IMG/VR virus record: IMGVR_UViG_3300048088_000770
Span: 1 to 55,861 of that record
Direction: 5' to 3' (one strand)
Source: a virus
DNA: 55,861 bases
Below the pieces are notes generated by a model, which saw only the letters and a list, made by a program, of their open reading frames with translations, made no database searches and was not told where the DNA came from. The position numbers and the translations under genes were made by a program. Below are positions 1 through 55,861 of this stretch, one piece after another (position 1 is the stretch's first letter; every line of letters begins with the position of its first letter).

Positions 1-1233
1 ATGCCCCTCACTGATACCGCTGTCCGGCTGGCTAAGCCAGCTGACAAAGGTTACTCCATCACCGATGCCGGCGGCTTGTCATTATTTGTCGCCCCGAATG
101 GCACAAAATCCTGGCACTTCAGGTTTTCCTGGCACGGCAAGCAGCCGCGCATGTCGCTGGGCACCTATCCAGAAATATCCCTGAAAGAAGCTCGAGATCT
201 GCGCGATCAGTCTCGTTCGCTTGTGTCTAAAGGCATAGATCCTCGATCGAAGCGGCGCGAGGAAAAGCGCATTTCGGCATCCGAGGCGATCAAGACCTTT
301 GAAGTCGTCGCCAACGAATGGCACGCCTTTAAAACTCCGCGCTGGGTTGATTCGAAGAGAGGTGCGGCTAATCAGTCAAGAGCCTATCTCGAAAACGACC
401 TAATCCCAGTCCTTGGTAAAATCCCTGTGGTTGAAATAAAGCGGCAGGATGTGCTTGCTACTCTGCGCCGGATTGAAGGTCGCGGAGCCTTGAGTGCTGC
501 CGAAAAATGCAGGTCATGGCTCAATGAGATTTTCCGGTTCGCCATTGCATCGGGCTATCTGGAGATGAACCCTGCATCGGACTTAGACATCGTCGCGGCC
601 AAGCCGCCGCCAGTGAAGCACAACCCAATGTTGCGCCGGCACGAACTGAAAGATTTTTTACGCAATTTGCGGGAGTTTAAGCGCGCAACTGGCTACATCA
701 TCGGCGCCATTCGTATTCTGCTGCTTACAGGAGTTCGCACAGGTGAATTGCGGCACGCGAAATTTGAGCAGTTCGACCTTGATGCAGGACTATGGACAAT
801 CCCGCCGGATTCGGTGAAGCAACTGAGGAAGGTGATTCGTAGCAAGGGAGGTGATTCGGTTCCGCCGTATTTGGTGCCACTTTCGCGGCAGGCGGTTGAG
901 GAGGTGAGAAAAGTGCATGCCTTGACCGGGCGCTACAAGTTGCTGATCGCCGGGCGGAGCGAGCCTACCCGGCCAATCAGTGATAACTCGTTAAATGCCG
1001 CTATGAGGCGTATGGGATATAGAGACCAGCTAACCGGGCACGGGATTCGTGCGACGATTTCTACAGCTCTAAATGAGATGGGGTACAACGAGGATTGGAT
1101 CGAGGCGCAGCTTTCACATGCAAGCTCTAGCAAGGTCAGGAAGACCTACAACCATGCTGAGTATGTAGAGCAGCGACGGGAGATGATGCAGGCGTGGGCG
1201 GACTATCTTGATTCGCTGGAGGCAGAGGGCTGA
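1..1233 (+). CDS. int: Tyrosine site-specific integrase, P4 type
   Basis: This 410-residue enzyme integrates and excises the phage by DNA strand exchange at att sites. The N-terminal ~90 residues look like the DUF4102 arm-binding domain of P4-type integrases (SLGTYPEISLKEARDLRDQ). A core-binding domain follows at about 100-200 and a catalytic domain at about 210-400. The catalytic set is visible: Arg246 (TGVRTGELR), His347 and Arg350 (GHGIR), His373 (LSHASS) and the nucleophile Tyr383 (KTYNH). It begins at the first base of the window, so its promoter and the left att site lie outside. Its 3' end overlaps the convergent alpA-like gene by about 31 bases. Confidence 0.96.
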   Translation: MPLTDTAVRLAKPADKGYSITDAGGLSLFVAPNGTKSWHFRFSWHGKQPRMSLGTYPEISLKEARDLRDQSRSLVSKGIDPRSKRREEKRISASEAIKTFEVVANEWHAFKTPRWVDSKRGAANQSRAYLENDLIPVLGKIPVVEIKRQDVLATLRRIEGRGALSAAEKCRSWLNEIFRFAIASGYLEMNPASDLDIVAAKPPPVKHNPMLRRHELKDFLRNLREFKRATGYIIGAIRILLLTGVRTGELRHAKFEQFDLDAGLWTIPPDSVKQLRKVIRSKGGDSVPPYLVPLSRQAVEEVRKVHALTGRYKLLIAGRSEPTRPISDNSLNAAMRRMGYRDQLTGHGIRATISTALNEMGYNEDWIEAQLSHASSSKVRKTYNHAEYVEQRREMMQAWADYLDSLEAEG

Positions 1234-1436
1234 TCACCGCGCGCGGCCGCAACCCTTTCTTGGCTCCATTGCAGAACCTCGGACTTGATCCAGGCCACCG
1301 CCCGGCCGCCAACTTTGACCTGTTTTGGGAATCGTCCAGCGTTTGCCATGTCGTAAATCGTCGTTTGGCTCAGGCCGACAAGCGCGATCACTCTTGGCAG
1401 CCGGATGAATTCGATTTCTTCGGTCGCTGTGTTCAT
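1203..1436 (-). CDS. alpA: AlpA-family excisionase / regulator
   Basis: A 77-residue AlpA/MerR-like winged-helix protein with the family pattern FIRLPRVIALVGLSQTTIYDMANAGRFPKQVKVGGRAVAWIKSEV (shown here only as landmarks: LPRV, GLSQTTIY, GRFP, RAVAW). AlpA proteins bind att-proximal DNA and direct P4-type integrases toward excision. It is the last gene of the leftward early operon and converges on the integrase with a short overlap. Its job is most likely Xis, made when the leftward promoter is derepressed. This role is inferred from family and position. Confidence 0.85.
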   Translation of the reverse strand: MNTATEEIEFIRLPRVIALVGLSQTTIYDMANAGRFPKQVKVGGRAVAWIKSEVLQWSQERVAAARGDQPSASSESR

Positions 1437-1437
1437 C

Positions 1438-1758
1438 TCAACTCTCCTTGCTCATGGCGGCTCGAACTGCATTTAGGAAAAGACCCACGCTCTTTTCGAG
1501 CGGGTCAGTCTCTGCTGGGTCATCCATGCGATCGAAGAAGAGGTAGACGATTCGTCCAATGACGGCATCCTTGCGCAGCGCCTCGGCATCTTTCATGAAG
1601 CAGCCGTCACAGGGTTCTGATTTTTCACGGCGCAGCGCTTCGTTCTCCGCCACCAATCTCCCCAGCATTCCATAGCAATCAGCCAGCAGGTTGTTGGCAT
1701 CGTTGAGGTTCGTGGCGCCGCGTTGGCAGCGTTTCTGCAGGGCTTCGTAGTCAGTCAT
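1438..1758 (-). CDS. Small phage protein, Ead/Ea22-like N-terminus
   Basis: A 106-residue protein of unknown function. The ATG at 1758 is chosen because it overlaps the upstream stop as ATGA, the coupling used along this whole operon; the longer frame upstream is not needed. The N-terminus MTDYEALQKRCQ, followed by a segment ending in VAENEALRREK, resembles accessory Ead/Ea22-like phage proteins and predicts a short coiled coil. The C-terminal half (GRIVYLFFDRMDD) has no motif I recognise. Confidence 0.65.
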   Translation of the reverse strand: MTDYEALQKRCQRGATNLNDANNLLADCYGMLGRLVAENEALRREKSEPCDGCFMKDAEALRKDAVIGRIVYLFFDRMDDPAETDPLEKSVGLFLNAVRAAMSKES

Positions 1759-2216
1759 GGTCTTGGCTCCGAGCGCAACCAGCAATCGTCTGCGCCACAT
1801 GAAAATCCGCCATGGCCGTAGTCTTTACATTTGGTTCCGCCCTGCACGGTCCCGCCGGCTGCTTCGATTGCTGCAACGGCATCTGCCCGCGATATCAGCG
1901 GATTGCTACCATCTTTCTGCGGCCCAGACATCCGCCGCGCCAGTGAATCGCCTTTAGAAAGGGTGACCACAACACTCGCTGCCCCATCCATGAACCCATC
2001 CCGCGCCGCATTGGCCATGTCTACGGCGGTGTATAGTGGAGTCGGGCCGCCGCGCAGGTGCTCGATCATCTGCGCCTGCTGGGCGACCTTGGTTTCAAGT
2101 CCATCGCGTTCTGCCAGCAATGCTTGAGCAATGGAGTGGAACTGCCGGCGCGATAATTCGCTGCTCATTGCCATCTCAAACGACATGCCGATGACGCCCC
2201 CAGTGATCTCGCTCAT
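1755..2216 (-). CDS. Hypothetical phage protein
   Basis: A 153-residue protein that I do not recognise. The start at 2216 (MSEITGG) makes an ATGA overlap with the upstream gene and is preferred to an ATG four codons earlier. The N-terminal third is amphipathic and possibly coiled coil (SIAQALLAERDGLETKVAQQ). The C-terminus has several cysteines and a histidine (KCKDYGHGGFSCGADDCW), which could bind a metal. It is part of the small-gene tail of the leftward operon. Confidence 0.6.
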   Translation of the reverse strand: MSEITGGVIGMSFEMAMSSELSRRQFHSIAQALLAERDGLETKVAQQAQMIEHLRGGPTPLYTAVDMANAARDGFMDGAASVVVTLSKGDSLARRMSGPQKDGSNPLISRADAVAAIEAAGGTVQGGTKCKDYGHGGFSCGADDCWLRSEPRP

Positions 2217-2425
2217 GATTTTCTCCACGATGCAGCAGCCACCCGCGCCCAGCGCTCCTGAGTGACGATGATGAAATTGCGAATACCCGTCATGACCTTG
2301 TGCATCTCGCCGTCGAACTCGACGAACTGGCCGGCCTTGCGGTGCTCTGGCACACGGTCGATGACGTCGAGCAACTTGCCCGGGGTGCCGTCGGAGTTCT
2401 GAGCGTGAATGTCATACGCTGCCAT
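2213..2425 (-). CDS. Hypothetical small phage protein
   Basis: A 70-residue protein starting MAAYDIHAQNSDG. The frame is open further upstream but this ATG is the first natural start after the previous gene's end. It has no signal peptide or membrane segment. The middle (RVPEHRKAGQFVEFDGEMHKVMTG) looks like a compact beta-rich fold. The gene overlaps both neighbours by a few bases, so it is almost certainly translated from the same operon mRNA. Function unknown. Confidence 0.55.
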   Translation of the reverse strand: MAAYDIHAQNSDGTPGKLLDVIDRVPEHRKAGQFVEFDGEMHKVMTGIRNFIIVTQERWARVAAASWRKS

Positions 2426-2606
2426 GGCGTTCCACCTCGATGCGTTTCTGAATGCCCACCCGATACCCTTCAGGCCGGAGCGCGGCGGTCTTTTCAATAT
2501 TGGCGATGACCCGCTCGACGCCGCCGAAGATCGGGTCTACCTGGCGCCCGTCCTTGAGCAGTTGATCGGCGAGGTTCCAGCCTTCTCTTTCTTCGATGCG
2601 AGACAT
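2412..2606 (-). CDS. Hypothetical small phage protein
   Basis: A 64-residue protein beginning MSRIEEREGWNLADQLLKDG. Its 3' end overlaps the next gene by 14 bases. It is charged and helical in character, with no motif that I know. The start was placed at 2606 because the longer open frame upstream runs over the 3' end of the preceding gene. Confidence 0.5.
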   Translation of the reverse strand: MSRIEEREGWNLADQLLKDGRQVDPIFGGVERVIANIEKTAALRPEGYRVGIQKRIEVERHGSV

Positions 2607-2650
2607 GACGATGCTCCATGCCGCGCGTGGCGGCAGAAGGTGGTGATGGG

Positions 2651-2899
2651 TTATGCAGGCAGTAAGCCTTTCGCTTTTGCTTCTGCCCGGCACTGCTCGC
2701 GAAACTCTCGAGCTTTTTCGATTGCTTGCTGTTTGGTGGCTGCTTTCCAGGTGGGGCCGACCTGGATGAATTTGCCGCGCAGCTTGCCGCACCAGTGTTT
2801 GACGAAGTCGCCGTTCTCGATCTGGCAGATGGTGCCTGCCGATGCTTTCGGCGCCGTCGCGTAATCTACCAACTTCTGGTCGTACGTTAATTCAGGCAT
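2651..2899 (-). CDS. Hypothetical phage protein
   Basis: An 82-residue protein beginning MPELTYDQKLVDYATAPK. It has two cysteines (ICQIENG and HWCGKLRG) and a basic, helical C-terminus (KQQAIEKAREFREQCRAEAKAKG). It is cytosolic by composition. No family is recognised. About 50 bases separate it from the genes on each side. Confidence 0.55.
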   Translation of the reverse strand: MPELTYDQKLVDYATAPKASAGTICQIENGDFVKHWCGKLRGKFIQVGPTWKAATKQQAIEKAREFREQCRAEAKAKGLLPA

Positions 2900-2950
2900 G
2901 CGAGTTCCTCGCCCGCCGTACACCGGCAGGCTGTTGAGTTTTGGGAGGGG

Positions 2951-3268
2951 TTACTGCTGGATGAGTTCGGCGGGGACTTTGACCGTTGCGCCGCGCTTGG
3001 CAAAAACCACGGCGCGGAACACGGCGATCGTCCGGGTTTCGCCGGCTTGGCGGTTGAACGGTTCGTTGGTCAGGTCGGCCAGCCAAGGATGCCGGTGACC
3101 AACGTCGACCCAGACGCCGTACTTCGTGATCAGTTGCTCGGCGTCGGGCAGTGCGAAGAGATCCATCTGACCGGTGCCGGGCTGCTGATCACCCTCGATA
3201 GCGTTGATTGCCCACTCCAGTGCCGGACCGGCCAGATCCTCGGTGCGGACGCTGACCAGGCGGCTCAT
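2951..3268 (-). CDS. DUF2591/NinX-like phage protein
   Basis: A 105-residue protein. The start MSRLVSVRTEDLAGPALEW makes an ATGA overlap with the gene upstream. The phrase LAGPALEWAINAIEG, then a central segment predicting the substrate WVDVGHRHPWLADLTNEP, is the pattern of DUF2591 proteins, which occur in early operons of lambdoid phages and are sometimes named NinX. The biochemical role of that family is unknown. The assignment rests on recognition by eye. Confidence 0.6.
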   Translation of the reverse strand: MSRLVSVRTEDLAGPALEWAINAIEGDQQPGTGQMDLFALPDAEQLITKYGVWVDVGHRHPWLADLTNEPFNRQAGETRTIAVFRAVVFAKRGATVKVPAELIQQ

Positions 3269-3459
3269 GGTTTGCGCTCGGGATGCCAGCGCGCCTTGTA
3301 TTGAGCAATGAGCTCGGGAGCGTACGAACTGATCCAGCCGCATTGGCATTGGAATTGTTCGCCATTCCATCGTGTTCTCGCCCAAACCATGCAAGCGTCG
3401 GCGCCGCAATATGGCGTGTAGCCAGGCTTCCTCATGAGTGCTTCTTCCATGCGGCTCAT
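3265..3459 (-). CDS. Small cysteine-containing phage protein
   Basis: A 64-residue protein. The ATG at 3459 (MSRMEEALMRKPGY) overlaps the stop of the tiny ORF upstream as ATGA, which fixes the start. Two cysteine pairs (CGADAC and CQCGW) suggest a small zinc-binding fold. Function unknown. Confidence 0.55.
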   Translation of the reverse strand: MSRMEEALMRKPGYTPYCGADACMVWARTRWNGEQFQCQCGWISSYAPELIAQYKARWHPERKP

Positions 3460-3512
3460 CGCCACGGCCCCTTGTAGATGAGGTAGGCCATGTAGAGCGG
3501 GGCGAAGATCAT
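3456..3512 (-). CDS. 18-residue membrane-like small ORF
   Basis: An 18-codon frame whose ATG overlaps the stop of the 235-residue gene upstream (ATGA) and whose stop overlaps the next ATG (ATGA). Its product, MIFAPLYMAYLIYKGPWR, is a short hydrophobic stretch with a basic tail. The double coupling is the only evidence that it is translated. It could instead be a ribosome-relay codon stretch that keeps the operon coupled. Confidence 0.4.
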   Translation of the reverse strand: MIFAPLYMAYLIYKGPWR

Positions 3513-4216
3513 GGCGTCACCCGCTTGAACTCGACGACCCAGACCCAGGGGTTGGCGTCCCAGTCGCCGTCGGTGGATTTCCAAAGATTGCGAAATGCCG
3601 AAATTGCGTCGGTTCCAGAAACGCTGAACTGCTGGTGGGAGCCTGGTGGATATCTGTGGTCGGCATGGTTCCAGTAAGTCTGTCCGTCCTTCACGCCTTC
3701 CCAGACCAGGCCTTCGTCGACTGCCTGGCCTTCGCTGATGTCCTGCAACCGCTCGACGCGGACGTCGGTGATCTCCAGCAGGATGCGGCAGGCCCAGCGC
3801 GGCATGTGGATGCTTGGGCGCCAGCGGCCCTCGGTGCCGGCGATAAGATCTTCTGACCAGCATGCGAACTGGTACGGCTTCGAGCGCGGGTCGTCGTAGT
3901 TGAATGCTCCGCGATCATCCAGGAAGGATTCATCTTCCATCAGGTCGCGGATGTCGTCGTCTGCCCGGTACGCGATGCCCGGGGCACCCTGCAGGTTGAC
4001 GTCTGACCAGGTCTCGCGGACGTACAGCCGGTCACCGGGATTTCCGAACGGGCAGAGACTGTTCGCAGGATCTGCGACGTACTGGGGAGCGAAGTCCTCC
4101 AGCCATTTCAGCCCGAAGCCTTTCACCGGCCGCCGCGTGACTGTCTTCCGTCCATCCAGAATGGCGCGCACCATCGGCGCCGAGAACAGTATTGGCCGTT
4201 CCTTTACCTGGGTCAT
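3509..4216 (-). CDS. ASCH-like phage protein
   Basis: A 235-residue protein starting MTQVKERPILFSAPMVRAIL. The opening ERPILFSAPMVRAILDGRK followed by TVTRR is the conserved start of a phage family with an ASCH/PUA-like fold, sometimes annotated as a morphogenetic protein. Further family landmarks are GDRLYVRETW, RPSIHMPRWACRI and RLQDISEGQAVDEG. ASCH domains are thought to bind RNA or modified nucleotides. The exact role here is unknown. It lies in the leftward operon with ATGA overlaps on both sides. Confidence 0.7.
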   Translation of the reverse strand: MTQVKERPILFSAPMVRAILDGRKTVTRRPVKGFGLKWLEDFAPQYVADPANSLCPFGNPGDRLYVRETWSDVNLQGAPGIAYRADDDIRDLMEDESFLDDRGAFNYDDPRSKPYQFACWSEDLIAGTEGRWRPSIHMPRWACRILLEITDVRVERLQDISEGQAVDEGLVWEGVKDGQTYWNHADHRYPPGSHQQFSVSGTDAISAFRNLWKSTDGDWDANPWVWVVEFKRVTP

Positions 4217-4536
4217 GGCGTCACCTCGCGGCGTGCCCACCAGCAGACAGGGCCATCGTCGGTGTCGTGGATTGACAGGCAGAACCAGCCGTCGCCTTCC
4301 GGTTTATCCGGATCCCAGTAGCTGCAATCCGGATCATGGGAGTCGAAGTAGCGCTCCGAGATCTCGTCCGGCGCATCCTCGATGCTGGTCATCTTCACGG
4401 ACAGGCGCTGCTCGGCTAGCCACTTCTTGCACTTCTCGCCATCACCTTCATCAAATGGCGGCAGTTCCGGGTGCCAGAACATGCCGTTTTCATCGCGCAC
4501 AACCGGCACCGGATGAATCAGTTTTATCGTTTCCAT
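4213..4536 (-). CDS. Hypothetical acidic phage protein
   Basis: A 107-residue acidic protein (METIKLIHPVPVVRDENGMF). The C-terminal part is rich in Asp and Trp (DCSYWDPDKPEGDGWFCL, GPVCWWARREV), a composition common in small phage proteins that fold as compact beta domains. It ends in an ATGA overlap with the ASCH-like gene. No family is recognised. Confidence 0.6.
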   Translation of the reverse strand: METIKLIHPVPVVRDENGMFWHPELPPFDEGDGEKCKKWLAEQRLSVKMTSIEDAPDEISERYFDSHDPDCSYWDPDKPEGDGWFCLSIHDTDDGPVCWWARREVTP

Positions 4537-4606
4537 GGGCGAGCTCGTCCTTGCCGCTATAGCGGCTGACTTTGAAGGGGGAGGGATTTACAACTGAAGG
4601 GATGAA

Positions 4607-4648
4607 TCAGCGGATGTAGACGAAGTAGAACCAGGTGAGGGCGATCAT
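4607..4648 (-). CDS. 13-residue coupled hydrophobic ORF
   Basis: A 13-codon frame (MIALTWFYFVYIR) whose ATG overlaps the stop of the upstream gene as ATGA. It is hydrophobic, like the 18-, 23- and 26-residue ORFs elsewhere in this operon. It is followed by about 70 bases with no reading frame. Translation is not demonstrated, and it is listed because the coupling pattern recurs. Confidence 0.25.
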   Translation of the reverse strand: MIALTWFYFVYIR

Positions 4649-5373
4649 TTCCACTCACCATTCAGTGCAGCGGCGGCGTCGAGGCAGGCGTTCCACTCTT
4701 CAGCCAGCATATCAGCGGCGCCGCACTTCCCGATTCGTGCGTGGTAGTGCTCTGGTGTTCTGCGCTCAGGCAGCACCATCGAGACCGGCGCTGGCGGGGC
4801 GGTGAACAGCGGTCGCCATTCCCAATAACCCGGCTTGTCCGTGAAGAACCATGGTTCTTCGGCGCTGTGCCTAGCCTGGTAGCAAACCGGCTCGCCCCTC
4901 CAGCTCTCCAGCTCCTGCACTTTCCCCTCCAACCTCGCAATCGTTTCGCGGCGCTGGAAGTCCAGGTTTATTGCCTTGTTCAGCTTGTCTTCGAGCTGGG
5001 CGATGGTGGATTGCAGGGCGGCGACTTCGGGTGGTTCTACGTAAAGCGGCACCAGTTCAGGCGCAGGGCTGGCAAACATCCATTCATGCGCGTATAGACC
5101 GCCGAGATGTGCAAGACTTCCGAAGTTTTCAAACGCTTTCGGGTTGGCATACGCAACAGGCTCTTGCCGCTCGACCGCTGGCGCACGATTGTTCCAATGG
5201 TCGAGCGCAGACCCTCTATTCTCAAATAAAGGTGATGTTTCTCCGCACTCATCACAAAGAATCCAGTGGCCTTGGGGGCTTTCGTAGCAAAAACTGATGT
5301 CGGTTGAGCCGCATGCACACTTGTTCAGCAGGAACTCCCGAGACACGCCGTCAATCGTTGGGTTATTGGTCAT
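4645..5373 (-). CDS. Phage protein with Lar-like zinc ribbon
   Basis: A 242-residue protein starting MTNNPTIDGVSREFLLNKC. The N-terminal 55 residues form a zinc-ribbon-like unit (CACGSTD then CDECGETSP, with a following W-N-N-R motif) similar to restriction-alleviation (Lar) type domains found in phage early operons. The middle (about 125-165) is a coiled coil (STIAQLEDKLNKAINLD). The C-terminus contains EEWNACLDAAAALNG, common in modular phage accessory proteins. The module order suggests a shuffled accessory gene. Function unknown. Confidence 0.55.
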   Translation of the reverse strand: MTNNPTIDGVSREFLLNKCACGSTDISFCYESPQGHWILCDECGETSPLFENRGSALDHWNNRAPAVERQEPVAYANPKAFENFGSLAHLGGLYAHEWMFASPAPELVPLYVEPPEVAALQSTIAQLEDKLNKAINLDFQRRETIARLEGKVQELESWRGEPVCYQARHSAEEPWFFTDKPGYWEWRPLFTAPPAPVSMVLPERRTPEHYHARIGKCGAADMLAEEWNACLDAAAALNGEWK

Positions 5374-5375
5374 GG

Positions 5376-5546
5376 TCAGTCCTCGCATCCGCAGCGTGCT
5401 GGATGGGCTTGTGGTTGTTGGCAGATCGGTTTCGCCTTCTTGTGCTTCTTCACCAGCTTTTGAATCTCCTTTGCCCAAGGCTGATCGAGCTGCATAACTC
5501 CGGTCTCTTTCAGGAGCGCTACAAGTTCTCGGTATTTGCTACTCAT
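5376..5546 (-). CDS. Small basic phage protein
   Basis: A 56-residue frame, MSSKYRELVALLKETG and onward, with a lysine-rich centre (QKLVKKHKKAKP) and two C-terminal cysteines (RCGCED). It starts inside the last codons of the upstream gene and ends two bases before the next ATG. Such spacing fits the coupled operon. Function unknown. Confidence 0.5.
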   Translation of the reverse strand: MSSKYRELVALLKETGVMQLDQPWAKEIQKLVKKHKKAKPICQQPQAHPARCGCED

Positions 5547-5982
5547 GACTTTCTGCCTCGGGGTTGGGGTTGAGGGCGGCGTCTATTGTGCTGTCGACGT
5601 TCTCTTTCTTGAACTTCACGCCGGTAAACCAGATCGGCGTGCTGAGGTAGAACTGATGCACTGATTCACTCTTGTCGCGCAGCCATTGGTATCGCGCTGC
5701 ATCTTTCTCAAGCTCCGCAATGCGCTGCTCGGCGGCGTGGCACTGGTTGCTCTTTCTGGTTAGCAATCGATCATAGTTCTCGTTGTCGACCTTAAGACGG
5801 CCCGCCCTCAATTCCGCATCATTTCTTTCCGCTCTCATAGATTCCCGCTCAGCCTCAGCCGTATCGGCGCGCAGGCGTTCGGCGTCGAAGTCGGAAGCCG
5901 CCACCCATGCACCTTCCGAATCCAGCTCAAAATGAACCGTCAAGCCTTCCGCGTATGCGTTGTACTTTTTAACTTCACTCAT
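5539..5982 (-). CDS. Coiled-coil phage accessory protein
   Basis: A 147-residue protein starting MSEVKKYNAYAEGLTVHF, with the ATG overlapping the preceding small ORF. Residues about 30-105 form a long coiled coil (ERLRADTAEAERESMRAER and RIAELEKDAARYQWLRD). The C-terminus (RYQWLRDKSES, then DSTIDAALNP) is a frequent ending of Pseudomonas and enterobacterial phage early proteins. Function unknown. Confidence 0.6.
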   Translation of the reverse strand: MSEVKKYNAYAEGLTVHFELDSEGAWVAASDFDAERLRADTAEAERESMRAERNDAELRAGRLKVDNENYDRLLTRKSNQCHAAEQRIAELEKDAARYQWLRDKSESVHQFYLSTPIWFTGVKFKKENVDSTIDAALNPNPEAESHE

Positions 5983-6059
5983 GACATGCACCCTTGAATA
6001 AGTTGCGGCCAGCCGGTCATGGCTAGGCCGAGGATTGCGAAGAGGGTTTGGGGGATCAT
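5979..6059 (-). CDS. 26-residue transmembrane small ORF
   Basis: A 26-codon frame (MIPQTLFAILGLAMTGWPQL, then six more residues) with one hydrophobic segment, coupled by ATGA at both ends. It would be a single-pass inner-membrane micropeptide. Coupling and hydrophobicity are the only evidence. Confidence 0.4.
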   Translation of the reverse strand: MIPQTLFAILGLAMTGWPQLIQGCMS

Positions 6060-6127
6060 GACAACCACCAATACCCAAACGGCAGCCAAAAGGTGACGAT
6101 GCAGAGCAGTCCGTACTTGATAATCAT
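6056..6127 (-). CDS. 23-residue transmembrane small ORF
   Basis: A 23-codon frame (MIIKYGLLCIVTFWLPFGYW then three residues), hydrophobic throughout. Its ATG overlaps the stop of the HTH gene upstream and its stop overlaps the ATG of the 26-residue ORF. Two adjacent coupled membrane micropeptides suggest a functional pair, but this is inference. Confidence 0.4.
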   Translation of the reverse strand: MIIKYGLLCIVTFWLPFGYWWLS

Positions 6128-6426
6128 GTTGAAGCCCTCTCGGCCCTGAGCCGGGCCTGGAACGTTGAGCGGTGGAAGCCGATGTGCTGCTCCACGTCGT
6201 ACCAAGTAGAGCCGTGAGCGCGCATATCCAGCGCCATGGATAGGTAATGCTCAGTACATTGCCGTGGCTTGCCCTTGTTCCCGAGAACGATCCCGGCCGC
6301 ATTCAGGTAGTACACGACCGTCGCATAGGGTCTTCCGATAGTCTCTGCGATGACGGAGGCCTTGTTGCCGAGCGCATGCAGGCTGAAAATTTGCCCTACC
6401 TCATCTCGAGACAGTTTCGTTTTCAT
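6124..6426 (-). CDS. Helix-turn-helix DNA-binding protein
   Basis: A 100-residue protein starting MKTKLSRDEVGQIFSLHALG. Residues about 5-45 look like a homeodomain-type or resolvase-type HTH (EVGQIFSLHALGNKASVIAE then TIGRPYATVVYYL). A second HTH-like segment follows in the C-terminal half (DVEQHIGFHRSTFQARL). It probably binds DNA; target unknown. The start is inside the 3' end of the next ORF upstream. Confidence 0.6.
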   Translation of the reverse strand: MKTKLSRDEVGQIFSLHALGNKASVIAETIGRPYATVVYYLNAAGIVLGNKGKPRQCTEHYLSMALDMRAHGSTWYDVEQHIGFHRSTFQARLRAERAST

Positions 6427-6562
6427 GATTCCTCCGAGCATGTTCCTGCTGCCGGGCCTTGCTGCATTTGTCGTGGTTTCCGGTGCTGCGGGGCCGTTGG
6501 CAGTAGGAGCAGAAGAAGTGGAGCTCCATGTAGCCAGCAGCGAGCTTTCCTGTGGATGGCAT
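6401..6562 (-). CDS. Small cysteine-rich phage protein
   Basis: A 53-residue frame starting MPSTGKLAAGYMELHFFCSY behind a good Shine-Dalgarno sequence (GGGAGG, five bases before ATG). Three cysteines (FFCSYC and DKC) and histidines suggest a zinc-binding fold. It overlaps the HTH gene by 26 bases in another frame. The strong ribosome site is the main evidence. Confidence 0.55.
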   Translation of the reverse strand: MPSTGKLAAGYMELHFFCSYCQRPRSTGNHDKCSKARQQEHARRNHENETVSR

Positions 6563-6600
6563 AGGGCCTCCCGGGATTGGGTGAAGTAGTGTTGGAGGGG

Positions 6601-8403
6601 TTACGCGGCGAGCTTTCGGTACAGCTCGATCAGCTCGGCGGCGTTGGCAGCGACTAGAGCGGCAGCCTCGTCAGGACAGACGCTGTTCCCGATAAGCCGC
6701 ACCTGGTCCGTCTTGTTGATGCCGCGCCATTCCTCGGCGCAGGTTTCCGGGTCAACGAACAGGCCGCGGTCGATGATGTAGCTGTCCGGAAAGCCTTGCG
6801 CCTTCTTCAGCTCTGGCGGTTGCAGCATCCGCAGAGTGATGTCCACCAGCACGTAGCCGCCAACCATCACCATTTCGGCGGGGTCTTTGAAGTGCTCCGG
6901 CAGGTATTCGTGCATGAAGGCTGCGCAACGGCGGGCGCCTTTCATCTGCTCCGGCGTCAGCTTGTCAGGCACCTGCACCACTTCGACCAGCGCGACCCGA
7001 TCCTTCGTCGGCAGGGTATGCATCGGCTCGGTGAGCGAAATGCCGTCCTTCTCGTTGCCGTAGTACTTCACCAGGTAGGCGTTGACCAATCGCTGGTTGG
7101 CGCCTGATTGGCAGATAGTCGAGATCGGGTCGTAGGCCGAACGGCCGTCTCCTTTGTAATACCCGCCATTCGCCTGTTCGAAGAACGCAGCGACGACACC
7201 GTGTCGCGCGGCACCGGCCAGTACGGTCTGTGTTGGCTCGTCCGGCGAGCTGCCAACGGCGTTCTGCCCGAAGGCCGTCATGTGTGCGGCAACCATCGCG
7301 AAGTGGCCGCCTTTGACCTGGGCGACCTGCGTGCGCATTGGTTCTTGCGCGTCGAAGTTGCGTTGAGATGAGCCGTTGGCGCACTCGGTGAGAAACGGTG
7401 CCACTACCGGCTGCACTAACGCGTGGTGCGTGCCGCCGGCGCTGATGGTAGAGAGTACTTCATCCACGCCGTGGGTACTGGTGTGTGATTCCGAGGTGCC
7501 GCGCATTGGGACAATGAACGGCTTCGTGCTGGTAAGCACATGTCGCCAGCAGCCCTTGGCCACTCGGCGCATTGTGTTCTTCGCCATCTCTTTTTCACGA
7601 AAGATCGTGCGGCCGAGATTGCTCCAGTCGATGCATTCCGCCGCGCTGCGCCATGGAAGCTGCTTTCCGATAGGCTTCTTGTGCCGAACCGCTTCCGGCC
7701 AAACGATCGGCTGCCCGTCGCTGCGTGCGACCAGGTAAAGGCGCTTGCGGATTGTCGGGGCGCCGGCGTTTGCGGCAATCCGTTCGCGCCACTCCACGTT
7801 GTAACCAAGACCTCGCACCAGGTCCGCAACCGGCACGAAATCACCGATGGATTCGATAATCTCCTGCATGTCTGGATGATCGGCAGGAAGCCCAGTGCTG
7901 AGCGCCGCGATGAATGACCGGAAGGTTCGCCCCTTCTCAGCCTTGATTGGCTGCCCTTCTTCATCAATAGGGCCCCAATCGCAGAATTCCTCAACATTTT
8001 CCAAAAAGAGGAGGCGAGGGCGAGTCGCGTAGGCCCATCGAACAACCACCCACGCCAGCCCGCGAACTTTGCGATCGCGCGGCGCGCCACCCTTTGCCTT
8101 GCTGTGGTGGCGGCAATCCGGCGAGGCCCAGAGAATCCCGACAGGCTGGCCGCCAGTTGCCAGCACTGGATCAACCTCGAACACGTCGGCCACGTAATGG
8201 GCTGTCTCCGGATGATTGGCTCGGTGCACAGCCAGGGCGATCTGATTATGGTTTACGGCCACGTCCGGTTCTCGGTAAGCCCGGGCGATGCCGGTACTAG
8301 CTCCGCCCCCGCCGGCGAACAGATCAACCACCAGCTCCTTCTGGAAAGGCAGGCCCATGCTCAATGGCTGAAGTCTGTCTGCGTGCTTTTTGAATGCGGT
8401 CAT
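6601..8403 (-). CDS. dcm: DNA (cytosine-5) methyltransferase
   Basis: A 600-residue C5-type DNA methyltransferase that would modify phage and host DNA, probably to evade restriction. Motif I is DLFAGGGGASTG (residues 27-38). The catalytic loop is SPDCRHHS with the nucleophile Cys97, in place of the common PCQ form. The ENV motif IV/VI landmark is at 135-137 and motif X is LIGNSVCPDEAAALVAAN near the C-terminus. The length is greater than in standalone bacterial Dcm, with a large target-recognition region at about 200-480. No nuclease gene is adjacent, so it is probably an orphan enzyme. It lies immediately downstream of the DGR reverse transcriptase in the same direction. Confidence 0.92.
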   Translation of the reverse strand: MTAFKKHADRLQPLSMGLPFQKELVVDLFAGGGGASTGIARAYREPDVAVNHNQIALAVHRANHPETAHYVADVFEVDPVLATGGQPVGILWASPDCRHHSKAKGGAPRDRKVRGLAWVVVRWAYATRPRLLFLENVEEFCDWGPIDEEGQPIKAEKGRTFRSFIAALSTGLPADHPDMQEIIESIGDFVPVADLVRGLGYNVEWRERIAANAGAPTIRKRLYLVARSDGQPIVWPEAVRHKKPIGKQLPWRSAAECIDWSNLGRTIFREKEMAKNTMRRVAKGCWRHVLTSTKPFIVPMRGTSESHTSTHGVDEVLSTISAGGTHHALVQPVVAPFLTECANGSSQRNFDAQEPMRTQVAQVKGGHFAMVAAHMTAFGQNAVGSSPDEPTQTVLAGAARHGVVAAFFEQANGGYYKGDGRSAYDPISTICQSGANQRLVNAYLVKYYGNEKDGISLTEPMHTLPTKDRVALVEVVQVPDKLTPEQMKGARRCAAFMHEYLPEHFKDPAEMVMVGGYVLVDITLRMLQPPELKKAQGFPDSYIIDRGLFVDPETCAEEWRGINKTDQVRLIGNSVCPDEAAALVAANAAELIELYRKLAA

Positions 8404-8459
8404 AGAGGTTATCCGTTCAGGCGCCGCCCTCCGTTACCGGATGCGACAGATGGGTAGGG

Positions 8460-9617
8460 TTATTTCTTCGGGTATGTCTTCGTTAGCGCTCCGTTGACGC
8501 AGTTGCCGCGCTTGAGGACAACATTGGCCAGCTTTGCCCGGTCTTTCTCGCTATGACTTGCCTGGCTGAGCAGGCCGAAGTAGCTGTTGGCGGTTTCGCG
8601 CAGTTCTTCCTCTGGAGCAGTCGCTGCTCGCTTCAGTGCCTGGGCCAGCGATCGCTTGCGCGTTGATCGACGCCATGGCTTGATGACGTGCCCCACGAAG
8701 TCCACGCCCCGGTCTATCGGTTGCAGAATGGTTTTCGTGGGATTCAGCTTGGCGCCGAGCCTTGGCAGGAACGCTTCGACCTGCTCGCGCCACTGATTCA
8801 ACTGCTGCGGCGATTCATGAAGAAACACGAAATCGTCGACGTATCTGATGTAGTGCTTTGCGCCGAGCTGATGCTTTGCGAACTGGTCGAGCGCATCGAG
8901 GTACACGTTCGCGAAGAACTGAGAAGAGAGGTTGCCGATCGGCAAGCCGAGGTGCGCTGGCTGCGCAGTCAGGCGCTTGTGCTGCGGCACTCGATTGAAC
9001 AGATGCGGCGGGCTGCGCAGCACGTAGTCTTCGCGCGGGTCGTGCATCAGGATCGTTTCGGCCAGCGACAGCCACCAAGGCTCGGTGATCTTCTTGGCCA
9101 GCTGCTGGCGCAGCACCTGCTTATCGATCGCGACGAAGAAGTTGGCGAGATCGCACTTGAGGTAGAAGATCGGCTTCGCCCAGTTTTGGCTGGCGCTGCG
9201 GATCTTCGATTCAAGGCGTTTCGCGGCGTACAACGTGCCGCGCCCTGGGATGCACGCACAACTGTCCGCTATGAAGCTGGCGTAGAAGCGCGGTGCCACA
9301 TGGTTGTACATAAGGTGGTGGACGACGCGGTCCCGGAACGCTGCTGCCCAAACCTCGCGGGCTTTCGGTCGGGTGACCACGAAGCAGATGGAGCGGCCTG
9401 GCCGGTAGGTGCCGGCGATCAGGTCGTCGTGGAGCTCCAGCAAGTTGATCTCCATATCCTTCTCGAAGTGCCGGGCGCTCGCGGTGTTCCGCTTGTTCCG
9501 GCGACAGTCGTAATACGCTTGGACGAGATCCTCGAACTGAAAGGGTGCAACACTTAAATCTGCGGACCGGGCGCGCGACGCGCTCGTTGTTCTTGTCGTT
9601 GTTGTTGAGCCAGCCAT
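8460..9617 (-). CDS. DGR reverse transcriptase
   Basis: The enzyme copies the template repeat RNA into adenine-mutagenised cDNA. The catalytic motif is YVDD (bases 8832-8843). The DGR-type motif 4 is LGLPIGNLSSQF (8918-8953), where group II intron and retroviral enzymes have a QG. The conserved start FQFEDLVQAYYDCRRNKR and the CDLANFF box match the family. The first ATG, at 9617, lies inside the template repeat, giving 385 residues beginning MAGSTTTTRTTSASRARS. The frame stays open to a TTG at 9722, and there is no ATG, GTG or TTG between the template and the conserved FQFEDL block. The true start is therefore uncertain but must be in or beyond the template. Avd, template and two target genes lie immediately upstream. 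Confidence 0.94.
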   Translation of the reverse strand: MAGSTTTTRTTSASRARSADLSVAPFQFEDLVQAYYDCRRNKRNTASARHFEKDMEINLLELHDDLIAGTYRPGRSICFVVTRPKAREVWAAAFRDRVVHHLMYNHVAPRFYASFIADSCACIPGRGTLYAAKRLESKIRSASQNWAKPIFYLKCDLANFFVAIDKQVLRQQLAKKITEPWWLSLAETILMHDPREDYVLRSPPHLFNRVPQHKRLTAQPAHLGLPIGNLSSQFFANVYLDALDQFAKHQLGAKHYIRYVDDFVFLHESPQQLNQWREQVEAFLPRLGAKLNPTKTILQPIDRGVDFVGHVIKPWRRSTRKRSLAQALKRAATAPEEELRETANSYFGLLSQASHSEKDRAKLANVVLKRGNCVNGALTKTYPKK

Positions 9618-9660
9618 CTTCAAAGTCCATGTTGTAGGCGTTGTTGGCGGAGAACTGCGA
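9560..9660 (-). repeat. DGR template repeat (TR)
   Basis: A 101-base repeat matching the 3' ends of three genes. Read on the minus strand in target frame it would encode SQFSANNAYNMDFEDGW, then LNNNDKNNERVARPVR. It is rich in AAC codons, as expected of a DGR template: 28 adenines, most in first and second codon positions. The last 27 bases are GC-rich and identical in all copies, the position expected of the initiation-of-mutagenic-homing (IMH) element. The 3' half lies inside the reverse transcriptase frame in another phase. Confidence 0.95.
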
Positions 9661-9829
9661 CCTATCAAGCTATCTACATCGCCTTGCCGAAGGCGGAACC
9701 GATCAGCAAGGAAACTGCACAAGACCTACGCGGACGCTTTAGACCGGCGGTATCTTTTGTGTGCATGGCGGTGACCCATAGGCCAGCGGCTCGACCAGAT
9801 TTTGCGCACAGACGCGAGAGCCTTGGCCC
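9661..9829 (-). other. Spacer between avd and template repeat
   Basis: This 169-base stretch is transcribed before the template. It contains only a weak 30-codon frame (9674-9766) without a clear ribosome site, and the TTG at 9722 that opens the reverse transcriptase frame. In known DGRs the RNA flanking the template is needed for priming and Avd binding, so it is probably part of the functional template RNA. That is inference from the Bordetella phage system. Confidence 0.5.
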
Positions 9830-10183
9830 TCACGCAGCGGGCGCGGTTGCGGACTTCTTCCAGGCATTTGCCTGTCGACCTACAGATGCCGTTAACTTCA
9901 TTGCTTTGGCGTGCTGCCCTTTGCTGATCAGCGCTTTATTGGTAAGCGCTCGCAGCAAGTAATTCAGCATCCAAATGCTTTCCAGTAGGAGGTTCAGGTG
10001 GGGCAGCTTGTCTCGCGACATGTTGGCCCGACCAATCAGCACCAGAACCTGCAGACACTCGTCTCGAATCTTCGCTCCTACGACCTGTTTAAGGTCGCGA
10101 GGGATGTTGCGCACCAGGTCGAGCGACATGCCAAGCAGTTCTTCTGCAACCTTGTGGATCTCCAGATCCATGTGAAGGGCCAT
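9830..10183 (-). CDS. avd: Avd-like DGR accessory protein
   Basis: A 117-residue, almost wholly helical protein that should form the barrel-shaped pentameric four-helix bundle which binds template RNA and the reverse transcriptase. The ATG at 10183 (MALHMDLEIHKVAEELLG) is chosen because AAGGAGG lies just upstream; a longer frame from 10222 would run through a strong hairpin. Family-like landmarks are a helix with NIPRDLKQVVGAKIRDECL, then IGRANMSRDKLPHLNLLLE and the basic C-terminus. Its place between target and template is the same as in the Bordetella phage DGR order (target, avd, template, RT). Confidence 0.88.
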   Translation of the reverse strand: MALHMDLEIHKVAEELLGMSLDLVRNIPRDLKQVVGAKIRDECLQVLVLIGRANMSRDKLPHLNLLLESIWMLNYLLRALTNKALISKGQHAKAMKLTASVGRQANAWKKSATAPAA

Positions 10184-10204
10184 CCTGGCCTCCTTGAAAA
10201 GCGA

Positions 10205-10220
10205 GGGCGCTATCGCGCCC
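10205..10220 (-). other. Hairpin downstream of VR1
   Basis: A perfect 6-base stem with a four-base loop, GGGCGC-GATA-GCGCCC on the minus strand, 33 bases after the end of variable repeat 1 and before the avd ribosome site. DGR targets often carry a short GC-rich hairpin or cruciform just after the IMH that stimulates retrohoming. It lacks a T-run, so it is not a standard terminator. Confidence 0.6.
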
Positions 10221-10240
10221 ATGAATGAAGGATTGAAGGA

Positions 10241-10828
10241 TCAAATAAATCGTCTGCGGACCGGGCGCGCGACGCGCTCGAGGCTCTTGCCGAAGTCGTA
10301 GAGCCAGCCAGCTCCAAAGACCATGATGTAGGCGCCGTAGGCGGAGAACTGCGAGCTGGTCCAGTGGTAGCGCTTGCTGAAGACATTCTTGTCGCCCAGC
10401 GTGATCTCCAGAAACGAAGCCTCGCGACGGGACATCAGATGAAAGTCCTTGTGACCCTCGCGCTCGAAGGCGGCACAGAACTGTGCTGCGGGGTAGGAGT
10501 CATCTGCACCGATCAGATCGTCCGTGTTTGCTCGGCCATCCCAAGCACTCTTCGCACCGTTGAGTTCGTTGCCGTAACCACCCCATTCGAACTCTCCCTC
10601 AGCATCGGCGCCGGTTGGGACGATCAGGTAGTAGGGCTTGCCGTCGCCCGGGAACAGGCCACCGTTAACGCCACCTTCGCCCGGCCAAACCTCGCCAACG
10701 GCTGGGACGCCGATCAGACTTGCGACTGGCTTTGCCGCGGCGACCATCCCGGAGAGAACTTGCAGAGCCAACTCCGGGTTCGGCGTGGAGAGCGTGGTGG
10801 TTCCATCACTTACGTTAATCAGTTGCAT
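10241..10828 (-). CDS. DGR target protein 1 (DUF1566/CLec-like)
   Basis: A 195-residue protein whose C-terminus is diversified by the DGR. The ATG at 10828 has an AGGAG site; a longer frame upstream is a shadow of target 2. After a unique N-terminus (about 1-40) comes a DUF1566/Lcl-type domain with PAVGEVWPGEGG, SYPAAQFCAAFEREGHKDFHL, then WTSSQFSA and the variable repeat. It ends ERVARPVRRRFI. This fold is related to the C-type lectin folds used by other DGR targets to display variable residues. There is no signal peptide or membrane segment, so it is cytosolic or virion-borne. It is the gene directly before avd. Confidence 0.9.
   Translation of the reverse strand: MQLINVSDGTTTLSTPNPELALQVLSGMVAAAKPVASLIGVPAVGEVWPGEGGVNGGLFPGDGKPYYLIVPTGADAEGEFEWGGYGNELNGAKSAWDGRANTDDLIGADDSYPAAQFCAAFEREGHKDFHLMSRREASFLEITLGDKNVFSKRYHWTSSQFSAYGAYIMVFGAGWLYDFGKSLERVARPVRRRFI
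10254..10354 (-). repeat. DGR variable repeat 1 (VR1)
   Basis: A 101-base copy of the template at the 3' end of target 1. By-eye alignment gives 15 substitutions from the template, all at template adenines and none at C, G or T. The twelve variable codons read Y,G,I,V,G,A,Y,D,F,G,S,L where the template has N,N,N,D,E,D,N,N,N,D,N,N. The GC-rich 3' block is unchanged. Confidence 0.95.
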
Positions 10829-10890
10829 GGGATGCTCCTGTGAGCGAATTGGGCGCAGGCCGCCGGCGCTACCCGGCAAGCTTCTGGTCT

Positions 10891-10909
10891 GAGCGTCGTC
10901 CTGACGCTC
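10891..10909 (-). other. Hairpin downstream of VR2
   Basis: A 7-base perfect stem, GAGCGTC-AGGAC-GACGCTC on the minus strand, 53 bases after variable repeat 2 and ahead of the target 1 start. It has no T-run. It may be the VR2 counterpart of the hairpin after VR1, or a transcript-stability element. The function is inferred only from position. Confidence 0.4.
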
Positions 10910-10946
10910 CCGGGAATCGCCTGCATAAAAGCAATGAAGGAATGAA

Positions 10947-11423
10947 TTACTGAATAGGAAGGCTGCGGACCGGGCGCGCGACGCGCTCGAAGAGCTTGAC
11001 GTAGAAGTCGAGCCAGCCACCTTCAAAGCCCATGCCGTAGGCGAGGTTGGCGGAGAACTGCGAACTCAGCCAGTGCCAACGATCCTCGCGCAGGGTGACC
11101 AGGCCTTCGGCCTTCGCTGCCATCAGCAGAGCGCCTTCGAGGTAGGACGGGATGTGCGCATCCAGCTGCAGCGCTTTCACCGCGATATCGCTGCCGGCTT
11201 CAGCCATGGCGCGAGTGTTGGCGGCGCCGTCGCTAAGGCTTTGGGCGCCGGCAACGTCATCGCCGTACTTGCCCCAGGTGCCAATCAGCTCGTTGTCGAG
11301 CAGGACGAGTGCGCGCTCTTCGCCGTTCAACCAGTAGCGAGTGACGAAGGTGCCGCCTGCGAGAGGTTGACCGCGTTCTGGCAGGTCGGCGGCGGATACG
11401 GATTGCTGTGCATGTTGAGTCAT
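10947..11423 (-). CDS. DGR target protein 2 (DUF1566-like)
   Basis: A 158-residue DGR target. The ATG at 11423 follows GGAG. The N-terminal half (ERGQPLAGGTFVTRYWLNGE, then LIGTWGKYGDD) differs from targets 1 and 3 but keeps the TWGKYG, ANTRAM and AHIPSYLEG landmarks of the same domain. The end is WLSSQFSA plus the variable repeat and ERVARPVRSLPIQ. It has no signal peptide. The 3' end and the ~30 bases after the stop closely match those of target 3, pointing to gene duplication. It lies upstream of target 1, separated by about 120 bases. Confidence 0.9.
   Translation of the reverse strand: MTQHAQQSVSAADLPERGQPLAGGTFVTRYWLNGEERALVLLDNELIGTWGKYGDDVAGAQSLSDGAANTRAMAEAGSDIAVKALQLDAHIPSYLEGALLMAAKAEGLVTLREDRWHWLSSQFSANLAYGMGFEGGWLDFYVKLFERVARPVRSLPIQ
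10963..11063 (-). repeat. DGR variable repeat 2 (VR2)
   Basis: A 101-base copy of the template at the 3' end of target 2. I count 15 substitutions, all at template adenines. The twelve variable codons read N,L,G,G,E,G,D,F,Y,V,L,F. The homology starts and ends at the same bases as in VR1 and VR3. Confidence 0.95.
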
Positions 11424-11479
11424 GGTTTTCTCCGGGTATGCGCCGCCCTCCGAAACCGGATGCAGCATGAAAGGTTGGG

Positions 11480-12145
11480 TTATTGCTTCGGTACTTTCTG
11501 GAAGAAAGCTGGGCGAGGGCCGCCGCGTTTTGCCTTGGGATAGTCGATTTGGAACTTTTCGAGGATGCGAATGAATGCTGGGAAAGTGATGCCTGCCTTT
11601 TCTCGTGCCTGGTTGCGTGTCAGGCCAAGTTCTTTGAATGCCTTGATGCGCTCTGCGTCCTTGGCGTCCTTGGCTTCGTCTACTTCGTGCGGCCTTAGAT
11701 TTTGGTGGTCAATATACGTGGCAACCTGAAAGCTAAATCCGCCTTCTTTGGCGATAGTCATGAGCAGCTTTCTTGATTTGCCTGTGGCCCTCATCGCCTG
11801 CGTGTAGTTCATGGTCAGCGCGAGTTCGCGTGCCTGCTCTGTCAGCTTGTTGCGTTCCTTCAAGCGCTCAGCGGTGCGTTCGTCTCGTTCTATCTGGCGA
11901 TTGGTCTTCTGCCGGGCGGCGGCTGCCGTCAGTGGCTTTGGCGGTTTTGGCGGCTCGATCTTTGCGGGGACAACTGGTTTCGGTGGCGGCTCATGTCGTT
12001 CAGGCGCCGGTTTGAAGCTCGGCCCGGACAGAACCTTAATAGTCCCTCCTTTTTCAAGCCAGTCCGCCTGTAGCAGGGCCAGCTCATGACGTTTCGGATC
12101 TAGCTCCTTGACCATGTTGATGTCGCTGCTGATGTAGGCGTTCAT
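11480..12145 (-). CDS. Phage DNA-binding-like protein, function unknown
   Basis: A 221-residue protein (MNAYISSDINMVKELDPKRH). A proline-rich linker (about 45-75, PPKPVVPAKIEPPKPPKPL) joins an N-terminal segment to a basic coiled coil (RQKTNRQIERDERTAERLKE). Two HTH-like repeats follow: NYTQAMRATGKSRKLLMTIA and GLTRNQAREKAGITFPAFIR. This suggests a DNA-binding accessory factor. It sits between the annealing genes and the DGR targets in the same operon. Confidence 0.6.
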   Translation of the reverse strand: MNAYISSDINMVKELDPKRHELALLQADWLEKGGTIKVLSGPSFKPAPERHEPPPKPVVPAKIEPPKPPKPLTAAAARQKTNRQIERDERTAERLKERNKLTEQARELALTMNYTQAMRATGKSRKLLMTIAKEGGFSFQVATYIDHQNLRPHEVDEAKDAKDAERIKAFKELGLTRNQAREKAGITFPAFIRILEKFQIDYPKAKRGGPRPAFFQKVPKQ

Positions 12146-12152
12146 GGCGTCC

Positions 12153-12650
12153 TCACTTGATGCTGATTGAGCTTTTTCCTGTTTCGATGTGGGCGCCCGG
12201 CACGTCGGCGCCGTCCTTGATGGCCTTGGCGATTGCGACCTTGTCCGGAGCGCTGGTTACCTTCACGCTTACAAAATCGTCAGGCAGCGACTTCTCGTCA
12301 TCGATCACAACAATTGGCTTGCCCTTGCCGCAGGTGATGGTGAAAAGCGGGTGCGTGATCTTTGTGATCCCGGACGCTTCCATGTTTGTGCGCAGGTATT
12401 CCTTCAGACTTTCCTTGCGGTTGGCGATGATCCGCTTGCGCTCCGTGAGGCGATCAATCTGCGATTGGATCGCTTCGAGGTCGCCGTCGATGTTCAGCGC
12501 GACCATTGCAATGGCCTTGCCCTTCTCCTGGAACTCGCCTTCTATACCTTCCATGGTGTCGCGCAGGGCGACGGCCAGATCTTCATCGGCGGTCTCGGCG
12601 AGCGCCGCAAGCTCTTTGAACTGCTCGGTGATCGCGTATAAAGTGGTCAT
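12153..12650 (-). CDS. Gp157-like phage recombination-associated protein
   Basis: A 165-residue protein matching the siphovirus Gp157 family. The first ~100 residues are helical (MTTLYAITEQFKELAALAET, then IQSQIDRLTERKRIIANRKE). A C-terminal beta part follows (LFTITCGKGKPIVVIDDEK, LPDDFVSVK, VPGAHIETGKSSISIK). Gp157 genes usually neighbour single-strand annealing proteins, as here. The family's activity is not established. It overlaps the annealing gene by four bases. Confidence 0.85.
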   Translation of the reverse strand: MTTLYAITEQFKELAALAETADEDLAVALRDTMEGIEGEFQEKGKAIAMVALNIDGDLEAIQSQIDRLTERKRIIANRKESLKEYLRTNMEASGITKITHPLFTITCGKGKPIVVIDDEKSLPDDFVSVKVTSAPDKVAIAKAIKDGADVPGAHIETGKSSISIK

Positions 12651-13375
12651 GCTGCCTTCTCCTCAAAACGGGCTTTCTGCTCGTCGTACTCGCGCACGAT
12701 CCGGGTCACGGCCTTGGTGTCTTGGCGGGCGTTTAGCTTGCGAACAGCAACGTCATGAATGCCCTTGAGTTCGTTCTTGGTCTTAGCGTTCGCCATTGAT
12801 TCAACGACCGACTTGATGTAGTCCAGCCGCTCTTGCTTTTGGCGCTCTTCTTCTGCGATCCGATCTTCTGCCTGCTCAATCGCCAGCTCTTCGTTGAGCT
12901 GTTCCAGATAGTTCGCGTCATCGTGGAGGCCGAGGAATACGTCGGCACTGAATCCAAGCGTGCTGAGTGCCTTCTTGATCGCGTCTGTAAGCGATTTTTT
13001 AGGCGCCTCTCCGTCGGTGCTTAGTCCATATTTCGATTTGTATACCGCGTTCGTGCAGCCGTAGGATTCAAGCTCTCCGCGCTGCCCATCCAGAACGAAC
13101 CAGAACAAAATGCGGACGGTGTGGTTTTGGGTGAATCCAAGGCTTACGCGCTTTTCGCCTTCGCCGGAGAAGATCTCCATTCCCTGATCAAACCGCTCCT
13201 CAAGAACTGTCCAGCCAAAGCCAATGCCGGCGGGGCCGAAAACTTCGGTCGCCTTCATGATCATTGCTGTGCCGCTGAGGCTTGTTATCTTCTGGCCGTT
13301 TACCTCGGCCTTCTTGGTGAAGCGCGTGTCAGTTTTATCGACGCGCTCCCAAATTCGCAGGTTGTTCACAGACAT
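12647..13375 (-). CDS. Rad52-like single-strand annealing protein
   Basis: A 242-residue protein probably promoting phage recombination by annealing single-stranded DNA. The ATG at 13375 (MSVNNLRIWERVDKTDTRF) was chosen as the first start with a plausible site. The core has GTAMIMKATEVFGPAGIGFG, a strand HTVRILFWFV, then PKKSLTDAIKKALSTLGFSA and DVFLGLHDD. The last run (T-DA-KKAL--LG-SADVFLG) is typical of Rad52-fold annealing proteins. The last 70 residues are a coiled coil (AEDRIAEEERQKQERLD). No exonuclease gene is visible beside it. Confidence 0.72.
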   Translation of the reverse strand: MSVNNLRIWERVDKTDTRFTKKAEVNGQKITSLSGTAMIMKATEVFGPAGIGFGWTVLEERFDQGMEIFSGEGEKRVSLGFTQNHTVRILFWFVLDGQRGELESYGCTNAVYKSKYGLSTDGEAPKKSLTDAIKKALSTLGFSADVFLGLHDDANYLEQLNEELAIEQAEDRIAEEERQKQERLDYIKSVVESMANAKTKNELKGIHDVAVRKLNARQDTKAVTRIVREYDEQKARFEEKAA

Positions 13376-13593
13376 GACGGCTCTCCCCGCCATGCAGGCG
13401 GCGTGTGAGTTCGAGTTATTGAATGTGGGTATCAGGTCACACCCGGTCTGGCGCAATCCGCAAACCTATTGGCGTAGGCCTGAAGACGAGATACCTGATC
13501 CTAGGCGCCCTGATTGGCGGTGATGATCATCGCGCTCTTACCGCCTTGCGCGTCCGGGTTATCCAGTGAAGGCCCTCCCGGCGAGGGGATGAA
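13376..13593 (-). other. Leader of the annealing genes, no ORF
   Basis: 218 bases between the annealing gene and the small membrane ORF. I find no frame longer than about 10 codons with a ribosome site and no clear sigma-70 promoter. It is unusual in an operon that otherwise overlaps its genes and may hold a processing or antitermination signal. Confidence 0.35.
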
Positions 13594-13713
13594 TTACGAG
13601 GTGATGCGGTCAGCCAGTGCGCTGGCAAGCATGAAGAGCGTAAAGATGGCGAGTACAGGGAAGCTGCCGCGCCAGAGGAGTAGGCGACGTGCGCGCTGTT
13701 TATTTGTCACGCC
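13594..13713 (-). CDS. Small single-pass membrane protein
   Basis: A 39-residue frame starting at GTG within the end of the upstream gene (GTGACAAATAAAC). It has a basic N-terminus (TNKQRARRLLLWRG) and one membrane helix (SFPVLAIFTLFMLASALA), orientation probably N-in. Function unknown. Confidence 0.5.
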   Translation of the reverse strand, partial: GVTNKQRARRLLLWRGSFPVLAIFTLFMLASALADRITS

Positions 13714-14404
13714 CGACCCCGTACAGCACGGCTTTCGTCTCAATTCCGCGCTCAGCTTCATAGGCGATGCGGTCGGCAGCTTGACGCAAGGCCAGAACCG
13801 CTCGCTGGTCGGCACCGACCATCCCATCAAACCATTCGGCGAGACGAGCAACCTCTTTGCATTTAACGAGTTGCCATGCCCTATGGGCTTCAAAAGGATC
13901 TGAGAAGGTGCCTATATAGAATTCTTCTCCATTTACAAAACACTGGGCTCTGAGCGTGCTATTGCGCGAATTTCTACTTACGCCAATTGGCAGGCCATCA
14001 ACCTTCGTCCGTGAATAAACTGCGCTGTTTAGGCTCCTGGGAATAAAGCAGCACGTATCGCGGCCGTACCTCTTACTACTGCCAGACAAGATGTCTTTAT
14101 CAATACTCCACCGGATACCTTTCTCATCAAACAAGCCATATCCAGGCTGAACTACTGCCCAGCCTGCAAAATCCTGAAAGTCGGTAAACTCAATAAAAAC
14201 AGGCTCGTACGACTTGGTTTTATTGGTTCTCGGTCTGTCGTCTCGACATCTCGCGATGATTTTCCGCCAGATAATCCCAAGCGTTGAATGGCTTTGTATG
14301 GATACACCTCCGACGCGCTCTGTCCATGTCTGTAGCCACATCCCGGTACTTGCGTCGGCCTTATCCGGGGCATGGCAGATTTGTTGGGCTGCATGGTCGC
14401 TCAT
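13700..14404 (-). CDS. AP2-domain DNA-binding phage protein
   Basis: A 234-residue protein. The region from about 140 to 190 (GVSRNSRNSTLRAQCFVNGE, EFYIGTFSDPFEAHRAWQ) fits the AP2/ERF-type DNA-binding domain found in phage homing endonucleases. The N-terminal part (SIQSHSTLGIIWRKIIARCR, then FTDFQDFAGW) resembles HNH-associated modules, but I see no complete HNH catalytic set. It may be a mobile endonuclease relic kept as a DNA-binding protein. Confidence 0.6.
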   Translation of the reverse strand: MSDHAAQQICHAPDKADASTGMWLQTWTERVGGVSIQSHSTLGIIWRKIIARCRDDRPRTNKTKSYEPVFIEFTDFQDFAGWAVVQPGYGLFDEKGIRWSIDKDILSGSSKRYGRDTCCFIPRSLNSAVYSRTKVDGLPIGVSRNSRNSTLRAQCFVNGEEFYIGTFSDPFEAHRAWQLVKCKEVARLAEWFDGMVGADQRAVLALRQAADRIAYEAERGIETKAVLYGVGRDK

Positions 14405-14517
14405 TTCGTCACCGCCATAACAGGAAGGCTGCGAGGCTCGCCGTTCTCCTTGAACAGTCCGTACTGCAGCATGTAGACCAGAATGCCGAAGGATAGGAGC
14501 CAGAAGAGTGGTTTCAT
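14401..14517 (-). CDS. Small membrane protein
   Basis: A 38-residue frame (MKPLFWLLSFGILVYMLQYG, then a polar tail LFKENGEPRSL) with one N-terminal membrane helix. ATGA overlaps join it to both neighbours. It is a micropeptide of unknown role. Confidence 0.5.
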   Translation of the reverse strand: MKPLFWLLSFGILVYMLQYGLFKENGEPRSLPVMAVTK

Positions 14518-14651
14518 GATCTGCCTCCCCAATATTTGATCGGGATGAAGGTGTAGTTCATCTCGTCATGCTCAACGACACGCCAGTATTCGAGGTCGAT
14601 CCGGTTGAGCAGTTCTTTGAATGTGTAGTGGCGGGTGGCGTGGATTTTCAT
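14514..14651 (-). CDS. Hypothetical small phage protein
   Basis: A 45-residue frame (MKIHATRHYTFKELLNRIDL, ending YIPIKYWGGRS-like: FIPIKYWGGRS). It is coupled by ATGA overlaps at both ends, which supports translation. No motif is recognised. Confidence 0.5.
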   Translation of the reverse strand: MKIHATRHYTFKELLNRIDLEYWRVVEHDEMNYTFIPIKYWGGRS

Positions 14652-14797
14652 GTCTTCACCTCGTACGCCACAGTCCACTCACCGCACAGGCAAGCCCGTC
14701 GCGACCATGCGTGAACGTTTTCAATGCCGGCGTCGTAGGCAAGTGACAGTGCGCCGAGCCAAGATTTATGCGTGAAAGCAAGAGTCATGCTGTTCAT
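14648..14797 (-). CDS. Hypothetical small phage protein
   Basis: A 49-residue frame (MNSMTLAFTHKSWLGALSLA and onward) with two close cysteines (RACLCGEW). It begins 32 bases inside the upstream gene, a longer overlap than elsewhere in the operon, so a later start (Met4, 14788) is possible. Function unknown. Confidence 0.45.
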   Translation of the reverse strand: MNSMTLAFTHKSWLGALSLAYDAGIENVHAWSRRACLCGEWTVAYEVKT

Positions 14798-15002
14798 GGC
14801 GATTACCCTCGCGATTACGCACAGCAATCCGCCGGACGCGCTCGCAGTAGTGTTTGAATTCGTCTGAGTTGATGACGTGAACCGAGAAATAACTGACGAT
14901 CATCGTCTCGGCCTTGGCTTCGGCGATTTCGCCTTGCCCTGGAAGTAGCATCGTTCGGATGGCCGACTCGATAGCCTGAATGGCGATGGCGTGGTTGTTC
15001 AC
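14766..15002 (-). CDS. Hypothetical small phage protein
   Basis: A 78-residue protein starting at GTG (MNNHAIAIQAIESAIRTMLL) that overlaps the upstream stop as GTGA. It is helical at the N-terminus, with DEFKHYCERVRRIAVRNREG toward the end. Function unknown. Confidence 0.55.
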   Translation of the reverse strand: MNNHAIAIQAIESAIRTMLLPGQGEIAEAKAETMIVSYFSVHVINSDEFKHYCERVRRIAVRNREGNRHEQHDSCFHA

Positions 15003-15436
15003 AATTCACCGTCCTCTGACTGAGCAATCAGCGCATGGTCTGCGAGTGGCTGTAGCAGCTTCTCAGCGATTTCGCCGAGCATGCCGAGCGAGTGGTCGCT
15101 GTTGCCGAGCAGCTCATCAGCAGACACCTTGTCGGCGCATCCGCGCTTGGTTTCGATCAGCATGTAGCCGAGCGATGGAGTTGAAACTTGCAAGTCGGCG
15201 AGACGGCCGTTCACATGTTCATCAACCGCCAGTGCGAAGTCGCGGAAGCGCACGCCTTGCTGCGGGTTCATACGGCGCTGAAACATGACGTCGCAGCCGC
15301 GGATCAACCGCTCAGCCGCGTCATACAGCCACTCAGCCCGCGCCAACTCTTCCGGCGTCTCACTGACTGGAGGCGCGAGGCGATTGTCGTAGTCGCGCTG
15401 GGCGCCTTCGAGCATTGCGTTGAATCTTGCGTTCAT
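14999..15436 (-). CDS. Hypothetical phage protein
   Basis: A 145-residue protein with a good GGAGG site before ATG (MNARFNAMLEGAQRDYDNRL). It has mixed helical composition with an acidic C-terminus (LIAQSEDGEL). No signal peptide or recognised domain. It is an accessory gene of the leftward operon. Confidence 0.6.
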   Translation of the reverse strand: MNARFNAMLEGAQRDYDNRLAPPVSETPEELARAEWLYDAAERLIRGCDVMFQRRMNPQQGVRFRDFALAVDEHVNGRLADLQVSTPSLGYMLIETKRGCADKVSADELLGNSDHSLGMLGEIAEKLLQPLADHALIAQSEDGEL

Positions 15437-15459
15437 GATCGCCTCCAGTAGTGGCGGGG

Positions 15460-15609
15460 TTATTCAGGTGTGCGCTTTTCTTGCTTGGCCTTGACGGCGC
15501 AGTCGGCGTGTTGAGTTCGCCAGCCGCCTGAATACCGCTCAAAGTGGCCTTGGCCGACCTCTACACGCTGATTGCAGCGGTAGCAGGTGCCGGGATGCTT
15601 GTTTCTCAT
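15460..15609 (-). CDS. Small zinc-ribbon-like protein
   Basis: A 49-residue frame (MRNKHPGTCYRCNQRVEVGQ, then HADCAVKAKQEKR). The CYRC pair and a later H-x-x-C (HADC) suggest a single zinc site. ATGA-coupled to the gene upstream. Function unknown. Confidence 0.55.
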   Translation of the reverse strand: MRNKHPGTCYRCNQRVEVGQGHFERYSGGWRTQHADCAVKAKQEKRTPE

Positions 15610-15734
15610 GCGATATACCCGCCAGGCATAGTGACAACGACACGCTTTGCAACCGGGTCGTGCATCCGACCCTTGGCGCAGTCGTGGACGTCGGGGCGGG
15701 GCTTGCGGGGCAGGGGTGGGGTTGTGCGCTTCAT
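15606..15734 (-). CDS. Small proline-rich basic protein
   Basis: A 42-residue frame (MKRTTPPLPRKPRPDVHDCA, ending VVVTMPGGYIA). It is coupled by ATGA overlaps on both sides. The composition, basic and proline-rich, gives no functional hint. Confidence 0.45.
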   Translation of the reverse strand: MKRTTPPLPRKPRPDVHDCAKGRMHDPVAKRVVVTMPGGYIA

Positions 15735-16072
15735 GACTTCGACTCCGCGCTCATAGCTGCGTCGACCAGATCGTTAAACCGGTCATTATGGAAATAGAGG
15801 CAATCGCCACCGTCCGTGACTGATGCATCCTGTATCTTCTTGAAGCGGTAAGGCGTTGTTTTTTGTAGCCACCCATAACGATCAAACTCTTGTCGGAGTT
15901 CTTCGTTTTCGGCGATCAGTGCCAGCACTGCGGCTGGGCTGGCGGCGTCGCTGAACGCTGTTTCAGCCTGATGCCATGCCTCCGCGCACTCATCTCCGCC
16001 GTGCAGGCAAAGATCCACATAGGTGTCCTCAGCAGCATTCGCTATGCGCTTCAGTTTGCTGTAGTCGGTCAT
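15731..16072 (-). CDS. Ead/Ea22-like phage protein
   Basis: A 113-residue protein starting MTDYSKLKRIANAAEDTYVD behind GGAGGT; a GTG one codon earlier is less likely. The phrase VLALIAENEELRQEFDRYGW, followed by an acidic segment with CLYFHNDRFNDLVDAAM, is typical of Ead/Ea22-like accessory proteins. It is the first gene after the terminator that separates the remote DGR target from the rest of the operon. Confidence 0.6.
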   Translation of the reverse strand: MTDYSKLKRIANAAEDTYVDLCLHGGDECAEAWHQAETAFSDAASPAAVLALIAENEELRQEFDRYGWLQKTTPYRFKKIQDASVTDGGDCLYFHNDRFNDLVDAAMSAESKS

Positions 16073-16087
16073 CACTCACCTCCAGCC

Positions 16088-16121
16088 GCAAAATAAAAAG
16101 CCCGATCACTGACCGGGCTTT
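16088..16121 (-). terminator. Rho-independent terminator, leftward
   Basis: Stem AAAGCCCG / CGGGCTTT with a nine-base loop, followed on the minus strand by TTTTTATTTT. It would stop transcripts that come from target 3, so the rest of the leftward operon must be reached by read-through, antitermination or another promoter. Confidence 0.8.
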
Positions 16122-16539
16122 ATTCCTGAAGTAGGCCTCCCTACGTCAGTGGATATTTGCCTCCTGCTGGAGGGCTTGGCTGTCTGTTACATGGCTACAA
16201 ATCCTCCGCGTGGCCGTACAGGTTCGTGCGCCGTCCAATCGGGCGCTTGCAGCTGTACCTGCATGGGGGTGTGATCTGCGCGGAAGGCAAGCCCCGCTTT
16301 GCGCCTCTGAGTGCGCCCCCTCAAGCCACGCTCCGGTGATTTCTCACTGCCTGGTCGTGGTCTCGCGTTCCTCCCGAGGTTGCGAACCCTCGCTTTTCGG
16401 CTAGCTTCCAGCGCCTTAATGTCTGCTGGCGGTTCAGATCACACTCCGATGCACCCTCTCTAAACGAGTTTTCCTAGAGAGATATCGGGCCGATTTACGT
16501 CAGGCGGACGCGCGACGAAGATCAAAAGCAATAAATGAA
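16122..16539 (-). other. Unexplained gene-free stretch downstream of target 3
   Basis: About 420 bases between the target 3 stop and the terminator, with no convincing reading frame on either strand. A 25-codon frame (MQVQLQAPDWTAHEPVRPRG...) lacks a ribosome site. A 7-base stem CTCTCTA / TAGAGAG lies about 75-100 bases past VR3. GC-rich complementary runs near 16250-16420 suggest RNA structure. In a genome this dense such a gap ending in a strong terminator may hold a small RNA or a long 3' untranslated region. Confidence 0.45.
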
Positions 16540-17019
16540 TTACTGAATAGGCAATCTGCGGACCGGGCGCGCGACGCGCTCGAGGACCTTGCCGGCGTTG
16601 ACGAGCCAGCCATCTCCAAAGTCCATGAGGTAGGCGTTGGTGGCGGAGAACTGCGAACTCGACCAAACCCAGCCAGCCAGCCTACCGTTGAGGTTCAGCC
16701 ATATCTCGTAAAGCTCGGCAGCGGCGGGAAGGTAGAAGTCGGCATGACCTTCTGCCTTGTGCTCGTAGGCGGCAACTGCTGCTGGGTATTCACCATCGGA
16801 ATCAACCAATGCGGCGGTGTTGGCCATCCCATCGATCAGGCTGCTGGCTGGCGATAGGTCGCCGTACGGACCCCACTCGAAACTGCCCAACTCATCACCA
16901 AGGATCAGGTGGTAACTCGACTCTGTGCCGCGTGCAGGCATTACGCCTGCGTAAATTCCGCCTTGGCCTGGCCAAACCTCACCAATGGCAGGTGGCTGAA
17001 TACTCTGTGCTGTGTTCAT
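16540..17019 (-). CDS. DGR target protein 3 (remote, DUF1566-like)
   Basis: A 159-residue protein starting MNTAQSIQPPAIGEVWPGQG behind AGGAA. It has a full DUF1566/Lcl-type domain: IGEVWPGQGGIYAG, FEWGPYGDLSPASSLIDGMA, GEYPAAVAAYEHKAEGHADF and LPAAAELYEIW. Then come WSSSQFSA, the variable repeat and ERVARPVRRLPIQ. It lacks a signal peptide. It is the first gene after the leftward repressed promoter, 5.7 kb from the DGR core, and shares the core EVWPG..GG and EGH.DF landmarks with target 1. Confidence 0.9.
   Translation of the reverse strand: MNTAQSIQPPAIGEVWPGQGGIYAGVMPARGTESSYHLILGDELGSFEWGPYGDLSPASSLIDGMANTAALVDSDGEYPAAVAAYEHKAEGHADFYLPAAAELYEIWLNLNGRLAGWVWSSSQFSATNAYLMDFGDGWLVNAGKVLERVARPVRRLPIQ
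16556..16656 (-). repeat. DGR variable repeat 3 (VR3)
   Basis: A 101-base copy of the template at the 3' end of target 3. I count 13 substitutions, all at template adenines. The variable codons read T,N,L,D,G,D,V,N,A,G,V,L. Identity to the template extends three bases further at the 3' side (AATC TGCGG on the plus strand) than in VR2. Confidence 0.95.
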
Positions 17020-17330
17020 GTTGATTTCCTGTCGGGTTGTTTTGGCTTTCGAATGCCCCCCAGGGTTTGAGAGGCATTTGTAAAGCCAGATGGCGGTCCG
17101 GAAACAGCCAGATGCCATCTGTATTTAGCCGGCCACTCGCTACTGGCGCAGTCACAGGCTTGATTCTCAAATTGTTTTTCCAGCCGCGACCCTGTCCGCC
17201 AGAAAACTGCTTTCGGTGCTTTACGCTGCACACCCGGGTCAGTTGCCAACCCTCTGAACCGTTGAGGCCGGTTCATCGCTGCCTTGTTGCGGCGGGTCTT
17301 GTCAGGCCCTGGCCGGTGTTTCGTTCGGCT
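17020..17330 (-). other. Long leader between leftward promoter and target 3
   Basis: About 310 bases of expected 5' untranslated RNA. Two overlapping frames cross it (85 codons from 17276 and 84 codons from 17233), neither with a strong ribosome site. Inverted segments such as AGATGGCATCTGGCTG and CGCCATCTGGC could fold. It may carry an antitermination (nut-like) site, a small gene or a regulatory RNA. I cannot choose among these. Confidence 0.45.
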
Positions 17331-17337
17331 TGGAGTG

Positions 17338-17379
17338 AATATAAGCCTGCTTATCTGTTCGGTCAATAAGATTGCTTAT
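17338..17379 (-). promoter_or_regulatory. Leftward early promoter (PL) with two operators
   Basis: On the minus strand a near-consensus sigma-70 promoter is visible: TTGACC (17361-17366), a 17-base spacer and TATATT (17338-17343). Operator ATAAGCCTGCTTAT (17341-17354) covers the -10 and spacer. A second, ATAAGATTGCTTAT (17366-17379), touches the -35. The first is identical, as a palindrome, to one in the right region. Binding by the neighbouring CI would shut the promoter. Confidence 0.88.
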
Positions 17380-17395
17380 ATTTTTTTGAGGGGAC

Positions 17396-17421
17396 GAAAA
17401 AAATCCCGCAGTTGGCGGGAT
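17396..17421 (-). terminator. Terminator of the repressor gene
   Basis: Minus-strand stem ATCCCGC / GCGGGAT followed by a run of seven T (17397-17403 region). It ends the CI transcript just before the leftward promoter, insulating the two. Confidence 0.8.
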
Positions 17422-17438
17422 CTATAGAAGGGGAAGCT

Positions 17439-18167
17439 TTATTTCCTGCGCGGCGAACGCCTTACAGTTGACCACCAGAAGACTCGGCCAAGCATTCTGA
17501 CGTCCTCTGCGAATTGCTCGGCAGTCATTATCTCGTCTGGGAAATCTTCAGAATTCTCGCTGCGGATACGTACAGCTCCACCAGGAAGGCGATGCAGGTA
17601 TTTCACACGAAGCATTCCAAGCTGGTTGAAGGCATAGATTTCGCCATCAATAATCGAGGTATCGTCGAGGTCGAAGCCGATAGCAGCACCATCAAGAATA
17701 AGGCGCTCCATGCTGCGACCTTTTATCCGAGCGCATGCGGCGCTTTTTGCGTCGACGCCCGCAGCTTTTAATGTAGCCCCGCTGAATCTGAGTTTTCTAT
17801 CTGCAATTTCAACGACTTCAGACATACCTTGTCCACCCGCGAACTCGACCTCAGCAAAGTACGGTATTTCATACTCGTCGTCACCCAGGGATTCGCCGTC
17901 TTCCCATGCATCAATATCGCCCAGAAGTTCGGCATTAGCCTCGATGTGCTTCAGTCGTCCTTTCATCTCCCCAATGCCATCAGAAAGCCAGATGGCACTG
18001 ACAGAGCATGCATGGGCGATCTTCGCGATATGGGCGCTTTGTAAGTTCTTCCCGGTTTCGAGCTGGGAGATGACCGGCTGCTCAACACCGACAAGCTCCG
18101 CGAGCTTCTTCTGCGTCAGGCGGGCGGTTTGGCGAGCCATTTTGATGCGGTTGGCAAGAGTATTCAT
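17439..18167 (-). CDS. cI: CI-type prophage repressor, S24 family
   Basis: A 242-residue repressor. The N-terminal HTH (LTQKKLAELVGVEQPVISQL, 17-36) binds operators. The C-terminal LexA/S24 peptidase domain has Ser152 in GRSMERL and Lys189 in RVKYLH. An Ala-Gly pair at 110-111 (EVEFAGGQG) is the likely self-cleavage site, so the prophage should be induced by DNA damage through RecA. The start at 18167 gives the usual MNTLANRIKMARQ opening. It is transcribed leftward from the promoter inside the right operator region. Confidence 0.95.
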   Translation of the reverse strand: MNTLANRIKMARQTARLTQKKLAELVGVEQPVISQLETGKNLQSAHIAKIAHACSVSAIWLSDGIGEMKGRLKHIEANAELLGDIDAWEDGESLGDDEYEIPYFAEVEFAGGQGMSEVVEIADRKLRFSGATLKAAGVDAKSAACARIKGRSMERLILDGAAIGFDLDDTSIIDGEIYAFNQLGMLRVKYLHRLPGGAVRIRSENSEDFPDEIMTAEQFAEDVRMLGRVFWWSTVRRSPRRK

Positions 18168-18176
18168 CTTCACAAC

Positions 18177-18240
18177 GTTATAAGCCCTCTTATCTTCTTG
18201 CAAATAAGCCTCCGCATCCCTAGGATATAAGCAGGCTTAT
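18177..18240. promoter_or_regulatory. Right operator region with PR and PRM
   Basis: Three evenly spaced operators: ATAAGCCCTCTTAT (18180-18193), ATAAGCCTCCGCAT (18204-18217, one good half) and ATAAGCAGGCTTAT (18227-18240), with centres 23-24 bases apart, as in lambda OR. A palindromic TTGCAA (18199-18204) can serve as -35 both ways: rightward with TAGGAT (18221-18226, spacer 16) and leftward with TATAAC (18177-18182, spacer 16). This gives PR for cro and PRM for cI. Confidence 0.82.
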
Positions 18241-18255
18241 CAGGAGGGCTCTCGA

Positions 18256-18465
18256 ATGACCCCCATTGAACGACTTGTCGACTACTTCGGCAGCCAAACC
18301 AAAACAGCAGCAGCGCTCGGTGTATCCCAAGCCTCGGTTTCGTACTGGGCCACTGGTTTGACTCGCATGAGCGCGGCAAAGGCGTTTCTCGCCGAAGAGC
18401 TGACCGGAGGCGTGATCACTGCACGAGAGCTTTGTTCATCCACCAGCCAATCAACAGCCGCTTAA
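18256..18465 (+). CDS. cro: Cro-like repressor
   Basis: A 69-residue HTH protein (MTPIERLVDYFGSQTKTAAA, then LGVSQASVSYWATG) of the Cro/YdaS type. It has a strong AGGAGG site and sits divergently from cI, directly after the operator region. It should compete with CI at the operators and favour lytic growth. Confidence 0.88.
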   Translation: MTPIERLVDYFGSQTKTAAALGVSQASVSYWATGLTRMSAAKAFLAEELTGGVITARELCSSTSQSTAA

Positions 18466-18493
18466 CCATTTCGAAGCAAGGAGTATTACCCCT

Positions 18494-18682
18494 ATGTACG
18501 AAGACCCTAAACACCTGAACCACAACGAAACAAAGGTTCGCCTGAGTGACGAGTACGACGAGTACCTGCGCTCGCTGGCGAAGATCCACGGGACGCAGAA
18601 GGCCGTATTGGCGCGGGAAATCCTGAAGGCTGCGATTCAGCAGATGAGGGACGAGCTTACCCGCACCCAAGACGTGGCCTGA
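18494..18682 (+). CDS. Small ribbon-helix-helix-like protein
   Basis: A 62-residue protein (MYEDPKHLNHNETKVRLSDE). The pattern ETKVRLSDEYDEYLRSLAKI, then AVLAREILKAAIQQM is that of a ribbon-helix-helix (Arc/CopG-like) DNA-binding protein. It occupies the position of cII-like regulators in lambdoid phages, so it may be a regulator of the lysis-lysogeny choice. This is inference. Confidence 0.65.
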   Translation: MYEDPKHLNHNETKVRLSDEYDEYLRSLAKIHGTQKAVLAREILKAAIQQMRDELTRTQDVA

Positions 18683-18701
18683 AGGCCCTTATGGAGGCTT
18701 T

Positions 18702-18947
18702 ATGCCTGAGAACCACGACGACCTGTCACTTCGACAGATCGCGGATGAAGAGGATATCGAGCTGCTGAGGCAAGAGGCCAAAACACTCGGGATTACGCCA
18801 GAGCAACTGGCCAAGGAAATGATTGAGAAGCACATCGTCGCAAGAACAAGACCGAAGACGATGCCAGGGACGATTCAGCCATTTCGCAAACCGTATTCAC
18901 CAGCGAAAGCAAAGCCTGATGAGGGCCTGAAAAGTGAAGACACCTAA
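18702..18947 (+). CDS. Hypothetical phage protein
   Basis: An 81-residue protein (MPENHDDLSLRQIADEEDIE) with an acidic helical N-terminus (LLRQEAKTLGITPEQLAKEM) and a basic proline-containing tail. The helical part resembles a ribbon-helix-helix second half, like its neighbour. Ribosome site GGAGG. Function unknown. Confidence 0.55.
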   Translation: MPENHDDLSLRQIADEEDIELLRQEAKTLGITPEQLAKEMIEKHIVARTRPKTMPGTIQPFRKPYSPAKAKPDEGLKSEDT

Positions 18948-18959
18948 ATCGCAGACACA

Positions 18960-18988
18960 AAAAACCCGCCTGGCCGGGCGGGTCTTTA
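18960..18988 (+). terminator. Terminator or attenuator in the rightward early operon
   Basis: Stem ACCCGCC / GGCGGGT with a short loop, followed by CTTTAAC. The T-run is weak, so it may act as an early attenuator before the replication genes, in the place of lambda tR1. Confidence 0.6.
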
Positions 18989-19022
18989 ACACAACGCATT
19001 GCACAACGTTCTGGAGCGAATA

Positions 19023-19214
19023 ATGACCAATCTCGATACCAGCGTCAACCCCCCGGTATTTACATCGCACGCCGTTAGCTTTCACCAGCACGCCGCCATG
19101 TATGCCGCCCGCATGATCCGCTTCCAATACACCAACGACTCCAAGACCAAGTTCCGCCGCGAATGTCTCCAGCATCTGAAGGCTTCCCTGTCGCACGAAG
19201 GGGAATCGGCATGA
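19023..19214 (+). CDS. Hypothetical small phage protein
   Basis: A 63-residue protein (MTNLDTSVNPPVFTSHAVSF), polar, with a basic middle (DSKTKFRRECLQHLKASL). GGAGCG precedes the ATG and the stop overlaps the next start as ATGA. It is placed just ahead of the replication genes. Function unknown. Confidence 0.6.
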   Translation: MTNLDTSVNPPVFTSHAVSFHQHAAMYAARMIRFQYTNDSKTKFRRECLQHLKASLSHEGESA

Positions 19215-20005
19215 GCAACGTCATCCAACTGAAATCGGCCGGGGGCTTTACCCGGATGGACAACGAGCTGTATGAGGCCCTGATCGGGGCTGACCTGTCT
19301 GGCCGCGAGTTGCGTGTCGCGCTGGCGATTCATCGTCAGACTGCCGGATACAACCTTGAGAGTGCGCGCATTGCCGCCTCCTACATTGCCCAGATGTCCG
19401 GCATTCATCGCGAAGACGTATCGCGGGCCATCTGTGAGCTTATCCGCCAGCGCGTCGTATATCGCACTGGAGGAAGCCGTAGCCCAATCGGTTTTGCACC
19501 GATCAATGAGTGGGCAATCGACAGGAAAAACACCCATCAGAGCAAGCCAAAAGAAGTGCCACAGTGTGGCGTTTCCACCACGTCCAGTGTGGCATTCTTA
19601 CCACACAATAAAGAAAGAAACACAAATACTACTCCTAACGGAGTAGTCATCGACGCCGAGCGTCAACCTGAGCAAGCTGAAAAAGTTTCCCGGCAAACAC
19701 CGGCAGTTGAAGCGTGCCCGTATCAGGCCATTGTCAACCTGTACCACCAAGCACTCCCTGAGCTGCCATCGGTCACCATCTTGACCGACGGACGCAAGCG
19801 CTCGATGCAAGCTCGTTGGCGTGAAAGCTCGGTGCATCGTGATCTTGGCTTCTGGGCTGACTACTTCTTCCAAGTGAAAACTTCCGATTTCCTGATGGGC
19901 CGTGTCCCAGGCCGCAATGGCGGCAAACCATTCCGCGCGCATTTCGACTGGCTGATTGCCCCGAGCAACTTCGTGAAGGTTGTGGAGGGCAATTACAATG
20001 CGTGA
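19211..20005 (+). CDS. Phage replication initiation protein, O-like
   Basis: A 264-residue protein. The first ~100 residues match the lambda O N-terminal winged-helix domain (GFTRMDNELYEALIGADLSG, then IHREDVSRAICELIRQRVVY). A polar linker (about 105-155) leads to a C-terminal DnaT/O-like partner domain (WADYFFQVKTSDFLMGRVPG, HFDWLIAPSNFVKVVEGNY). It should bind the phage origin and load the adjacent DnaB-type helicase. A repeated CGTCCAGTGTGGC-like stretch near 19570-19600 may belong to the origin. It overlaps the helicase gene by eight bases. Confidence 0.86.
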   Translation: MSNVIQLKSAGGFTRMDNELYEALIGADLSGRELRVALAIHRQTAGYNLESARIAASYIAQMSGIHREDVSRAICELIRQRVVYRTGGSRSPIGFAPINEWAIDRKNTHQSKPKEVPQCGVSTTSSVAFLPHNKERNTNTTPNGVVIDAERQPEQAEKVSRQTPAVEACPYQAIVNLYHQALPELPSVTILTDGRKRSMQARWRESSVHRDLGFWADYFFQVKTSDFLMGRVPGRNGGKPFRAHFDWLIAPSNFVKVVEGNYNA

Positions 20006-21377
20006 TCCATACAGCATCGAGGCCGAACACGGCCTGCTGGGCGCGATGATGATGCGCCCTGAGTTGATCGACACCCTGAGTGATGACCTATCCGCTGAGT
20101 CGTTCTACTTCCCAGAAAACGCCAATGTGTACCGGGGGATCATGGCGGTTCGCGCGGCTGGGCAGTTTGTTGACTTCCTGACCGTCGGGAACCACATCGG
20201 CGATCTGGATAGCGGGGCGCCTGCCTTCGCCTATTGCGCTGAGATCGTCAAGAACACCCCAAGCGTGGCCAACGCATCAACCTACGCCTCAATTGTCCGT
20301 GAGCGCGCCATAGACCGCGCTCTGTACGATCTGGGCAGCAATGCGATGGACATTGCGCAGAGCGAGCAGGATACCCAGTCGAAAATCTCCGCAATCCAAG
20401 CTGCCGCGATGGCGATCGATAGCGGCGCTGGCTCGGATGATGTGGTGCGGGCGTCTGACATCCTCGGTGATCAAGTTGAAGTTTGGCAGGATCGGTATGA
20501 CCGCTACCAGAAAGGCGAAACGCTGATCGGGCTGTCTACTGGTCTGGATGACCTCGACAAGGTGCTGGGTGGACTTCAACCAGAGCAACTGATCATCGTT
20601 GCCGGCCGCCCAGCTATGGGCAAGACCACGTTGGCCATGGGCTTTGTGATCGATGCAGCTGTTCGCCAATCGAAATCCGGCCTTGTCGTCAGCCTGGAGA
20701 TGAGCAAAGGCCAGTTGATCGACCGCGCCGTGGCCTCAGAAGGGAAAATTCCGCTAAGCCTGATCAAGAACGGCACAGCCTGCGAGACCCACAGCCATCA
20801 GCTCTCAGTCGCCTCGTCGAAGATCCACAAGTCAAAACTGTTCATTGCTGACCGTGCCGGCGCAACTGTTGGCCGTATCCGCTCGCTCGCCCGTCGCCAC
20901 AAGATGCGTTATGGCCTCGACATCCTCATGGTCGATTACCTCCAACTCATGGAAGGCGAGGGCGGTAACCGTACCGAAGAAATCAGCGGCATAAGTCGGG
21001 GCTGCAAGCTTCTGGCTCGCGAGCTTGGCATCCCTGTCGTGCTGCTCAGCCAACTCTCCCGCAAGTGCGAGGAGCGCCCGAACAAGCGCCCTATCCCGTC
21101 TGACCTGCGCGAGTCCGGCGCCATTGAGCAGGACGCCGACGTAATCCTCTTCGTGTACCGCGACGAGGTTTACCACGAGAACAGCGAATACAAAGGCGTC
21201 GCCGAAATCATCATCGGCAAGGGCCGCGACGTCGAGACCGGCACTGTTCGCGCCGCATTCCTCGGCCAGTACAACCGCTTTGAAAACCTCGCCGCCGGTT
21301 GGAAAGCCGAACCAGTAGAGACCGCCGCCAAAGTGACGCCTCTCTCCAGCCGCTATGCCAACAAGGAGAAATTCTGA
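19998..21377 (+). CDS. Replicative DnaB-type DNA helicase
   Basis: A 459-residue helicase. The DnaB N-terminal domain (YSIEAEHGLLGAMMMRPELI) is followed by the RecA-like motor domain with Walker A AGRPAMGKTTLAMG and Walker B DILMVDYLQLMEG. The C-terminus has LRESGAIEQDADVILFVYRD and IIIGKGRD. It unwinds phage DNA at the fork in 5' to 3' direction as a hexamer. The ATG at 19998 is preferred to an upstream alternative. Loading is probably by the O-like protein just upstream. Confidence 0.96.
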   Translation: MRDPYSIEAEHGLLGAMMMRPELIDTLSDDLSAESFYFPENANVYRGIMAVRAAGQFVDFLTVGNHIGDLDSGAPAFAYCAEIVKNTPSVANASTYASIVRERAIDRALYDLGSNAMDIAQSEQDTQSKISAIQAAAMAIDSGAGSDDVVRASDILGDQVEVWQDRYDRYQKGETLIGLSTGLDDLDKVLGGLQPEQLIIVAGRPAMGKTTLAMGFVIDAAVRQSKSGLVVSLEMSKGQLIDRAVASEGKIPLSLIKNGTACETHSHQLSVASSKIHKSKLFIADRAGATVGRIRSLARRHKMRYGLDILMVDYLQLMEGEGGNRTEEISGISRGCKLLARELGIPVVLLSQLSRKCEERPNKRPIPSDLRESGAIEQDADVILFVYRDEVYHENSEYKGVAEIIIGKGRDVETGTVRAAFLGQYNRFENLAAGWKAEPVETAAKVTPLSSRYANKEKF

Positions 21378-21595
21378 TGGCCGATGACATCGACATCGCG
21401 CAAGAGCGCATAGAGGCCGACATTGCCCATCGCATTGCATCGCGCACCATTTACACCGGCATCAGCGCCAAAGAGTGTGAGGAGTGCGGTGAAGACATTC
21501 CTGAGGAACGACGCGCTGCTGTGAAGGGCGTGAAGCTTTGCGCGCCTTGTGGGGCTTTGGTGGAGCTGAAGGCGAAGGGGGTGAGACGGTTATGA
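21377..21595 (+). CDS. DksA/TraR-type zinc finger protein
   Basis: A 72-residue protein (MADDIDIAQERIEADIAHRI). The four-cysteine pattern CEECGEDIPEERRAAVKGVK, then LCAPCG is that of the TraR/DksA C4 zinc finger. Phage TraR-like proteins bind RNA polymerase through its secondary channel and change promoter use without ppGpp. It shares TGATG with the helicase and ATGA with the methyltransferase. Confidence 0.85.
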   Translation: MADDIDIAQERIEADIAHRIASRTIYTGISAKECEECGEDIPEERRAAVKGVKLCAPCGALVELKAKGVRRL

Positions 21596-22389
21596 GCGAA
21601 TTCACTCTGCTGCAAGGGGATTGCCTAGAGGTCATGCGCTCACTGCCTGACGCCAGCGCCGACATGATCCTTGCTGACCTGCCTTATGGCTCAACGCAAT
21701 GCGCATGGGACGTCATCATCCCGTTCGAACCGCTTTGGGAGCAGTACCTTCGCATCGCGAAACCAGAAGCGGCAATCGTGCTGTGCGCGGCCCAGCCGTT
21801 CGCCTCGATGGTCGTCGCCAGCAATCCGAAGCACTACCGGTACGAATGGATCTGGGAGAAAGGGAACGCCACCGGCTTCCTCAACGCCAAGAAGCAGCCA
21901 CTCCGTGCGCACGAAAGCGCTCAGGTCTTCTATCGCCAGCAGCCTATTTACAACCCGCAGATGTCGAGTGGTCACGAGCGCAAGACGGCAAAGCGCAAGA
22001 CGGTCAATTCTGAGTGCTACGGCAAGGCCCTTGCGCTGACCGAATACGACTCGACGGAGCGGTACCCGCGCTCGGTGCAGTTCTTCTCGAGCGACAAGCA
22101 GACCGGCAGCTTCCACCCGACGCAGAAGCCAGTCGCGTGGATGGCGTTCCTGATCAGCACCTACACCAATCCTGGGCAAGTTGTGTTGGATAACACCATG
22201 GGTAGCGGTACCACAGGCGTGGCCTGTATACAGCTCGGGCGCCAGTTCATCGGCATCGAGCGTGATGTTGACGATCAGGGTCGGCTACTTGGCTATCTCG
22301 ACATCGCCACCAAGCGCATCACTGATGCCGTAAACCTTCGCGATGCACCGGTACCGCAGCTCAACCTGTTCAAGGAGGCTTGCGCATGA
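21592..22389 (+). CDS. DNA N-methyltransferase (N4/N6 type)
   Basis: A 265-residue site-specific DNA methyltransferase. The catalytic motif is DLPYG (ADLPYGSTQCAWD) and the AdoMet motif is DNTMGSGTTGVACIQLGRQF, lying after it: the beta-class order. HPTQKPVAWMAFLI is also typical of the class. The order fits N4-cytosine or N6-adenine enzymes. It starts MSEFTLLQGDCLEVM. No cognate nuclease is nearby, so it probably protects phage DNA or adjusts gene expression. Confidence 0.93.
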   Translation: MSEFTLLQGDCLEVMRSLPDASADMILADLPYGSTQCAWDVIIPFEPLWEQYLRIAKPEAAIVLCAAQPFASMVVASNPKHYRYEWIWEKGNATGFLNAKKQPLRAHESAQVFYRQQPIYNPQMSSGHERKTAKRKTVNSECYGKALALTEYDSTERYPRSVQFFSSDKQTGSFHPTQKPVAWMAFLISTYTNPGQVVLDNTMGSGTTGVACIQLGRQFIGIERDVDDQGRLLGYLDIATKRITDAVNLRDAPVPQLNLFKEACA

Positions 22390-22853
22390 GCAACGTAATC
22401 ATCAAGCCTCGCCACTTCTGGTCTGCCGGCGCCAGTCGAATCCGCGATGTGTTCAAGCTGGCCTTCCAGTTCGCCGCTGAGCTGTCCGTCTCCAGCGCAG
22501 TAGAGATCATCGTCCGCCCGGTGAAGTCCCGTCGCACCCTGGAGCAGAACGCCAAGCTCTGGGCAATGCTGGGCGACATCTCCCGCCAGGTTGAATGGCC
22601 GGTCAATGGCGTCATGCAGAAGCTCGACAGTGAAGACTGGAAGGCCCTAATGACCGCTGCAGCTCGCCAAGAGATCCGTATGGCCCAAGGCATCAATGGC
22701 GGTGTGGTCATGCTGGGGGAAAGCACCCGACGCATGACAGTGTCCGAGCTGGGCGACGTCATCGAGTGCATGTACGTCTTCGGCGCCGAGAAGGGCGTCA
22801 CCTGGAGCGAGCCAAAAGGGCAGATGCCAGAGACTTGGGAGGCGGCAGCATGA
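22386..22853 (+). CDS. ninB: NinB-like recombination protein
   Basis: A 155-residue protein with NinB family landmarks: KSRRTLEQNAKLWAMLGDIS, then QVEWPVNGVMQKLDSEDWK and STRRMTVSELGDVIECMYVF. NinB (lambda Orf) binds SSB and single-stranded DNA and stands in for host RecFOR in phage recombination. It is followed by NinG two genes later, as in lambda nin regions. Confidence 0.88.
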   Translation: MSNVIIKPRHFWSAGASRIRDVFKLAFQFAAELSVSSAVEIIVRPVKSRRTLEQNAKLWAMLGDISRQVEWPVNGVMQKLDSEDWKALMTAAARQEIRMAQGINGGVVMLGESTRRMTVSELGDVIECMYVFGAEKGVTWSEPKGQMPETWEAAA

Positions 22854-23119
22854 GCCAGTTCAAGCCGGGCGATCTTGCCCTGACCATCGTCGACGACCCG
22901 GAAATTCCAGCCTACAGCGTTGTGACGCTCGATTCCGCGATCAAGAAGGGCGAGGACTGCCTTACATGGGACGACAAGCCTTCAGTGGCAAAGGAGGATG
23001 GCTGGTTTGTCATCCATACGAACGCCGCCGACGAGCGCTTATATGCCGAAAGGGAGTTGATGCCGTTGAAAGGCAATTTCCAGCCAGAGCAGCAAAAGTC
23101 GCGGGAGGTGGTTGAGTGA
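22850..23119 (+). CDS. Hypothetical phage protein
   Basis: An 89-residue protein (MSQFKPGDLALTIVDDPEIP). It looks like a small beta-barrel protein: FKPGDLALT at the start and KEDGWFVIHTN in the middle, then RELMPLKGNF. ATGA overlap upstream and GTGA overlap downstream. Function unknown, but the N-terminal pattern recurs in ORFs of nin-like regions. Confidence 0.6.
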   Translation: MSQFKPGDLALTIVDDPEIPAYSVVTLDSAIKKGEDCLTWDDKPSVAKEDGWFVIHTNAADERLYAERELMPLKGNFQPEQQKSREVVE

Positions 23120-23442
23120 GCTCCTACAACGACGATATTCAGAAATGGATCAAACGCAGCAATCGCAAGGCAGCGAAGTTGATCCGTTCGGAAAACGGAA
23201 AGCACCACATCGTCTACTTCGACAAGGGGAAAGCCCGCGTTGGCGTTGTAGCTGACGGGATGTATTGCCGCTACGGCGTTGCATGCCGGGGGGCGATGTA
23301 CAGCACAGATCCACTGAGCCTGTGGCAATCAGGCCCTGGGGCATGCACGCAAGCCGATGTACAGATTATGGCCGACTACATATTGGATACCTGCTTACTT
23401 CCTGATTTCGATTTCGGATCGATCAAGGGGCTGAAATGGTGA
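23116..23442 (+). CDS. Hypothetical phage protein
   Basis: A 108-residue protein starting at GTG (MSSYNDDIQKWIKRSNRKAA). The basic N-terminus is followed by a beta segment (HHIVYFDKGKARVGVVADGM). The C-terminus is acidic (DTCLLPDFDFGSIKG). It is encoded between NinB and NinG in the rightward operon. No family is recognised. Confidence 0.6.
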   Translation: MSSYNDDIQKWIKRSNRKAAKLIRSENGKHHIVYFDKGKARVGVVADGMYCRYGVACRGAMYSTDPLSLWQSGPGACTQADVQIMADYILDTCLLPDFDFGSIKGLKW

Positions 23443-24014
23443 TCTCGACCAAGCCCCGCAAAGCCAAGACCTGCACCAACCCAGAGTGCGGGGCCTCATT
23501 CGACCCTCAACGCCTCGGTCAGAAGGTCTGCAGCCCTGCCTGCGCGCTAGCAACCAAGGACGTGAACGCTGACAAGGCGCGCAAGGCTCTTGCCGATGTT
23601 GGCCGAAAGGAGCTTAGAGCGGACAAGGAGCGCGTTAAGCCGAAAGGGCAGTACATGCGTGAGGCGCAGACCGCTTTCAACGCCTGGGTGCGCGAGCGTG
23701 ACGCCAAGCTGCCGTGCATCAGTTGCGGTCGGCACCACGAGGGCAAGTATGACGCCGGGCACTACCGCACCGTCGGCAGCAACCCCGCGCTGAGATTCGA
23801 GCCGCTCAATTGCCATCGCCAGTGTTCGCCATGCAATACGCACAAGTCCGGCGACATCGTGAACTACCGCATCGAGCTGGTGAAGCGGATCGGCGCCGAG
23901 AAAGTGGAATGGCTTGAAGGCCCCCACGAACCCAAGCGCTACACCATCGAAGACCTCAAGGCCATCACCGCCGAATACCGCGCCAAGACCCGTGAACTCA
24001 GGAGAGCAGCATGA
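23436..24014 (+). CDS. ninG: NinG-like recombination endonuclease (Rap)
   Basis: A 192-residue protein of the lambda NinG/Rap family. It has an N-terminal zinc unit (CTNPECGASFDP, KVCSPACA), a central basic helix, and the nuclease-like part with CISCGRHHEGKYDAGHYRTV, then LNCHRQCSPCNTHKSGD. Rap cuts D-loop and Holliday-junction-like structures in phage recombination. Confidence 0.92.
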   Translation: MVISTKPRKAKTCTNPECGASFDPQRLGQKVCSPACALATKDVNADKARKALADVGRKELRADKERVKPKGQYMREAQTAFNAWVRERDAKLPCISCGRHHEGKYDAGHYRTVGSNPALRFEPLNCHRQCSPCNTHKSGDIVNYRIELVKRIGAEKVEWLEGPHEPKRYTIEDLKAITAEYRAKTRELRRAA

Positions 24015-24121
24015 TCCTTCACCTCTACTTCTGCTTCATGTTGTTACTCGGTGGAGGGCTGCTCGAATGCTGCCGCCGGCTGTGGATTAAGGACAAGGCT
24101 CGGCGGGGGATTCGGCCATGA
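24011..24121 (+). CDS. Small membrane protein
   Basis: A 36-residue frame (MILHLYFCFMLLLGGGLLEC then a basic tail RRLWIKDKARRG) with one hydrophobic helix, coupled by ATGA on both sides. The arrangement suggests a C-in micropeptide. Function unknown. Confidence 0.5.
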   Translation: MILHLYFCFMLLLGGGLLECCRRLWIKDKARRGIRP

Positions 24122-24327
24122 ACTGGAAACCAGTAGGCGAAAGCAAGCGCTGCATTTCGTCCGATGAGGGCTATCTGATCAGCAAGTATTCGCTGGAGGA
24201 GGGTTTTGCCTATATCGCACGCACTCCGTCTCCAGCCTCGAAGCTTTTGACCGTAGGCACCGATCTGGACAGTGCCAAGGCCGCATGTGTCAAAGATCTT
24301 GAATCAGCGAAAGGGGAAGCGGCATGA
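24118..24327 (+). CDS. Hypothetical phage protein
   Basis: A 69-residue protein (MNWKPVGESKRCISSDEGYL). The fold appears to be a small alpha/beta domain; the end is ATKAACVKDLE-like (SAKAACVKDLESAKGE). The pattern W-P-V----RCI-SDEGY recurs in phage early genes. ATGA overlaps upstream and downstream. Function unknown. Confidence 0.55.
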   Translation: MNWKPVGESKRCISSDEGYLISKYSLEEGFAYIARTPSPASKLLTVGTDLDSAKAACVKDLESAKGEAA

Positions 24328-24617
24328 CCCCTGAACTGCAATTTCCGATTGTGTTCGTCTCGGCATTCTTCCAGGTGTTCCTGCTTGGTCTGAACAGCAA
24401 GCTGCTGCGTGACGACAAGATTATCGCCGGTTTCTTCGTGAGCTGGATGATCACCCTGGCGCAGTTCGCCTACATCTGGGCGGTTGCGCATTCAAACATT
24501 TCCACCGGTTATTTCCTGATCGTCTCCGGCTTCGGTGGCTCGATCGGCATCACAGCGGCGCAGTTCTTCTACCGCTGGTATGACTCAAAATTCCACCGCA
24601 AAGGGGCCGCAGCATGA
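24324..24617 (+). CDS. Multi-pass phage membrane protein
   Basis: A 97-residue protein with three predicted membrane helices: FPIVFVSAFFQVFLLGL, GFFVSWMITLAQFAYIW and FLIVSGFGGSIGITAAQF. The C-terminus is basic (YDSKFHRKG). It is probably an inner-membrane protein; superinfection exclusion is conceivable but not shown. Confidence 0.6.
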   Translation: MTPELQFPIVFVSAFFQVFLLGLNSKLLRDDKIIAGFFVSWMITLAQFAYIWAVAHSNISTGYFLIVSGFGGSIGITAAQFFYRWYDSKFHRKGAAA

Positions 24618-25048
24618 CCGACATCAAGCCGACCAACCCAAAAGATCTGATCGGTAGCGGGAAGTTGCCGCTGCACCTGTGGCCCGTGACCGCTACCGCA
24701 CTGGGTAGCCTTGGCCTGCTCGACGGCATGCTCAAATACGGCCGGTCGAACTTCCGCGCTGTTGGCGTCCGGGCATCGATCTACTACGACGCAGCCAGTC
24801 GGCACCTGAACGCATGGTTCGAAGGGGAGGCAGTCGATCCAGACAGTGGCCTTCCACATCTGGCCCACGCGCTTGCGTGCCTTGCGATCATCGTGGATGC
24901 AGAGGCCGCTGGAAAGCTCAACGACGACCGCATGCACCCGGGCGGCTACCGAGCCCTGATCAATTCCCTCACGCCGCACGTCGCACGCCTGAAGGAAGTC
25001 CACGAAGGCAAGTCCCCTACGCACTACACCATCGAAGGGGCTCAATAA
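24614..25048 (+). CDS. MazZ-like dATP/dGTP diphosphohydrolase family protein
   Basis: A 144-residue protein of the family formerly called DUF5664, which includes MazZ, the dATP/dGTP pyrophosphohydrolase of diaminopurine phages. Landmarks are NPKDLIGSGKLPLHLWPV, KYGRSNFR, YYDAASRHLNAWFEGE and HLAHALACLAIIVDAE. Conserved acidic and histidine residues likely bind metal. I see no PurZ or specialised polymerase here, so base replacement is not implied. It may trim host nucleotide pools. Confidence 0.75.
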   Translation: MTDIKPTNPKDLIGSGKLPLHLWPVTATALGSLGLLDGMLKYGRSNFRAVGVRASIYYDAASRHLNAWFEGEAVDPDSGLPHLAHALACLAIIVDAEAAGKLNDDRMHPGGYRALINSLTPHVARLKEVHEGKSPTHYTIEGAQ

Positions 25049-26190
25049 TGGCCGAACGCAAAGTAACCGACGAGCAGCTTGTCGAGGCCTTCAAGACCAT
25101 GAGCCTCTCTCAAGCTGCCAAGCACTTCGACATGGGTCAGCGCAGCATCGAGAAGCGCAAGGCGAACCTGATCCGCAAAGGATGGAGCCCCGAGCACGAC
25201 ATGACCCACATCGTCCCGGACGGCTTCAAGCTCAAAGGCACGTCGAGCCTGTACAAGCAGGGCGTCAAGGCACCGGTACTTCAATGGGTAAAGACGACAG
25301 TTGACAGCGATCGTCAGCACGCGATGTTGCTGGCCGCCTGCGAGGCAATGACCCAGGACCTGCCGCAGGTTGACGCAGTAAGAGGGCCTATTTCGACCCT
25401 CTCGCAACTCATGGCGGTGTATCCAATCGGGGATGCCCACATCGGAATGAGAGCGTGGGGGGAGGAGACTCAGGGCGATAGCTGGGACATGACAGAGGCC
25501 GAACGCGTCCAGTGTGGCGCAATGGCTGCGCTTGTTGACCTGGCCCCGCCAGCCTCCAGCGCTGTGATCATCAATCTTGGCGACTGGCTGCACGCTGACA
25601 ACATGGAAGGCATGACATCCCGCTCAGGCCACGTCATGGACCTTGACGGGCGTTACGCCAAGATGATCAGCGTGGGTATCAAGGTGATGCGTCAGTGCAT
25701 ATCCTCGGCGCTCAAGAAGCACGACACCGTTCGGGTGATCAATGTCGTCGGCAACCATGACGACACTGGCGCGCTGTGGATGTCCGTCGCCCTGTACCAC
25801 ACCTACGAGAACGAGCCGCGCGTCATCATCGATCGCGCTCCGTCGGCATTCCACTACATCGAGCACGGCAAGGTGCTGATCGGCACCAACCACGGGCACA
25901 ACTGCAAGGGCGATCGCCTGCCAGGCGTCATGGCCACGGATCAGGCTGAAGCATGGGGCCGCACCAAGTTCCGCTACTGGTATCTCGGCCATGTCCACCA
26001 CCAGACCGTCAAGGAGTGCTCAGGCGTCACTTTGGAGACGTTTGGCACGCTGACGGCCAAGGATGCATGGGCTGCCTTCGGCGGTTACCGGGCACAGCAG
26101 AACATGAAGTGCATCGTCCACCACAAGGAGTTCGGAGAAGTAGCTCGGCACACGGTGAACCCGGACATGTTGAAGGAGGTGGCAGCATGA
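25048..26190 (+). CDS. Phage metallophosphoesterase with N-terminal HTH
   Basis: A 380-residue protein. Residues 1-45 look like an HTH (VTDEQLVEAFKTMSLSQAAK). From about 110 a calcineurin-like phosphoesterase domain shows the metal motifs PIGDAHIG, INLGDWLHADN, VVGNHDD, GTNHGH and YLGHVHHQ. Such phage enzymes are usually nucleases or nucleic acid phosphatases. It starts MAERKVTDEQL; the long upstream extension of the frame overlaps the previous gene. The HTH fusion suggests sequence-targeted DNA processing, which is inference. Confidence 0.85.
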   Translation: MAERKVTDEQLVEAFKTMSLSQAAKHFDMGQRSIEKRKANLIRKGWSPEHDMTHIVPDGFKLKGTSSLYKQGVKAPVLQWVKTTVDSDRQHAMLLAACEAMTQDLPQVDAVRGPISTLSQLMAVYPIGDAHIGMRAWGEETQGDSWDMTEAERVQCGAMAALVDLAPPASSAVIINLGDWLHADNMEGMTSRSGHVMDLDGRYAKMISVGIKVMRQCISSALKKHDTVRVINVVGNHDDTGALWMSVALYHTYENEPRVIIDRAPSAFHYIEHGKVLIGTNHGHNCKGDRLPGVMATDQAEAWGRTKFRYWYLGHVHHQTVKECSGVTLETFGTLTAKDAWAAFGGYRAQQNMKCIVHHKEFGEVARHTVNPDMLKEVAA

Positions 26191-26822
26191 GTGCTATGAC
26201 GAATGCACGTGATGAGGCAAAGGCTCGTGGTGACTCCCGTTTCAAGATGACTGAGCCCTGCAGGAATGGACACATTTCTGAAAGGCTCGTATCGAATATG
26301 ACGTGCTGCCAATGTTCGGCCGAGTACCGCCCAAAGTACCAGCAAGAGAACATGCAGAAATGGGAAGAGTATCGCGCATCAAACAGGGGGCGTTTGGCTG
26401 ATAACGCCAGGGCCTACAGAAAGGAAAACCGGGCAGTGATCAGCGAAAAGGATGTCGCGAGACGCCGCATCAAACGCAAGGAAGACCCAGTTTTTGCATT
26501 GGTCCACCGCCTCCGAGCGCGAATCGCGATGGCGTACAAAGGCAGCTTAAAACCCGCATCAACCATGCGATTGATCGGGTGCAGATTTGAAGAGTTCGCC
26601 TGCCACATCGAAAGCCAATTCGAGACAGGCATGACCTGGAGTAACAGAGGGGCTTGGCACGTTGACCACAAAACCCCGATCAGCGCATTTGATCTGCAAA
26701 CCGAAGTCGGCGCCTTGGCAGCCTTTCATTGGAGTAATTGCCAGCCCCTCTGGGCGATAGACAATCTCAAGAAAGGCTCCAGAACCATCAATTCCGACAT
26801 GCTGAAAGTGAGGGCCGCTTAA
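26187..26822 (+). CDS. HNH endonuclease-like protein
   Basis: A 211-residue protein. The C-terminus has HNH landmarks HVDHKTPISAF, then FHWSNCQPLWAIDNLKKGSR. The N-terminus has a zinc-type CRNGH and CCQCSAEYRPKY. This architecture is common in mobile phage endonucleases. It is inserted between the phosphoesterase and the next gene with ATGA overlap. It is likely a homing endonuclease or a structure-specific nuclease. Confidence 0.82.
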   Translation: MSAMTNARDEAKARGDSRFKMTEPCRNGHISERLVSNMTCCQCSAEYRPKYQQENMQKWEEYRASNRGRLADNARAYRKENRAVISEKDVARRRIKRKEDPVFALVHRLRARIAMAYKGSLKPASTMRLIGCRFEEFACHIESQFETGMTWSNRGAWHVDHKTPISAFDLQTEVGALAAFHWSNCQPLWAIDNLKKGSRTINSDMLKVRAA

Positions 26823-27367
26823 TGACCTACCGCAACGTCGTATCCGCAGTTGTCCGCGCTCTCGCCGCCGAGACGATCAACTCGGCAGGGGGTTGTGACT
26901 TCGAGCCGAAGGTCCAGTGCGCCAAGCAGAAGGGGGAGATCGTCGGGAAGGAGGCTGCGTTCCTCCAAGATTGCTGGGTGTTCGGTCGGCTGCACAAGGG
27001 GCTTGAGCCTGCTCAGTGGCGTGCGCTGGTGGCGAAGTTCTCCACGCACACCGATCGTAAGCACGCGGCCATTGCAGAGCTGACACGAGCCATCCAGTCT
27101 CCGGCGCCTGAACGCTTCCGCCATTGCGCTGTAGTTACCTGGGCGTTGCCGAAGCTGCCGGGTGTGGATGGGAAGCGCTCAACAAACGTGCTGCCTGCGG
27201 CGTGGTATGAAATGTCGAACTGGGATGAAGACGGCCGCCCTGAGCCAACACTTCGCCGGTGGCGCACTTCGATTCGCAAGGTTCTTGAAGGTCAGGTAAA
27301 CGAAGCGCTCTGCGCAGCTCAAGATATCCTTGACCGGGAAGGTCTGCTGATGGGGGATGTTGCATGA
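26822..27367 (+). CDS. Hypothetical protein in the late-regulator position
   Basis: A 181-residue protein (MTYRNVVSAVVRALAAETIN). It is mostly helical, with VGKEAAFLQDCWVFGRLHKG and WALPKLPGVDGKRSTNV; no zinc finger is visible. It is the second-last gene of the rightward early operon, the usual place of antitermination protein Q, ahead of three stacked terminators. A Q-like role is attractive but there is no motif to prove it. Confidence 0.55.
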   Translation: MTYRNVVSAVVRALAAETINSAGGCDFEPKVQCAKQKGEIVGKEAAFLQDCWVFGRLHKGLEPAQWRALVAKFSTHTDRKHAAIAELTRAIQSPAPERFRHCAVVTWALPKLPGVDGKRSTNVLPAAWYEMSNWDEDGRPEPTLRRWRTSIRKVLEGQVNEALCAAQDILDREGLLMGDVA

Positions 27368-27897
27368 AGCGAAGAGTTACGTATGAGCGTTTGAGACAAG
27401 CTCTAAGCTATAGCCCGGTCGTTGGTGTTTTCGAATGGCGGATTTCTGGGCATGGACTTCGGCCCGGGTATCTTGCCGGGTGTGTCGACGACAAGGGCTA
27501 CATCAACATCATGCTTGATGGTGTGCGTTACAAGGGTCACCAGTTGGCATGGTTCTATATGACGCGGAAATGGCCGGAAAGCGGAATCGACCACAAAGAT
27601 GGCGACCGCTCGAACAATGCGTTCGCCAACCTTCGAGAGGCCGATCAGGAAAAGAACTGCGCTAATCGGAAAATCAACAGTTTGAATACAAATGGCGTGA
27701 AAGGCGTCTATTACTGCAAGGCAAGCAAAAAGTGGGTGGCGCGGATCTTCAGCCACAAGAAAATCGCCTATCGCGAAGAGTTCGAAACTCTTGAGCAGGC
27801 TGATGCCGGCGTGCGCGAAGCAAGGGAAAGATTGCATGGTGAGTTCGCAAATCATGGAATTCACAAATTCGAGCAAGAAGAGCTTGACTCCTGGTGA
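27364..27897 (+). CDS. HNH homing endonuclease with AP2 domain
   Basis: A 177-residue protein. The HNH_3-type nuclease part has WFYMTRKWPESGIDHKDGDR, NNAFANLREADQEKNCANRK. An AP2 DNA-binding domain follows (NTNGVKGVYYCKASKKWVAR, then EFETLEQADAGVREARE). The layout is the classic phage free-standing homing endonuclease. It is the last gene before the terminator cluster and has its own codon style. Confidence 0.92.
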   Translation: MKRRVTYERLRQALSYSPVVGVFEWRISGHGLRPGYLAGCVDDKGYINIMLDGVRYKGHQLAWFYMTRKWPESGIDHKDGDRSNNAFANLREADQEKNCANRKINSLNTNGVKGVYYCKASKKWVARIFSHKKIAYREEFETLEQADAGVREARERLHGEFANHGIHKFEQEELDSW

Positions 27898-27960
27898 TCA
27901 AACGATCAATATTCACGTCATCTTGGGTTATGTACGTTTGTATGTGACGCAGACAAGATC

Positions 27961-27988
27961 AAGCCCGACCACTGAGTTGGGCTTTTTT
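27961..27988 (+). terminator. Terminator 1 of the early-late boundary
   Basis: Stem AAGCCCGAC / GTTGGGCTT followed by TTTTTTG. It ends the rightward early operon 60 bases after the HNH gene. Confidence 0.8.
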
Positions 27989-28125
27989 GTGCGTGAACAC
28001 TTTTGACTGAGCCATCATGCCGGATGCTCTGGGCTCCTTCGTAACTCCGGCCTTATCAACCAACGCCAAGTGACCGCAGATGCGGAAGTCCGAGCAGCCT
28101 CTCAACGATGCACAAATCGCCCGGC

Positions 28126-28160
28126 AAGGCCCAGCTCTCACCAAGCTTGGCCTTTTTATT
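28126..28160 (+). terminator. Terminator 2 of the early-late boundary
   Basis: Stem AAGGCC-C-AGCT / AGCT-T-GGCCTT with one mismatch, followed by TTTTATTTT. The second of three in a 250-base stretch that has no gene. Confidence 0.7.
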
Positions 28161-28188
28161 TTCCTCATCCACTGCTCCCCAGCAGTTT

Positions 28189-28212
28189 GGCGCCCGCACT
28201 GGCGCCTTTTTT
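28189..28212 (+). terminator. Terminator 3 of the early-late boundary
   Basis: Perfect GGCGCC-CGCACT-GGCGCC stem followed by six T, 34 bases before the first late gene. Strong terminators directly before late genes usually imply an antitermination (Q-type) control. Confidence 0.8.
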
Positions 28213-28245
28213 CTTTCCACTACATGCAACTGAGAGGTCGAGCGC

Positions 28246-28587
28246 ATGGGAGATTTCCTTCAGCGCCTGATCAGCGGAGCCGACTGGCTACTGACCGGGC
28301 TTGTCTCGGCCATGCTTGCCAGCATCCTGCACAAGGATGACATCCCGGACAAACTCTCTTGGGGCGTGTTCGTCGTTACCGGCGGTATGTGCTCGTTGTA
28401 CTTTACTGGTCCGATCGCTCAGTTCTTCAAGATGACGGACCCATCATGGATTGCCTGTATAGGCTTCCTCCTTGGCGCCTTCGGTGGCTCGCTTTTGGCT
28501 GCTGTGACTCGCGCCCTTAAATCCGCCGACGTCTGGGGCCTGATCGTTGACCTGATCAAGTCCAAGTTCGGGGGAGGCAGCCAATGA
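28246..28587 (+). CDS. Holin-like membrane protein
   Basis: A 113-residue membrane protein with about three hydrophobic helices (ADWLLTGLVSAMLASIL, GVFVVTGGMCSLYFTG, WIACIGFLLGAFGGSLLAAV) and a charged C-terminal end. Size, topology and place at the head of the late operon fit a holin or a pinholin partner. No strong family signature is visible. Confidence 0.6.
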   Translation: MGDFLQRLISGADWLLTGLVSAMLASILHKDDIPDKLSWGVFVVTGGMCSLYFTGPIAQFFKMTDPSWIACIGFLLGAFGGSLLAAVTRALKSADVWGLIVDLIKSKFGGGSQ

Positions 28588-28925
28588 GCCTTCAGCTACT
28601 CAGCAACGTGTTCATCAGCATGATTGCTGGATGGGCCACCTGGTGCGTCCTGAGCAACAAGGTGCGTGACGGCATTGTGGGGAAGATGATCTATGCAGCT
28701 ATTGCCCTATCAGGATTTGCCATTGCTACGCGCGGCGACACCATATTCTTCACGCCAAGTTCTGCCGGCGTCACCTTCCATGGAGCGCTCGCATTGGCTG
28801 GCCTGAGACACTGGTTTATCGCCAATCACTGGCCACGGGTCAAAGCTTGGCTGTGCCGCTACCTGCACTGTGAGCAATGCCTGAACGAACCAGCTGCGCC
28901 ACACCAAGAATCTGGTGACAAATGA
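28584..28925 (+). CDS. Membrane protein of the lysis module
   Basis: A 113-residue protein with two to three membrane helices (FISMIAGWATWCVLSNK, MIYAAIALSGFAIATRG, GALALAGLRHWFIANHW). A cysteine-containing basic tail follows (CRYLHCEQCLNEP). ATGA overlap with the holin-like gene suggests a holin/antiholin pair. Confidence 0.55.
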   Translation: MSLQLLSNVFISMIAGWATWCVLSNKVRDGIVGKMIYAAIALSGFAIATRGDTIFFTPSSAGVTFHGALALAGLRHWFIANHWPRVKAWLCRYLHCEQCLNEPAAPHQESGDK

Positions 28926-29278
28926 AAGCCATCCTTGCTTGGATCATCCACAGCATTCTTCCCGCATGGATTGCAAAACGCATCGTAGAGGTTCCAACCA
29001 TGTCCGAATTGCCTGAAGAAGTCCAAACTGCGCTCGCTCCGGCGTCAGATAATGCAGCTGGGGGCCGCGCTGGTTCCGGCACCGATTATGTGGCTCTTGC
29101 CGCGACCTTGGTGAAGGTTGTCGATCCTGCCGCTGCGCCTGCAGCTGATGCAGTCCTCGCCCTGGACGCCATGATCCCAGCCGGCACCATCTCCAAGCTG
29201 GAGACGATCCTTGCCGCGCTGGGTCACGAACTCCCAGGGTTCTGGTCTGAAGCTGTAGCGCTCGCCAAGAAAGCGTAA
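28922..29278 (+). CDS. Hypothetical phage protein
   Basis: A 118-residue protein (MKAILAWIIHSILPAWIAKR) with a hydrophobic N-terminus that may anchor it. An alanine- and proline-rich stretch follows (APASDNAAGGRAGSG, DPAAAPAADAVLALDA), then a helical end. ATGA overlap upstream. Possible lysis or accessory protein; function unknown. Confidence 0.5.
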   Translation: MKAILAWIIHSILPAWIAKRIVEVPTMSELPEEVQTALAPASDNAAGGRAGSGTDYVALAATLVKVVDPAAAPAADAVLALDAMIPAGTISKLETILAALGHELPGFWSEAVALAKKA

Positions 29279-29399
29279 CGATTGAACCAAAGGGCGCCTA
29301 GGCTCATGCCGGCGCCACTCTCTACACGCAATAGACTGCGCATATCCGGCTGAAACGGCTGGAATACTTGCAGTAGGTTGCAGATCCCGTGGTGATTAA

Positions 29400-29555
29400 A
29401 TGTTCAAGTCTCTAATCTGCCTCGCCACTGACGTAGTAAAGATCGCTGCTGCGCCTGTTGAGATCGCAGTCGACCTCACGCGCGCAGCAACAAAGCCAAT
29501 TGCTGACGCCGCCCGCGAAGTGGTTGCCGAAGTTAAGAGTCAAACCAAAGGCTGA
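29400..29555 (+). CDS. Hypothetical small phage protein
   Basis: A 51-residue frame (MFKSLICLATDVVKIAAAPV, EIAVDLTRAATKPIADAARE) that is strongly helical and amphipathic. It ends 12 bases before the next ATG. Similar short proteins lie in the lysis-packaging gap of other Pseudomonas phages. Function unknown. Confidence 0.55.
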   Translation: MFKSLICLATDVVKIAAAPVEIAVDLTRAATKPIADAAREVVAEVKSQTKG

Positions 29556-29566
29556 CCGGTGACGCC

Positions 29567-29743
29567 ATGGCAACTATCAACCTCAAGGCCTACTACCCCT
29601 GGTGGTTCAGGTTCTACGTTGTGGCCGTGCACACCTTTGCCTTTCTCGCTGGCCTTGAAGCCGATGAGAAAGTGCTGCAGCGACATGCCCGCGCAGCCAA
29701 GCGTTACCGCGAGATCATACCGACTGACGAGGCGACCCAATGA
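29567..29743 (+). CDS. Small aromatic membrane-associated protein
   Basis: A 58-residue frame (MATINLKAYYPWWFRFYVVA then VHTFAFLAGLEADEKVL). It has one hydrophobic segment and a basic helical end (HARAAKRYREI). ATGA overlap downstream. Function unknown. Confidence 0.55.
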   Translation: MATINLKAYYPWWFRFYVVAVHTFAFLAGLEADEKVLQRHARAAKRYREIIPTDEATQ

Positions 29744-30174
29744 CCACGATCGCCTATAAGGACGGGATCATCGCCTATGACGGTCGGGCAACCACCAGTA
29801 GCGGCACCATTGTCTATGACGACTTCGAGAAATGCTTGGAGCGTGATGGGGTTAAGTTCGTTGTCTGCGGCAGCCTCTCTGGTGCCAACAAGTTGCTCGA
29901 TGCCTATTTCGGCGATCCTCAGACGTCCGTTCAGATGAGTGCGTTGGTAGTGTCCGAGGGAGAGGTCTGGTACATCAGCCACGATGACGAAGACGGCATC
30001 GAGAAGAGCAAGGTGCTGCCTGACCGTCCATATGCCATTGGCAGTGGCTCCGATCACGCTTACACCGCAATGGACATGGGCGCATCTGCCTACCAAGCAG
30101 TCGAGATGGCCATGAAGCGTGACAGTTGCACTGGCGGGAAGATCAGAACGCTCACCGTGAAGGTTGAGCAGTAG
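29740..30174 (+). CDS. HslV/proteasome-like Ntn-hydrolase protein
   Basis: A 144-residue protein with the proteasome/HslV pattern: MTTIAYKDGIIAYDGRATTS at the start (Thr2 as potential nucleophile), and YAIGSGSDHAYTAMDMGASA, YQAVEMAMKRD toward the end. This is a family seen near terminase genes of several phages. A catalytic protease, a shell protein or an inactive relative are all possible. No ATPase partner is encoded here. Confidence 0.75.
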   Translation: MTTIAYKDGIIAYDGRATTSSGTIVYDDFEKCLERDGVKFVVCGSLSGANKLLDAYFGDPQTSVQMSALVVSEGEVWYISHDDEDGIEKSKVLPDRPYAIGSGSDHAYTAMDMGASAYQAVEMAMKRDSCTGGKIRTLTVKVEQ

Positions 30175-30186
30175 AAGGAATTCAAC

Positions 30187-30711
30187 ATGGCGGCAAAGCA
30201 ACCCGATTGGGAGGCCATCGAACGAGCCTACCGGGCTGGTGCGCTGTCCCTGCGCGGGATCGCTGACAAGTACGACACCAATGAAGGCACGATACGCAGC
30301 AGAGCCAAGAAGAACGGCTGGCAGCGCGACCTTACTGCCCAGGTGCGTACGGCGACCAAGGAAAAGCTTTCACGCAATACTTCACGCACTAGCGATACGC
30401 AGCGTGAAGCGCGTGAAGAAGCGCAGATCGTTGATGAGGCCTCTGATGAGGCGGCATCGATTGTACTTGCCCACCGAGCAGACCTCGGCCAGTGGCGAGG
30501 CATCTCCAACAAGCTACGCCTTGCACTACGCGACATGGAAGTGACGGAGGAAAACCTCGGCGACTTCTCTCGCGCATTGAATGCCGGCGTTGACGCGCAG
30601 CTCAAAGTTATCAAGGGTGAGCGTCAGGCCTACAACATGGACGCTGACCTTGGTGGCAGTGATTCAGAAGACCTTTCCAAACTGATGGACGAGCTATCGA
30701 AGGAAGCCTGA
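30187..30711 (+). CDS. terS: Terminase small subunit
   Basis: A 174-residue protein. The N-terminal HTH (WEAIERAYRAGALSLRGIAD, then TNEGTIRSRAKKNGWQRD) recognises the phage packaging site. The remainder is helical and acidic for oligomer formation and contact with the motor (LSKLMDELSKEA at the end). It stands directly before the large subunit. Confidence 0.85.
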   Translation: MAAKQPDWEAIERAYRAGALSLRGIADKYDTNEGTIRSRAKKNGWQRDLTAQVRTATKEKLSRNTSRTSDTQREAREEAQIVDEASDEAASIVLAHRADLGQWRGISNKLRLALRDMEVTEENLGDFSRALNAGVDAQLKVIKGERQAYNMDADLGGSDSEDLSKLMDELSKEA

Positions 30712-30712
30712 C

Positions 30713-32197
30713 ATGAAGCCCGAGCACATGAAGCTGCTCCGGGATAAGAGTTGGAGGCTCAACAATCTTTACGCGATCACTGACAAGCATGGCAAGAAAG
30801 TCCGCTTCCGGATGACGGACGAGCAGATTGAATACTTCGATGGGATGCATACCCGCAACATCATCCTGAAGGCTCGGCAGCTCGGCTTCACCACTGAGTG
30901 CTGCATCATCCAGCTCGACGCGGCTCTGTTCGAGTCAGCCAAGTGCGCGTTGATCGCACACACCCTGAACGACGCCAAGCGCCTGTTCCGGGAGAAGGTG
31001 AAGTACGCGTACGACAACCTGCCGCTTGAGATCCGCAAGGCCAACCCGGCGCGCAACGACGCCTCCGGTGAGCTGGTATTCAACAAGGGCGGCTCGATCT
31101 ACGTCAGCACCTCATTCCGGGGCGGTACGCTGCGTTACCTGCACGTCTCCGAGTTTGGGAAGATCTGCGCCAAGTTCCCGCACAAGGCCCGCGAGATCGT
31201 AACCGGTGCGTTCGAGGCGGTGGCCACCGATTGCTTTGTCACGATTGAATCGACGGCAGAGGGCCGGGCCGGCTACTTCTTCGACTACTCACAGAGCGCG
31301 GAGAAGCAGCTGCTGTCCGGCACGCCGCTCGGCAAGCTGGACTGGAAGTTTTTCTTCTTCAGCTGGTGGAAGAACAGAGCCTACTGGCTCGATCCGGCTG
31401 AGGCGATCATCCCGCAACGCTTGACCGACTACTTCAACGAACTGGCGGCAAAGCACGGGATCGTCACGAACGACGGCCAGCGCGCCTGGTATGCGGCCAA
31501 GGAGAAGACGCTCGGCGACGACATGAAGCGGGAATACCCGTCGGTGCCGACCGAAGCGTTCCAGCAGTCGGTCGAAGGCGCCTACTACGCCAAGCAGTTC
31601 GCCAAGCTCTACGCTGCTCAGCGCATCGGCGTTGTGCCGAACAACCCTCACCAGCCGGCGATGACGTTCTGGGATATCGGCGTCGGCGACTCCACGGCCA
31701 TCTGGTTCGTGCGTCAGATCGGCACCGAATACCACGTCATCGACTACTACGAGAACTCCGGTGAAGGTCTGCGGCACTACATGAAGGTGCTCAAGGACAA
31801 GGGTTACACCTACTCAGAGCACTGGGGGCCGCACGACATCGAGAACCGCGAGTTCGGCAGCGATGCTAAGAGCCGCAAGGACATCGCCAAAGAGGGCTAT
31901 GTGATCGACGGTGAGAGGTATTCGATCGCGTTCGAGGTGGTTCCCAAAACCGGCGTGGATGACGGCATCGAGGCGGCGCGTGAAATCTTGCCGCTCTGCG
32001 TCTTTGACTCTTCCCACTGCGAGACCGGCATCAGTCACCTTGAAAACTATCGCAAGGAGTGGGACGAGAATCGCGGCTGCTGGAAAGACAAGCCATTTCA
32101 TGACAGCACCTCCCACGGTGCCGATGCTTTCAGATATTTCGCAGTAGCGAAGACCAAGCGCATTCGCAAAACAACCATCCGCCCATTCTCCGCATAA
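30713..32197 (+). CDS. terL: Terminase large subunit
   Basis: A 494-residue packaging motor and nuclease. The ATPase shows the variant Walker A at about 52-60 (LKARQLGFTT) and VSEFGK as the Walker B/adenine-linked segment near 145-150. The nuclease domain begins near MTFWDIGVGDSTAIWFVRQI (catalytic Asp) and ends with HDSTSHGADAFRYFAVAK. The family is close to the P22-like and Pseudomonas temperate phage large terminases. Confidence 0.93.
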   Translation: MKPEHMKLLRDKSWRLNNLYAITDKHGKKVRFRMTDEQIEYFDGMHTRNIILKARQLGFTTECCIIQLDAALFESAKCALIAHTLNDAKRLFREKVKYAYDNLPLEIRKANPARNDASGELVFNKGGSIYVSTSFRGGTLRYLHVSEFGKICAKFPHKAREIVTGAFEAVATDCFVTIESTAEGRAGYFFDYSQSAEKQLLSGTPLGKLDWKFFFFSWWKNRAYWLDPAEAIIPQRLTDYFNELAAKHGIVTNDGQRAWYAAKEKTLGDDMKREYPSVPTEAFQQSVEGAYYAKQFAKLYAAQRIGVVPNNPHQPAMTFWDIGVGDSTAIWFVRQIGTEYHVIDYYENSGEGLRHYMKVLKDKGYTYSEHWGPHDIENREFGSDAKSRKDIAKEGYVIDGERYSIAFEVVPKTGVDDGIEAAREILPLCVFDSSHCETGISHLENYRKEWDENRGCWKDKPFHDSTSHGADAFRYFAVAKTKRIRKTTIRPFSA

Positions 32198-32209
32198 CTG
32201 GATTACGCC

Positions 32210-33595
32210 ATGAGCAATAGCGTTCGCAAACGCTCCGCCAAAATCGAAGCGATGGCGGACTGCTGGCCCATGATCAAGGCACTCCTTGGCGGGACCGGCA
32301 AGATGCGGGAGGCTGGTACTGCCTACCTCCCGCAGTGGCCAAACGAAGACCAAGGCTTCTACACCGCACGGCTGAATACGGCAACGTTGTTTCCCGCGTT
32401 CGCCCGAACCATCGACGTACTTTGCGGCAAGCCGTTTTCGCGGCCTCTGACCTACGGCGAAGACACGCCAAAGACGATCCTTGAATACTGCGAGGATATC
32501 GACCTGCAAGGCCGCAACATGCACTCGTTTGCCGCGAGCATCACTGAAGAGGCTATGGCATATGGAGTCTGCGGGATTCTAGTTGATTGCCCGAAGGCCG
32601 ACGGGATTAGGTACAGGGCCGAAGAGGTTGCCGCCGGCGTTAGGCCTTACTTTGTGCAGATCTGCGCCGACAGCCTGCTCGACTATGCGTCTGAACGAAT
32701 CCTGGGCGTAGAAACCTTCACCATGCTGCGCTTTCTGGAACTCGTTACCGAAAAGGTTGATGAGTTCAGTGAGCAACAGATCGAGCAGGTGCGCGTGCTT
32801 TACCCTGGAAGATGGGAGACCTACCGCGAGAAGAAGAACTCAGAAGGTGATCTCGAGTGGATTTTGCATGAGCAAGGCACATCGAGCCTCACCAAAATCC
32901 CGTTTGTTCCGGTCTACGGCAAACGGCTCGGGTTCATGCATGCCATGCCGCCATTGCGAGAGTTGGCGTTCATGAACGTCGAACATTGGCAGTCGAAGTC
33001 TGACCAGCAGACGATTCTGCATGTCGCGCGGGTACCAATCCTGTTTGGTGTTGGCTTCGGTGAGGACGACGACATCACAGTCGGCGCCGCTACCGCGGTC
33101 ACATCCGACAAGATCGGCGCCACGCTTACCTACGTCGAACACACTGGCAAGGCCATTGAATCGGGGCGGATCTCGATCCTTGACATCGAGGATCGCATGC
33201 GCCAGGTCGGTGCCGAATTGCTGGTCATCAAGCCCGGCAAGATCACTGTAGCGCAGACCTTATCCGACAACGAGCCGGGCATGTGCGCACTACAGCGCAT
33301 CGCCCAGGATGTAGAGGACTCGCTCGACCAAGCCATGCAGCTCATGGCTGAGTGGATTGGCGAGAAAGATGGCGGCCATCTGTCAATTTACAAGGACTTC
33401 GGCGCCGCATCGCTTGCCGAAGCCTCTGCTGACCTATTGCTAGAGATGAACGTTGCCGGTGTTCTGTCAAATGAAACGCTTTTCAGCGAGATTCAGCGGC
33501 GCGGAATGGTCAAGGACGGGCTTACCTGGCAGCAAGAGGCCGACCGAATCAAGGTTCAGCCTCAAAAACAAGGGGTAACGCTCCCGGGCGTTTAA
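32210..33595 (+). CDS. Portal protein (DUF4055 family)
   Basis: A 461-residue protein. Landmarks are YLPQWPNEDQGFYTARLNTA, FARTIDVLCGKPFSRPLTY and EEAMAYGVCGILVDCPKADG, the start of the DUF4055 family, which holds phage portal proteins. It forms the DNA channel at one capsid vertex. It follows the terminase by 12 bases and is ended by a terminator. Confidence 0.83.
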   Translation: MSNSVRKRSAKIEAMADCWPMIKALLGGTGKMREAGTAYLPQWPNEDQGFYTARLNTATLFPAFARTIDVLCGKPFSRPLTYGEDTPKTILEYCEDIDLQGRNMHSFAASITEEAMAYGVCGILVDCPKADGIRYRAEEVAAGVRPYFVQICADSLLDYASERILGVETFTMLRFLELVTEKVDEFSEQQIEQVRVLYPGRWETYREKKNSEGDLEWILHEQGTSSLTKIPFVPVYGKRLGFMHAMPPLRELAFMNVEHWQSKSDQQTILHVARVPILFGVGFGEDDDITVGAATAVTSDKIGATLTYVEHTGKAIESGRISILDIEDRMRQVGAELLVIKPGKITVAQTLSDNEPGMCALQRIAQDVEDSLDQAMQLMAEWIGEKDGGHLSIYKDFGAASLAEASADLLLEMNVAGVLSNETLFSEIQRRGMVKDGLTWQQEADRIKVQPQKQGVTLPGV

Positions 33596-33611
33596 CCCAA
33601 TCACCGAACAC

Positions 33612-33640
33612 AGCCCTGGCACTCGCTGGGGCTTTTTTAT
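33612..33640 (+). terminator. Terminator after portal gene
   Basis: GC-rich stem AGCCC / GGGCT with inner TGGC / GCTG-type pairing, followed by TTTTTTAT. It likely reduces read-through from the packaging genes. Confidence 0.6.
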
Positions 33641-33698
33641 GGGTGCGATTCCGGATGGATAGCGCCGCGCCGGGCCGGATGGCCTACCAAAGGGTTGG

Positions 33699-34463
33699 AT
33701 GACCAGAATGAAACTCAAAATCGACGAAGAAGGCCATGTAGTTGTTGTTGATGGCAAGCCTGTTTATTTGAACGACGATGGCAAGGAAATCGCTTTCGAT
33801 GCCGTAGGCACCGTGGCGACGATCAGCCGTCTGAACGCTGAAGCAAAGACCAATCGCGAGCGCGCTGAGGGTGCCGAAGGCGCTCTGAAGAGCTTTGAGG
33901 GGATCACCGATCCTGCCGAGGCTCGCAAGGCGCTGGAAACGATCAAGAATTTCGACGCCAAAAAGCTGGTGGATGCCGGTGAAGTCGAAAAGGTCCGTGC
34001 AGAGGCCATCAAGGCAGTTGAAGACAAATACGCCCCAATCATTGCGGAGCGCGATTCGCTGAAATCCGATCTCGTAACTGAAAAGGTTGGCGGCAGCTTC
34101 GATCGTTCCAAGTTCATCTCCGACAAGCTGGCTATTCCTTCTGACTTGGTCCGTGCGCGCTTCGGCGAGCAATTCAAGGTCGAGGACGGGAAGGTCGTGG
34201 CATACGACAAGACCGGCAACAAGCTCTTCAGTCGCAGCAATCCGGGTGAACTCGCCAACTTTGACGAGGCACTCGAACTTCTCGTCGACAGCTACCCATA
34301 CCGCGATCAAATCCTCAAAAGCTCAGGCGCCAGTGGTGGCGGGGCTTCTGGTGGAGCAGCTGGTGCGGGTGGCGCGCAAAAAATTTCCCGCGCCCAGTTT
34401 GAAGCTTTGCCACCTGCCAAGCAGATGGAGCATGTCAAGGCTGGCGTACCTATTTCTGATTAA
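33699..34463 (+). CDS. Scaffold-like protein
   Basis: A 254-residue protein. It has a long helical centre (ERAEGAEGALKSFEGITDPA, ARKALETIKNFDAKKL) and a glycine-alanine rich linker (GASGGGASGGAAGAGG) before a short C-terminal helix (RAQFEALPPAKQMEHVKAGV). This fits a capsid scaffolding protein placed just before the coat gene. It starts at 33699; an ATG at 33708 is also possible. Confidence 0.72.
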   Translation: MTRMKLKIDEEGHVVVVDGKPVYLNDDGKEIAFDAVGTVATISRLNAEAKTNRERAEGAEGALKSFEGITDPAEARKALETIKNFDAKKLVDAGEVEKVRAEAIKAVEDKYAPIIAERDSLKSDLVTEKVGGSFDRSKFISDKLAIPSDLVRARFGEQFKVEDGKVVAYDKTGNKLFSRSNPGELANFDEALELLVDSYPYRDQILKSSGASGGGASGGAAGAGGAQKISRAQFEALPPAKQMEHVKAGVPISD

Positions 34464-34477
34464 AGGAACTCCTCCAA

Positions 34478-35602
34478 ATGGCCAACACCCTTACCAGCCT
34501 GGTGCCAGACCTCTACGAATCGCTCGACATTGTGTCGCGCGAACTCGCAGGATTCATTCCGTCCGTCACCCTCGATGCAACCGCTGAGCGTGCTGCGCTC
34601 AACCAAGCAATCCGCATCCCGATCACCCCGGCTCAGCCAGCAGAAAACGTCACCCCTGGGCAACTGCCACCTGATGACGGCGATCAGACTGTGGGCAACA
34701 CCCCCTTCAGCATCACCAAATCCCGGATGGTTCCATTCCGCTGGACTGGTGAAGAGCAGAAAGGCGTCAATACCGGACCAGGCTATGCCAGCATCCGACG
34801 CGACCAGATTTCGCAAGCAATGCGCACTCTGGTGAACGAGATCGAAGTCGACCTCGGCCAACTCGCTTACGGCGCTTCCCGCGCAACTGGCACCGCCGGC
34901 ACCACGCCGTTCGCATCCACTCTCGGCGATACCGCCCAAGTCCGGAAGATCCTTTCGGACAACGGTGCCCCGCTGAGCGACCTGCAGTGCGTGATCGACA
35001 CCACTTCCGGCGCCGCTCTGCGCACTCTGGCACAACTGACTAAGGCCAACGAAGCAGGGACCACCAGCCTCCGCGCTCAGGGCACCCTGCTAGAACTGCA
35101 CGGCTTCACTCTGCGTGAATCTGCCGGCGTGGCTTCCCATACCCCAGGTACTGGCGCGAGCTACGTCACCAACGGTGCTCTCGCTGTCGGCGCAACTGTG
35201 ATCCCAGTCCAAACCGGTACCGGCACCATCGTTGCTGGCGACGTGCTGACCATCGGCAACTACAAGTACGTGGTAACCACTGCGCTGTCGGGCGGTAACG
35301 TCACCATCGGAGCCCCTGGCCTGCGCGCAGCCGTTACCAGCGGCTCGGCCGTGACCGTTGCCAGTGCGTTTACCGCCAACTTCGCCTTCCCGCGTTCGGC
35401 GATCATTCTGGCCACCCGTGCCCCTGCGCTGCCGGAAGAAGGCGACATGGCTGATGACCGCATGCTGATCACCGATCCACGCACCGGCATGAGCTTTGAA
35501 GTGGCGATGTACAAGCAATACCGCCGCGTTCGTTACGAAATCTCGGTTGCATGGGGTTGCGCGAACATCAAGCCGGCGCACACCGCCGTTCTGCTGGGCT
35601 AA
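34478..35602 (+). CDS. Major capsid protein, P22 coat family
   Basis: A 374-residue coat protein. The N-terminus (MANTLTSLVPDLYESLDIVS, then PITPAQPAENVTPGQLPPDD) and the insertion GTIVAGDVLTIGNYKYVVTT resemble the P22 gp5 group with the telokin-like inserted domain. The C-terminal RVRYEISVAWGCANIKPAH closes the HK97 fold. It should make the icosahedral shell. Confidence 0.88.
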   Translation: MANTLTSLVPDLYESLDIVSRELAGFIPSVTLDATAERAALNQAIRIPITPAQPAENVTPGQLPPDDGDQTVGNTPFSITKSRMVPFRWTGEEQKGVNTGPGYASIRRDQISQAMRTLVNEIEVDLGQLAYGASRATGTAGTTPFASTLGDTAQVRKILSDNGAPLSDLQCVIDTTSGAALRTLAQLTKANEAGTTSLRAQGTLLELHGFTLRESAGVASHTPGTGASYVTNGALAVGATVIPVQTGTGTIVAGDVLTIGNYKYVVTTALSGGNVTIGAPGLRAAVTSGSAVTVASAFTANFAFPRSAIILATRAPALPEEGDMADDRMLITDPRTGMSFEVAMYKQYRRVRYEISVAWGCANIKPAHTAVLLG

Positions 35603-35647
35603 TCGATCTGGCCGCTGGGCAACTGGCGGCCAATCATGGAGAGAATC

Positions 35648-35827
35648 ATGGCTAAAAAATTAGATGGCACTGATGACGGCGTTGCTGATGATGTTGTAGC
35701 AATCGCCTACGTCATCATGGAGCGAGATCCTGCTGCTTATCCTGCCCCACACACCGCCCAGGTTCACCCTGACGAGGTGCAAAACTACTACTCCGGCGGC
35801 TGGGTTCCGGTGAAAGAGGCCGAGTAA
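35648..35827 (+). CDS. Hypothetical small structural-region protein
   Basis: A 59-residue protein (MAKKLDGTDDGVADDVVAIA) with GGAGAG before the ATG; an ATG four codons earlier is less likely. It is acidic, ending YYSGGWVPVKEAE. It is placed after the coat gene, where decoration or head-completion proteins lie. Function unknown. Confidence 0.55.
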   Translation: MAKKLDGTDDGVADDVVAIAYVIMERDPAAYPAPHTAQVHPDEVQNYYSGGWVPVKEAE

Positions 35828-36220
35828 ATGCTAACTGATCAGCAATTGGCCGACGTCCGTCGCTTCATTGGCTATCCGATGCTTGGTGACACCATTGCTG
35901 ACAATAGCCGAGACCTGGCTTACGGATGGGTTTCGCCAGGCACCTGGCAAACGCTCTATCACCGGCTCTCAACGCTGCGGCCGGAAGAAGAAGCCCGCAT
36001 TATCACGTTCCTGACAACCCTGTCAGGCCTTGAAACGGCGGTGACCGACTCGACCGAAAACCTTGACACCGATCAGGCCGCCGTCTGGGTGCATAACAAG
36101 AACGAAGTGTCTGACCGTATGAAGCTTTACCGGCTCTGGCGGCGCGAACTCTGCTCGTTCATTGGTATCGCTCCCGGCCCAAGTCTTGGCAAGGGCGGTA
36201 CGCGAATTTCCAGGAGCTGA
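35828..36220 (+). CDS. Head-tail connector-like protein
   Basis: A 130-residue protein starting MLTDQQLADVRRFIGYPMLG, an opening often seen in head-completion or adaptor proteins that sit below the portal. The middle is helical (RLSTLRPEEEARIITFLTTL). Its place between coat and tail genes supports this. No catalytic motif. Confidence 0.65.
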   Translation: MLTDQQLADVRRFIGYPMLGDTIADNSRDLAYGWVSPGTWQTLYHRLSTLRPEEEARIITFLTTLSGLETAVTDSTENLDTDQAAVWVHNKNEVSDRMKLYRLWRRELCSFIGIAPGPSLGKGGTRISRS

Positions 36221-36221
36221 T

Positions 36222-36860
36222 ATGGACGGCACAAAGCTCCAGGCCAAGATTTACAAAGGGTACGGGCAGGCATCCAAGCGAATCGGTTTCGACTACCAGC
36301 AATTCCGCGCTACGAGCGCCAGTAACCCGCTGATGTCAACCGCATTGCAGACGCTGCCTGCGTCGTTCACCACGAATTTCAACTACTCGGCGCCGAACAA
36401 GTACGGCCAAGCCACTTGGCTGGGCCTGTTTGATGCGCGCACGTTCCAGCCCGGTGACTTTCTCGCTGGACATCAGGGCACGTTCTTTGTCGCTGCGATG
36501 CAGGACACGCTGCCGATCTACTGCGTGCAAACGAACCGGGTTGTCTCGGTGTTGCGTGTGGGAATGGATCCTGGCGTTGGCCTGGGTGGCTGGGCAGCCG
36601 ACACACCAGCCAGTGAGGCGCCGCTGATGCAGGGATGGCCTGCCAGCGTCTTGCAGGGCACGAAAGGCGAGGCGAACCCGGCGAATCTTCCGGGCGATGT
36701 CCGGACCCCTTGGTGGGCAATCCTCATGCCGGCTTGGCCGGGGATCGTGCTGCGCACCAGCGACATCATCCGCGACGAATTGGGCCGCAAGTACGTGATC
36801 TCGAGTGCTGAGCTGACGGACATGGGGTGGAGATGCACGGCAATGCAGGTACAGGTGTGA
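36222..36860 (+). CDS. Minor head-tail protein
   Basis: A 212-residue protein (MDGTKLQAKIYKGYGQASKR) behind CAGGAGC. It is a beta-rich protein with FNYSAPNKYGQATWLGLFDA and a C-terminal RKYVISSAELTDMGWRCTAM. Similar genes of Pseudomonas phages occupy the slot between connector and sheath. The exact role is not known. Confidence 0.6.
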   Translation: MDGTKLQAKIYKGYGQASKRIGFDYQQFRATSASNPLMSTALQTLPASFTTNFNYSAPNKYGQATWLGLFDARTFQPGDFLAGHQGTFFVAAMQDTLPIYCVQTNRVVSVLRVGMDPGVGLGGWAADTPASEAPLMQGWPASVLQGTKGEANPANLPGDVRTPWWAILMPAWPGIVLRTSDIIRDELGRKYVISSAELTDMGWRCTAMQVQV

Positions 36861-36861
36861 T

Positions 36862-37683
36862 ATGGCGAGTCTGACCGACGTACTGAAACAGGTCGCGGCG
36901 CAGATAGCAGCGATCGTCTATCCGAACGGAACCGGCCAACCCAGCGCGGCCGGTATCCCACTCCGGGTGTATCCGGGCTGGCCAGTGCCGAACGTGCTTG
37001 AGACTGATTTGGCTTCTGGCGCCGCGCACATCAGCGTCTATGCGGCAGGGAAGGATAGAAAGACCACGCGCTACATCGGCAGAGAATGGACGCCACTGAC
37101 GACCCCGACCCACACCGTTGTCATGACGGTGGCTGGATCGGTCGTAACGCTCTCAGGATCCATCAGCCTGCAAAATCTGATGATCAACCTGAATGGCATC
37201 AGCTACGTTTACGCCATGCAGCTCACCGACACGCTGACGAGTGCCGCCACTGCGCTGTCTTCAATGATCCCTGGCGCTTCCAGCTCCGGTCCGGTAATCA
37301 CGCTCACGGGCGCTCACAGCGTCTTTTCGCGGGTTGGTGGTTTCGGCTTGGCCTACAAGGAGACAAAGCGTCAGGAGCAATCGGTGCAGATCATCATATG
37401 GGCGCCGACTCCTGCCGCGCGCGACGCAGTGGCCAGCCCGGTCGATTCGGCGCTGTCCGACGGCAACAGCATCAACTTCACCGACGGATCATTCGGGATC
37501 ATTCGATCCGCCGGTTCGCTGATGACTGACCAGCTCCAAAAGGCCGGCTTATACCGGATCGATTTGTTCTATCTGATCGACTACGCAACCACCCAAACAC
37601 AGCAAGCCGCCGAGGTTATCGCCCCGGTACTGAACATCGACAACTCGACTACCGGGTTGCCTGACAAAACCCTGAACCCTTGA
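36862..37683 (+). CDS. Tail terminator/completion-like protein
   Basis: A 273-residue protein (MASLTDVLKQVAAQIAAIVY). A helical N-terminus and an Ig-like middle with VMTVAGSVVTLSGSIS are followed by LAYKETKRQEQSVQIIIWAP, which resembles tail-terminator proteins that cap the sheath and tube. Position just before the sheath supports this role. Confidence 0.58.
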   Translation: MASLTDVLKQVAAQIAAIVYPNGTGQPSAAGIPLRVYPGWPVPNVLETDLASGAAHISVYAAGKDRKTTRYIGREWTPLTTPTHTVVMTVAGSVVTLSGSISLQNLMINLNGISYVYAMQLTDTLTSAATALSSMIPGASSSGPVITLTGAHSVFSRVGGFGLAYKETKRQEQSVQIIIWAPTPAARDAVASPVDSALSDGNSINFTDGSFGIIRSAGSLMTDQLQKAGLYRIDLFYLIDYATTQTQQAAEVIAPVLNIDNSTTGLPDKTLNP

Positions 37684-37691
37684 GGCCCGAC

Positions 37692-37886
37692 ATGGACTCC
37701 GATACCCCAGATAGCCCCGTGACCGCGCCGGCCTCGAAGGCTAAAGCCGCATCACCCTTCAAGCTGACCGTCAAGTTCGCCTTTGCTGACTACCAAGTCG
37801 GCCAAGTGATCACCGATGCCGATGAAGTCGCCGCCGTTCTGGCTGGCGAGTGCGCGGGCAACGTCCTGAAAGTCGCCAACGCCTAA
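37692..37886 (+). CDS. Small structural-region protein
   Basis: A 64-residue protein (MDSDTPDSPVTAPASKAKAA) with a disordered N-terminus and a compact C-terminal fold (FADYQVGQVITDADEVAAVL). It looks like the short protein often found just before the Mu-type sheath gene. It ends 22 bases before a terminator. Confidence 0.55.
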   Translation: MDSDTPDSPVTAPASKAKAASPFKLTVKFAFADYQVGQVITDADEVAAVLAGECAGNVLKVANA

Positions 37887-37907
37887 CAGGCGAAACCCAC
37901 ACACAAG

Positions 37908-37932
37908 AAGCCGCCCACTGAGGCGGCTTTTT
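37908..37932 (+). terminator. Terminator before the sheath gene
   Basis: Perfect AAGCCGCC-CACTGA-GGCGGCTT stem followed by TTTTTC. It separates head from tail genes. Confidence 0.8.
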
Positions 37933-37947
37933 CATTAGGAGGACGCC

Positions 37948-39504
37948 ATGCCCATTTACCCGGCAGGCAACTTGAACACGGCGGCTCTAACTGCGCCTGA
38001 TCTTTACATACAAATACAGCCACCAAAGACTCGTTACATCAATGGCGTCCCGACCGACATCCAAGGTATCGTCGGGGTTGCGGATTGGGGTCCGGTGAAC
38101 AGCGCGACCTTGGTCGGCTCGCCCGGCGATGCATCGCAGAAGTTCGGCACCCAGACCGTGCGCAAGTACGACCTGTGCACTGCTCTGGCTGTCTCGATTC
38201 AGCTCGGAGCCTCGAACATCCGCGCTGTGCGCGTCACTGATGGTACTGATACCGCTGCTACCAGCGCGCTGAAGGACACTGCGGCCGCCACTGGCGCCAC
38301 GCTGACCGCGTACTACACCGGCACGCTCGGCAACTCGCTAAGCGCCACGCTGGCTACAGGTTCGGCTGCTTCGAGCTGGAAGCTGACCATTTCGCTCCCA
38401 GGCGTATCGCCTGAAGTGTTCGACAATATCACCGGCTCTGGGCTGGCTCTCTGGCAGAACATCGTCAGCGCCGTGAACAACGGTCAGTCGGGAGTGCGAG
38501 GTCCTTCGCAGCTGGTCGTCGCGACAGTTGGCGCTACTACCCTGGCCCCTGTCGCTTTGACCCAGACGGTCGTGTTCACCACTGGCACCTCTGGCAACAC
38601 CACCATCACAGACGCGGTATTGATCGGCGTCGACGGTGTAATCGGCACGGCCCGAAAAGGCATGTATGCGCTGCGGGGCACAGGCGCTCAGGTGGCGAAC
38701 CTTGTAGACCTGACCGACAGCACCCAGTGGCCGACCATGCTGACCTACGGCTTGTCCGAAGGTTGCTACATGGTCACCCAAGGCGCAGCAGGGGCTTCGT
38801 ACACCACTGTCGCTACCGCGCTGACCACTGCCGGCTGTGACGGCTACGCGCTGAAGGTCATGGTAGGAGACTGGGTCTACTGGAACGACCAAGTTAACGG
38901 CCAGCAGCGCATGATTGCGCCGGCCACATTTTCAGCCGCCAAGATCGCCGCGCTGTCGCCGAACCAGAGCCCACTGAACAAGTCGATCACCAATGCGGTT
39001 TCGACCCAGCGCAATCTGTCGCAGCAGCCGTACAGCATTGCCGAGATCGGTGCGATCAACCAAGCGCGCCTGGACGTGATCACCAACCCATGCCCTGGCG
39101 GCAGTTACTTCGGCCATCGTTCCGGCCTGAACTGCTCCAGTAACTCGGCGGTGAACGGTGACAACTACACCCGGATGACGAACTTCATCTCGTTGACCAT
39201 CGCGGCCTCGTTTGGCGGCGTAATCGGCCAGTTGCAGACCCCGGATGTCCGCCGCACCACCAAGTCGACCATGGAGAGCTTCCTGCAGACCCTGGCTCAG
39301 CAAGGGATGATCGGCGACGTCAACGGTGGGCCGGCGTTCTCGGTGCAGATCGATGCGTCGAACAACCCTGATGCCCGCGTAGCGCTCGGCTATATGCAGG
39401 CCGACGTGCAGGTCAAGTACCTGTCCGTGATCCGCTACTTCCTTGTGAATTTGGAAGCCGGCCAGTCCGTCACCGTCGTTACATCCGCCACCCCGCGCTC
39501 CTAA
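37948..39504 (+). CDS. Contractile tail sheath protein (Mu L-like)
   Basis: A 518-residue protein. The start MPIYPAGNLNTAALTAPDLY, then RYINGVPTDIQGIVGVADWG, is typical of Mu-like sheath proteins (phage tail sheath family). A central beta domain and the C-terminal DVQVKYLSVIRYFLVNLEAG complete it. It forms the contracting outer tube and is the first gene of the Mu-type tail module. Confidence 0.92.
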   Translation: MPIYPAGNLNTAALTAPDLYIQIQPPKTRYINGVPTDIQGIVGVADWGPVNSATLVGSPGDASQKFGTQTVRKYDLCTALAVSIQLGASNIRAVRVTDGTDTAATSALKDTAAATGATLTAYYTGTLGNSLSATLATGSAASSWKLTISLPGVSPEVFDNITGSGLALWQNIVSAVNNGQSGVRGPSQLVVATVGATTLAPVALTQTVVFTTGTSGNTTITDAVLIGVDGVIGTARKGMYALRGTGAQVANLVDLTDSTQWPTMLTYGLSEGCYMVTQGAAGASYTTVATALTTAGCDGYALKVMVGDWVYWNDQVNGQQRMIAPATFSAAKIAALSPNQSPLNKSITNAVSTQRNLSQQPYSIAEIGAINQARLDVITNPCPGGSYFGHRSGLNCSSNSAVNGDNYTRMTNFISLTIAASFGGVIGQLQTPDVRRTTKSTMESFLQTLAQQGMIGDVNGGPAFSVQIDASNNPDARVALGYMQADVQVKYLSVIRYFLVNLEAGQSVTVVTSATPRS

Positions 39505-39523
39505 GCGCTGAACAACTTCCCAG

Positions 39524-39545
39524 CCCGGCCTAGCGCCGGGTTTTT
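39524..39545 (+). terminator. Terminator after the sheath gene
   Basis: Stem CCCGGC-CTAGC-GCCGGG followed by TTTTTC. Confidence 0.8.
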
Positions 39546-39560
39546 CATTTGGAGAATGCC

Positions 39561-39992
39561 ATGCCCGGTCAAGGCGGATACAACACAGGGAAGGATGTCG
39601 CTATCGACATCAACACCCCGACGGGGCCGATCCGGCTCCCGAAGATCATGAACTTCGACTCGAAGCCCAAGGTAACCAACCAGGAAATCACCCCGCTCAA
39701 CGGCCTGACCGATGAGTTGATGATCCCGAAAGGCTGGACCGGCACCTTCGAGGCTGAGCGCGTCGACTCCACCTTGGACGATTGGTGGGCGCAGTTCGAG
39801 AGCGACTACTACAACGGCGTGAACCAGAACCCGGCCACCATCACCGAGACCATTCAGGAGATCGGCGGTGGCCAAACCACCTGGCGCTACACGCACGTGA
39901 TCCTGAAGTTCGAAGACGCCGGCAAGAAGGAAGGCGACAAGACCATTCGCCAGTCTATGTCCTTCACTGCTCGCCGTCGCATCAAGGTTTAA
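39561..39992 (+). CDS. Tail tube protein (Mu M-like)
   Basis: A 143-residue protein (MPGQGGYNTGKDVAIDINTP). KIMNFDSKPKVTNQEITPLN, ERVDSTLDDWW and SMSFTARRRIKV match the Mu-type tube family. It stacks as rings inside the sheath and conducts DNA. GGAG precedes the ATG at 39561. Confidence 0.9.
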   Translation: MPGQGGYNTGKDVAIDINTPTGPIRLPKIMNFDSKPKVTNQEITPLNGLTDELMIPKGWTGTFEAERVDSTLDDWWAQFESDYYNGVNQNPATITETIQEIGGGQTTWRYTHVILKFEDAGKKEGDKTIRQSMSFTARRRIKV

Positions 39993-40083
39993 CCCGTTAC
40001 GCATGGCAGCCCGGCAGGGCGCGGGCCTCGTCAACCCGCACGCCATGCACCTTTGACGACTCGCTGACCAGAGGAATTACCAA

Positions 40084-40491
40084 ATGGCTAAAATTACCGT
40101 TACCGAACCATCCGCGCCGGTTCATGTTGACCAGAAGCCGAAATTCACTTCGTTTCAGGACTCTCTCGGCAGAACCATTCAGTTGCGCACGCTGGACCCG
40201 CTCCAAAAATCACGAATCATCATGGCTGTGGGTGCTGAGGCGTCTGCAAACACCATGTACATGGGGATGTTCGCCTTCCCGGCCGCGTCTGTCGTGTATA
40301 TCGACGACGTGGGCTTTGGCCTGCCGCAGACTCAGAAGCAGATTGACTCGATGCTGGCTGAGCTGGGCGACGAGGGCTATGCCGCCCTTGAGGCGCACCT
40401 GCTGGCCGAGTACGAAGCCGCTAAAGCCAAGGCGGAAGCCGAAAACGCTAAGGCAGAGCTCAGCTCTGAGCAGGCCGCCGCAAAAAACTGA
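40084..40491 (+). CDS. Tail assembly chaperone, short form (Mu gp41-like)
   Basis: A 135-residue protein between tube and tape measure genes. The start MAKITVTEPSAPVHVDQKPK and the body QKSRIIMAVGAEASANTMYM fit the Mu gp41-type tail assembly protein. The C-terminus is an alanine-rich helix (YEAAKAKAEAENAKAELSSE). It ends at a TGA directly behind an AAAAAAC slippery site. Chaperones of this kind coat the tape measure before tube assembly. Confidence 0.85.
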   Translation: MAKITVTEPSAPVHVDQKPKFTSFQDSLGRTIQLRTLDPLQKSRIIMAVGAEASANTMYMGMFAFPAASVVYIDDVGFGLPQTQKQIDSMLAELGDEGYAALEAHLLAEYEAAKAKAEAENAKAELSSEQAAAKN

Positions 40492-40673
40492 CAGAGGACC
40501 CCGATTTTCGCAGCCGATGCTGGCTGGTGAAGAACGGGGTTCCTTTTGATCGGGTGTTTGACTGCGGTTTGCTGGCTGATTACGAGCGCATGGCGTTCTC
40601 GATCATGTTTTCCGAGTTCGAAGGCGCTGGCGACTGGAATTGGTCGAGCCTGCAGTTTGACAAGAGGAAATGA
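40084..40673 (+). CDS. Tail assembly chaperone, -1 frameshift form
   Basis: Ribosomes slipping one base back at the slippery site leave the first frame and read 61 further codons, LTEDPDFRSRCWLVKNGVPF, DRVFDCGLLADYERMAFSIM and on to SSLQFDKRK, ending at 40671-40673. This is the gpGT-like arrangement of lambda and of Mu gp41/42. The extension contains tryptophans and an acidic middle like other T domains. The downstream gene starts in the stop of the extension as ATGA. Confidence 0.88.
40482..40488 (+). promoter_or_regulatory. Programmed -1 frameshift site AAAAAAC
   Basis: The bases A-AAA-AAC fall in the frame expected of the X-XXY-YYZ heptamer: GC[A AAA AAC] TGA. The zero-frame stop is immediately behind it. 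AAAAAAC is among the more efficient slippery heptamers in bacteria. Confidence 0.9.
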
Positions 40674-41158
40674 CCGTGGAATTCAAGAGCCTTGGCGCGC
40701 TGGCGCTGCACATGGCCTCGCAAGAGATGGCGTTGCTGGTCAGCTTGCACGAAGGCCTTGAGAAATGCGCAAGGCGGGTCGAGAAGACAGCTAAGGAGGA
40801 GATCGGACACTACCAGGCAGGTATTGGTCCGTTTCCAGCCTGGGAGGCTTTGGCAGATGCTACTGAAGCCTCAAAATCCCTCGCCGGATATCCAATGGAT
40901 GCGCCTCTGCTCGCCAGCGGTGAGATGCAAAACAGCATCACGCACACCACGCACGCACTGGAAGCGATCATCGGATCCACGGACGAGAAGATGGTCTATC
41001 ACGAATTCGGCACGCCAAAGATGCCGGCGCGCCCAGTGATGGGGCCGGCGGTCTTGCGCAACAAGGAGTACATCCGGCGTGTGCTTGGTGCGGCAACGGT
41101 CGCCGGATTGGTTGGTGGTTCAGCGATCCACCACTCGCTGGGTTACGACTCAGATTAG
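40670..41158 (+). CDS. Phage virion morphogenesis / gp10-like protein
   Basis: A 162-residue protein (MTVEFKSLGALALHMASQEM). HK97-gp10/G-like landmarks include KCARRVEKTAKEEIGHYQ and YHEFGTPKMPARPVMGPAVL, the common pattern for tail-completion proteins. It starts in the stop of the frameshift product. It is before the tape measure but separated from it by the reverse-strand moron. Confidence 0.72.
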   Translation: MTVEFKSLGALALHMASQEMALLVSLHEGLEKCARRVEKTAKEEIGHYQAGIGPFPAWEALADATEASKSLAGYPMDAPLLASGEMQNSITHTTHALEAIIGSTDEKMVYHEFGTPKMPARPVMGPAVLRNKEYIRRVLGAATVAGLVGGSAIHHSLGYDSD

Positions 41159-41172
41159 CGCCGCGATTTAAT

Positions 41173-41640
41173 TCAGTGCTTAATGAGAAAAGACTTGGGG
41201 AGCCAGAACGGTTTCTTATTTGCTTCGGCAACCCATACACTTCCCTCGTCATCTTTAATGTTCATTATCGTCACTTTGAGCTTGCCCTTTCCCTCCGTGC
41301 AAACTGAAAGAGCCTCATCAAAAGTTCTGGCGCCTGATTTGTTACGCAAGGAGTCAAGCAACTGCTTTGTTTCTCCCTCGTATTCTGGTTCCCCTGTATC
41401 TGGAGAGATATTTGGTCGCTTCCCCGTGAACTGGTAGGTCATCACCACAAGCCCTGCGACGGTGTTTGTGTAGTCTGCGAGCTCTCGCGTAGGACAGGCA
41501 TAATAAAACTCGCTCTTTGAAGAGTAAGTCGTGACTTTATCGCCAGGAGAGCAAGCTACTACAGAGCACGAGTTAGTTTCGGCATCTGAAGCGATAGCTG
41601 CCGAGCTGACAAACAGCGAAAGAAAAATCCATTTATTCAT
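41173..41640 (-). CDS. Secreted moron protein
   Basis: A 155-residue protein on the opposite strand to the tail genes. It begins with a signal peptide (MNKWIFLSLFVSSAAIASDA), cleavage probable after the second Ala-Ser. Five cysteines (TNSCSVVACSPGDK, YYACPTRELAD, LSVCTEGKG) suggest a disulfide-bonded periplasmic or envelope protein. It has no phage structural motif. Expression from the prophage would alter the lysogen. Family unknown. Confidence 0.7.
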   Translation of the reverse strand: MNKWIFLSLFVSSAAIASDAETNSCSVVACSPGDKVTTYSSKSEFYYACPTRELADYTNTVAGLVVMTYQFTGKRPNISPDTGEPEYEGETKQLLDSLRNKSGARTFDEALSVCTEGKGKLKVTIMNIKDDEGSVWVAEANKKPFWLPKSFLIKH

Positions 41641-41643
41641 GGC

Positions 41644-41886
41644 TCACCCAAAGACAACCGAATAGATAACGAACAGGACAACGATCAGTGCTGAACCGGC
41701 AAAGATCATTACCACGCTGCTGCATGTGAAAACAAAAAGGCCTGTCAGTAAGTCGATGCCTGGCCCGGCCTTTTTTCTTCGTAGCTGCGGTCGAGCGACG
41801 GCCTCTTTTGGCTCTATCGCTCGCATCGAGCCGACATCCTGAATCCGGCCATTCACCCACTGGTACGTGCGCTGATTATTTGCCAT
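41644..41886 (-). CDS. Small membrane moron protein
   Basis: An 80-residue protein (MANNQRTYQWVNGRIQDVGS). A basic middle (EAVARPQLRRKKAGPG) is followed by two adjoining hydrophobic segments (LLTGLFVFTCSSVVMIFAGS, ALIVVLFVIYSVV). It ends three bases before the secreted protein's ATG and is probably translated with it. Its promoter would lie within the start of the tape measure gene. Confidence 0.65.
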   Translation of the reverse strand: MANNQRTYQWVNGRIQDVGSMRAIEPKEAVARPQLRRKKAGPGIDLLTGLFVFTCSSVVMIFAGSALIVVLFVIYSVVFG

Positions 41887-41916
41887 GTGATCCACCACCA
41901 CAAAGGGAATGTCATT

Positions 41917-44028
41917 ATGACAGCAGAAGCCTATTCCGTCGCTGTCAAGCTATCGCTGATCAACCACGTCAGTGCCGGCATGGCCCTCATCAGCAAAAGC
42001 CTGGCTGGCGCTGGTCAGGATGTCGATAAGCTCAACGCAAAACTGGCCTCAATCGGCAAGCAGGCGGCCATCGGCGGGGCGATGGTTGCTGGCGGCCTGG
42101 GCCTGGCCGCGATGTTCAAGGCTCCGCTAGATGAGGCTAAGAAGTTCCAGACGGAAATGGCCAAGTTCTCGCTTTACGGTATGTCTGATTCAGTAAATGC
42201 CGAGTCGGAACGCTTCGTTAAGGGCATGAACTCCATCGGCACCAGCATCACCACCAACATGAAGCTCTTCACCGAGGCGCAAGGCGTGTTTCGGGAAAGC
42301 GGGTTGCCTGGTATGGAAGCGCTGGAAGGGGCCAAGATCGCCGCGCCGGTTCTGGCCAAGATAGCCTACGCGACGTCAGGCCTAAGCGAAGAATCGCAAG
42401 CTGTCATGAAAACCAGCAGCATGGCGATGATGCGCTACATCGAAGATTCAGGTGGCCTGAAGTCTCCGCAGCGCTTCAACGAATTGGCGGACGCCGGCTG
42501 GAAGATGACTCAGACTTCTGGCGGCTCAGTTAACTGGGAGCAGTTGCGTCAATTTAAGGCTCGCGGCGGTATTGCGGCCATGAATATGAGTGATGACGCG
42601 GTGGCCATGATGGAGCCGATTATCACCATGCTCAAGGGCCAGACAGCCGGCTTCTCGATTCGGACCGCCTACAACCGGCTGAATGGTATCGTCAAGATTC
42701 CCAATCAGGTCGCGCATGAACTTGTAGCCAATAAAATCTGGGACGAGAACAAGGTCATCTGGAACAAGCAGGGCGGTATCAAGGCGTTCAAAGGCAACCC
42801 GCTGATCGGCGCCGAGATGTTCAGCCAGAATCCAACAGAGTTTTACGAAAAAATCATCATGCCGATGCATAAGCGCATGGGTATCACTTCGGATTCCGCT
42901 ATCGGACAATCGAACGCCATGCTGTTCGGGTCAACCGGCGGTGCGATGTTCACTCTGATCGACAAGAACATCGCGAAACTGCATCACTCGCTTGAAGCGC
43001 AACACAAAGCCCTTGGCATTGATGCCTCGGTCGAGAAGACCCAGAAAACCCTCGGCGGTAAAGAGGTCGAGCTGGCAGCCAAGTGGAAAGATTTGATGCT
43101 AGCACTGGGTGACAATGTGCTACCGCTGGCGATCAAGGCCGTCACTGCGCTGAACGTCGAAATTATCAAAATGACCGCCTGGGTCAACGCCAACCCTGAA
43201 AAGGTCAAGGCGCTGACCTACGCGCTGATGGGATTGTCGGCCTTCCTGATCACTGGTGGCCTGATCAATCTGATCATCGCTGCGGGGCGCGGCTTCTGGA
43301 TGTTGGGCAAGGTGCTGATGTTTATGGGTGGCCCGCTTGTGCCCATTATGGCTAGATTTGGCACTTATCTCGTTCTGTTCGTGGTGGATGCCTTTAAAGC
43401 TGTCGGCATGTTCCTGACTTCTGGCTTCCTTCGCGGCATAGTCATGGCGTTCCTGTCTCCGCTGAAGCTTTTAGGGCAAGGAATCATGCTTCTTGGGCGC
43501 GCTATGCTGATGAACCCAATAGGCTTGGCGATCACACTGATCATTGCTGCTGGATTCCTTCTCTGGAACAACTGGAAGGAAATCAGTAGTGCTTTGAAAC
43601 TCATGTGGAATGACATGAAGACGGGTTTCGTGCAGTTGTTTCAGGGAGATATCGGCGGCGCGTTCAAGTCATTCGCATTGGTCTTCCTGACCGGTTGGCA
43701 GACGATTTTCAACACGCTTATAGCAGGTGCGAACCTGATCCTTCCATCTTCGATGCAGTTGTCCAAGACTACTTTCGCTGACGATTTCCGTGGCAGCGGC
43801 GACAAGAAGGCTGCGTGGTCGCCACTTATTGCTCCGGTTCCGGGCAAGTCTGGCGCCGATGCGCCTCAGCCGATCAATCTCTACATCGACGGCAAGCAGG
43901 TCAGCGACGTGGTGATCCAGCGCATGGCGAAGGAAGCCGCCAAACCAAGGACAGGAACGCAGGGCTTCGACCCAAACCGCAGCATGCTGATGCCAGGAAC
44001 CCCGAGCGCAGCCTATCCAAGGGGATAA
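41917..44028 (+). CDS. Tail tape measure protein
   Basis: A 703-residue protein. The start MTAEAYSVAVKLSLINHVSA is preferred over a longer one with few features. The first 300 residues are helical (ALISKSLAGAGQDVDKLNAK). Hydrophobic segments follow (AAIGGAMVAGGLGLAAMF; YALMGLSAFLITGGLINLII; LAITLIIAAGFLLWNNW), typical of tape measures, which set tail length and enter the host membrane on DNA injection. The length predicts a tail of around 100 nm. Confidence 0.9.
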   Translation: MTAEAYSVAVKLSLINHVSAGMALISKSLAGAGQDVDKLNAKLASIGKQAAIGGAMVAGGLGLAAMFKAPLDEAKKFQTEMAKFSLYGMSDSVNAESERFVKGMNSIGTSITTNMKLFTEAQGVFRESGLPGMEALEGAKIAAPVLAKIAYATSGLSEESQAVMKTSSMAMMRYIEDSGGLKSPQRFNELADAGWKMTQTSGGSVNWEQLRQFKARGGIAAMNMSDDAVAMMEPIITMLKGQTAGFSIRTAYNRLNGIVKIPNQVAHELVANKIWDENKVIWNKQGGIKAFKGNPLIGAEMFSQNPTEFYEKIIMPMHKRMGITSDSAIGQSNAMLFGSTGGAMFTLIDKNIAKLHHSLEAQHKALGIDASVEKTQKTLGGKEVELAAKWKDLMLALGDNVLPLAIKAVTALNVEIIKMTAWVNANPEKVKALTYALMGLSAFLITGGLINLIIAAGRGFWMLGKVLMFMGGPLVPIMARFGTYLVLFVVDAFKAVGMFLTSGFLRGIVMAFLSPLKLLGQGIMLLGRAMLMNPIGLAITLIIAAGFLLWNNWKEISSALKLMWNDMKTGFVQLFQGDIGGAFKSFALVFLTGWQTIFNTLIAGANLILPSSMQLSKTTFADDFRGSGDKKAAWSPLIAPVPGKSGADAPQPINLYIDGKQVSDVVIQRMAKEAAKPRTGTQGFDPNRSMLMPGTPSAAYPRG

Positions 44029-44031
44029 ACG

Positions 44032-45015
44032 ATGAGCTTTACGAGCTTCCTGGACAACTTCGCTCCGGGCGGGGACCCGTTTGCCACCCGTTTGATCGTT
44101 GGCGACTTTGAGTTCTCCGGACTGGAGATTCCAGAGTCGGTGACGATCGGTGCCAAGCAGCAGTTGGTGGTGCACAAGCTGGTCGGTGGCAAGCGGATCG
44201 TTGATGTCCTTGGTCTGGACTACAAGAACATCCGCTGGTCCGGCTGGATGACCGGCGCGACCGCTGGGGATCGGGTAATCGAACTCGAAACCCTTCGGGA
44301 CGCCGGCTTGCCTCTCAGCTTCAATATGGACGGCTACTACTTCAGCGTCATGATTGAGGACTTCGAGGCGAGGTTCGAACACGTCTATCGGCGCTACTAC
44401 AGCATTGATCTTCTGGTCGTTTCTCGCCTAGATGCGCCGGTCACCGAAAACGCGCTAGCCGGAACCCTCGACAACCTGATCAACAGCGACGTCGGCGAAT
44501 CTCTTGGCCTTTCCAGCATCATCAACTCGGACGCTGTGACCAGCAGCATCAACACCGTCAAGGACGCTGTGTCGCAGGTGCAAGGCTTTGCCAATGCCAC
44601 CATCGACACGGTGCAGACCGTGATTCGCCCGCTGGTGGCCGCGCAGGCGGTCGTGCAGTCGACGATTGCCCAGGTCGGCGCGTCAGTGAACGACATCACC
44701 ACGCTCGGCGGCCTGATCCCCGGTAACCCAGTATCGACCGCAGCAAACAACGTGCTTCGCCAAGGCGCTGCACTGACTCAGCTCGCGCCCCTGTATCAGA
44801 TGCAGAGCGTCTTGGAGCGGATGCAGAAGAACGTGCTCGCCGGCCCGCTGGCAAACGGCACGTCCAGTGTCACTACCAGCAACTCGACCCTCCAGAAAGT
44901 GGCGGCCGACAGCTACGGCGACCAGTCGCGGTGGACGGAAATCGCCGCTGCAAACAGCATTGTCGATCCTCAACTCGACGGCATCCAGACGATCAAAATC
45001 CCAGTAGGTGAATAG
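44032..45015 (+). CDS. Tail/DNA circularisation protein N-like with LysM
   Basis: A 327-residue protein. The N-terminal domain (FTSFLDNFAPGGDPFATRLI, SGLEIPESVTIGAKQQLVVH, RRYYSIDLLVV) fits the Mu N / tail-baseplate hub interface protein. The C-terminal ~60 residues look like a LysM (STLQKVAADSYGDQSRWTEI, AAANSIVDPQLDGIQTIKIP), a peptidoglycan-binding unit. This places it at the base of the tail. Confidence 0.82.
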   Translation: MSFTSFLDNFAPGGDPFATRLIVGDFEFSGLEIPESVTIGAKQQLVVHKLVGGKRIVDVLGLDYKNIRWSGWMTGATAGDRVIELETLRDAGLPLSFNMDGYYFSVMIEDFEARFEHVYRRYYSIDLLVVSRLDAPVTENALAGTLDNLINSDVGESLGLSSIINSDAVTSSINTVKDAVSQVQGFANATIDTVQTVIRPLVAAQAVVQSTIAQVGASVNDITTLGGLIPGNPVSTAANNVLRQGAALTQLAPLYQMQSVLERMQKNVLAGPLANGTSSVTTSNSTLQKVAADSYGDQSRWTEIAAANSIVDPQLDGIQTIKIPVGE

Positions 45016-46122
45016 ATGGACCTGAATACGGCCGAGACAGAGCAAATCGTCCGGCAGGTAGTCGGCCGTCTGCTGCTCAACGGGGTAGAGGTTCCGTTTG
45101 TGTCATGCGAGATCGACAGCAACGCCTTTTACTCGGCGGACACGTTCTCTGTGGTGTTTGCGCGGACTGAAATGCCGCCGCCGTACAACACTGTGCAGTG
45201 GTGGGGCGCGCAAACATCGATCGAGGTTTCAATTTCCATCGGTTTGTTGGGCCAAGGTGTTGAGGATTGGCGCGAGCTGATCGTCGGCACCGTGGACAGA
45301 CTCAATATTCATATGAGCAAGTTCGAGGTAAGCCTCGACGGCCGCGACTACACCAGCAAGTTCATCGATACGAAGACCAACGAGAAATTCGCCAACATGA
45401 CCACCAGTCAGGTGGCCACGCTGCTGGCGAATCGGCGCGGACTGAAACCAGTTGTCACTGCGACCACAACTCAGGTCGGCGGAATCACCAAATGGGACCA
45501 CGCGCACGTCACTGACGAGCGCACAGAGTGGGACCTGTTGGCGTACTTCGCCGGGCTGGACGGATTTCAGGTCTATGTGATCGGCAACGAACTGCATTAC
45601 GAGCCTGCCCTGAACCCTGACACCACTGATCAGTACCTGATCAAGTGGGTAGAGCCTGGCGCATTGGCCTATCCGCAGTGCAACACCTCTGATGATCTGG
45701 CCTTTGAGCGAGATCTGACCTTGGCGAAGGGTGTGACAGTGCAGGTGCTGTCGTGGAATGACGGCAAGACAGTCAAAGCCACGTACCCGACCAACTCTGC
45801 GAAAGGCATCTCGCCCGGGCAGGCGACGGCCAAGCGGCAGGTCTACGAGATCAAGCGCAACGGCCTCGACCAGAACGCGGCGCAGCAACTGGCGCAGAAG
45901 ATCCACAAACAGATCACCGACCACGAAATGCGCGTGTCTGGATCACTCCCGGGCGACAACTCGCTGATGCCGAACACAATCGTGCGCGTTGAGGGTACTG
46001 GCTCAGGGTTTGACCAGCTCTATTACGTCGACTCCGTGCGCAGATCGTTGAGCTTCGAGTCTGGCTACAAGATGAGCCTGACGGCCAAGAATCATAACCC
46101 CAACTCAATGGTGCAGCCGTGA
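45016..46122 (+). CDS. Baseplate hub protein (Mu gp44/P-like)
   Basis: A 368-residue protein of the gpD/gp27-like hub family: WGAQTSIEVSISIGLLGQ, WRELIVGTVDRLNIHMSKFE, VSLDGRDYTSKFIDTKTNEK, then SGLPGDN-type end SGSLPGDNSLMPNTIVRVEG. It forms the trimeric hub that holds the spike. It overlaps the next gene by four bases. Confidence 0.88.
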   Translation: MDLNTAETEQIVRQVVGRLLLNGVEVPFVSCEIDSNAFYSADTFSVVFARTEMPPPYNTVQWWGAQTSIEVSISIGLLGQGVEDWRELIVGTVDRLNIHMSKFEVSLDGRDYTSKFIDTKTNEKFANMTTSQVATLLANRRGLKPVVTATTTQVGGITKWDHAHVTDERTEWDLLAYFAGLDGFQVYVIGNELHYEPALNPDTTDQYLIKWVEPGALAYPQCNTSDDLAFERDLTLAKGVTVQVLSWNDGKTVKATYPTNSAKGISPGQATAKRQVYEIKRNGLDQNAAQQLAQKIHKQITDHEMRVSGSLPGDNSLMPNTIVRVEGTGSGFDQLYYVDSVRRSLSFESGYKMSLTAKNHNPNSMVQP

Positions 46123-46733
46123 GCCTCCAACAACTGACGAATGCGCTTCATCAAACCCAGACGACTGACGCAACTGGTTCGCGCTCGGGGACGATCACCA
46201 GCTACGACCAAGTCAACGGGGTGGTGAAGGTGGCGATCCAGCCAGAGGGCCGAGAAACCAATTGGTTAAAACTGGACTGTCCGGGTGTCGGGAACGGCTG
46301 GGGCGTACAGATCGGCCCGCAGATCGGCGATGAGGTCACTGTCGAGTTTGATTCATTCGATCCCAACAGTGGAAGGGTAACGGCGCGCCACACGAATAGC
46401 TTGAATCTGGCAATGGCCGTGCCGCCCGGCGATTTTTGGATGGTTCACTCTACTGGATCGAAGATCAAGTTCAACACTGATGGGACTGTCGAATTTGTCG
46501 CCAATACGACTCTTAACGTGACAGCGCAGACGGCCAACGTCACGGCCGCCATCTCGGCAAATGTGACGGCTCCGGCAATAAATCTCAGAGCTAATGGGCA
46601 GACGCTGCTGAAGTTCGTGACAGAGGCTTTCATGGCGCTTTTCAACTCGCATACACACTTGTCTGCAGGCGCTGGCGCTCCTAGCACTCCGATGACTAAC
46701 GCCCATATGACCACGACGGTGAAAGGCGCATGA
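46119..46733 (+). CDS. Baseplate spike protein (gpV / Mu gp45-like)
   Basis: A 204-residue protein starting at GTG. The OB-fold (GSRSGTITSYDQVNGVVKVA, then EGRETNWLKLDCPGVGNGWG) and the beta-helical repeats (NVTAQTANVTAAISANVTAP) are the gpV spike layout. A C-terminal HTHLSAGAGAPSTPM probably binds a metal ion at the tip. It pierces the outer membrane. Confidence 0.9.
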   Translation: MSLQQLTNALHQTQTTDATGSRSGTITSYDQVNGVVKVAIQPEGRETNWLKLDCPGVGNGWGVQIGPQIGDEVTVEFDSFDPNSGRVTARHTNSLNLAMAVPPGDFWMVHSTGSKIKFNTDGTVEFVANTTLNVTAQTANVTAAISANVTAPAINLRANGQTLLKFVTEAFMALFNSHTHLSAGAGAPSTPMTNAHMTTTVKGA

Positions 46734-47095
46734 AAGACCTGAACCACTACCCCGGAGACGATCTTTCACTGTCCCCGACCGGAAGCTTGTCGCCGGTCGA
46801 GGGCATGGAGAGAGGCAAGCAAAGGATTCTGCGCAGATTGATCACCAACCCAGGCGATTACCTGTTTCATCCTGAATATGGGGCAGGGCTTGGCCGCTAC
46901 GTCGGCGCCCTGATGAATATTCCGGAAATCATCGCGAATATCAGAGGGCAGATATTGCTTGAGGATTGCGTGGCTAAGAAGCCCGCGCCAGTGATTTCTG
47001 TCACACCATCAAACGACACCATTTCCGTCAATATCAGTTACACCGACTCCCCGCTTGGAGAGCCGGTGACGCTTTCGTTCGAGGTAAATCGCTGA
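46730..47095 (+). CDS. Baseplate wedge protein (gp25/W-like)
   Basis: A 121-residue protein. The family signature is ERGKQRILRRLITNPGDYLF, HPEYGAGLGRYVG, typical of T4 gp25 / P2 W / Mu gp46 proteins that link wedge and sheath. ATGA overlap upstream. Confidence 0.92.
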   Translation: MKDLNHYPGDDLSLSPTGSLSPVEGMERGKQRILRRLITNPGDYLFHPEYGAGLGRYVGALMNIPEIIANIRGQILLEDCVAKKPAPVISVTPSNDTISVNISYTDSPLGEPVTLSFEVNR

Positions 47096-47096
47096 T

Positions 47097-48224
47097 ATGG
47101 CATCTCTCAACGTCAAGGACTTCACCACGCTGGTGCGTGATCAGGTGACAGCCATTCAGGGCCGTGCCGCTGGGCTTGTGGATTTCACCATAGGCTCTCT
47201 GCTGCGGGCGATCACAGAAAGCAATGCCAGTGTCCTCCAATGGCTCCAGCAGTTGATTGTTACGCTGCTGGCCACCACGCGCGCATCGACGTCATCCGGC
47301 GCCGATCTCGATTCTTGGATGGCTGATTTCGGCTTTTATCGCCTGTCTGCAAGCTTTGCCACTGGCAGCGTAACCTTTTCAAGATTCACGCCGACCAACT
47401 CTGCATTGATCCCGATCGGCGCGCTGGTTGGTTCGACCGATGGCTCGCAGCAGTATTCGGTGACCATCGACACTACGAACGTGCTCTATAACGCCACGCT
47501 CGGCGGTTATCTGGTGCCGGGTGGCACCGCATCGGTCACTGTGCCGGTGATTGCCAGTACCGCAGGTGCTGCTGGGAACGCTTTGATCGGGACTGTAACT
47601 GTCATCGTCGGATCCATCAGCGGCATTGATACCGTGAATAACTCTGCGGTATTCACCAATGGTGTTGATCCAGAGACGGACGAAGCATTCCGGGCAAGGT
47701 TCGTGCTCTGGGTTCAGTCCTTGTCGAAGGCAACGAAGGCAGCCATTCAATATGCGCTTTCCTCGATGCAGCAGGGCGTTTCTTACACGCTGACAGAGAA
47801 TCAGGACTACAGCGGCAACACTCTGTATGGCTACTTCTATGCGGTCGTTGATGACGGCAGTGGGGCGCCTTCAGGATCGTTTTTGGTGAATGCTGCCGCC
47901 GCCATTGAGTCGGCTCGCGGCTTCACAACCCGATACGGTGTTTTCGGCCCAGTTCTGGTGACCGCTAACGTCGGGATGACCATCACCACCGATGCTACGG
48001 TCACCCACAGCGTCGTTGTGGCTCAGGTCACCGCAGCGATTCAGGCGTATATCGCCAAGCTGACTCTGGGTCAGATCCTGCCTTACACACAGCTTGCAGC
48101 GGTAGCTTACTCAGTCAGCCCATCAATCACCAATGTCTCCGGCGTACTGCTCAATGGCAGTACCGCCGATCTCGCGGCGACCAATAAACAGGTCATCAGA
48201 CCAGGCACAGTGACGGTGGCTTAA
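47097..48224 (+). CDS. Baseplate assembly protein J-like (Mu gp47)
   Basis: A 375-residue protein of the J family (MASLNVKDFTTLVRDQVTAI, FTIGSLLRAITESNASVLQW, FTNGVDPETDEAFRARFVLW). It builds the baseplate periphery. The C-terminal part contains an Ig-like AVAYSVSPSITNVSGVLLNG. Confidence 0.92.
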   Translation: MASLNVKDFTTLVRDQVTAIQGRAAGLVDFTIGSLLRAITESNASVLQWLQQLIVTLLATTRASTSSGADLDSWMADFGFYRLSASFATGSVTFSRFTPTNSALIPIGALVGSTDGSQQYSVTIDTTNVLYNATLGGYLVPGGTASVTVPVIASTAGAAGNALIGTVTVIVGSISGIDTVNNSAVFTNGVDPETDEAFRARFVLWVQSLSKATKAAIQYALSSMQQGVSYTLTENQDYSGNTLYGYFYAVVDDGSGAPSGSFLVNAAAAIESARGFTTRYGVFGPVLVTANVGMTITTDATVTHSVVVAQVTAAIQAYIAKLTLGQILPYTQLAAVAYSVSPSITNVSGVLLNGSTADLAATNKQVIRPGTVTVA

Positions 48225-48881
48225 ATGAGCGTTGGCGATCAGACAGACATGTTCGGCCGGCTCAAGAACCTCTTGCCGCTTGGCTGGTTCGGCGATAACA
48301 ACCCGATCAGGGACGCGCTTCTCTGGGGATATGCCCAAGCGCTCTCATGGGGGTTCACTCTTTACCTCTATGCCAAGGACCAGACGCGAATCAAAACAGC
48401 CACTGATGGCTGGCTTGACCTGATTGGGCTGGACTTCTTCGGCAACAACCTGATTCGGTTCTCGACCCAGCTCGATCCGAGCTATCGAAACCGCATCTTG
48501 ATCAACATCTTCCGCGAGCGCGCTACTCGGCGCGGCATGAGTCAAGTGCTGTTCGACCTCACTGGGCGCTATCCGCTGATCATCGAACCAGCAAAGCCTG
48601 ACGATTGCGGGTGCCTTGGGCTGACGCTTGGCCTTGGTATCGCAGGGCCGCTCGGCTCCACGAGCTGTCCTTATCAGGCATTCGTGACCGCCTACAGACC
48701 TACAGGCAGCGGAGCGGCCAATTGGCCGGGTATCCATACGAATTGGTTTGGTCTTTCAGTCACTAGCGGACTGGTCCCAAGCACGCAGCTTTCCCCCGCA
48801 GTATCCGACGCCGACATTGTGGCCGCTATCGAAGCCACAAAGATGTACGGGTCAACGATCTGGTACCGGATCACCAACTGA
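48225..48881 (+). CDS. Baseplate/tail protein (Mu gp48-like)
   Basis: A 218-residue protein, start MSVGDQTDMFGRLKNLLPLG. FRERATRRGMSQVLFDLTGR and RYPLIIEPAKPDDCGCLGLT fit the Mu gp48-like/gpI-like tail proteins that connect fibre to baseplate. It ends the baseplate module and is followed by a strong terminator. Confidence 0.78.
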   Translation: MSVGDQTDMFGRLKNLLPLGWFGDNNPIRDALLWGYAQALSWGFTLYLYAKDQTRIKTATDGWLDLIGLDFFGNNLIRFSTQLDPSYRNRILINIFRERATRRGMSQVLFDLTGRYPLIIEPAKPDDCGCLGLTLGLGIAGPLGSTSCPYQAFVTAYRPTGSGAANWPGIHTNWFGLSVTSGLVPSTQLSPAVSDADIVAAIEATKMYGSTIWYRITN

Positions 48882-48901
48882 AACCACTCATTCAACTCTA
48901 T

Positions 48902-48926
48902 GCCCGCCTTGTGCGGGCTTTTTTTT
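48902..48926 (+). terminator. Terminator before the tail fibre gene
   Basis: Stem GCCCGC / GCGGGC followed by eight T. It lies ten bases before the tail fibre start. Confidence 0.85.
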
Positions 48927-48935
48927 GGGGATTCC

Positions 48936-50399
48936 ATGGACAGACAGATTGTTTACCCGGGCCAGATCCTGCCGGAAACCAGCCTTCTTCAGATGACGAA
49001 GGACTCCATGATCGGAGCGGCCAAGCTTGCTTCTGCGCTGCTCGGAACCAGTACCATGGCGACCGGTTTTGCGGTAACGCCAACAGGCCCGGCATCCCTA
49101 CAGGTTCTGTGCGCTCCGGGCGAGATCTATAGCCTTACCGCCATCGACGCTTTGGCATTTTCGACTCTGCCGGCCGATACCACCCACTCGATTCTCAAAC
49201 AGGGGATCATGCTGGATGGCGTCACGCTGAGCTGTGCGGCCCCAGGCACGACTGGGCAGTCGATCAACTACCTCGTTCAGGTCACGTACCAGGATTCTGA
49301 CTCGACGCCCGTACTGCTGCCTTATTACAACAGCGCCAACCCGTCTATGCCATACAGCGGCATGGGCAATAACGGCCAGACCCAAAATACCGCGCGCAAA
49401 GGGATTGCTGTCGTAGCAGTGAAGGCGGGCGCTTCCGCAGCCACCGGCACTCAAGTCACTCCCTCTCCTGATGCCGGTTACATCGGCCTGTACGTGGTTA
49501 CCGTAGCTTTCGGACAGACCACCATCACGTCCGGGAACATCACCACTGCAACGAATGCTCCGCTGATCAACAGCACGCTCCACGGCTTGACCCCGGTGTT
49601 CTCCGTGAACCCGTCTGTTCCTGTCGCGACTGTTGCCGCTCACGCCGTGACCTTCGGACAGATCTCTGGTCTTGTAGGCTCGGTGCGAAACCTTCGCTGC
49701 TCGGTCGCCGCCACTTCGGCATCAGCAACATTCACTGCTGACGAGATCATCGTTGAGTCTGCGCTGGGCGGGCTGCGTTACTGCCTGTCGTCCTTCAACA
49801 AGACGATCAACCTCGGAGGCGCCGGCGCCGGCGGCATTGATACCGGCACGGCTACCGCGAACGGATTCGTCGGCATTTACGCGATCTACAACCCGACCAC
49901 GCAAGTGTCGGCTCTGCTTGCCACCATGGAAGCATCTGCGGTTCTGCCAAGTGTCTATGGTGGGGCGAATATGCCGGCCGGATATACGGCCTCGGCCCTG
50001 ATCTCCGTTGCGCCGATCAGCGCTACGGCTGGTCAGTTTGCACAGTTCTTCCAGTTGGATCGCTCCGTTGACTACAGTGGCGCTGGTATTTTGACCGGCT
50101 CCACCTTCGTGGGTGGCCCTACTGCAAGGCCATCGACCGCTTTCCCATATTCTGCAAAATTCGTGAGCGGTTTTAACCAGGTTGGCAACTCAGCCGTGTC
50201 AGCAGTATCGCAGATCATCACATCTACGATTGTTGGCACTCTTGGCGGTCAATTCAACACCTGCAACTTGACTGCTGGCAGTTCGCAGGCGGTTCCTTTC
50301 AGGGTTGCCATTTCTACGCCGCAGAATGTGTATCAAACCACCACAAGCACCGCAGGGACTGCTAGCTTCACCATCAATGCTAAAAACTATGAATTCTGA
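48936..50399 (+). CDS. Tail fibre protein
   Basis: A 487-residue protein starting MDRQIVYPGQILPETSLLQM. The N-terminal virion-attachment part resembles Mu-like/Pseudomonas fibres. The C-terminal 300 residues are rich in Gly, Ala, Ser and Thr with beta repeats (GAGAGGIDTGTATANGFVGI). It should bind a host surface receptor. It has no template-matching variable repeat, so the DGR does not act on it. Confidence 0.82.
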   Translation: MDRQIVYPGQILPETSLLQMTKDSMIGAAKLASALLGTSTMATGFAVTPTGPASLQVLCAPGEIYSLTAIDALAFSTLPADTTHSILKQGIMLDGVTLSCAAPGTTGQSINYLVQVTYQDSDSTPVLLPYYNSANPSMPYSGMGNNGQTQNTARKGIAVVAVKAGASAATGTQVTPSPDAGYIGLYVVTVAFGQTTITSGNITTATNAPLINSTLHGLTPVFSVNPSVPVATVAAHAVTFGQISGLVGSVRNLRCSVAATSASATFTADEIIVESALGGLRYCLSSFNKTINLGGAGAGGIDTGTATANGFVGIYAIYNPTTQVSALLATMEASAVLPSVYGGANMPAGYTASALISVAPISATAGQFAQFFQLDRSVDYSGAGILTGSTFVGGPTARPSTAFPYSAKFVSGFNQVGNSAVSAVSQIITSTIVGTLGGQFNTCNLTAGSSQAVPFRVAISTPQNVYQTTTSTAGTASFTINAKNYEF

Positions 50400-50407
50400 G
50401 GTGGCCC

Positions 50408-50587
50408 ATGATTGCTGAGTTTGAAGACGCATCTATGGCTCGCATTACGGGGGTATTCAGCTCCCCACAGCCGATCGAATATGTCCCGTTTCAGGGGGAG
50501 ATTTTTGCCGATGACCCTAGGTACAAGGTCTGGTGGGACTCTCTTCCAGCAGGGACAATTACAGGAAACCTGCCGCATCCCGAGTGA
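50408..50587 (+). CDS. Small tail fibre-linked protein
   Basis: A 59-residue frame (MIAEFEDASMARITGVFSSP, QPIEYVPFQGEIFADDPRYK) with a Trp-rich end (VWWDSLPAGTI). It starts eight bases after the tail fibre and may be a fibre assembly helper or a tip cap. No family is recognised. Confidence 0.55.
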   Translation: MIAEFEDASMARITGVFSSPQPIEYVPFQGEIFADDPRYKVWWDSLPAGTITGNLPHPE

Positions 50588-50653
50588 AGCATTCTTGATG
50601 CTTTAAGCCTCTAGAAATGATATAAGCTCCATAGAAAGCATGGAGCCTATATT

Positions 50654-51772
50654 TTGTTGTCGCTATATAAATCTAGAGAAGAATCGCTTGACGCATTGCG
50701 TGGAGTTGCGGCACTTGCTGTGGTTGTGGCGCATACAACTATAGCCGGGCTATATAATGTAGAGCCATTATGGTCGTGGCTAAAGTGGTCTCCTTTAAAG
50801 ATACTTTGGTCTGGCCACCAGGCTGTAATACTGTTCTTTGTTCTTAGTGGATTTGCTCTTGTTAGAATGTGGCAGGGAATTAAAAATAATCGATATGATG
50901 CATATTTTGTATCTAGAGTTGTAAGGTTGTTTCCGCCATATATTGCATCAGTTGTTGTAGCGTTTTTTGTCTATGTTGCGGTCTCTGGTGTCGTCGACTG
51001 GGATAAAGGATGGATGGGCGTTCCAAAGCCCGATTTTAGTTTAGGTGGATTGTTTAATCATCTGTTGATGATTGGTCACTTCAATACCTCGGAGGTGAAC
51101 CCTCCTATTTGGTCTATTGTGCATGAGATGCGTATATCCATCGCCTTCCCATTGATTTATTTTCTCGTTTCTAGGTTTGGTGCATCGGCTGTAAGTGGAT
51201 TCTATGTGTTGTCAGCATGGATCGGCTGGGCAATGCTTGGGAACGTGCAGCTCTCTGCGGTTCAAGGTGATCTGATACAGACGCTTCACTATTCAACGTT
51301 CTTCGCTACAGGAGCATTTATAGCGTTGCGGCAAGACTTATTGAGCGGAATGTTCGTTAGAATTGTATCAGCACCAAGAATCGCGCTTTGGTTTTTGGCA
51401 TTGATGCTATATGCATATCCATTTGATAATCCGTGGAATCTCGGTTATCGAGCATTTGGAGATTTGGCTATAGGTCTCGGATCGGCATTTATTGTATGTC
51501 TTGCGCTTACCATGAAATCTGAGGCGCTTGTTAAGCTAGGCGGTTACCTTGGCAAGGTATCTTATAGTCTTTACCTGAACCACATACTGGCTCTGAATCT
51601 TTCACTATTGTTTGTGTATCGATCTTTTGGCGCTACAGCTGTTTGGGTGGTGACGATTGCAGGGGCTTTGCTCTTGTCATCGTTGATGCACAAGTTTGTA
51701 GAGATGCCATCAATCTCCGCTTCGAGATACCTGAGAAATAAAATTATGTTCGGCTCTAGATCTTCAGCGTAG
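50654..51772 (+). CDS. OafA-type O-antigen acyltransferase
   Basis: A 372-residue integral membrane acyltransferase_3 protein. The start motif is ESLDALRGVAALAVVVAHTT (catalytic His in VVAHTT). About ten membrane helices follow (AVILFFVLSGFALVRMW, FPLIYFLVSRFGASAVSGFY). It probably acetylates O-antigen and changes phage receptors in the lysogen. It uses TTG at 50654 behind GGAG. The coding is clearly richer in A and T than neighbouring genes, a sign of recent transfer as a moron. Confidence 0.88.
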   Translation: MLSLYKSREESLDALRGVAALAVVVAHTTIAGLYNVEPLWSWLKWSPLKILWSGHQAVILFFVLSGFALVRMWQGIKNNRYDAYFVSRVVRLFPPYIASVVVAFFVYVAVSGVVDWDKGWMGVPKPDFSLGGLFNHLLMIGHFNTSEVNPPIWSIVHEMRISIAFPLIYFLVSRFGASAVSGFYVLSAWIGWAMLGNVQLSAVQGDLIQTLHYSTFFATGAFIALRQDLLSGMFVRIVSAPRIALWFLALMLYAYPFDNPWNLGYRAFGDLAIGLGSAFIVCLALTMKSEALVKLGGYLGKVSYSLYLNHILALNLSLLFVYRSFGATAVWVVTIAGALLLSSLMHKFVEMPSISASRYLRNKIMFGSRSSA

Positions 51773-51795
51773 TAGTAATTTTAATATTTAAATCG

Positions 51796-51817
51796 ACCCG
51801 CTTCGGCGGGTTTTTAT
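51796..51817 (+). terminator. Terminator after the acyltransferase gene
   Basis: Perfect ACCCGC-TTCG-GCGGGT stem followed by TTTTATT. Confidence 0.85.
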
Positions 51818-51832
51818 TGCCTGGAGAAAAGT

Positions 51833-51913
51833 ATGCCAATCACCGCGCAGCAATTGCTGCAGATCCTTCCGAACGCCGGCAAACAAGCCGGCGTTTTCAT
51901 GCCCGGAGTTTGA
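51833..51913 (+). pseudogene. Remnant of a GH19 endolysin start
   Basis: A 26-codon frame beginning MPITAQQLLQILPNAGKQAG, the conserved opening of phage GH19 (chitinase-like) endolysins, then stops after six more residues at a TGA. GGAGAA precedes the ATG. The lysozyme gene starts three bases later. It appears to be the 5' stub of an endolysin replaced by the present GH24 enzyme. Confidence 0.7.
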
Positions 51914-51916
51914 CAA

Positions 51917-52396
51917 ATGCGCATTTCACAAAATGGCATCTCTGTACTGAAGCACTTCGAAAGCTGCTCGCTATCGGCTTACCCAGATCCAGCCACCGGT
52001 GGTGCACCATGGACGATTGGCTGGGGACATACCGGGCCGGAAGTCGTGCGCGGCCTCGTTTGGACTCAGGCCAAGGCAGACGCTCAGTTACTGAATGACC
52101 TCGCATCGCGAGAGATGGCAGTTTCCTGCGCGGTGACCACCAGTATCAATCAAGGACAGTTCGACGCGTTGGTTGATTTTGCCTACAACCTGGGCATTGG
52201 CAATTTTCAACATTCCACGCTGCTCCGACTGATCAACGCCGGCGATATGGACGGCGCCTTTGCACAGTTCGCACGCTGGAATCGGGCAGCAGGTGTTCCG
52301 ATGCGAGGTCTGACCCGGCGTCGTGCCGCTGATGCCGCGCTGTTCGCCGGGAAGACCGGAACCCAAGCGATCGCCATCGGAGTGGCTGCCGCATAA
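51917..52396 (+). CDS. Phage lysozyme, GH24 endolysin
   Basis: A 159-residue muramidase. The catalytic triad of the T4-lysozyme family is visible as Glu15, Asp24 and Thr33 (FESCSLSAYPDPATGGAPWT), followed by IGWGHTG. DFAYNLGIGNFQHSTLLRLI and the GLTRRRAADAALF end are typical. No signal peptide or SAR domain, so release needs a holin. Confidence 0.93.
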   Translation: MRISQNGISVLKHFESCSLSAYPDPATGGAPWTIGWGHTGPEVVRGLVWTQAKADAQLLNDLASREMAVSCAVTTSINQGQFDALVDFAYNLGIGNFQHSTLLRLINAGDMDGAFAQFARWNRAAGVPMRGLTRRRAADAALFAGKTGTQAIAIGVAAA

Positions 52397-52445
52397 GCCC
52401 GCTGCATCAACCTCTGTTCACCCCAAACCCATCAGGTACATCATC

Positions 52446-52658
52446 ATGAAATCAGCTCTCTTCGCTGGGTCGCTTTTTGCTGCCTGTATTTTGTCCGCTT
52501 GCTCCGCCATTCCGCAGGGCACTACACCTCTGCCGCAGATCGTGACTGGTTACTGCGCACTGCCTGTTCCAGATCGCGCACTGAACCGCGCTGTCATCAA
52601 CAGCCTGCTGCTGCCGAACTCGGTGGCGATCACTTGCGCAGCGGACAGCGGGAAATGA
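52446..52658 (+). CDS. Small lipoprotein (possible Rz1-like spanin)
   Basis: A 70-residue protein with a signal sequence and lipobox (MKSALFAGSLFAACILSACS; Cys19 lipidated). The mature part has IPQGTTPLPQIVTGYC and two further cysteines. Place directly after the endolysin fits an outer-membrane spanin, although no Rz partner is visible in another frame. Confidence 0.6.
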   Translation: MKSALFAGSLFAACILSACSAIPQGTTPLPQIVTGYCALPVPDRALNRAVINSLLLPNSVAITCAADSGK

Positions 52659-53143
52659 GCGATGTAGGTGGCGCCTTGGCCTATCCCTATATCGGCAACG
52701 GGCCGGGGCAGTTCTCCCTGATCCCATTGCTGCGCCCGTACAAGGTCGGAGAGTGGGTTGTCATGGAAGACTTCGGCTACCTGCGCAAGGACGGAAGCTA
52801 CCAGCATGTACCGAAGTATTTTATCACTGACCTTGCTTCGATCCCGTGGTTTGCTGAGCCGATGTTCAACAGCACTGACAGCCGCCTTCCGGGGATCGTC
52901 CACGATGCCAGCTACTGCTTCAATCAACAGCCAAAGGCGTGGTGCGACAGCATGCTCTACGAAATGCTGCAGGTGACGGGCGCGCCGTTGATCCAGAGCC
53001 ATCTGATTTATGCAGGTGTTCGGGTCGGTGGCGCATCACGTTATGCGGCCTGCAAGGGCGGACCGAAGAATGAAGACTTCGCCTGGGAGCTGATGGGGGG
53101 CGATGAGGTGGCGCTGTACAAGAGCGCCTATCACTTAAGCTGA
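52655..53143 (+). CDS. DUF1353-family phage protein
   Basis: A 162-residue protein. The signature YFITDLASIPWFAEPMFNST, then GIVHDASYCFNQQPKAWCD and LIYAGVRVGGASRY, is that of DUF1353, found near lysis genes of many phages. Its role is unknown. It is the last phage gene. Confidence 0.85.
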   Translation: MSDVGGALAYPYIGNGPGQFSLIPLLRPYKVGEWVVMEDFGYLRKDGSYQHVPKYFITDLASIPWFAEPMFNSTDSRLPGIVHDASYCFNQQPKAWCDSMLYEMLQVTGAPLIQSHLIYAGVRVGGASRYAACKGGPKNEDFAWELMGGDEVALYKSAYHLS

Positions 53144-53379
53144 TCGCAAAGGTCAGCATGTGCTGAAAAGTACACTGAATAGCACATCGGATTCTTCATT
53201 CATTTCAAAAGCCCAGTATCTACTGGGGATTTCGCGCTCAGTTTGGTTCAGGGACCATGACGCGCACTGAGACTGCGTCAGAAGTGTGATCGGGTTGGCA
53301 GTTGCCGGGACAGCAGGTCGGCGCAGGCTCATCTATGCTCAACGGGTCGACCGACTCATCGCCTGCGAGGCGTGCGCCC
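53144..53379. other. Prophage-host junction region
   Basis: 236 bases without a gene between the last phage gene and the DUF1652 host gene. A stem CCCAGTA-TC-TACTGGG (53209-53226 area) may end the last phage transcript. The right att site should lie here. It cannot be fixed because the left att lies outside the window, so no duplicate can be compared. Confidence 0.5.
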
Positions 53380-53622
53380 ATGCTAGCCATTGCCGACATT
53401 TGCCGGATAGTCGAATCCGGCTTTCCGCCACTTGAGTGCGAATGCACCCAAGTGGAGCAGGGACTGTTGCGGATCAAGGTTTACGAACCAGACTCCGGAC
53501 GGGTCGAGTTGTTGCTCAATGGTGTGTCGCCGGAACACCTGGTGACGATCCGCGATATTTCCAACTTCATCGGCGAATTGCGCACGGAAATGAGCGCCGG
53601 ACGCCGAGCGTTCGCCGGTTGA
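53380..53622 (+). CDS. DUF1652 host protein
   Basis: An 80-residue protein (MLAIADICRIVESGFPPLEC, then YEPDSGRVELLLNGVSPEHL, IGELRTEMSAGRRAF). It matches DUF1652, small proteins widespread in Pseudomonas and largely confined to it. Function unknown. It marks the return to bacterial chromosome. Confidence 0.85.
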   Translation: MLAIADICRIVESGFPPLECECTQVEQGLLRIKVYEPDSGRVELLLNGVSPEHLVTIRDISNFIGELRTEMSAGRRAFAG

Positions 53623-53626
53623 AACC

Positions 53627-53989
53627 TCACAAACGCCGCTGAAATGCCTGCACGATGCGCAGCGTTGCGTCGCTGGTGGGCAGATTCTGCACGGCATCCA
53701 GCGGATGCCAGATGCATTCGGTGATCTCGTTTTGCGGGCGCAATTGCTCAAGGTCCGGCACCGAGGCCTCGTAGACATGATGCTGGGTGCTGCCGCTCTG
53801 CAACTCCATCAAGTACAACATCTGCTCGGCAGCCAGTGCGGTTTCTTCCTGCAGCTCGCGCGTTGCCGCCCCGACTTTGGTTTCTCCGGGCTCGACCTTG
53901 CCGCCGGGCAATGTCCAGCGGCATCTGGGTTTTCGCACCAGGAGAACGTGTCGATCCTGCTCGCAAATGACGGTGGCGCGTACTTTCAT
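53627..53989 (-). CDS. NUDIX hydrolase
   Basis: A 120-residue NUDIX protein. The Nudix box GGKVEPGETKVGAATRELQE is complete, with catalytic glutamates in RELQEE. It hydrolyses nucleoside diphosphate derivatives; substrate unknown. It is convergent with the DUF1652 gene, ending four bases from it. Confidence 0.93.
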   Translation of the reverse strand: MKVRATVICEQDRHVLLVRKPRCRWTLPGGKVEPGETKVGAATRELQEETALAAEQMLYLMELQSGSTQHHVYEASVPDLEQLRPQNEITECIWHPLDAVQNLPTSDATLRIVQAFQRRL

Positions 53990-54211
53990 CTGTTACCTTT
54001 TTGCGGCATCCACAAAAATGAAATAAAACTGCAATATTCGAGCCGGCCCACGGATTAAAGGTTCCGTCGGGGTTTTGAGCGTCGGATCGAACAGAAAGTG
54101 CCAGCACCTTGGCGCATCGCTCTCGCGACACCCGGTCGGCACACCGCTGGCAGCAGGGTGTAAGGTAAAAAGGTAAGGCTGAATCCATCGCTGGCAGAAA
54201 AGGAGGTGCCC

Positions 54212-54409
54212 ATGAGCATTCCTGTACTGAACAAGATGCACATGAACGGCTACGACGTACTCAGCGTAAACAATGGCCCATGGCGGGTTTGTACCCAGGG
54301 CGACCGGCTTGCGTCGTTTGGTAGCAGAGAAGAGGCGCTGGCTTACGCCGCCGCGTTGCCGGGTTACAAACAACGCTCGGCGCGGGCGCGAAGTCACACC
54401 GCAAGTTGA
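54212..54409 (+). CDS. Small conserved host protein
   Basis: A 65-residue protein (MSIPVLNKMHMNGYDVLSVN) with a strong GGAGG site before this ATG; the ATG two codons earlier is less likely. The pattern GPWRVCTQGDRLASFGSREE, then ALAYAAAL resembles DUF2188-type domains. Function unknown. Confidence 0.65.
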   Translation: MSIPVLNKMHMNGYDVLSVNNGPWRVCTQGDRLASFGSREEALAYAAALPGYKQRSARARSHTAS

Positions 54410-54426
54410 AGTCAATGTAACGAAAG

Positions 54427-54453
54427 AGCCCCGGTGATTACCGGGGCTTTTGT
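54427..54453. terminator. Bidirectional terminator between convergent genes
   Basis: Nine-base stem AGCCCCGGT / ACCGGGGCT with four-base loop, T-run on the plus side and A-run ahead of it. Confidence 0.85.
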
Positions 54454-54469
54454 TGAGGGGCGGGTGTTG

Positions 54470-54709
54470 TCAGTGAACTTTGGTTCGGCTGATGGAGCGC
54501 GTCTTCACTTCTTTGGCATATAGCTGCAGCCGCTCTTCATCGCTTTGCAGCACCTCGCAGGACCTGAGCACGGCTTGGGCATCCGCTTCATTGCCGCTCT
54601 TGCGCAGTTGTTCGGCAATGCGTTTGAGGTCGACCGCTGACCATCTCAGATCCGATGCAACAGCCTGCAGGTCGCGCTGAAGTTCGTGTTCGTATTCATT
54701 GAGCCGCAT
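54470..54709 (-). CDS. Small coiled-coil host protein
   Basis: A 79-residue helical protein (MRLNEYEHELQRDLQAVASD, LKRIAEQLRKSGNEADAQAV, SDEERLQLYAKEV). The start at 54709 follows GGAGG. It converges on the terminator shared with the previous gene. No family is recognised. Confidence 0.6.
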   Translation of the reverse strand: MRLNEYEHELQRDLQAVASDLRWSAVDLKRIAEQLRKSGNEADAQAVLRSCEVLQSDEERLQLYAKEVKTRSISRTKVH

Positions 54710-54894
54710 GATCACCTCCGGAACATTCTCGGTAGAAAAGAGTAGCCGCATTTTGGGTCGATGATGCACAGCTCGTCTGCCACTGGGCTGAATGGATGTA
54801 AATATTTGTCCAAATGCCCCGTTGACGCGGTGCCACGATGGATGTGCACCCAGTTACACGGTACATTCGCTTTTTTTCAGATCAGGGAAACACC

Positions 54895-55230
54895 ATGCGG
54901 ATATGGATCGGGAGTTTGGCGTTGGCATTGCTGGCAGGTTGCTCATTGCCGGCGTCGCTGGTACCGGGTGAACCGAATCTCAGCAAGACCAGCACCAAGG
55001 CGCCTAAAGACTATGCCGCGTGCTTGTTGCCGTTGTGGCAGCAGGACATTCCGAAGACCACGCAGACTTCGATTTCCAACGGCTATCGCATCACTGCACC
55101 GAGCATCGTCACTGCTGACGAGATTCTCGACGTCATCAAATACAAGGACGGCAGTCGTGTCTCCCTGTATCAGGGACCGCCGTGGGCCAAGTCCGGGTCG
55201 TTGCGCAAATCGGTGCGTGACTGCCTGTAA
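54895..55230 (+). CDS. Host lipoprotein
   Basis: A 111-residue lipoprotein (MRIWIGSLALALLAGCSLPA; lipobox LLAGC, Cys16). The mature part has YAACLLPLWQQDIPKTTQTS and VSLYQGPPWAKSGSLR. Exported to the inner or outer membrane. Homologous proteins of this size occur in Pseudomonas. Function unknown. Confidence 0.75.
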   Translation: MRIWIGSLALALLAGCSLPASLVPGEPNLSKTSTKAPKDYAACLLPLWQQDIPKTTQTSISNGYRITAPSIVTADEILDVIKYKDGSRVSLYQGPPWAKSGSLRKSVRDCL

Positions 55231-55265
55231 CGCACGGCTTCAGTGACCAAAGCCAGCTACAAAAA

Positions 55266-55301
55266 AGCAGAAACCGGAGCAACGGTTTCTGCTTTTTTTT
55301 G
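55266..55301 (+). terminator. Terminator after the lipoprotein gene
   Basis: Eleven-base stem AGCAGAAACCG / CGGTTTCTGCT followed by eight T. Confidence 0.9.
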
Positions 55302-55435
55302 CGTTTTGCGGGGGGGCTCAGTCTGTAGCCCCCGTCATCTGGATGCTGCCATGCGGCGGTGCTGATGGTGGCGGACAAGGGCGCGGATCTGATTTTGCAG
55401 GATGCACAGGTTTAGCGGCTGGCGTACCGCACAAA

Positions 55436-55727
55436 TGGTTACGAAGTAGAACTGTAACGAATAAAAACTCTTATCCCAGCGAGTGGTACAGCACGTTTGT
55501 CCGCCACAATCGGCTGGTAACTCTGCATTTGACGGATGAAAGGCGATTGTTTGGCTGGCCCGTCGAGTGGCCTTCCGGACCTCTGGAGGGACAGTTCATC
55601 ATGCTCAATCCAGGCTGGCTGGGGGGAGGATGGCGTGGCGCTGCCTTTTGGCGCCGAACTATTAGTGATAGATTCCTCGAAAGTTCAGTGGGTCGAATTC
55701 AGTTCTATCGAAGAGGTTTCAACATGA
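55436..55727 (+). pseudogene. Truncated, frameshifted DUF6338-like gene
   Basis: The reading frame SYPSEWYSTFVRHNRLVTLH, LTDERRLFGWPVEWPSGPLE, then NPGWLG matches the C-terminal part of DUF6338-type proteins. After a run of six G (about 55620-55626) the matching sequence continues in the next frame as EDGVALPFGAELLVIDSSKV, QWVEFSSIEEVST. With five G the two would join. The N-terminal half is absent. It may be a decayed gene or a single-base error, plus a real truncation. Confidence 0.7.
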
Positions 55728-55861
55728 GCGCAAAAGAGCCTACTCCCATGCCGCCCAGCGTCAGACGCCTCTTTTATGGCCCGGACGGCAAACTGCTAGC
55801 CAAGCCCCTCGTTAAAGGGCCGAGTGCGCCGCCTCCGCTAAAGCGCCAGTACAGGGATTGA
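55724..55861 (+). CDS. Small basic host protein
   Basis: A 45-residue frame (MSAKEPTPMPPSVRRLFYGP, DGKLLAKPLVKGPSAPPPLK) starting in the stop of the DUF6338-like frame (ATGA) with GAAGAGG upstream. It ends at the last base of the window. It is a separate coupled gene, not the C-terminus of the frame before it. Function unknown. Confidence 0.65.
   Translation: MSAKEPTPMPPSVRRLFYGPDGKLLAKPLVKGPSAPPPLKRQYRD

Follow-up and report, generated by a model that had tools for sequence, protein, structure and literature searches.

Two minus-strand genes, P0001 and P0002, set between the neck and tape measure genes of a temperate phage, probably form a superinfection-exclusion cassette that is expressed during lysogeny, acts in the cell envelope and blocks a late step of phage entry. 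The slot that holds them is kept throughout the phage group rather than being a single insertion, and the exported partner genes behind P0001 are exchanged. Both points were missed in the preliminary description of this DNA.

The window, meaning the whole stretch of DNA analyzed, is a viral record of 55,861 bases. Its gene content reads as that of a contractile-tailed temperate phage, with an integrase (1-1233), an endolysin (51917-52396) and sheath, neck, tape measure and baseplate genes all present. Close relatives are found in the genomes of Pseudomonas fluorescens HK44, where P0001 is missing, and P. costantinii, and the phage belongs to an undescribed family of Pseudomonas prophages. Further cargo of the window includes an O-acetyltransferase after the tail fibre (phrog_3333, 50654-51772), which is likely an O-antigen-modifying conversion gene. 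The early region carries a 600-aa DNA methyltransferase on the minus strand (phrog_116, 6601-8403) and the morphogenesis region an HslV-family peptidase (phrog_1040, 29740-30174).

The two open reading frames lie exactly where they had first been described. P0001 (41644-41886) is the first gene on the minus strand and the conserved gene of the cassette, and P0002 (41173-41640) is the second. P0001 is a small membrane protein, as the preliminary description had it, and has 80 aa. Its N-terminal half is basic (9 K/R versus 4 D/E), and the alignment shows an N-terminal RTYQWVNGRIQDV motif. Its C-terminal 35 residues are uncharged and largely hydrophobic, and both a hairpin and a single long helix would fit. 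P0002 is an exported protein of 155 aa with a cleavable-type signal peptide (MNKWIFLSLFVSSAAIAS). Secretion had been recognized from the start, but the protein contains four cysteines (C25, C30, C49 and C114) and not five. All four are invariant in 26 of 26 non-redundant homologs, together with G33, T51, Y57, G73, P76, S79, T82, G83, P85, R99, D108, N127, W136, W146 and P148. The conserved loop reads TGxxPNxSPxTGxPE. P0002 has a pairwise dN/dS of about 0.05-0.17; for P0001, most values fall at 0.09-0.18, with a maximum of 0.29. These low ratios show purifying selection and mark P0001 and P0002 as genuine coding genes rather than chance open reading frames, and the selection also favors the exclusion reading. 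The pair is almost certainly co-transcribed and translationally coupled, judging from the junction at 41638-41652 on the minus strand, since the P0001 stop codon TGA falls inside a Shine-Dalgarno-like GGGTGAG 3 nt before the ATG of P0002. P0002 starts at GGGTGAGCC-ATG, with the P0001 stop inside GGGTGAGCC.

The upstream border of the slot is a neck/tail completion protein on the plus strand (40670-41158; phrog_26, E 5.8e-12), which had been called gp10-like before. Downstream lies the tail length tape measure protein (41917-44028, plus strand; phrog_28, E 1.9e-31), whose ATG at 41917 is preceded by the ribosome binding site AAAGGGA. A divergent gap of 30 nt (41887-41916) separates this ATG from the start of P0001. 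A promoter scan found no sigma-70-type promoter on the minus strand for the pair, which counts against the exclusion reading. An extended -10 candidate in the tape measure start, TGTCATAAT, was rejected because the ATTATG start dictates CATAAT and the TG lacks conservation. The slot is empty in the Komagataeibacter phage phiKX1, where a neck homolog is followed after 16 nt by a 2.2-kb gene in the tape measure position. Nothing lies between these two genes, in keeping with the normally tight cluster assumed in the preliminary description.

The insertion recurs in other tails. Among 34 contigs recovered with the tape measure as bait, 31 carry a minus-strand P0001 homolog that directly precedes the tape measure. 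The partner behind P0001 belongs to the P0002 family (type A) at 10 of the 34 tape measure loci and to type B at 15, with type B fragments at 2 more. Type C, a lipoprotein with a lipobox (PF08139), occupies 2 loci, and type D, a zinc ribbon protein with one membrane span, occupies 3. Two loci have no partner, and the partner gene is absent from the relatives L006 and L124. Loci beyond the 34 add examples of types A to D and one extra secreted partner of 129 aa, unlike A to D, directly after P0001 (L119 6238-6627, plus strand in the locus). At least five unrelated families alternate behind P0001, and judging from the sequences every family has a signal for export or for the membrane. Type B partners are secreted proteins of about 100 aa with two invariant cysteines (e.g., L010 4420-4728, minus strand). 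They were seen only in the neck/tape measure slot, belong to no known family and have a pairwise dN/dS of 0.07-0.22. Type D proteins combine an N-terminal zinc ribbon and one membrane span with a variable C-terminal domain. They lie directly behind P0001, on the minus strand at L031 3974-4726, L028 4232-4765, L011 3953-4732 and L090 2600-3406, and likewise at L127. In a truncated prophage remnant (L089, G106:C3:117000-124000), only the neck, a type C partner, P0001 and the tape measure start are left, near ihfA- and merR-like open reading frames named by eye.

Partners of types A, B, C and D start a few bases after the P0001 stop, and their ribosome binding site consists of the last codons of P0001, mostly GGGTGA or CGGTGA. 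The translational coupling shared by four partner types argues for the exclusion reading, as does the minus-strand place conserved in 31 of 34 relatives despite swapped partners. The proposal that the pair is a moron also holds: the genes are accessory, stand off the structural operon (opposite or separate), are exchanged between phages and are missing from phiKX1. Neither protein had been assigned a family, and searches of Pfam, NCBIfam, PHROGs and PADLOC gave no significant match for either. A structural tail gene as homolog would have spoken against the preliminary description, but PHROGs and Pfam likewise show none at significant levels.

Homologs of P0002 outside tails were found by a genome scan and profile scans. 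One lies on the same strand, 48 nt after a CI-like repressor (L055), and others are near phage repressors (L060, L058) or near or beside integrases (L052, L040, L041). A relative in Phytobacter follows lambda-type gpJ, tail fibre and fibre-assembly genes (L043). At L041, a type II methyltransferase/restriction enzyme pair (PADLOC E 2e-88 and 6e-94) lies just upstream of the relative. In Pseudomonas sp. dw_612 (L037 7480-11012), P0002 and a P0001 remnant have a SLATT-type 2TM effector and an AbiEi homolog nearby, and the locus is possibly a defence hotspot. Two plus-strand relatives closely precede a tape measure (L061, L062), and two others stand outside recognized phage modules (L042, L044). 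The distribution of P0002 is that of mobile prophage cargo repeatedly linked to lysogeny control and antiphage genes, a link that is suggestive rather than statistical with about 11 independent context loci. Such neighbors support the exclusion reading. Against it, P0001 is missing beside some P0002 relatives (L038, L041-L044 and L055), so the two proteins need not work together.

Both genes are rare. In Pseudomonas species genomes, P0001 is found in 7 of 399 and P0002 in 3 of 399 (one partial), and several relatives also occur in the free-living bacteria Crenothrix and Ferriphaselus. P0002, P0001 and type B have no significant relative among the 50,697 phage records of INPHARED, and no P0002 relatives were found in plasmids. 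Searches of the Phytobacter family and of two class samples returned only already-known genomes.

In five relatives, the slot also holds regulatory genes that recall the immI region of P22. Three slots contain two divergent Arc-like ribbon-helix-helix genes and an antirepressor-type protein, recognized as such by PHROGs at L004 (2749-4273), as a Bro-N protein at L011 (2249-3893) and as an ORF6N/ORF6C protein at L090 (894-2502). A further module combines a single Arc-like gene with a Cro/CI-type regulator (L038 10500-12170), and similar genes are present, by inspection only, at L045 (11068-13453). P22 has mnt(-), arc(+) and ant(+), and sieA(-) is their neighbor. Because an immI-like module shares the slot and sieA adjoins mnt-arc-ant in P22, we read the module, by analogy, as an independent pointer to exclusion. 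The slot of the window itself does not contain the module.

Structure prediction, proposed earlier as a check, gives P0002 a helical insert and SH3-like strands. The AlphaFold2 model has a mean pLDDT of 75.6, with the five models spanning 56 to 76, and places helices 52-72 and 90-102 between Cys49 and Cys114, followed by the C-terminal strands. The confident, SH3-like type B model (pLDDT 86.8) also has a helical insertion and runs from a strand over Cys30, helices and Cys72 to further strands. Both models share the layout strand-Cys-helices-Cys-strands, but profile comparison gives no support for homology between the A and B partners. Foldseek returned mostly SH3/SH3b pieces, all of them weak (best E 0.7 for P0002 and 0.12 for type B), and no Pfam SH3 match was found. 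The C-terminal strands of both models are like bacterial SH3/SH3b domains in topology, whereas the helical insertion with conserved cysteines at its base and the weak scores are unlike them. SH3/SH3b domains are known from bacterial cell-wall enzymes, and the resemblance of the modelled partners raises the alternative of an envelope-modifying lysogenic conversion without antiphage function. The SH3-like domain of P0002 would then bind or remodel peptidoglycan or another periplasmic target, with P0001 as its anchor, and the lysogen would gain an envelope or stress benefit. The strong purifying selection and the relatives outside recognized phage modules would suit such a role. We nevertheless consider it unlikely given that the fold matches are weak and that the restriction-modification, SLATT/AbiEi and immI-like neighbors fit antiphage roles better.

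The choice of partner is associated with the tape measure. Type A versus type B tracks tape measure residues ~157-370 (28 loci; AUC 0.59-0.71), where the strongest segments reach p about 0.002, the lowest value that 500 permutations allow. The 28 sequences are related to one another and about 18 tests were made, hence the association is a lead only. Partner type showed no association with P0001, tape measure residues 1-80, the sheath, the tube or two downstream genes, and a weak one with the neck (p 0.014). All intact type B loci examined share one tape measure class (RFRSLGLGD or close). P0001 follows the tape measure loosely (rho 0.32); at L018, the tape measure is 84% identical and P0001 47% identical. 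The association lends some weight to the exclusion reading and is of interest because exclusion by Ltp of TP-J34 and by HK97 gp15 involves the tape measure (PMC10883804), and sensitivity to SNIPE maps to tape measure segments (PMC13190303).

The same association, together with the near-constant place next to the tape measure, could also speak for an accessory role in the phage's own infection or assembly. The pair might help its own tail in tape measure insertion or DNA entry, or regulate lysis in a holin/antiholin-like manner, since a small membrane protein with a periplasmic protein resembles lysis-control pairs. This is quite improbable because the cassette lies on the strand opposite the late operon, the P0002 family occurs in contexts without tail genes, and L006 and L124 do without the partner gene. 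The endolysin is encoded elsewhere, so a lysis cassette was rejected; this also favors exclusion. A prophage-expressed toxin or virulence factor, with P0002 secreted beyond the cell, would agree with the signal peptide, the cysteines and the moron location but is very improbable, as database searches gave no toxin family match, several relatives occur in the free-living bacteria named above, and the conserved coupling to a membrane protein and swaps with lipoprotein or membrane-anchored partners suggest the envelope rather than export beyond it. Among the roles first suggested for the pair, exclusion is favored by the repressor, integrase, restriction-modification, SLATT/AbiEi and immI-like contexts, while nothing points to virulence or toxicity.

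Under the exclusion reading, the cassette would be expressed from the prophage in the lysogen. P0001 would be an inner-membrane protein whose basic N-terminal half faces the cytoplasm, according to the positive-inside rule, and P0002 would be exported to the periplasm, where its cysteines are expected to pair as two disulfides. The two proteins might cooperate physically and jointly block an incoming phage after adsorption, likeliest while its tape measure or DNA crosses the periplasm and the inner membrane. The exchangeable specificity part may be the second gene, realized as the SH3-like types A and B, the lipoprotein C, the zinc-ribbon, single-span type D or the further secreted type. A possible though rather doubtful extension is that P0001 serves as a general membrane platform for coupled, interchangeable exported specificity proteins that recognize the middle of the incoming tape measure, so that a swap would change the target range. 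Several observations weigh against exclusion. P0001 does not track the tape measure at L018, the partner association comes from few related sequences and many tests, and purifying selection is strong where an arms race would be expected to bring diversification.

Single exclusion genes that neighbor the tape measure are already known. The literature searched gave no account of a cassette of an anchor and swappable partners fixed in place across a prophage family; what is new is that one anchor gene is conserved next to the tape measure while the exported partners coupled to it are exchanged. If the exclusion reading is true, comparing partner types in one genetic background would be a direct test of what an exclusion protein recognizes in the incoming phage. 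At least three uncharacterized exported families (A, B and D) are flagged as antiphage candidates, and the neck/tape measure gap is a locus to look for more.

Comparison with known exclusion systems reveals likeness in arrangement, but none of the proven exclusion proteins was matched by sequence or fold, which again counts against the exclusion reading. T4 Imm and Spackle likewise are a small membrane protein and a small secreted protein that both give exclusion, but their genes are not adjacent in T4. Spackle inhibits the tail-spike lysozyme, and Imm has two transmembrane segments, where the hydrophobic end of P0001 could be either a hairpin or one long helix. P0001 shows no sequence similarity to Imm (hhalign probability 5.6%, over one hydrophobic stretch). 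Type B matches Spackle (PF25676) at E 0.023, which fails the cutoff, and has a weak phrog_1586 match; profile alignments of the A and B partners with Spackle are confined to the signal peptide region. By fold, Spackle is not among the 50 PDB matches listed by Foldseek for P0002 and type B, which are mainly SH3. The type C lipobox recalls Cor of phi80/N15 and other exclusion lipoproteins, though type C is absent from the window and its match to Cor spans residues 1-25 only (E 0.006), so that membership was rejected. P22 SieA is encoded on the minus strand beside mnt-arc-ant, much as the cassette lies beside Arc/Ant-type genes in five relatives (L038 in part, L045 by inspection), but it is a single inner-membrane protein of 164 aa without detected sequence similarity. 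HK97 gp15 is, like P0001, a small protein predicted to lie in the membrane and encoded right before the tape measure, and it blocks DNA injection in dependence on the tail and tape measure (PMC10883804). The position of this known exclusion moron argues for the exclusion reading. In contrast to P0001, gp15 has 62 aa, lies on the strand of the tail genes, lacks an exported partner gene and belongs to a phage with a long non-contractile tail; P0001 has no sequence similarity to it (hhalign probability 1.5%). Given the negative Spackle, Imm, gp15 and SieA tests and the lack of significant database matches, the pair is an analogue rather than a family member. By analogy, the cassette may work like an injection-stage exclusion system that stands outside the known families.
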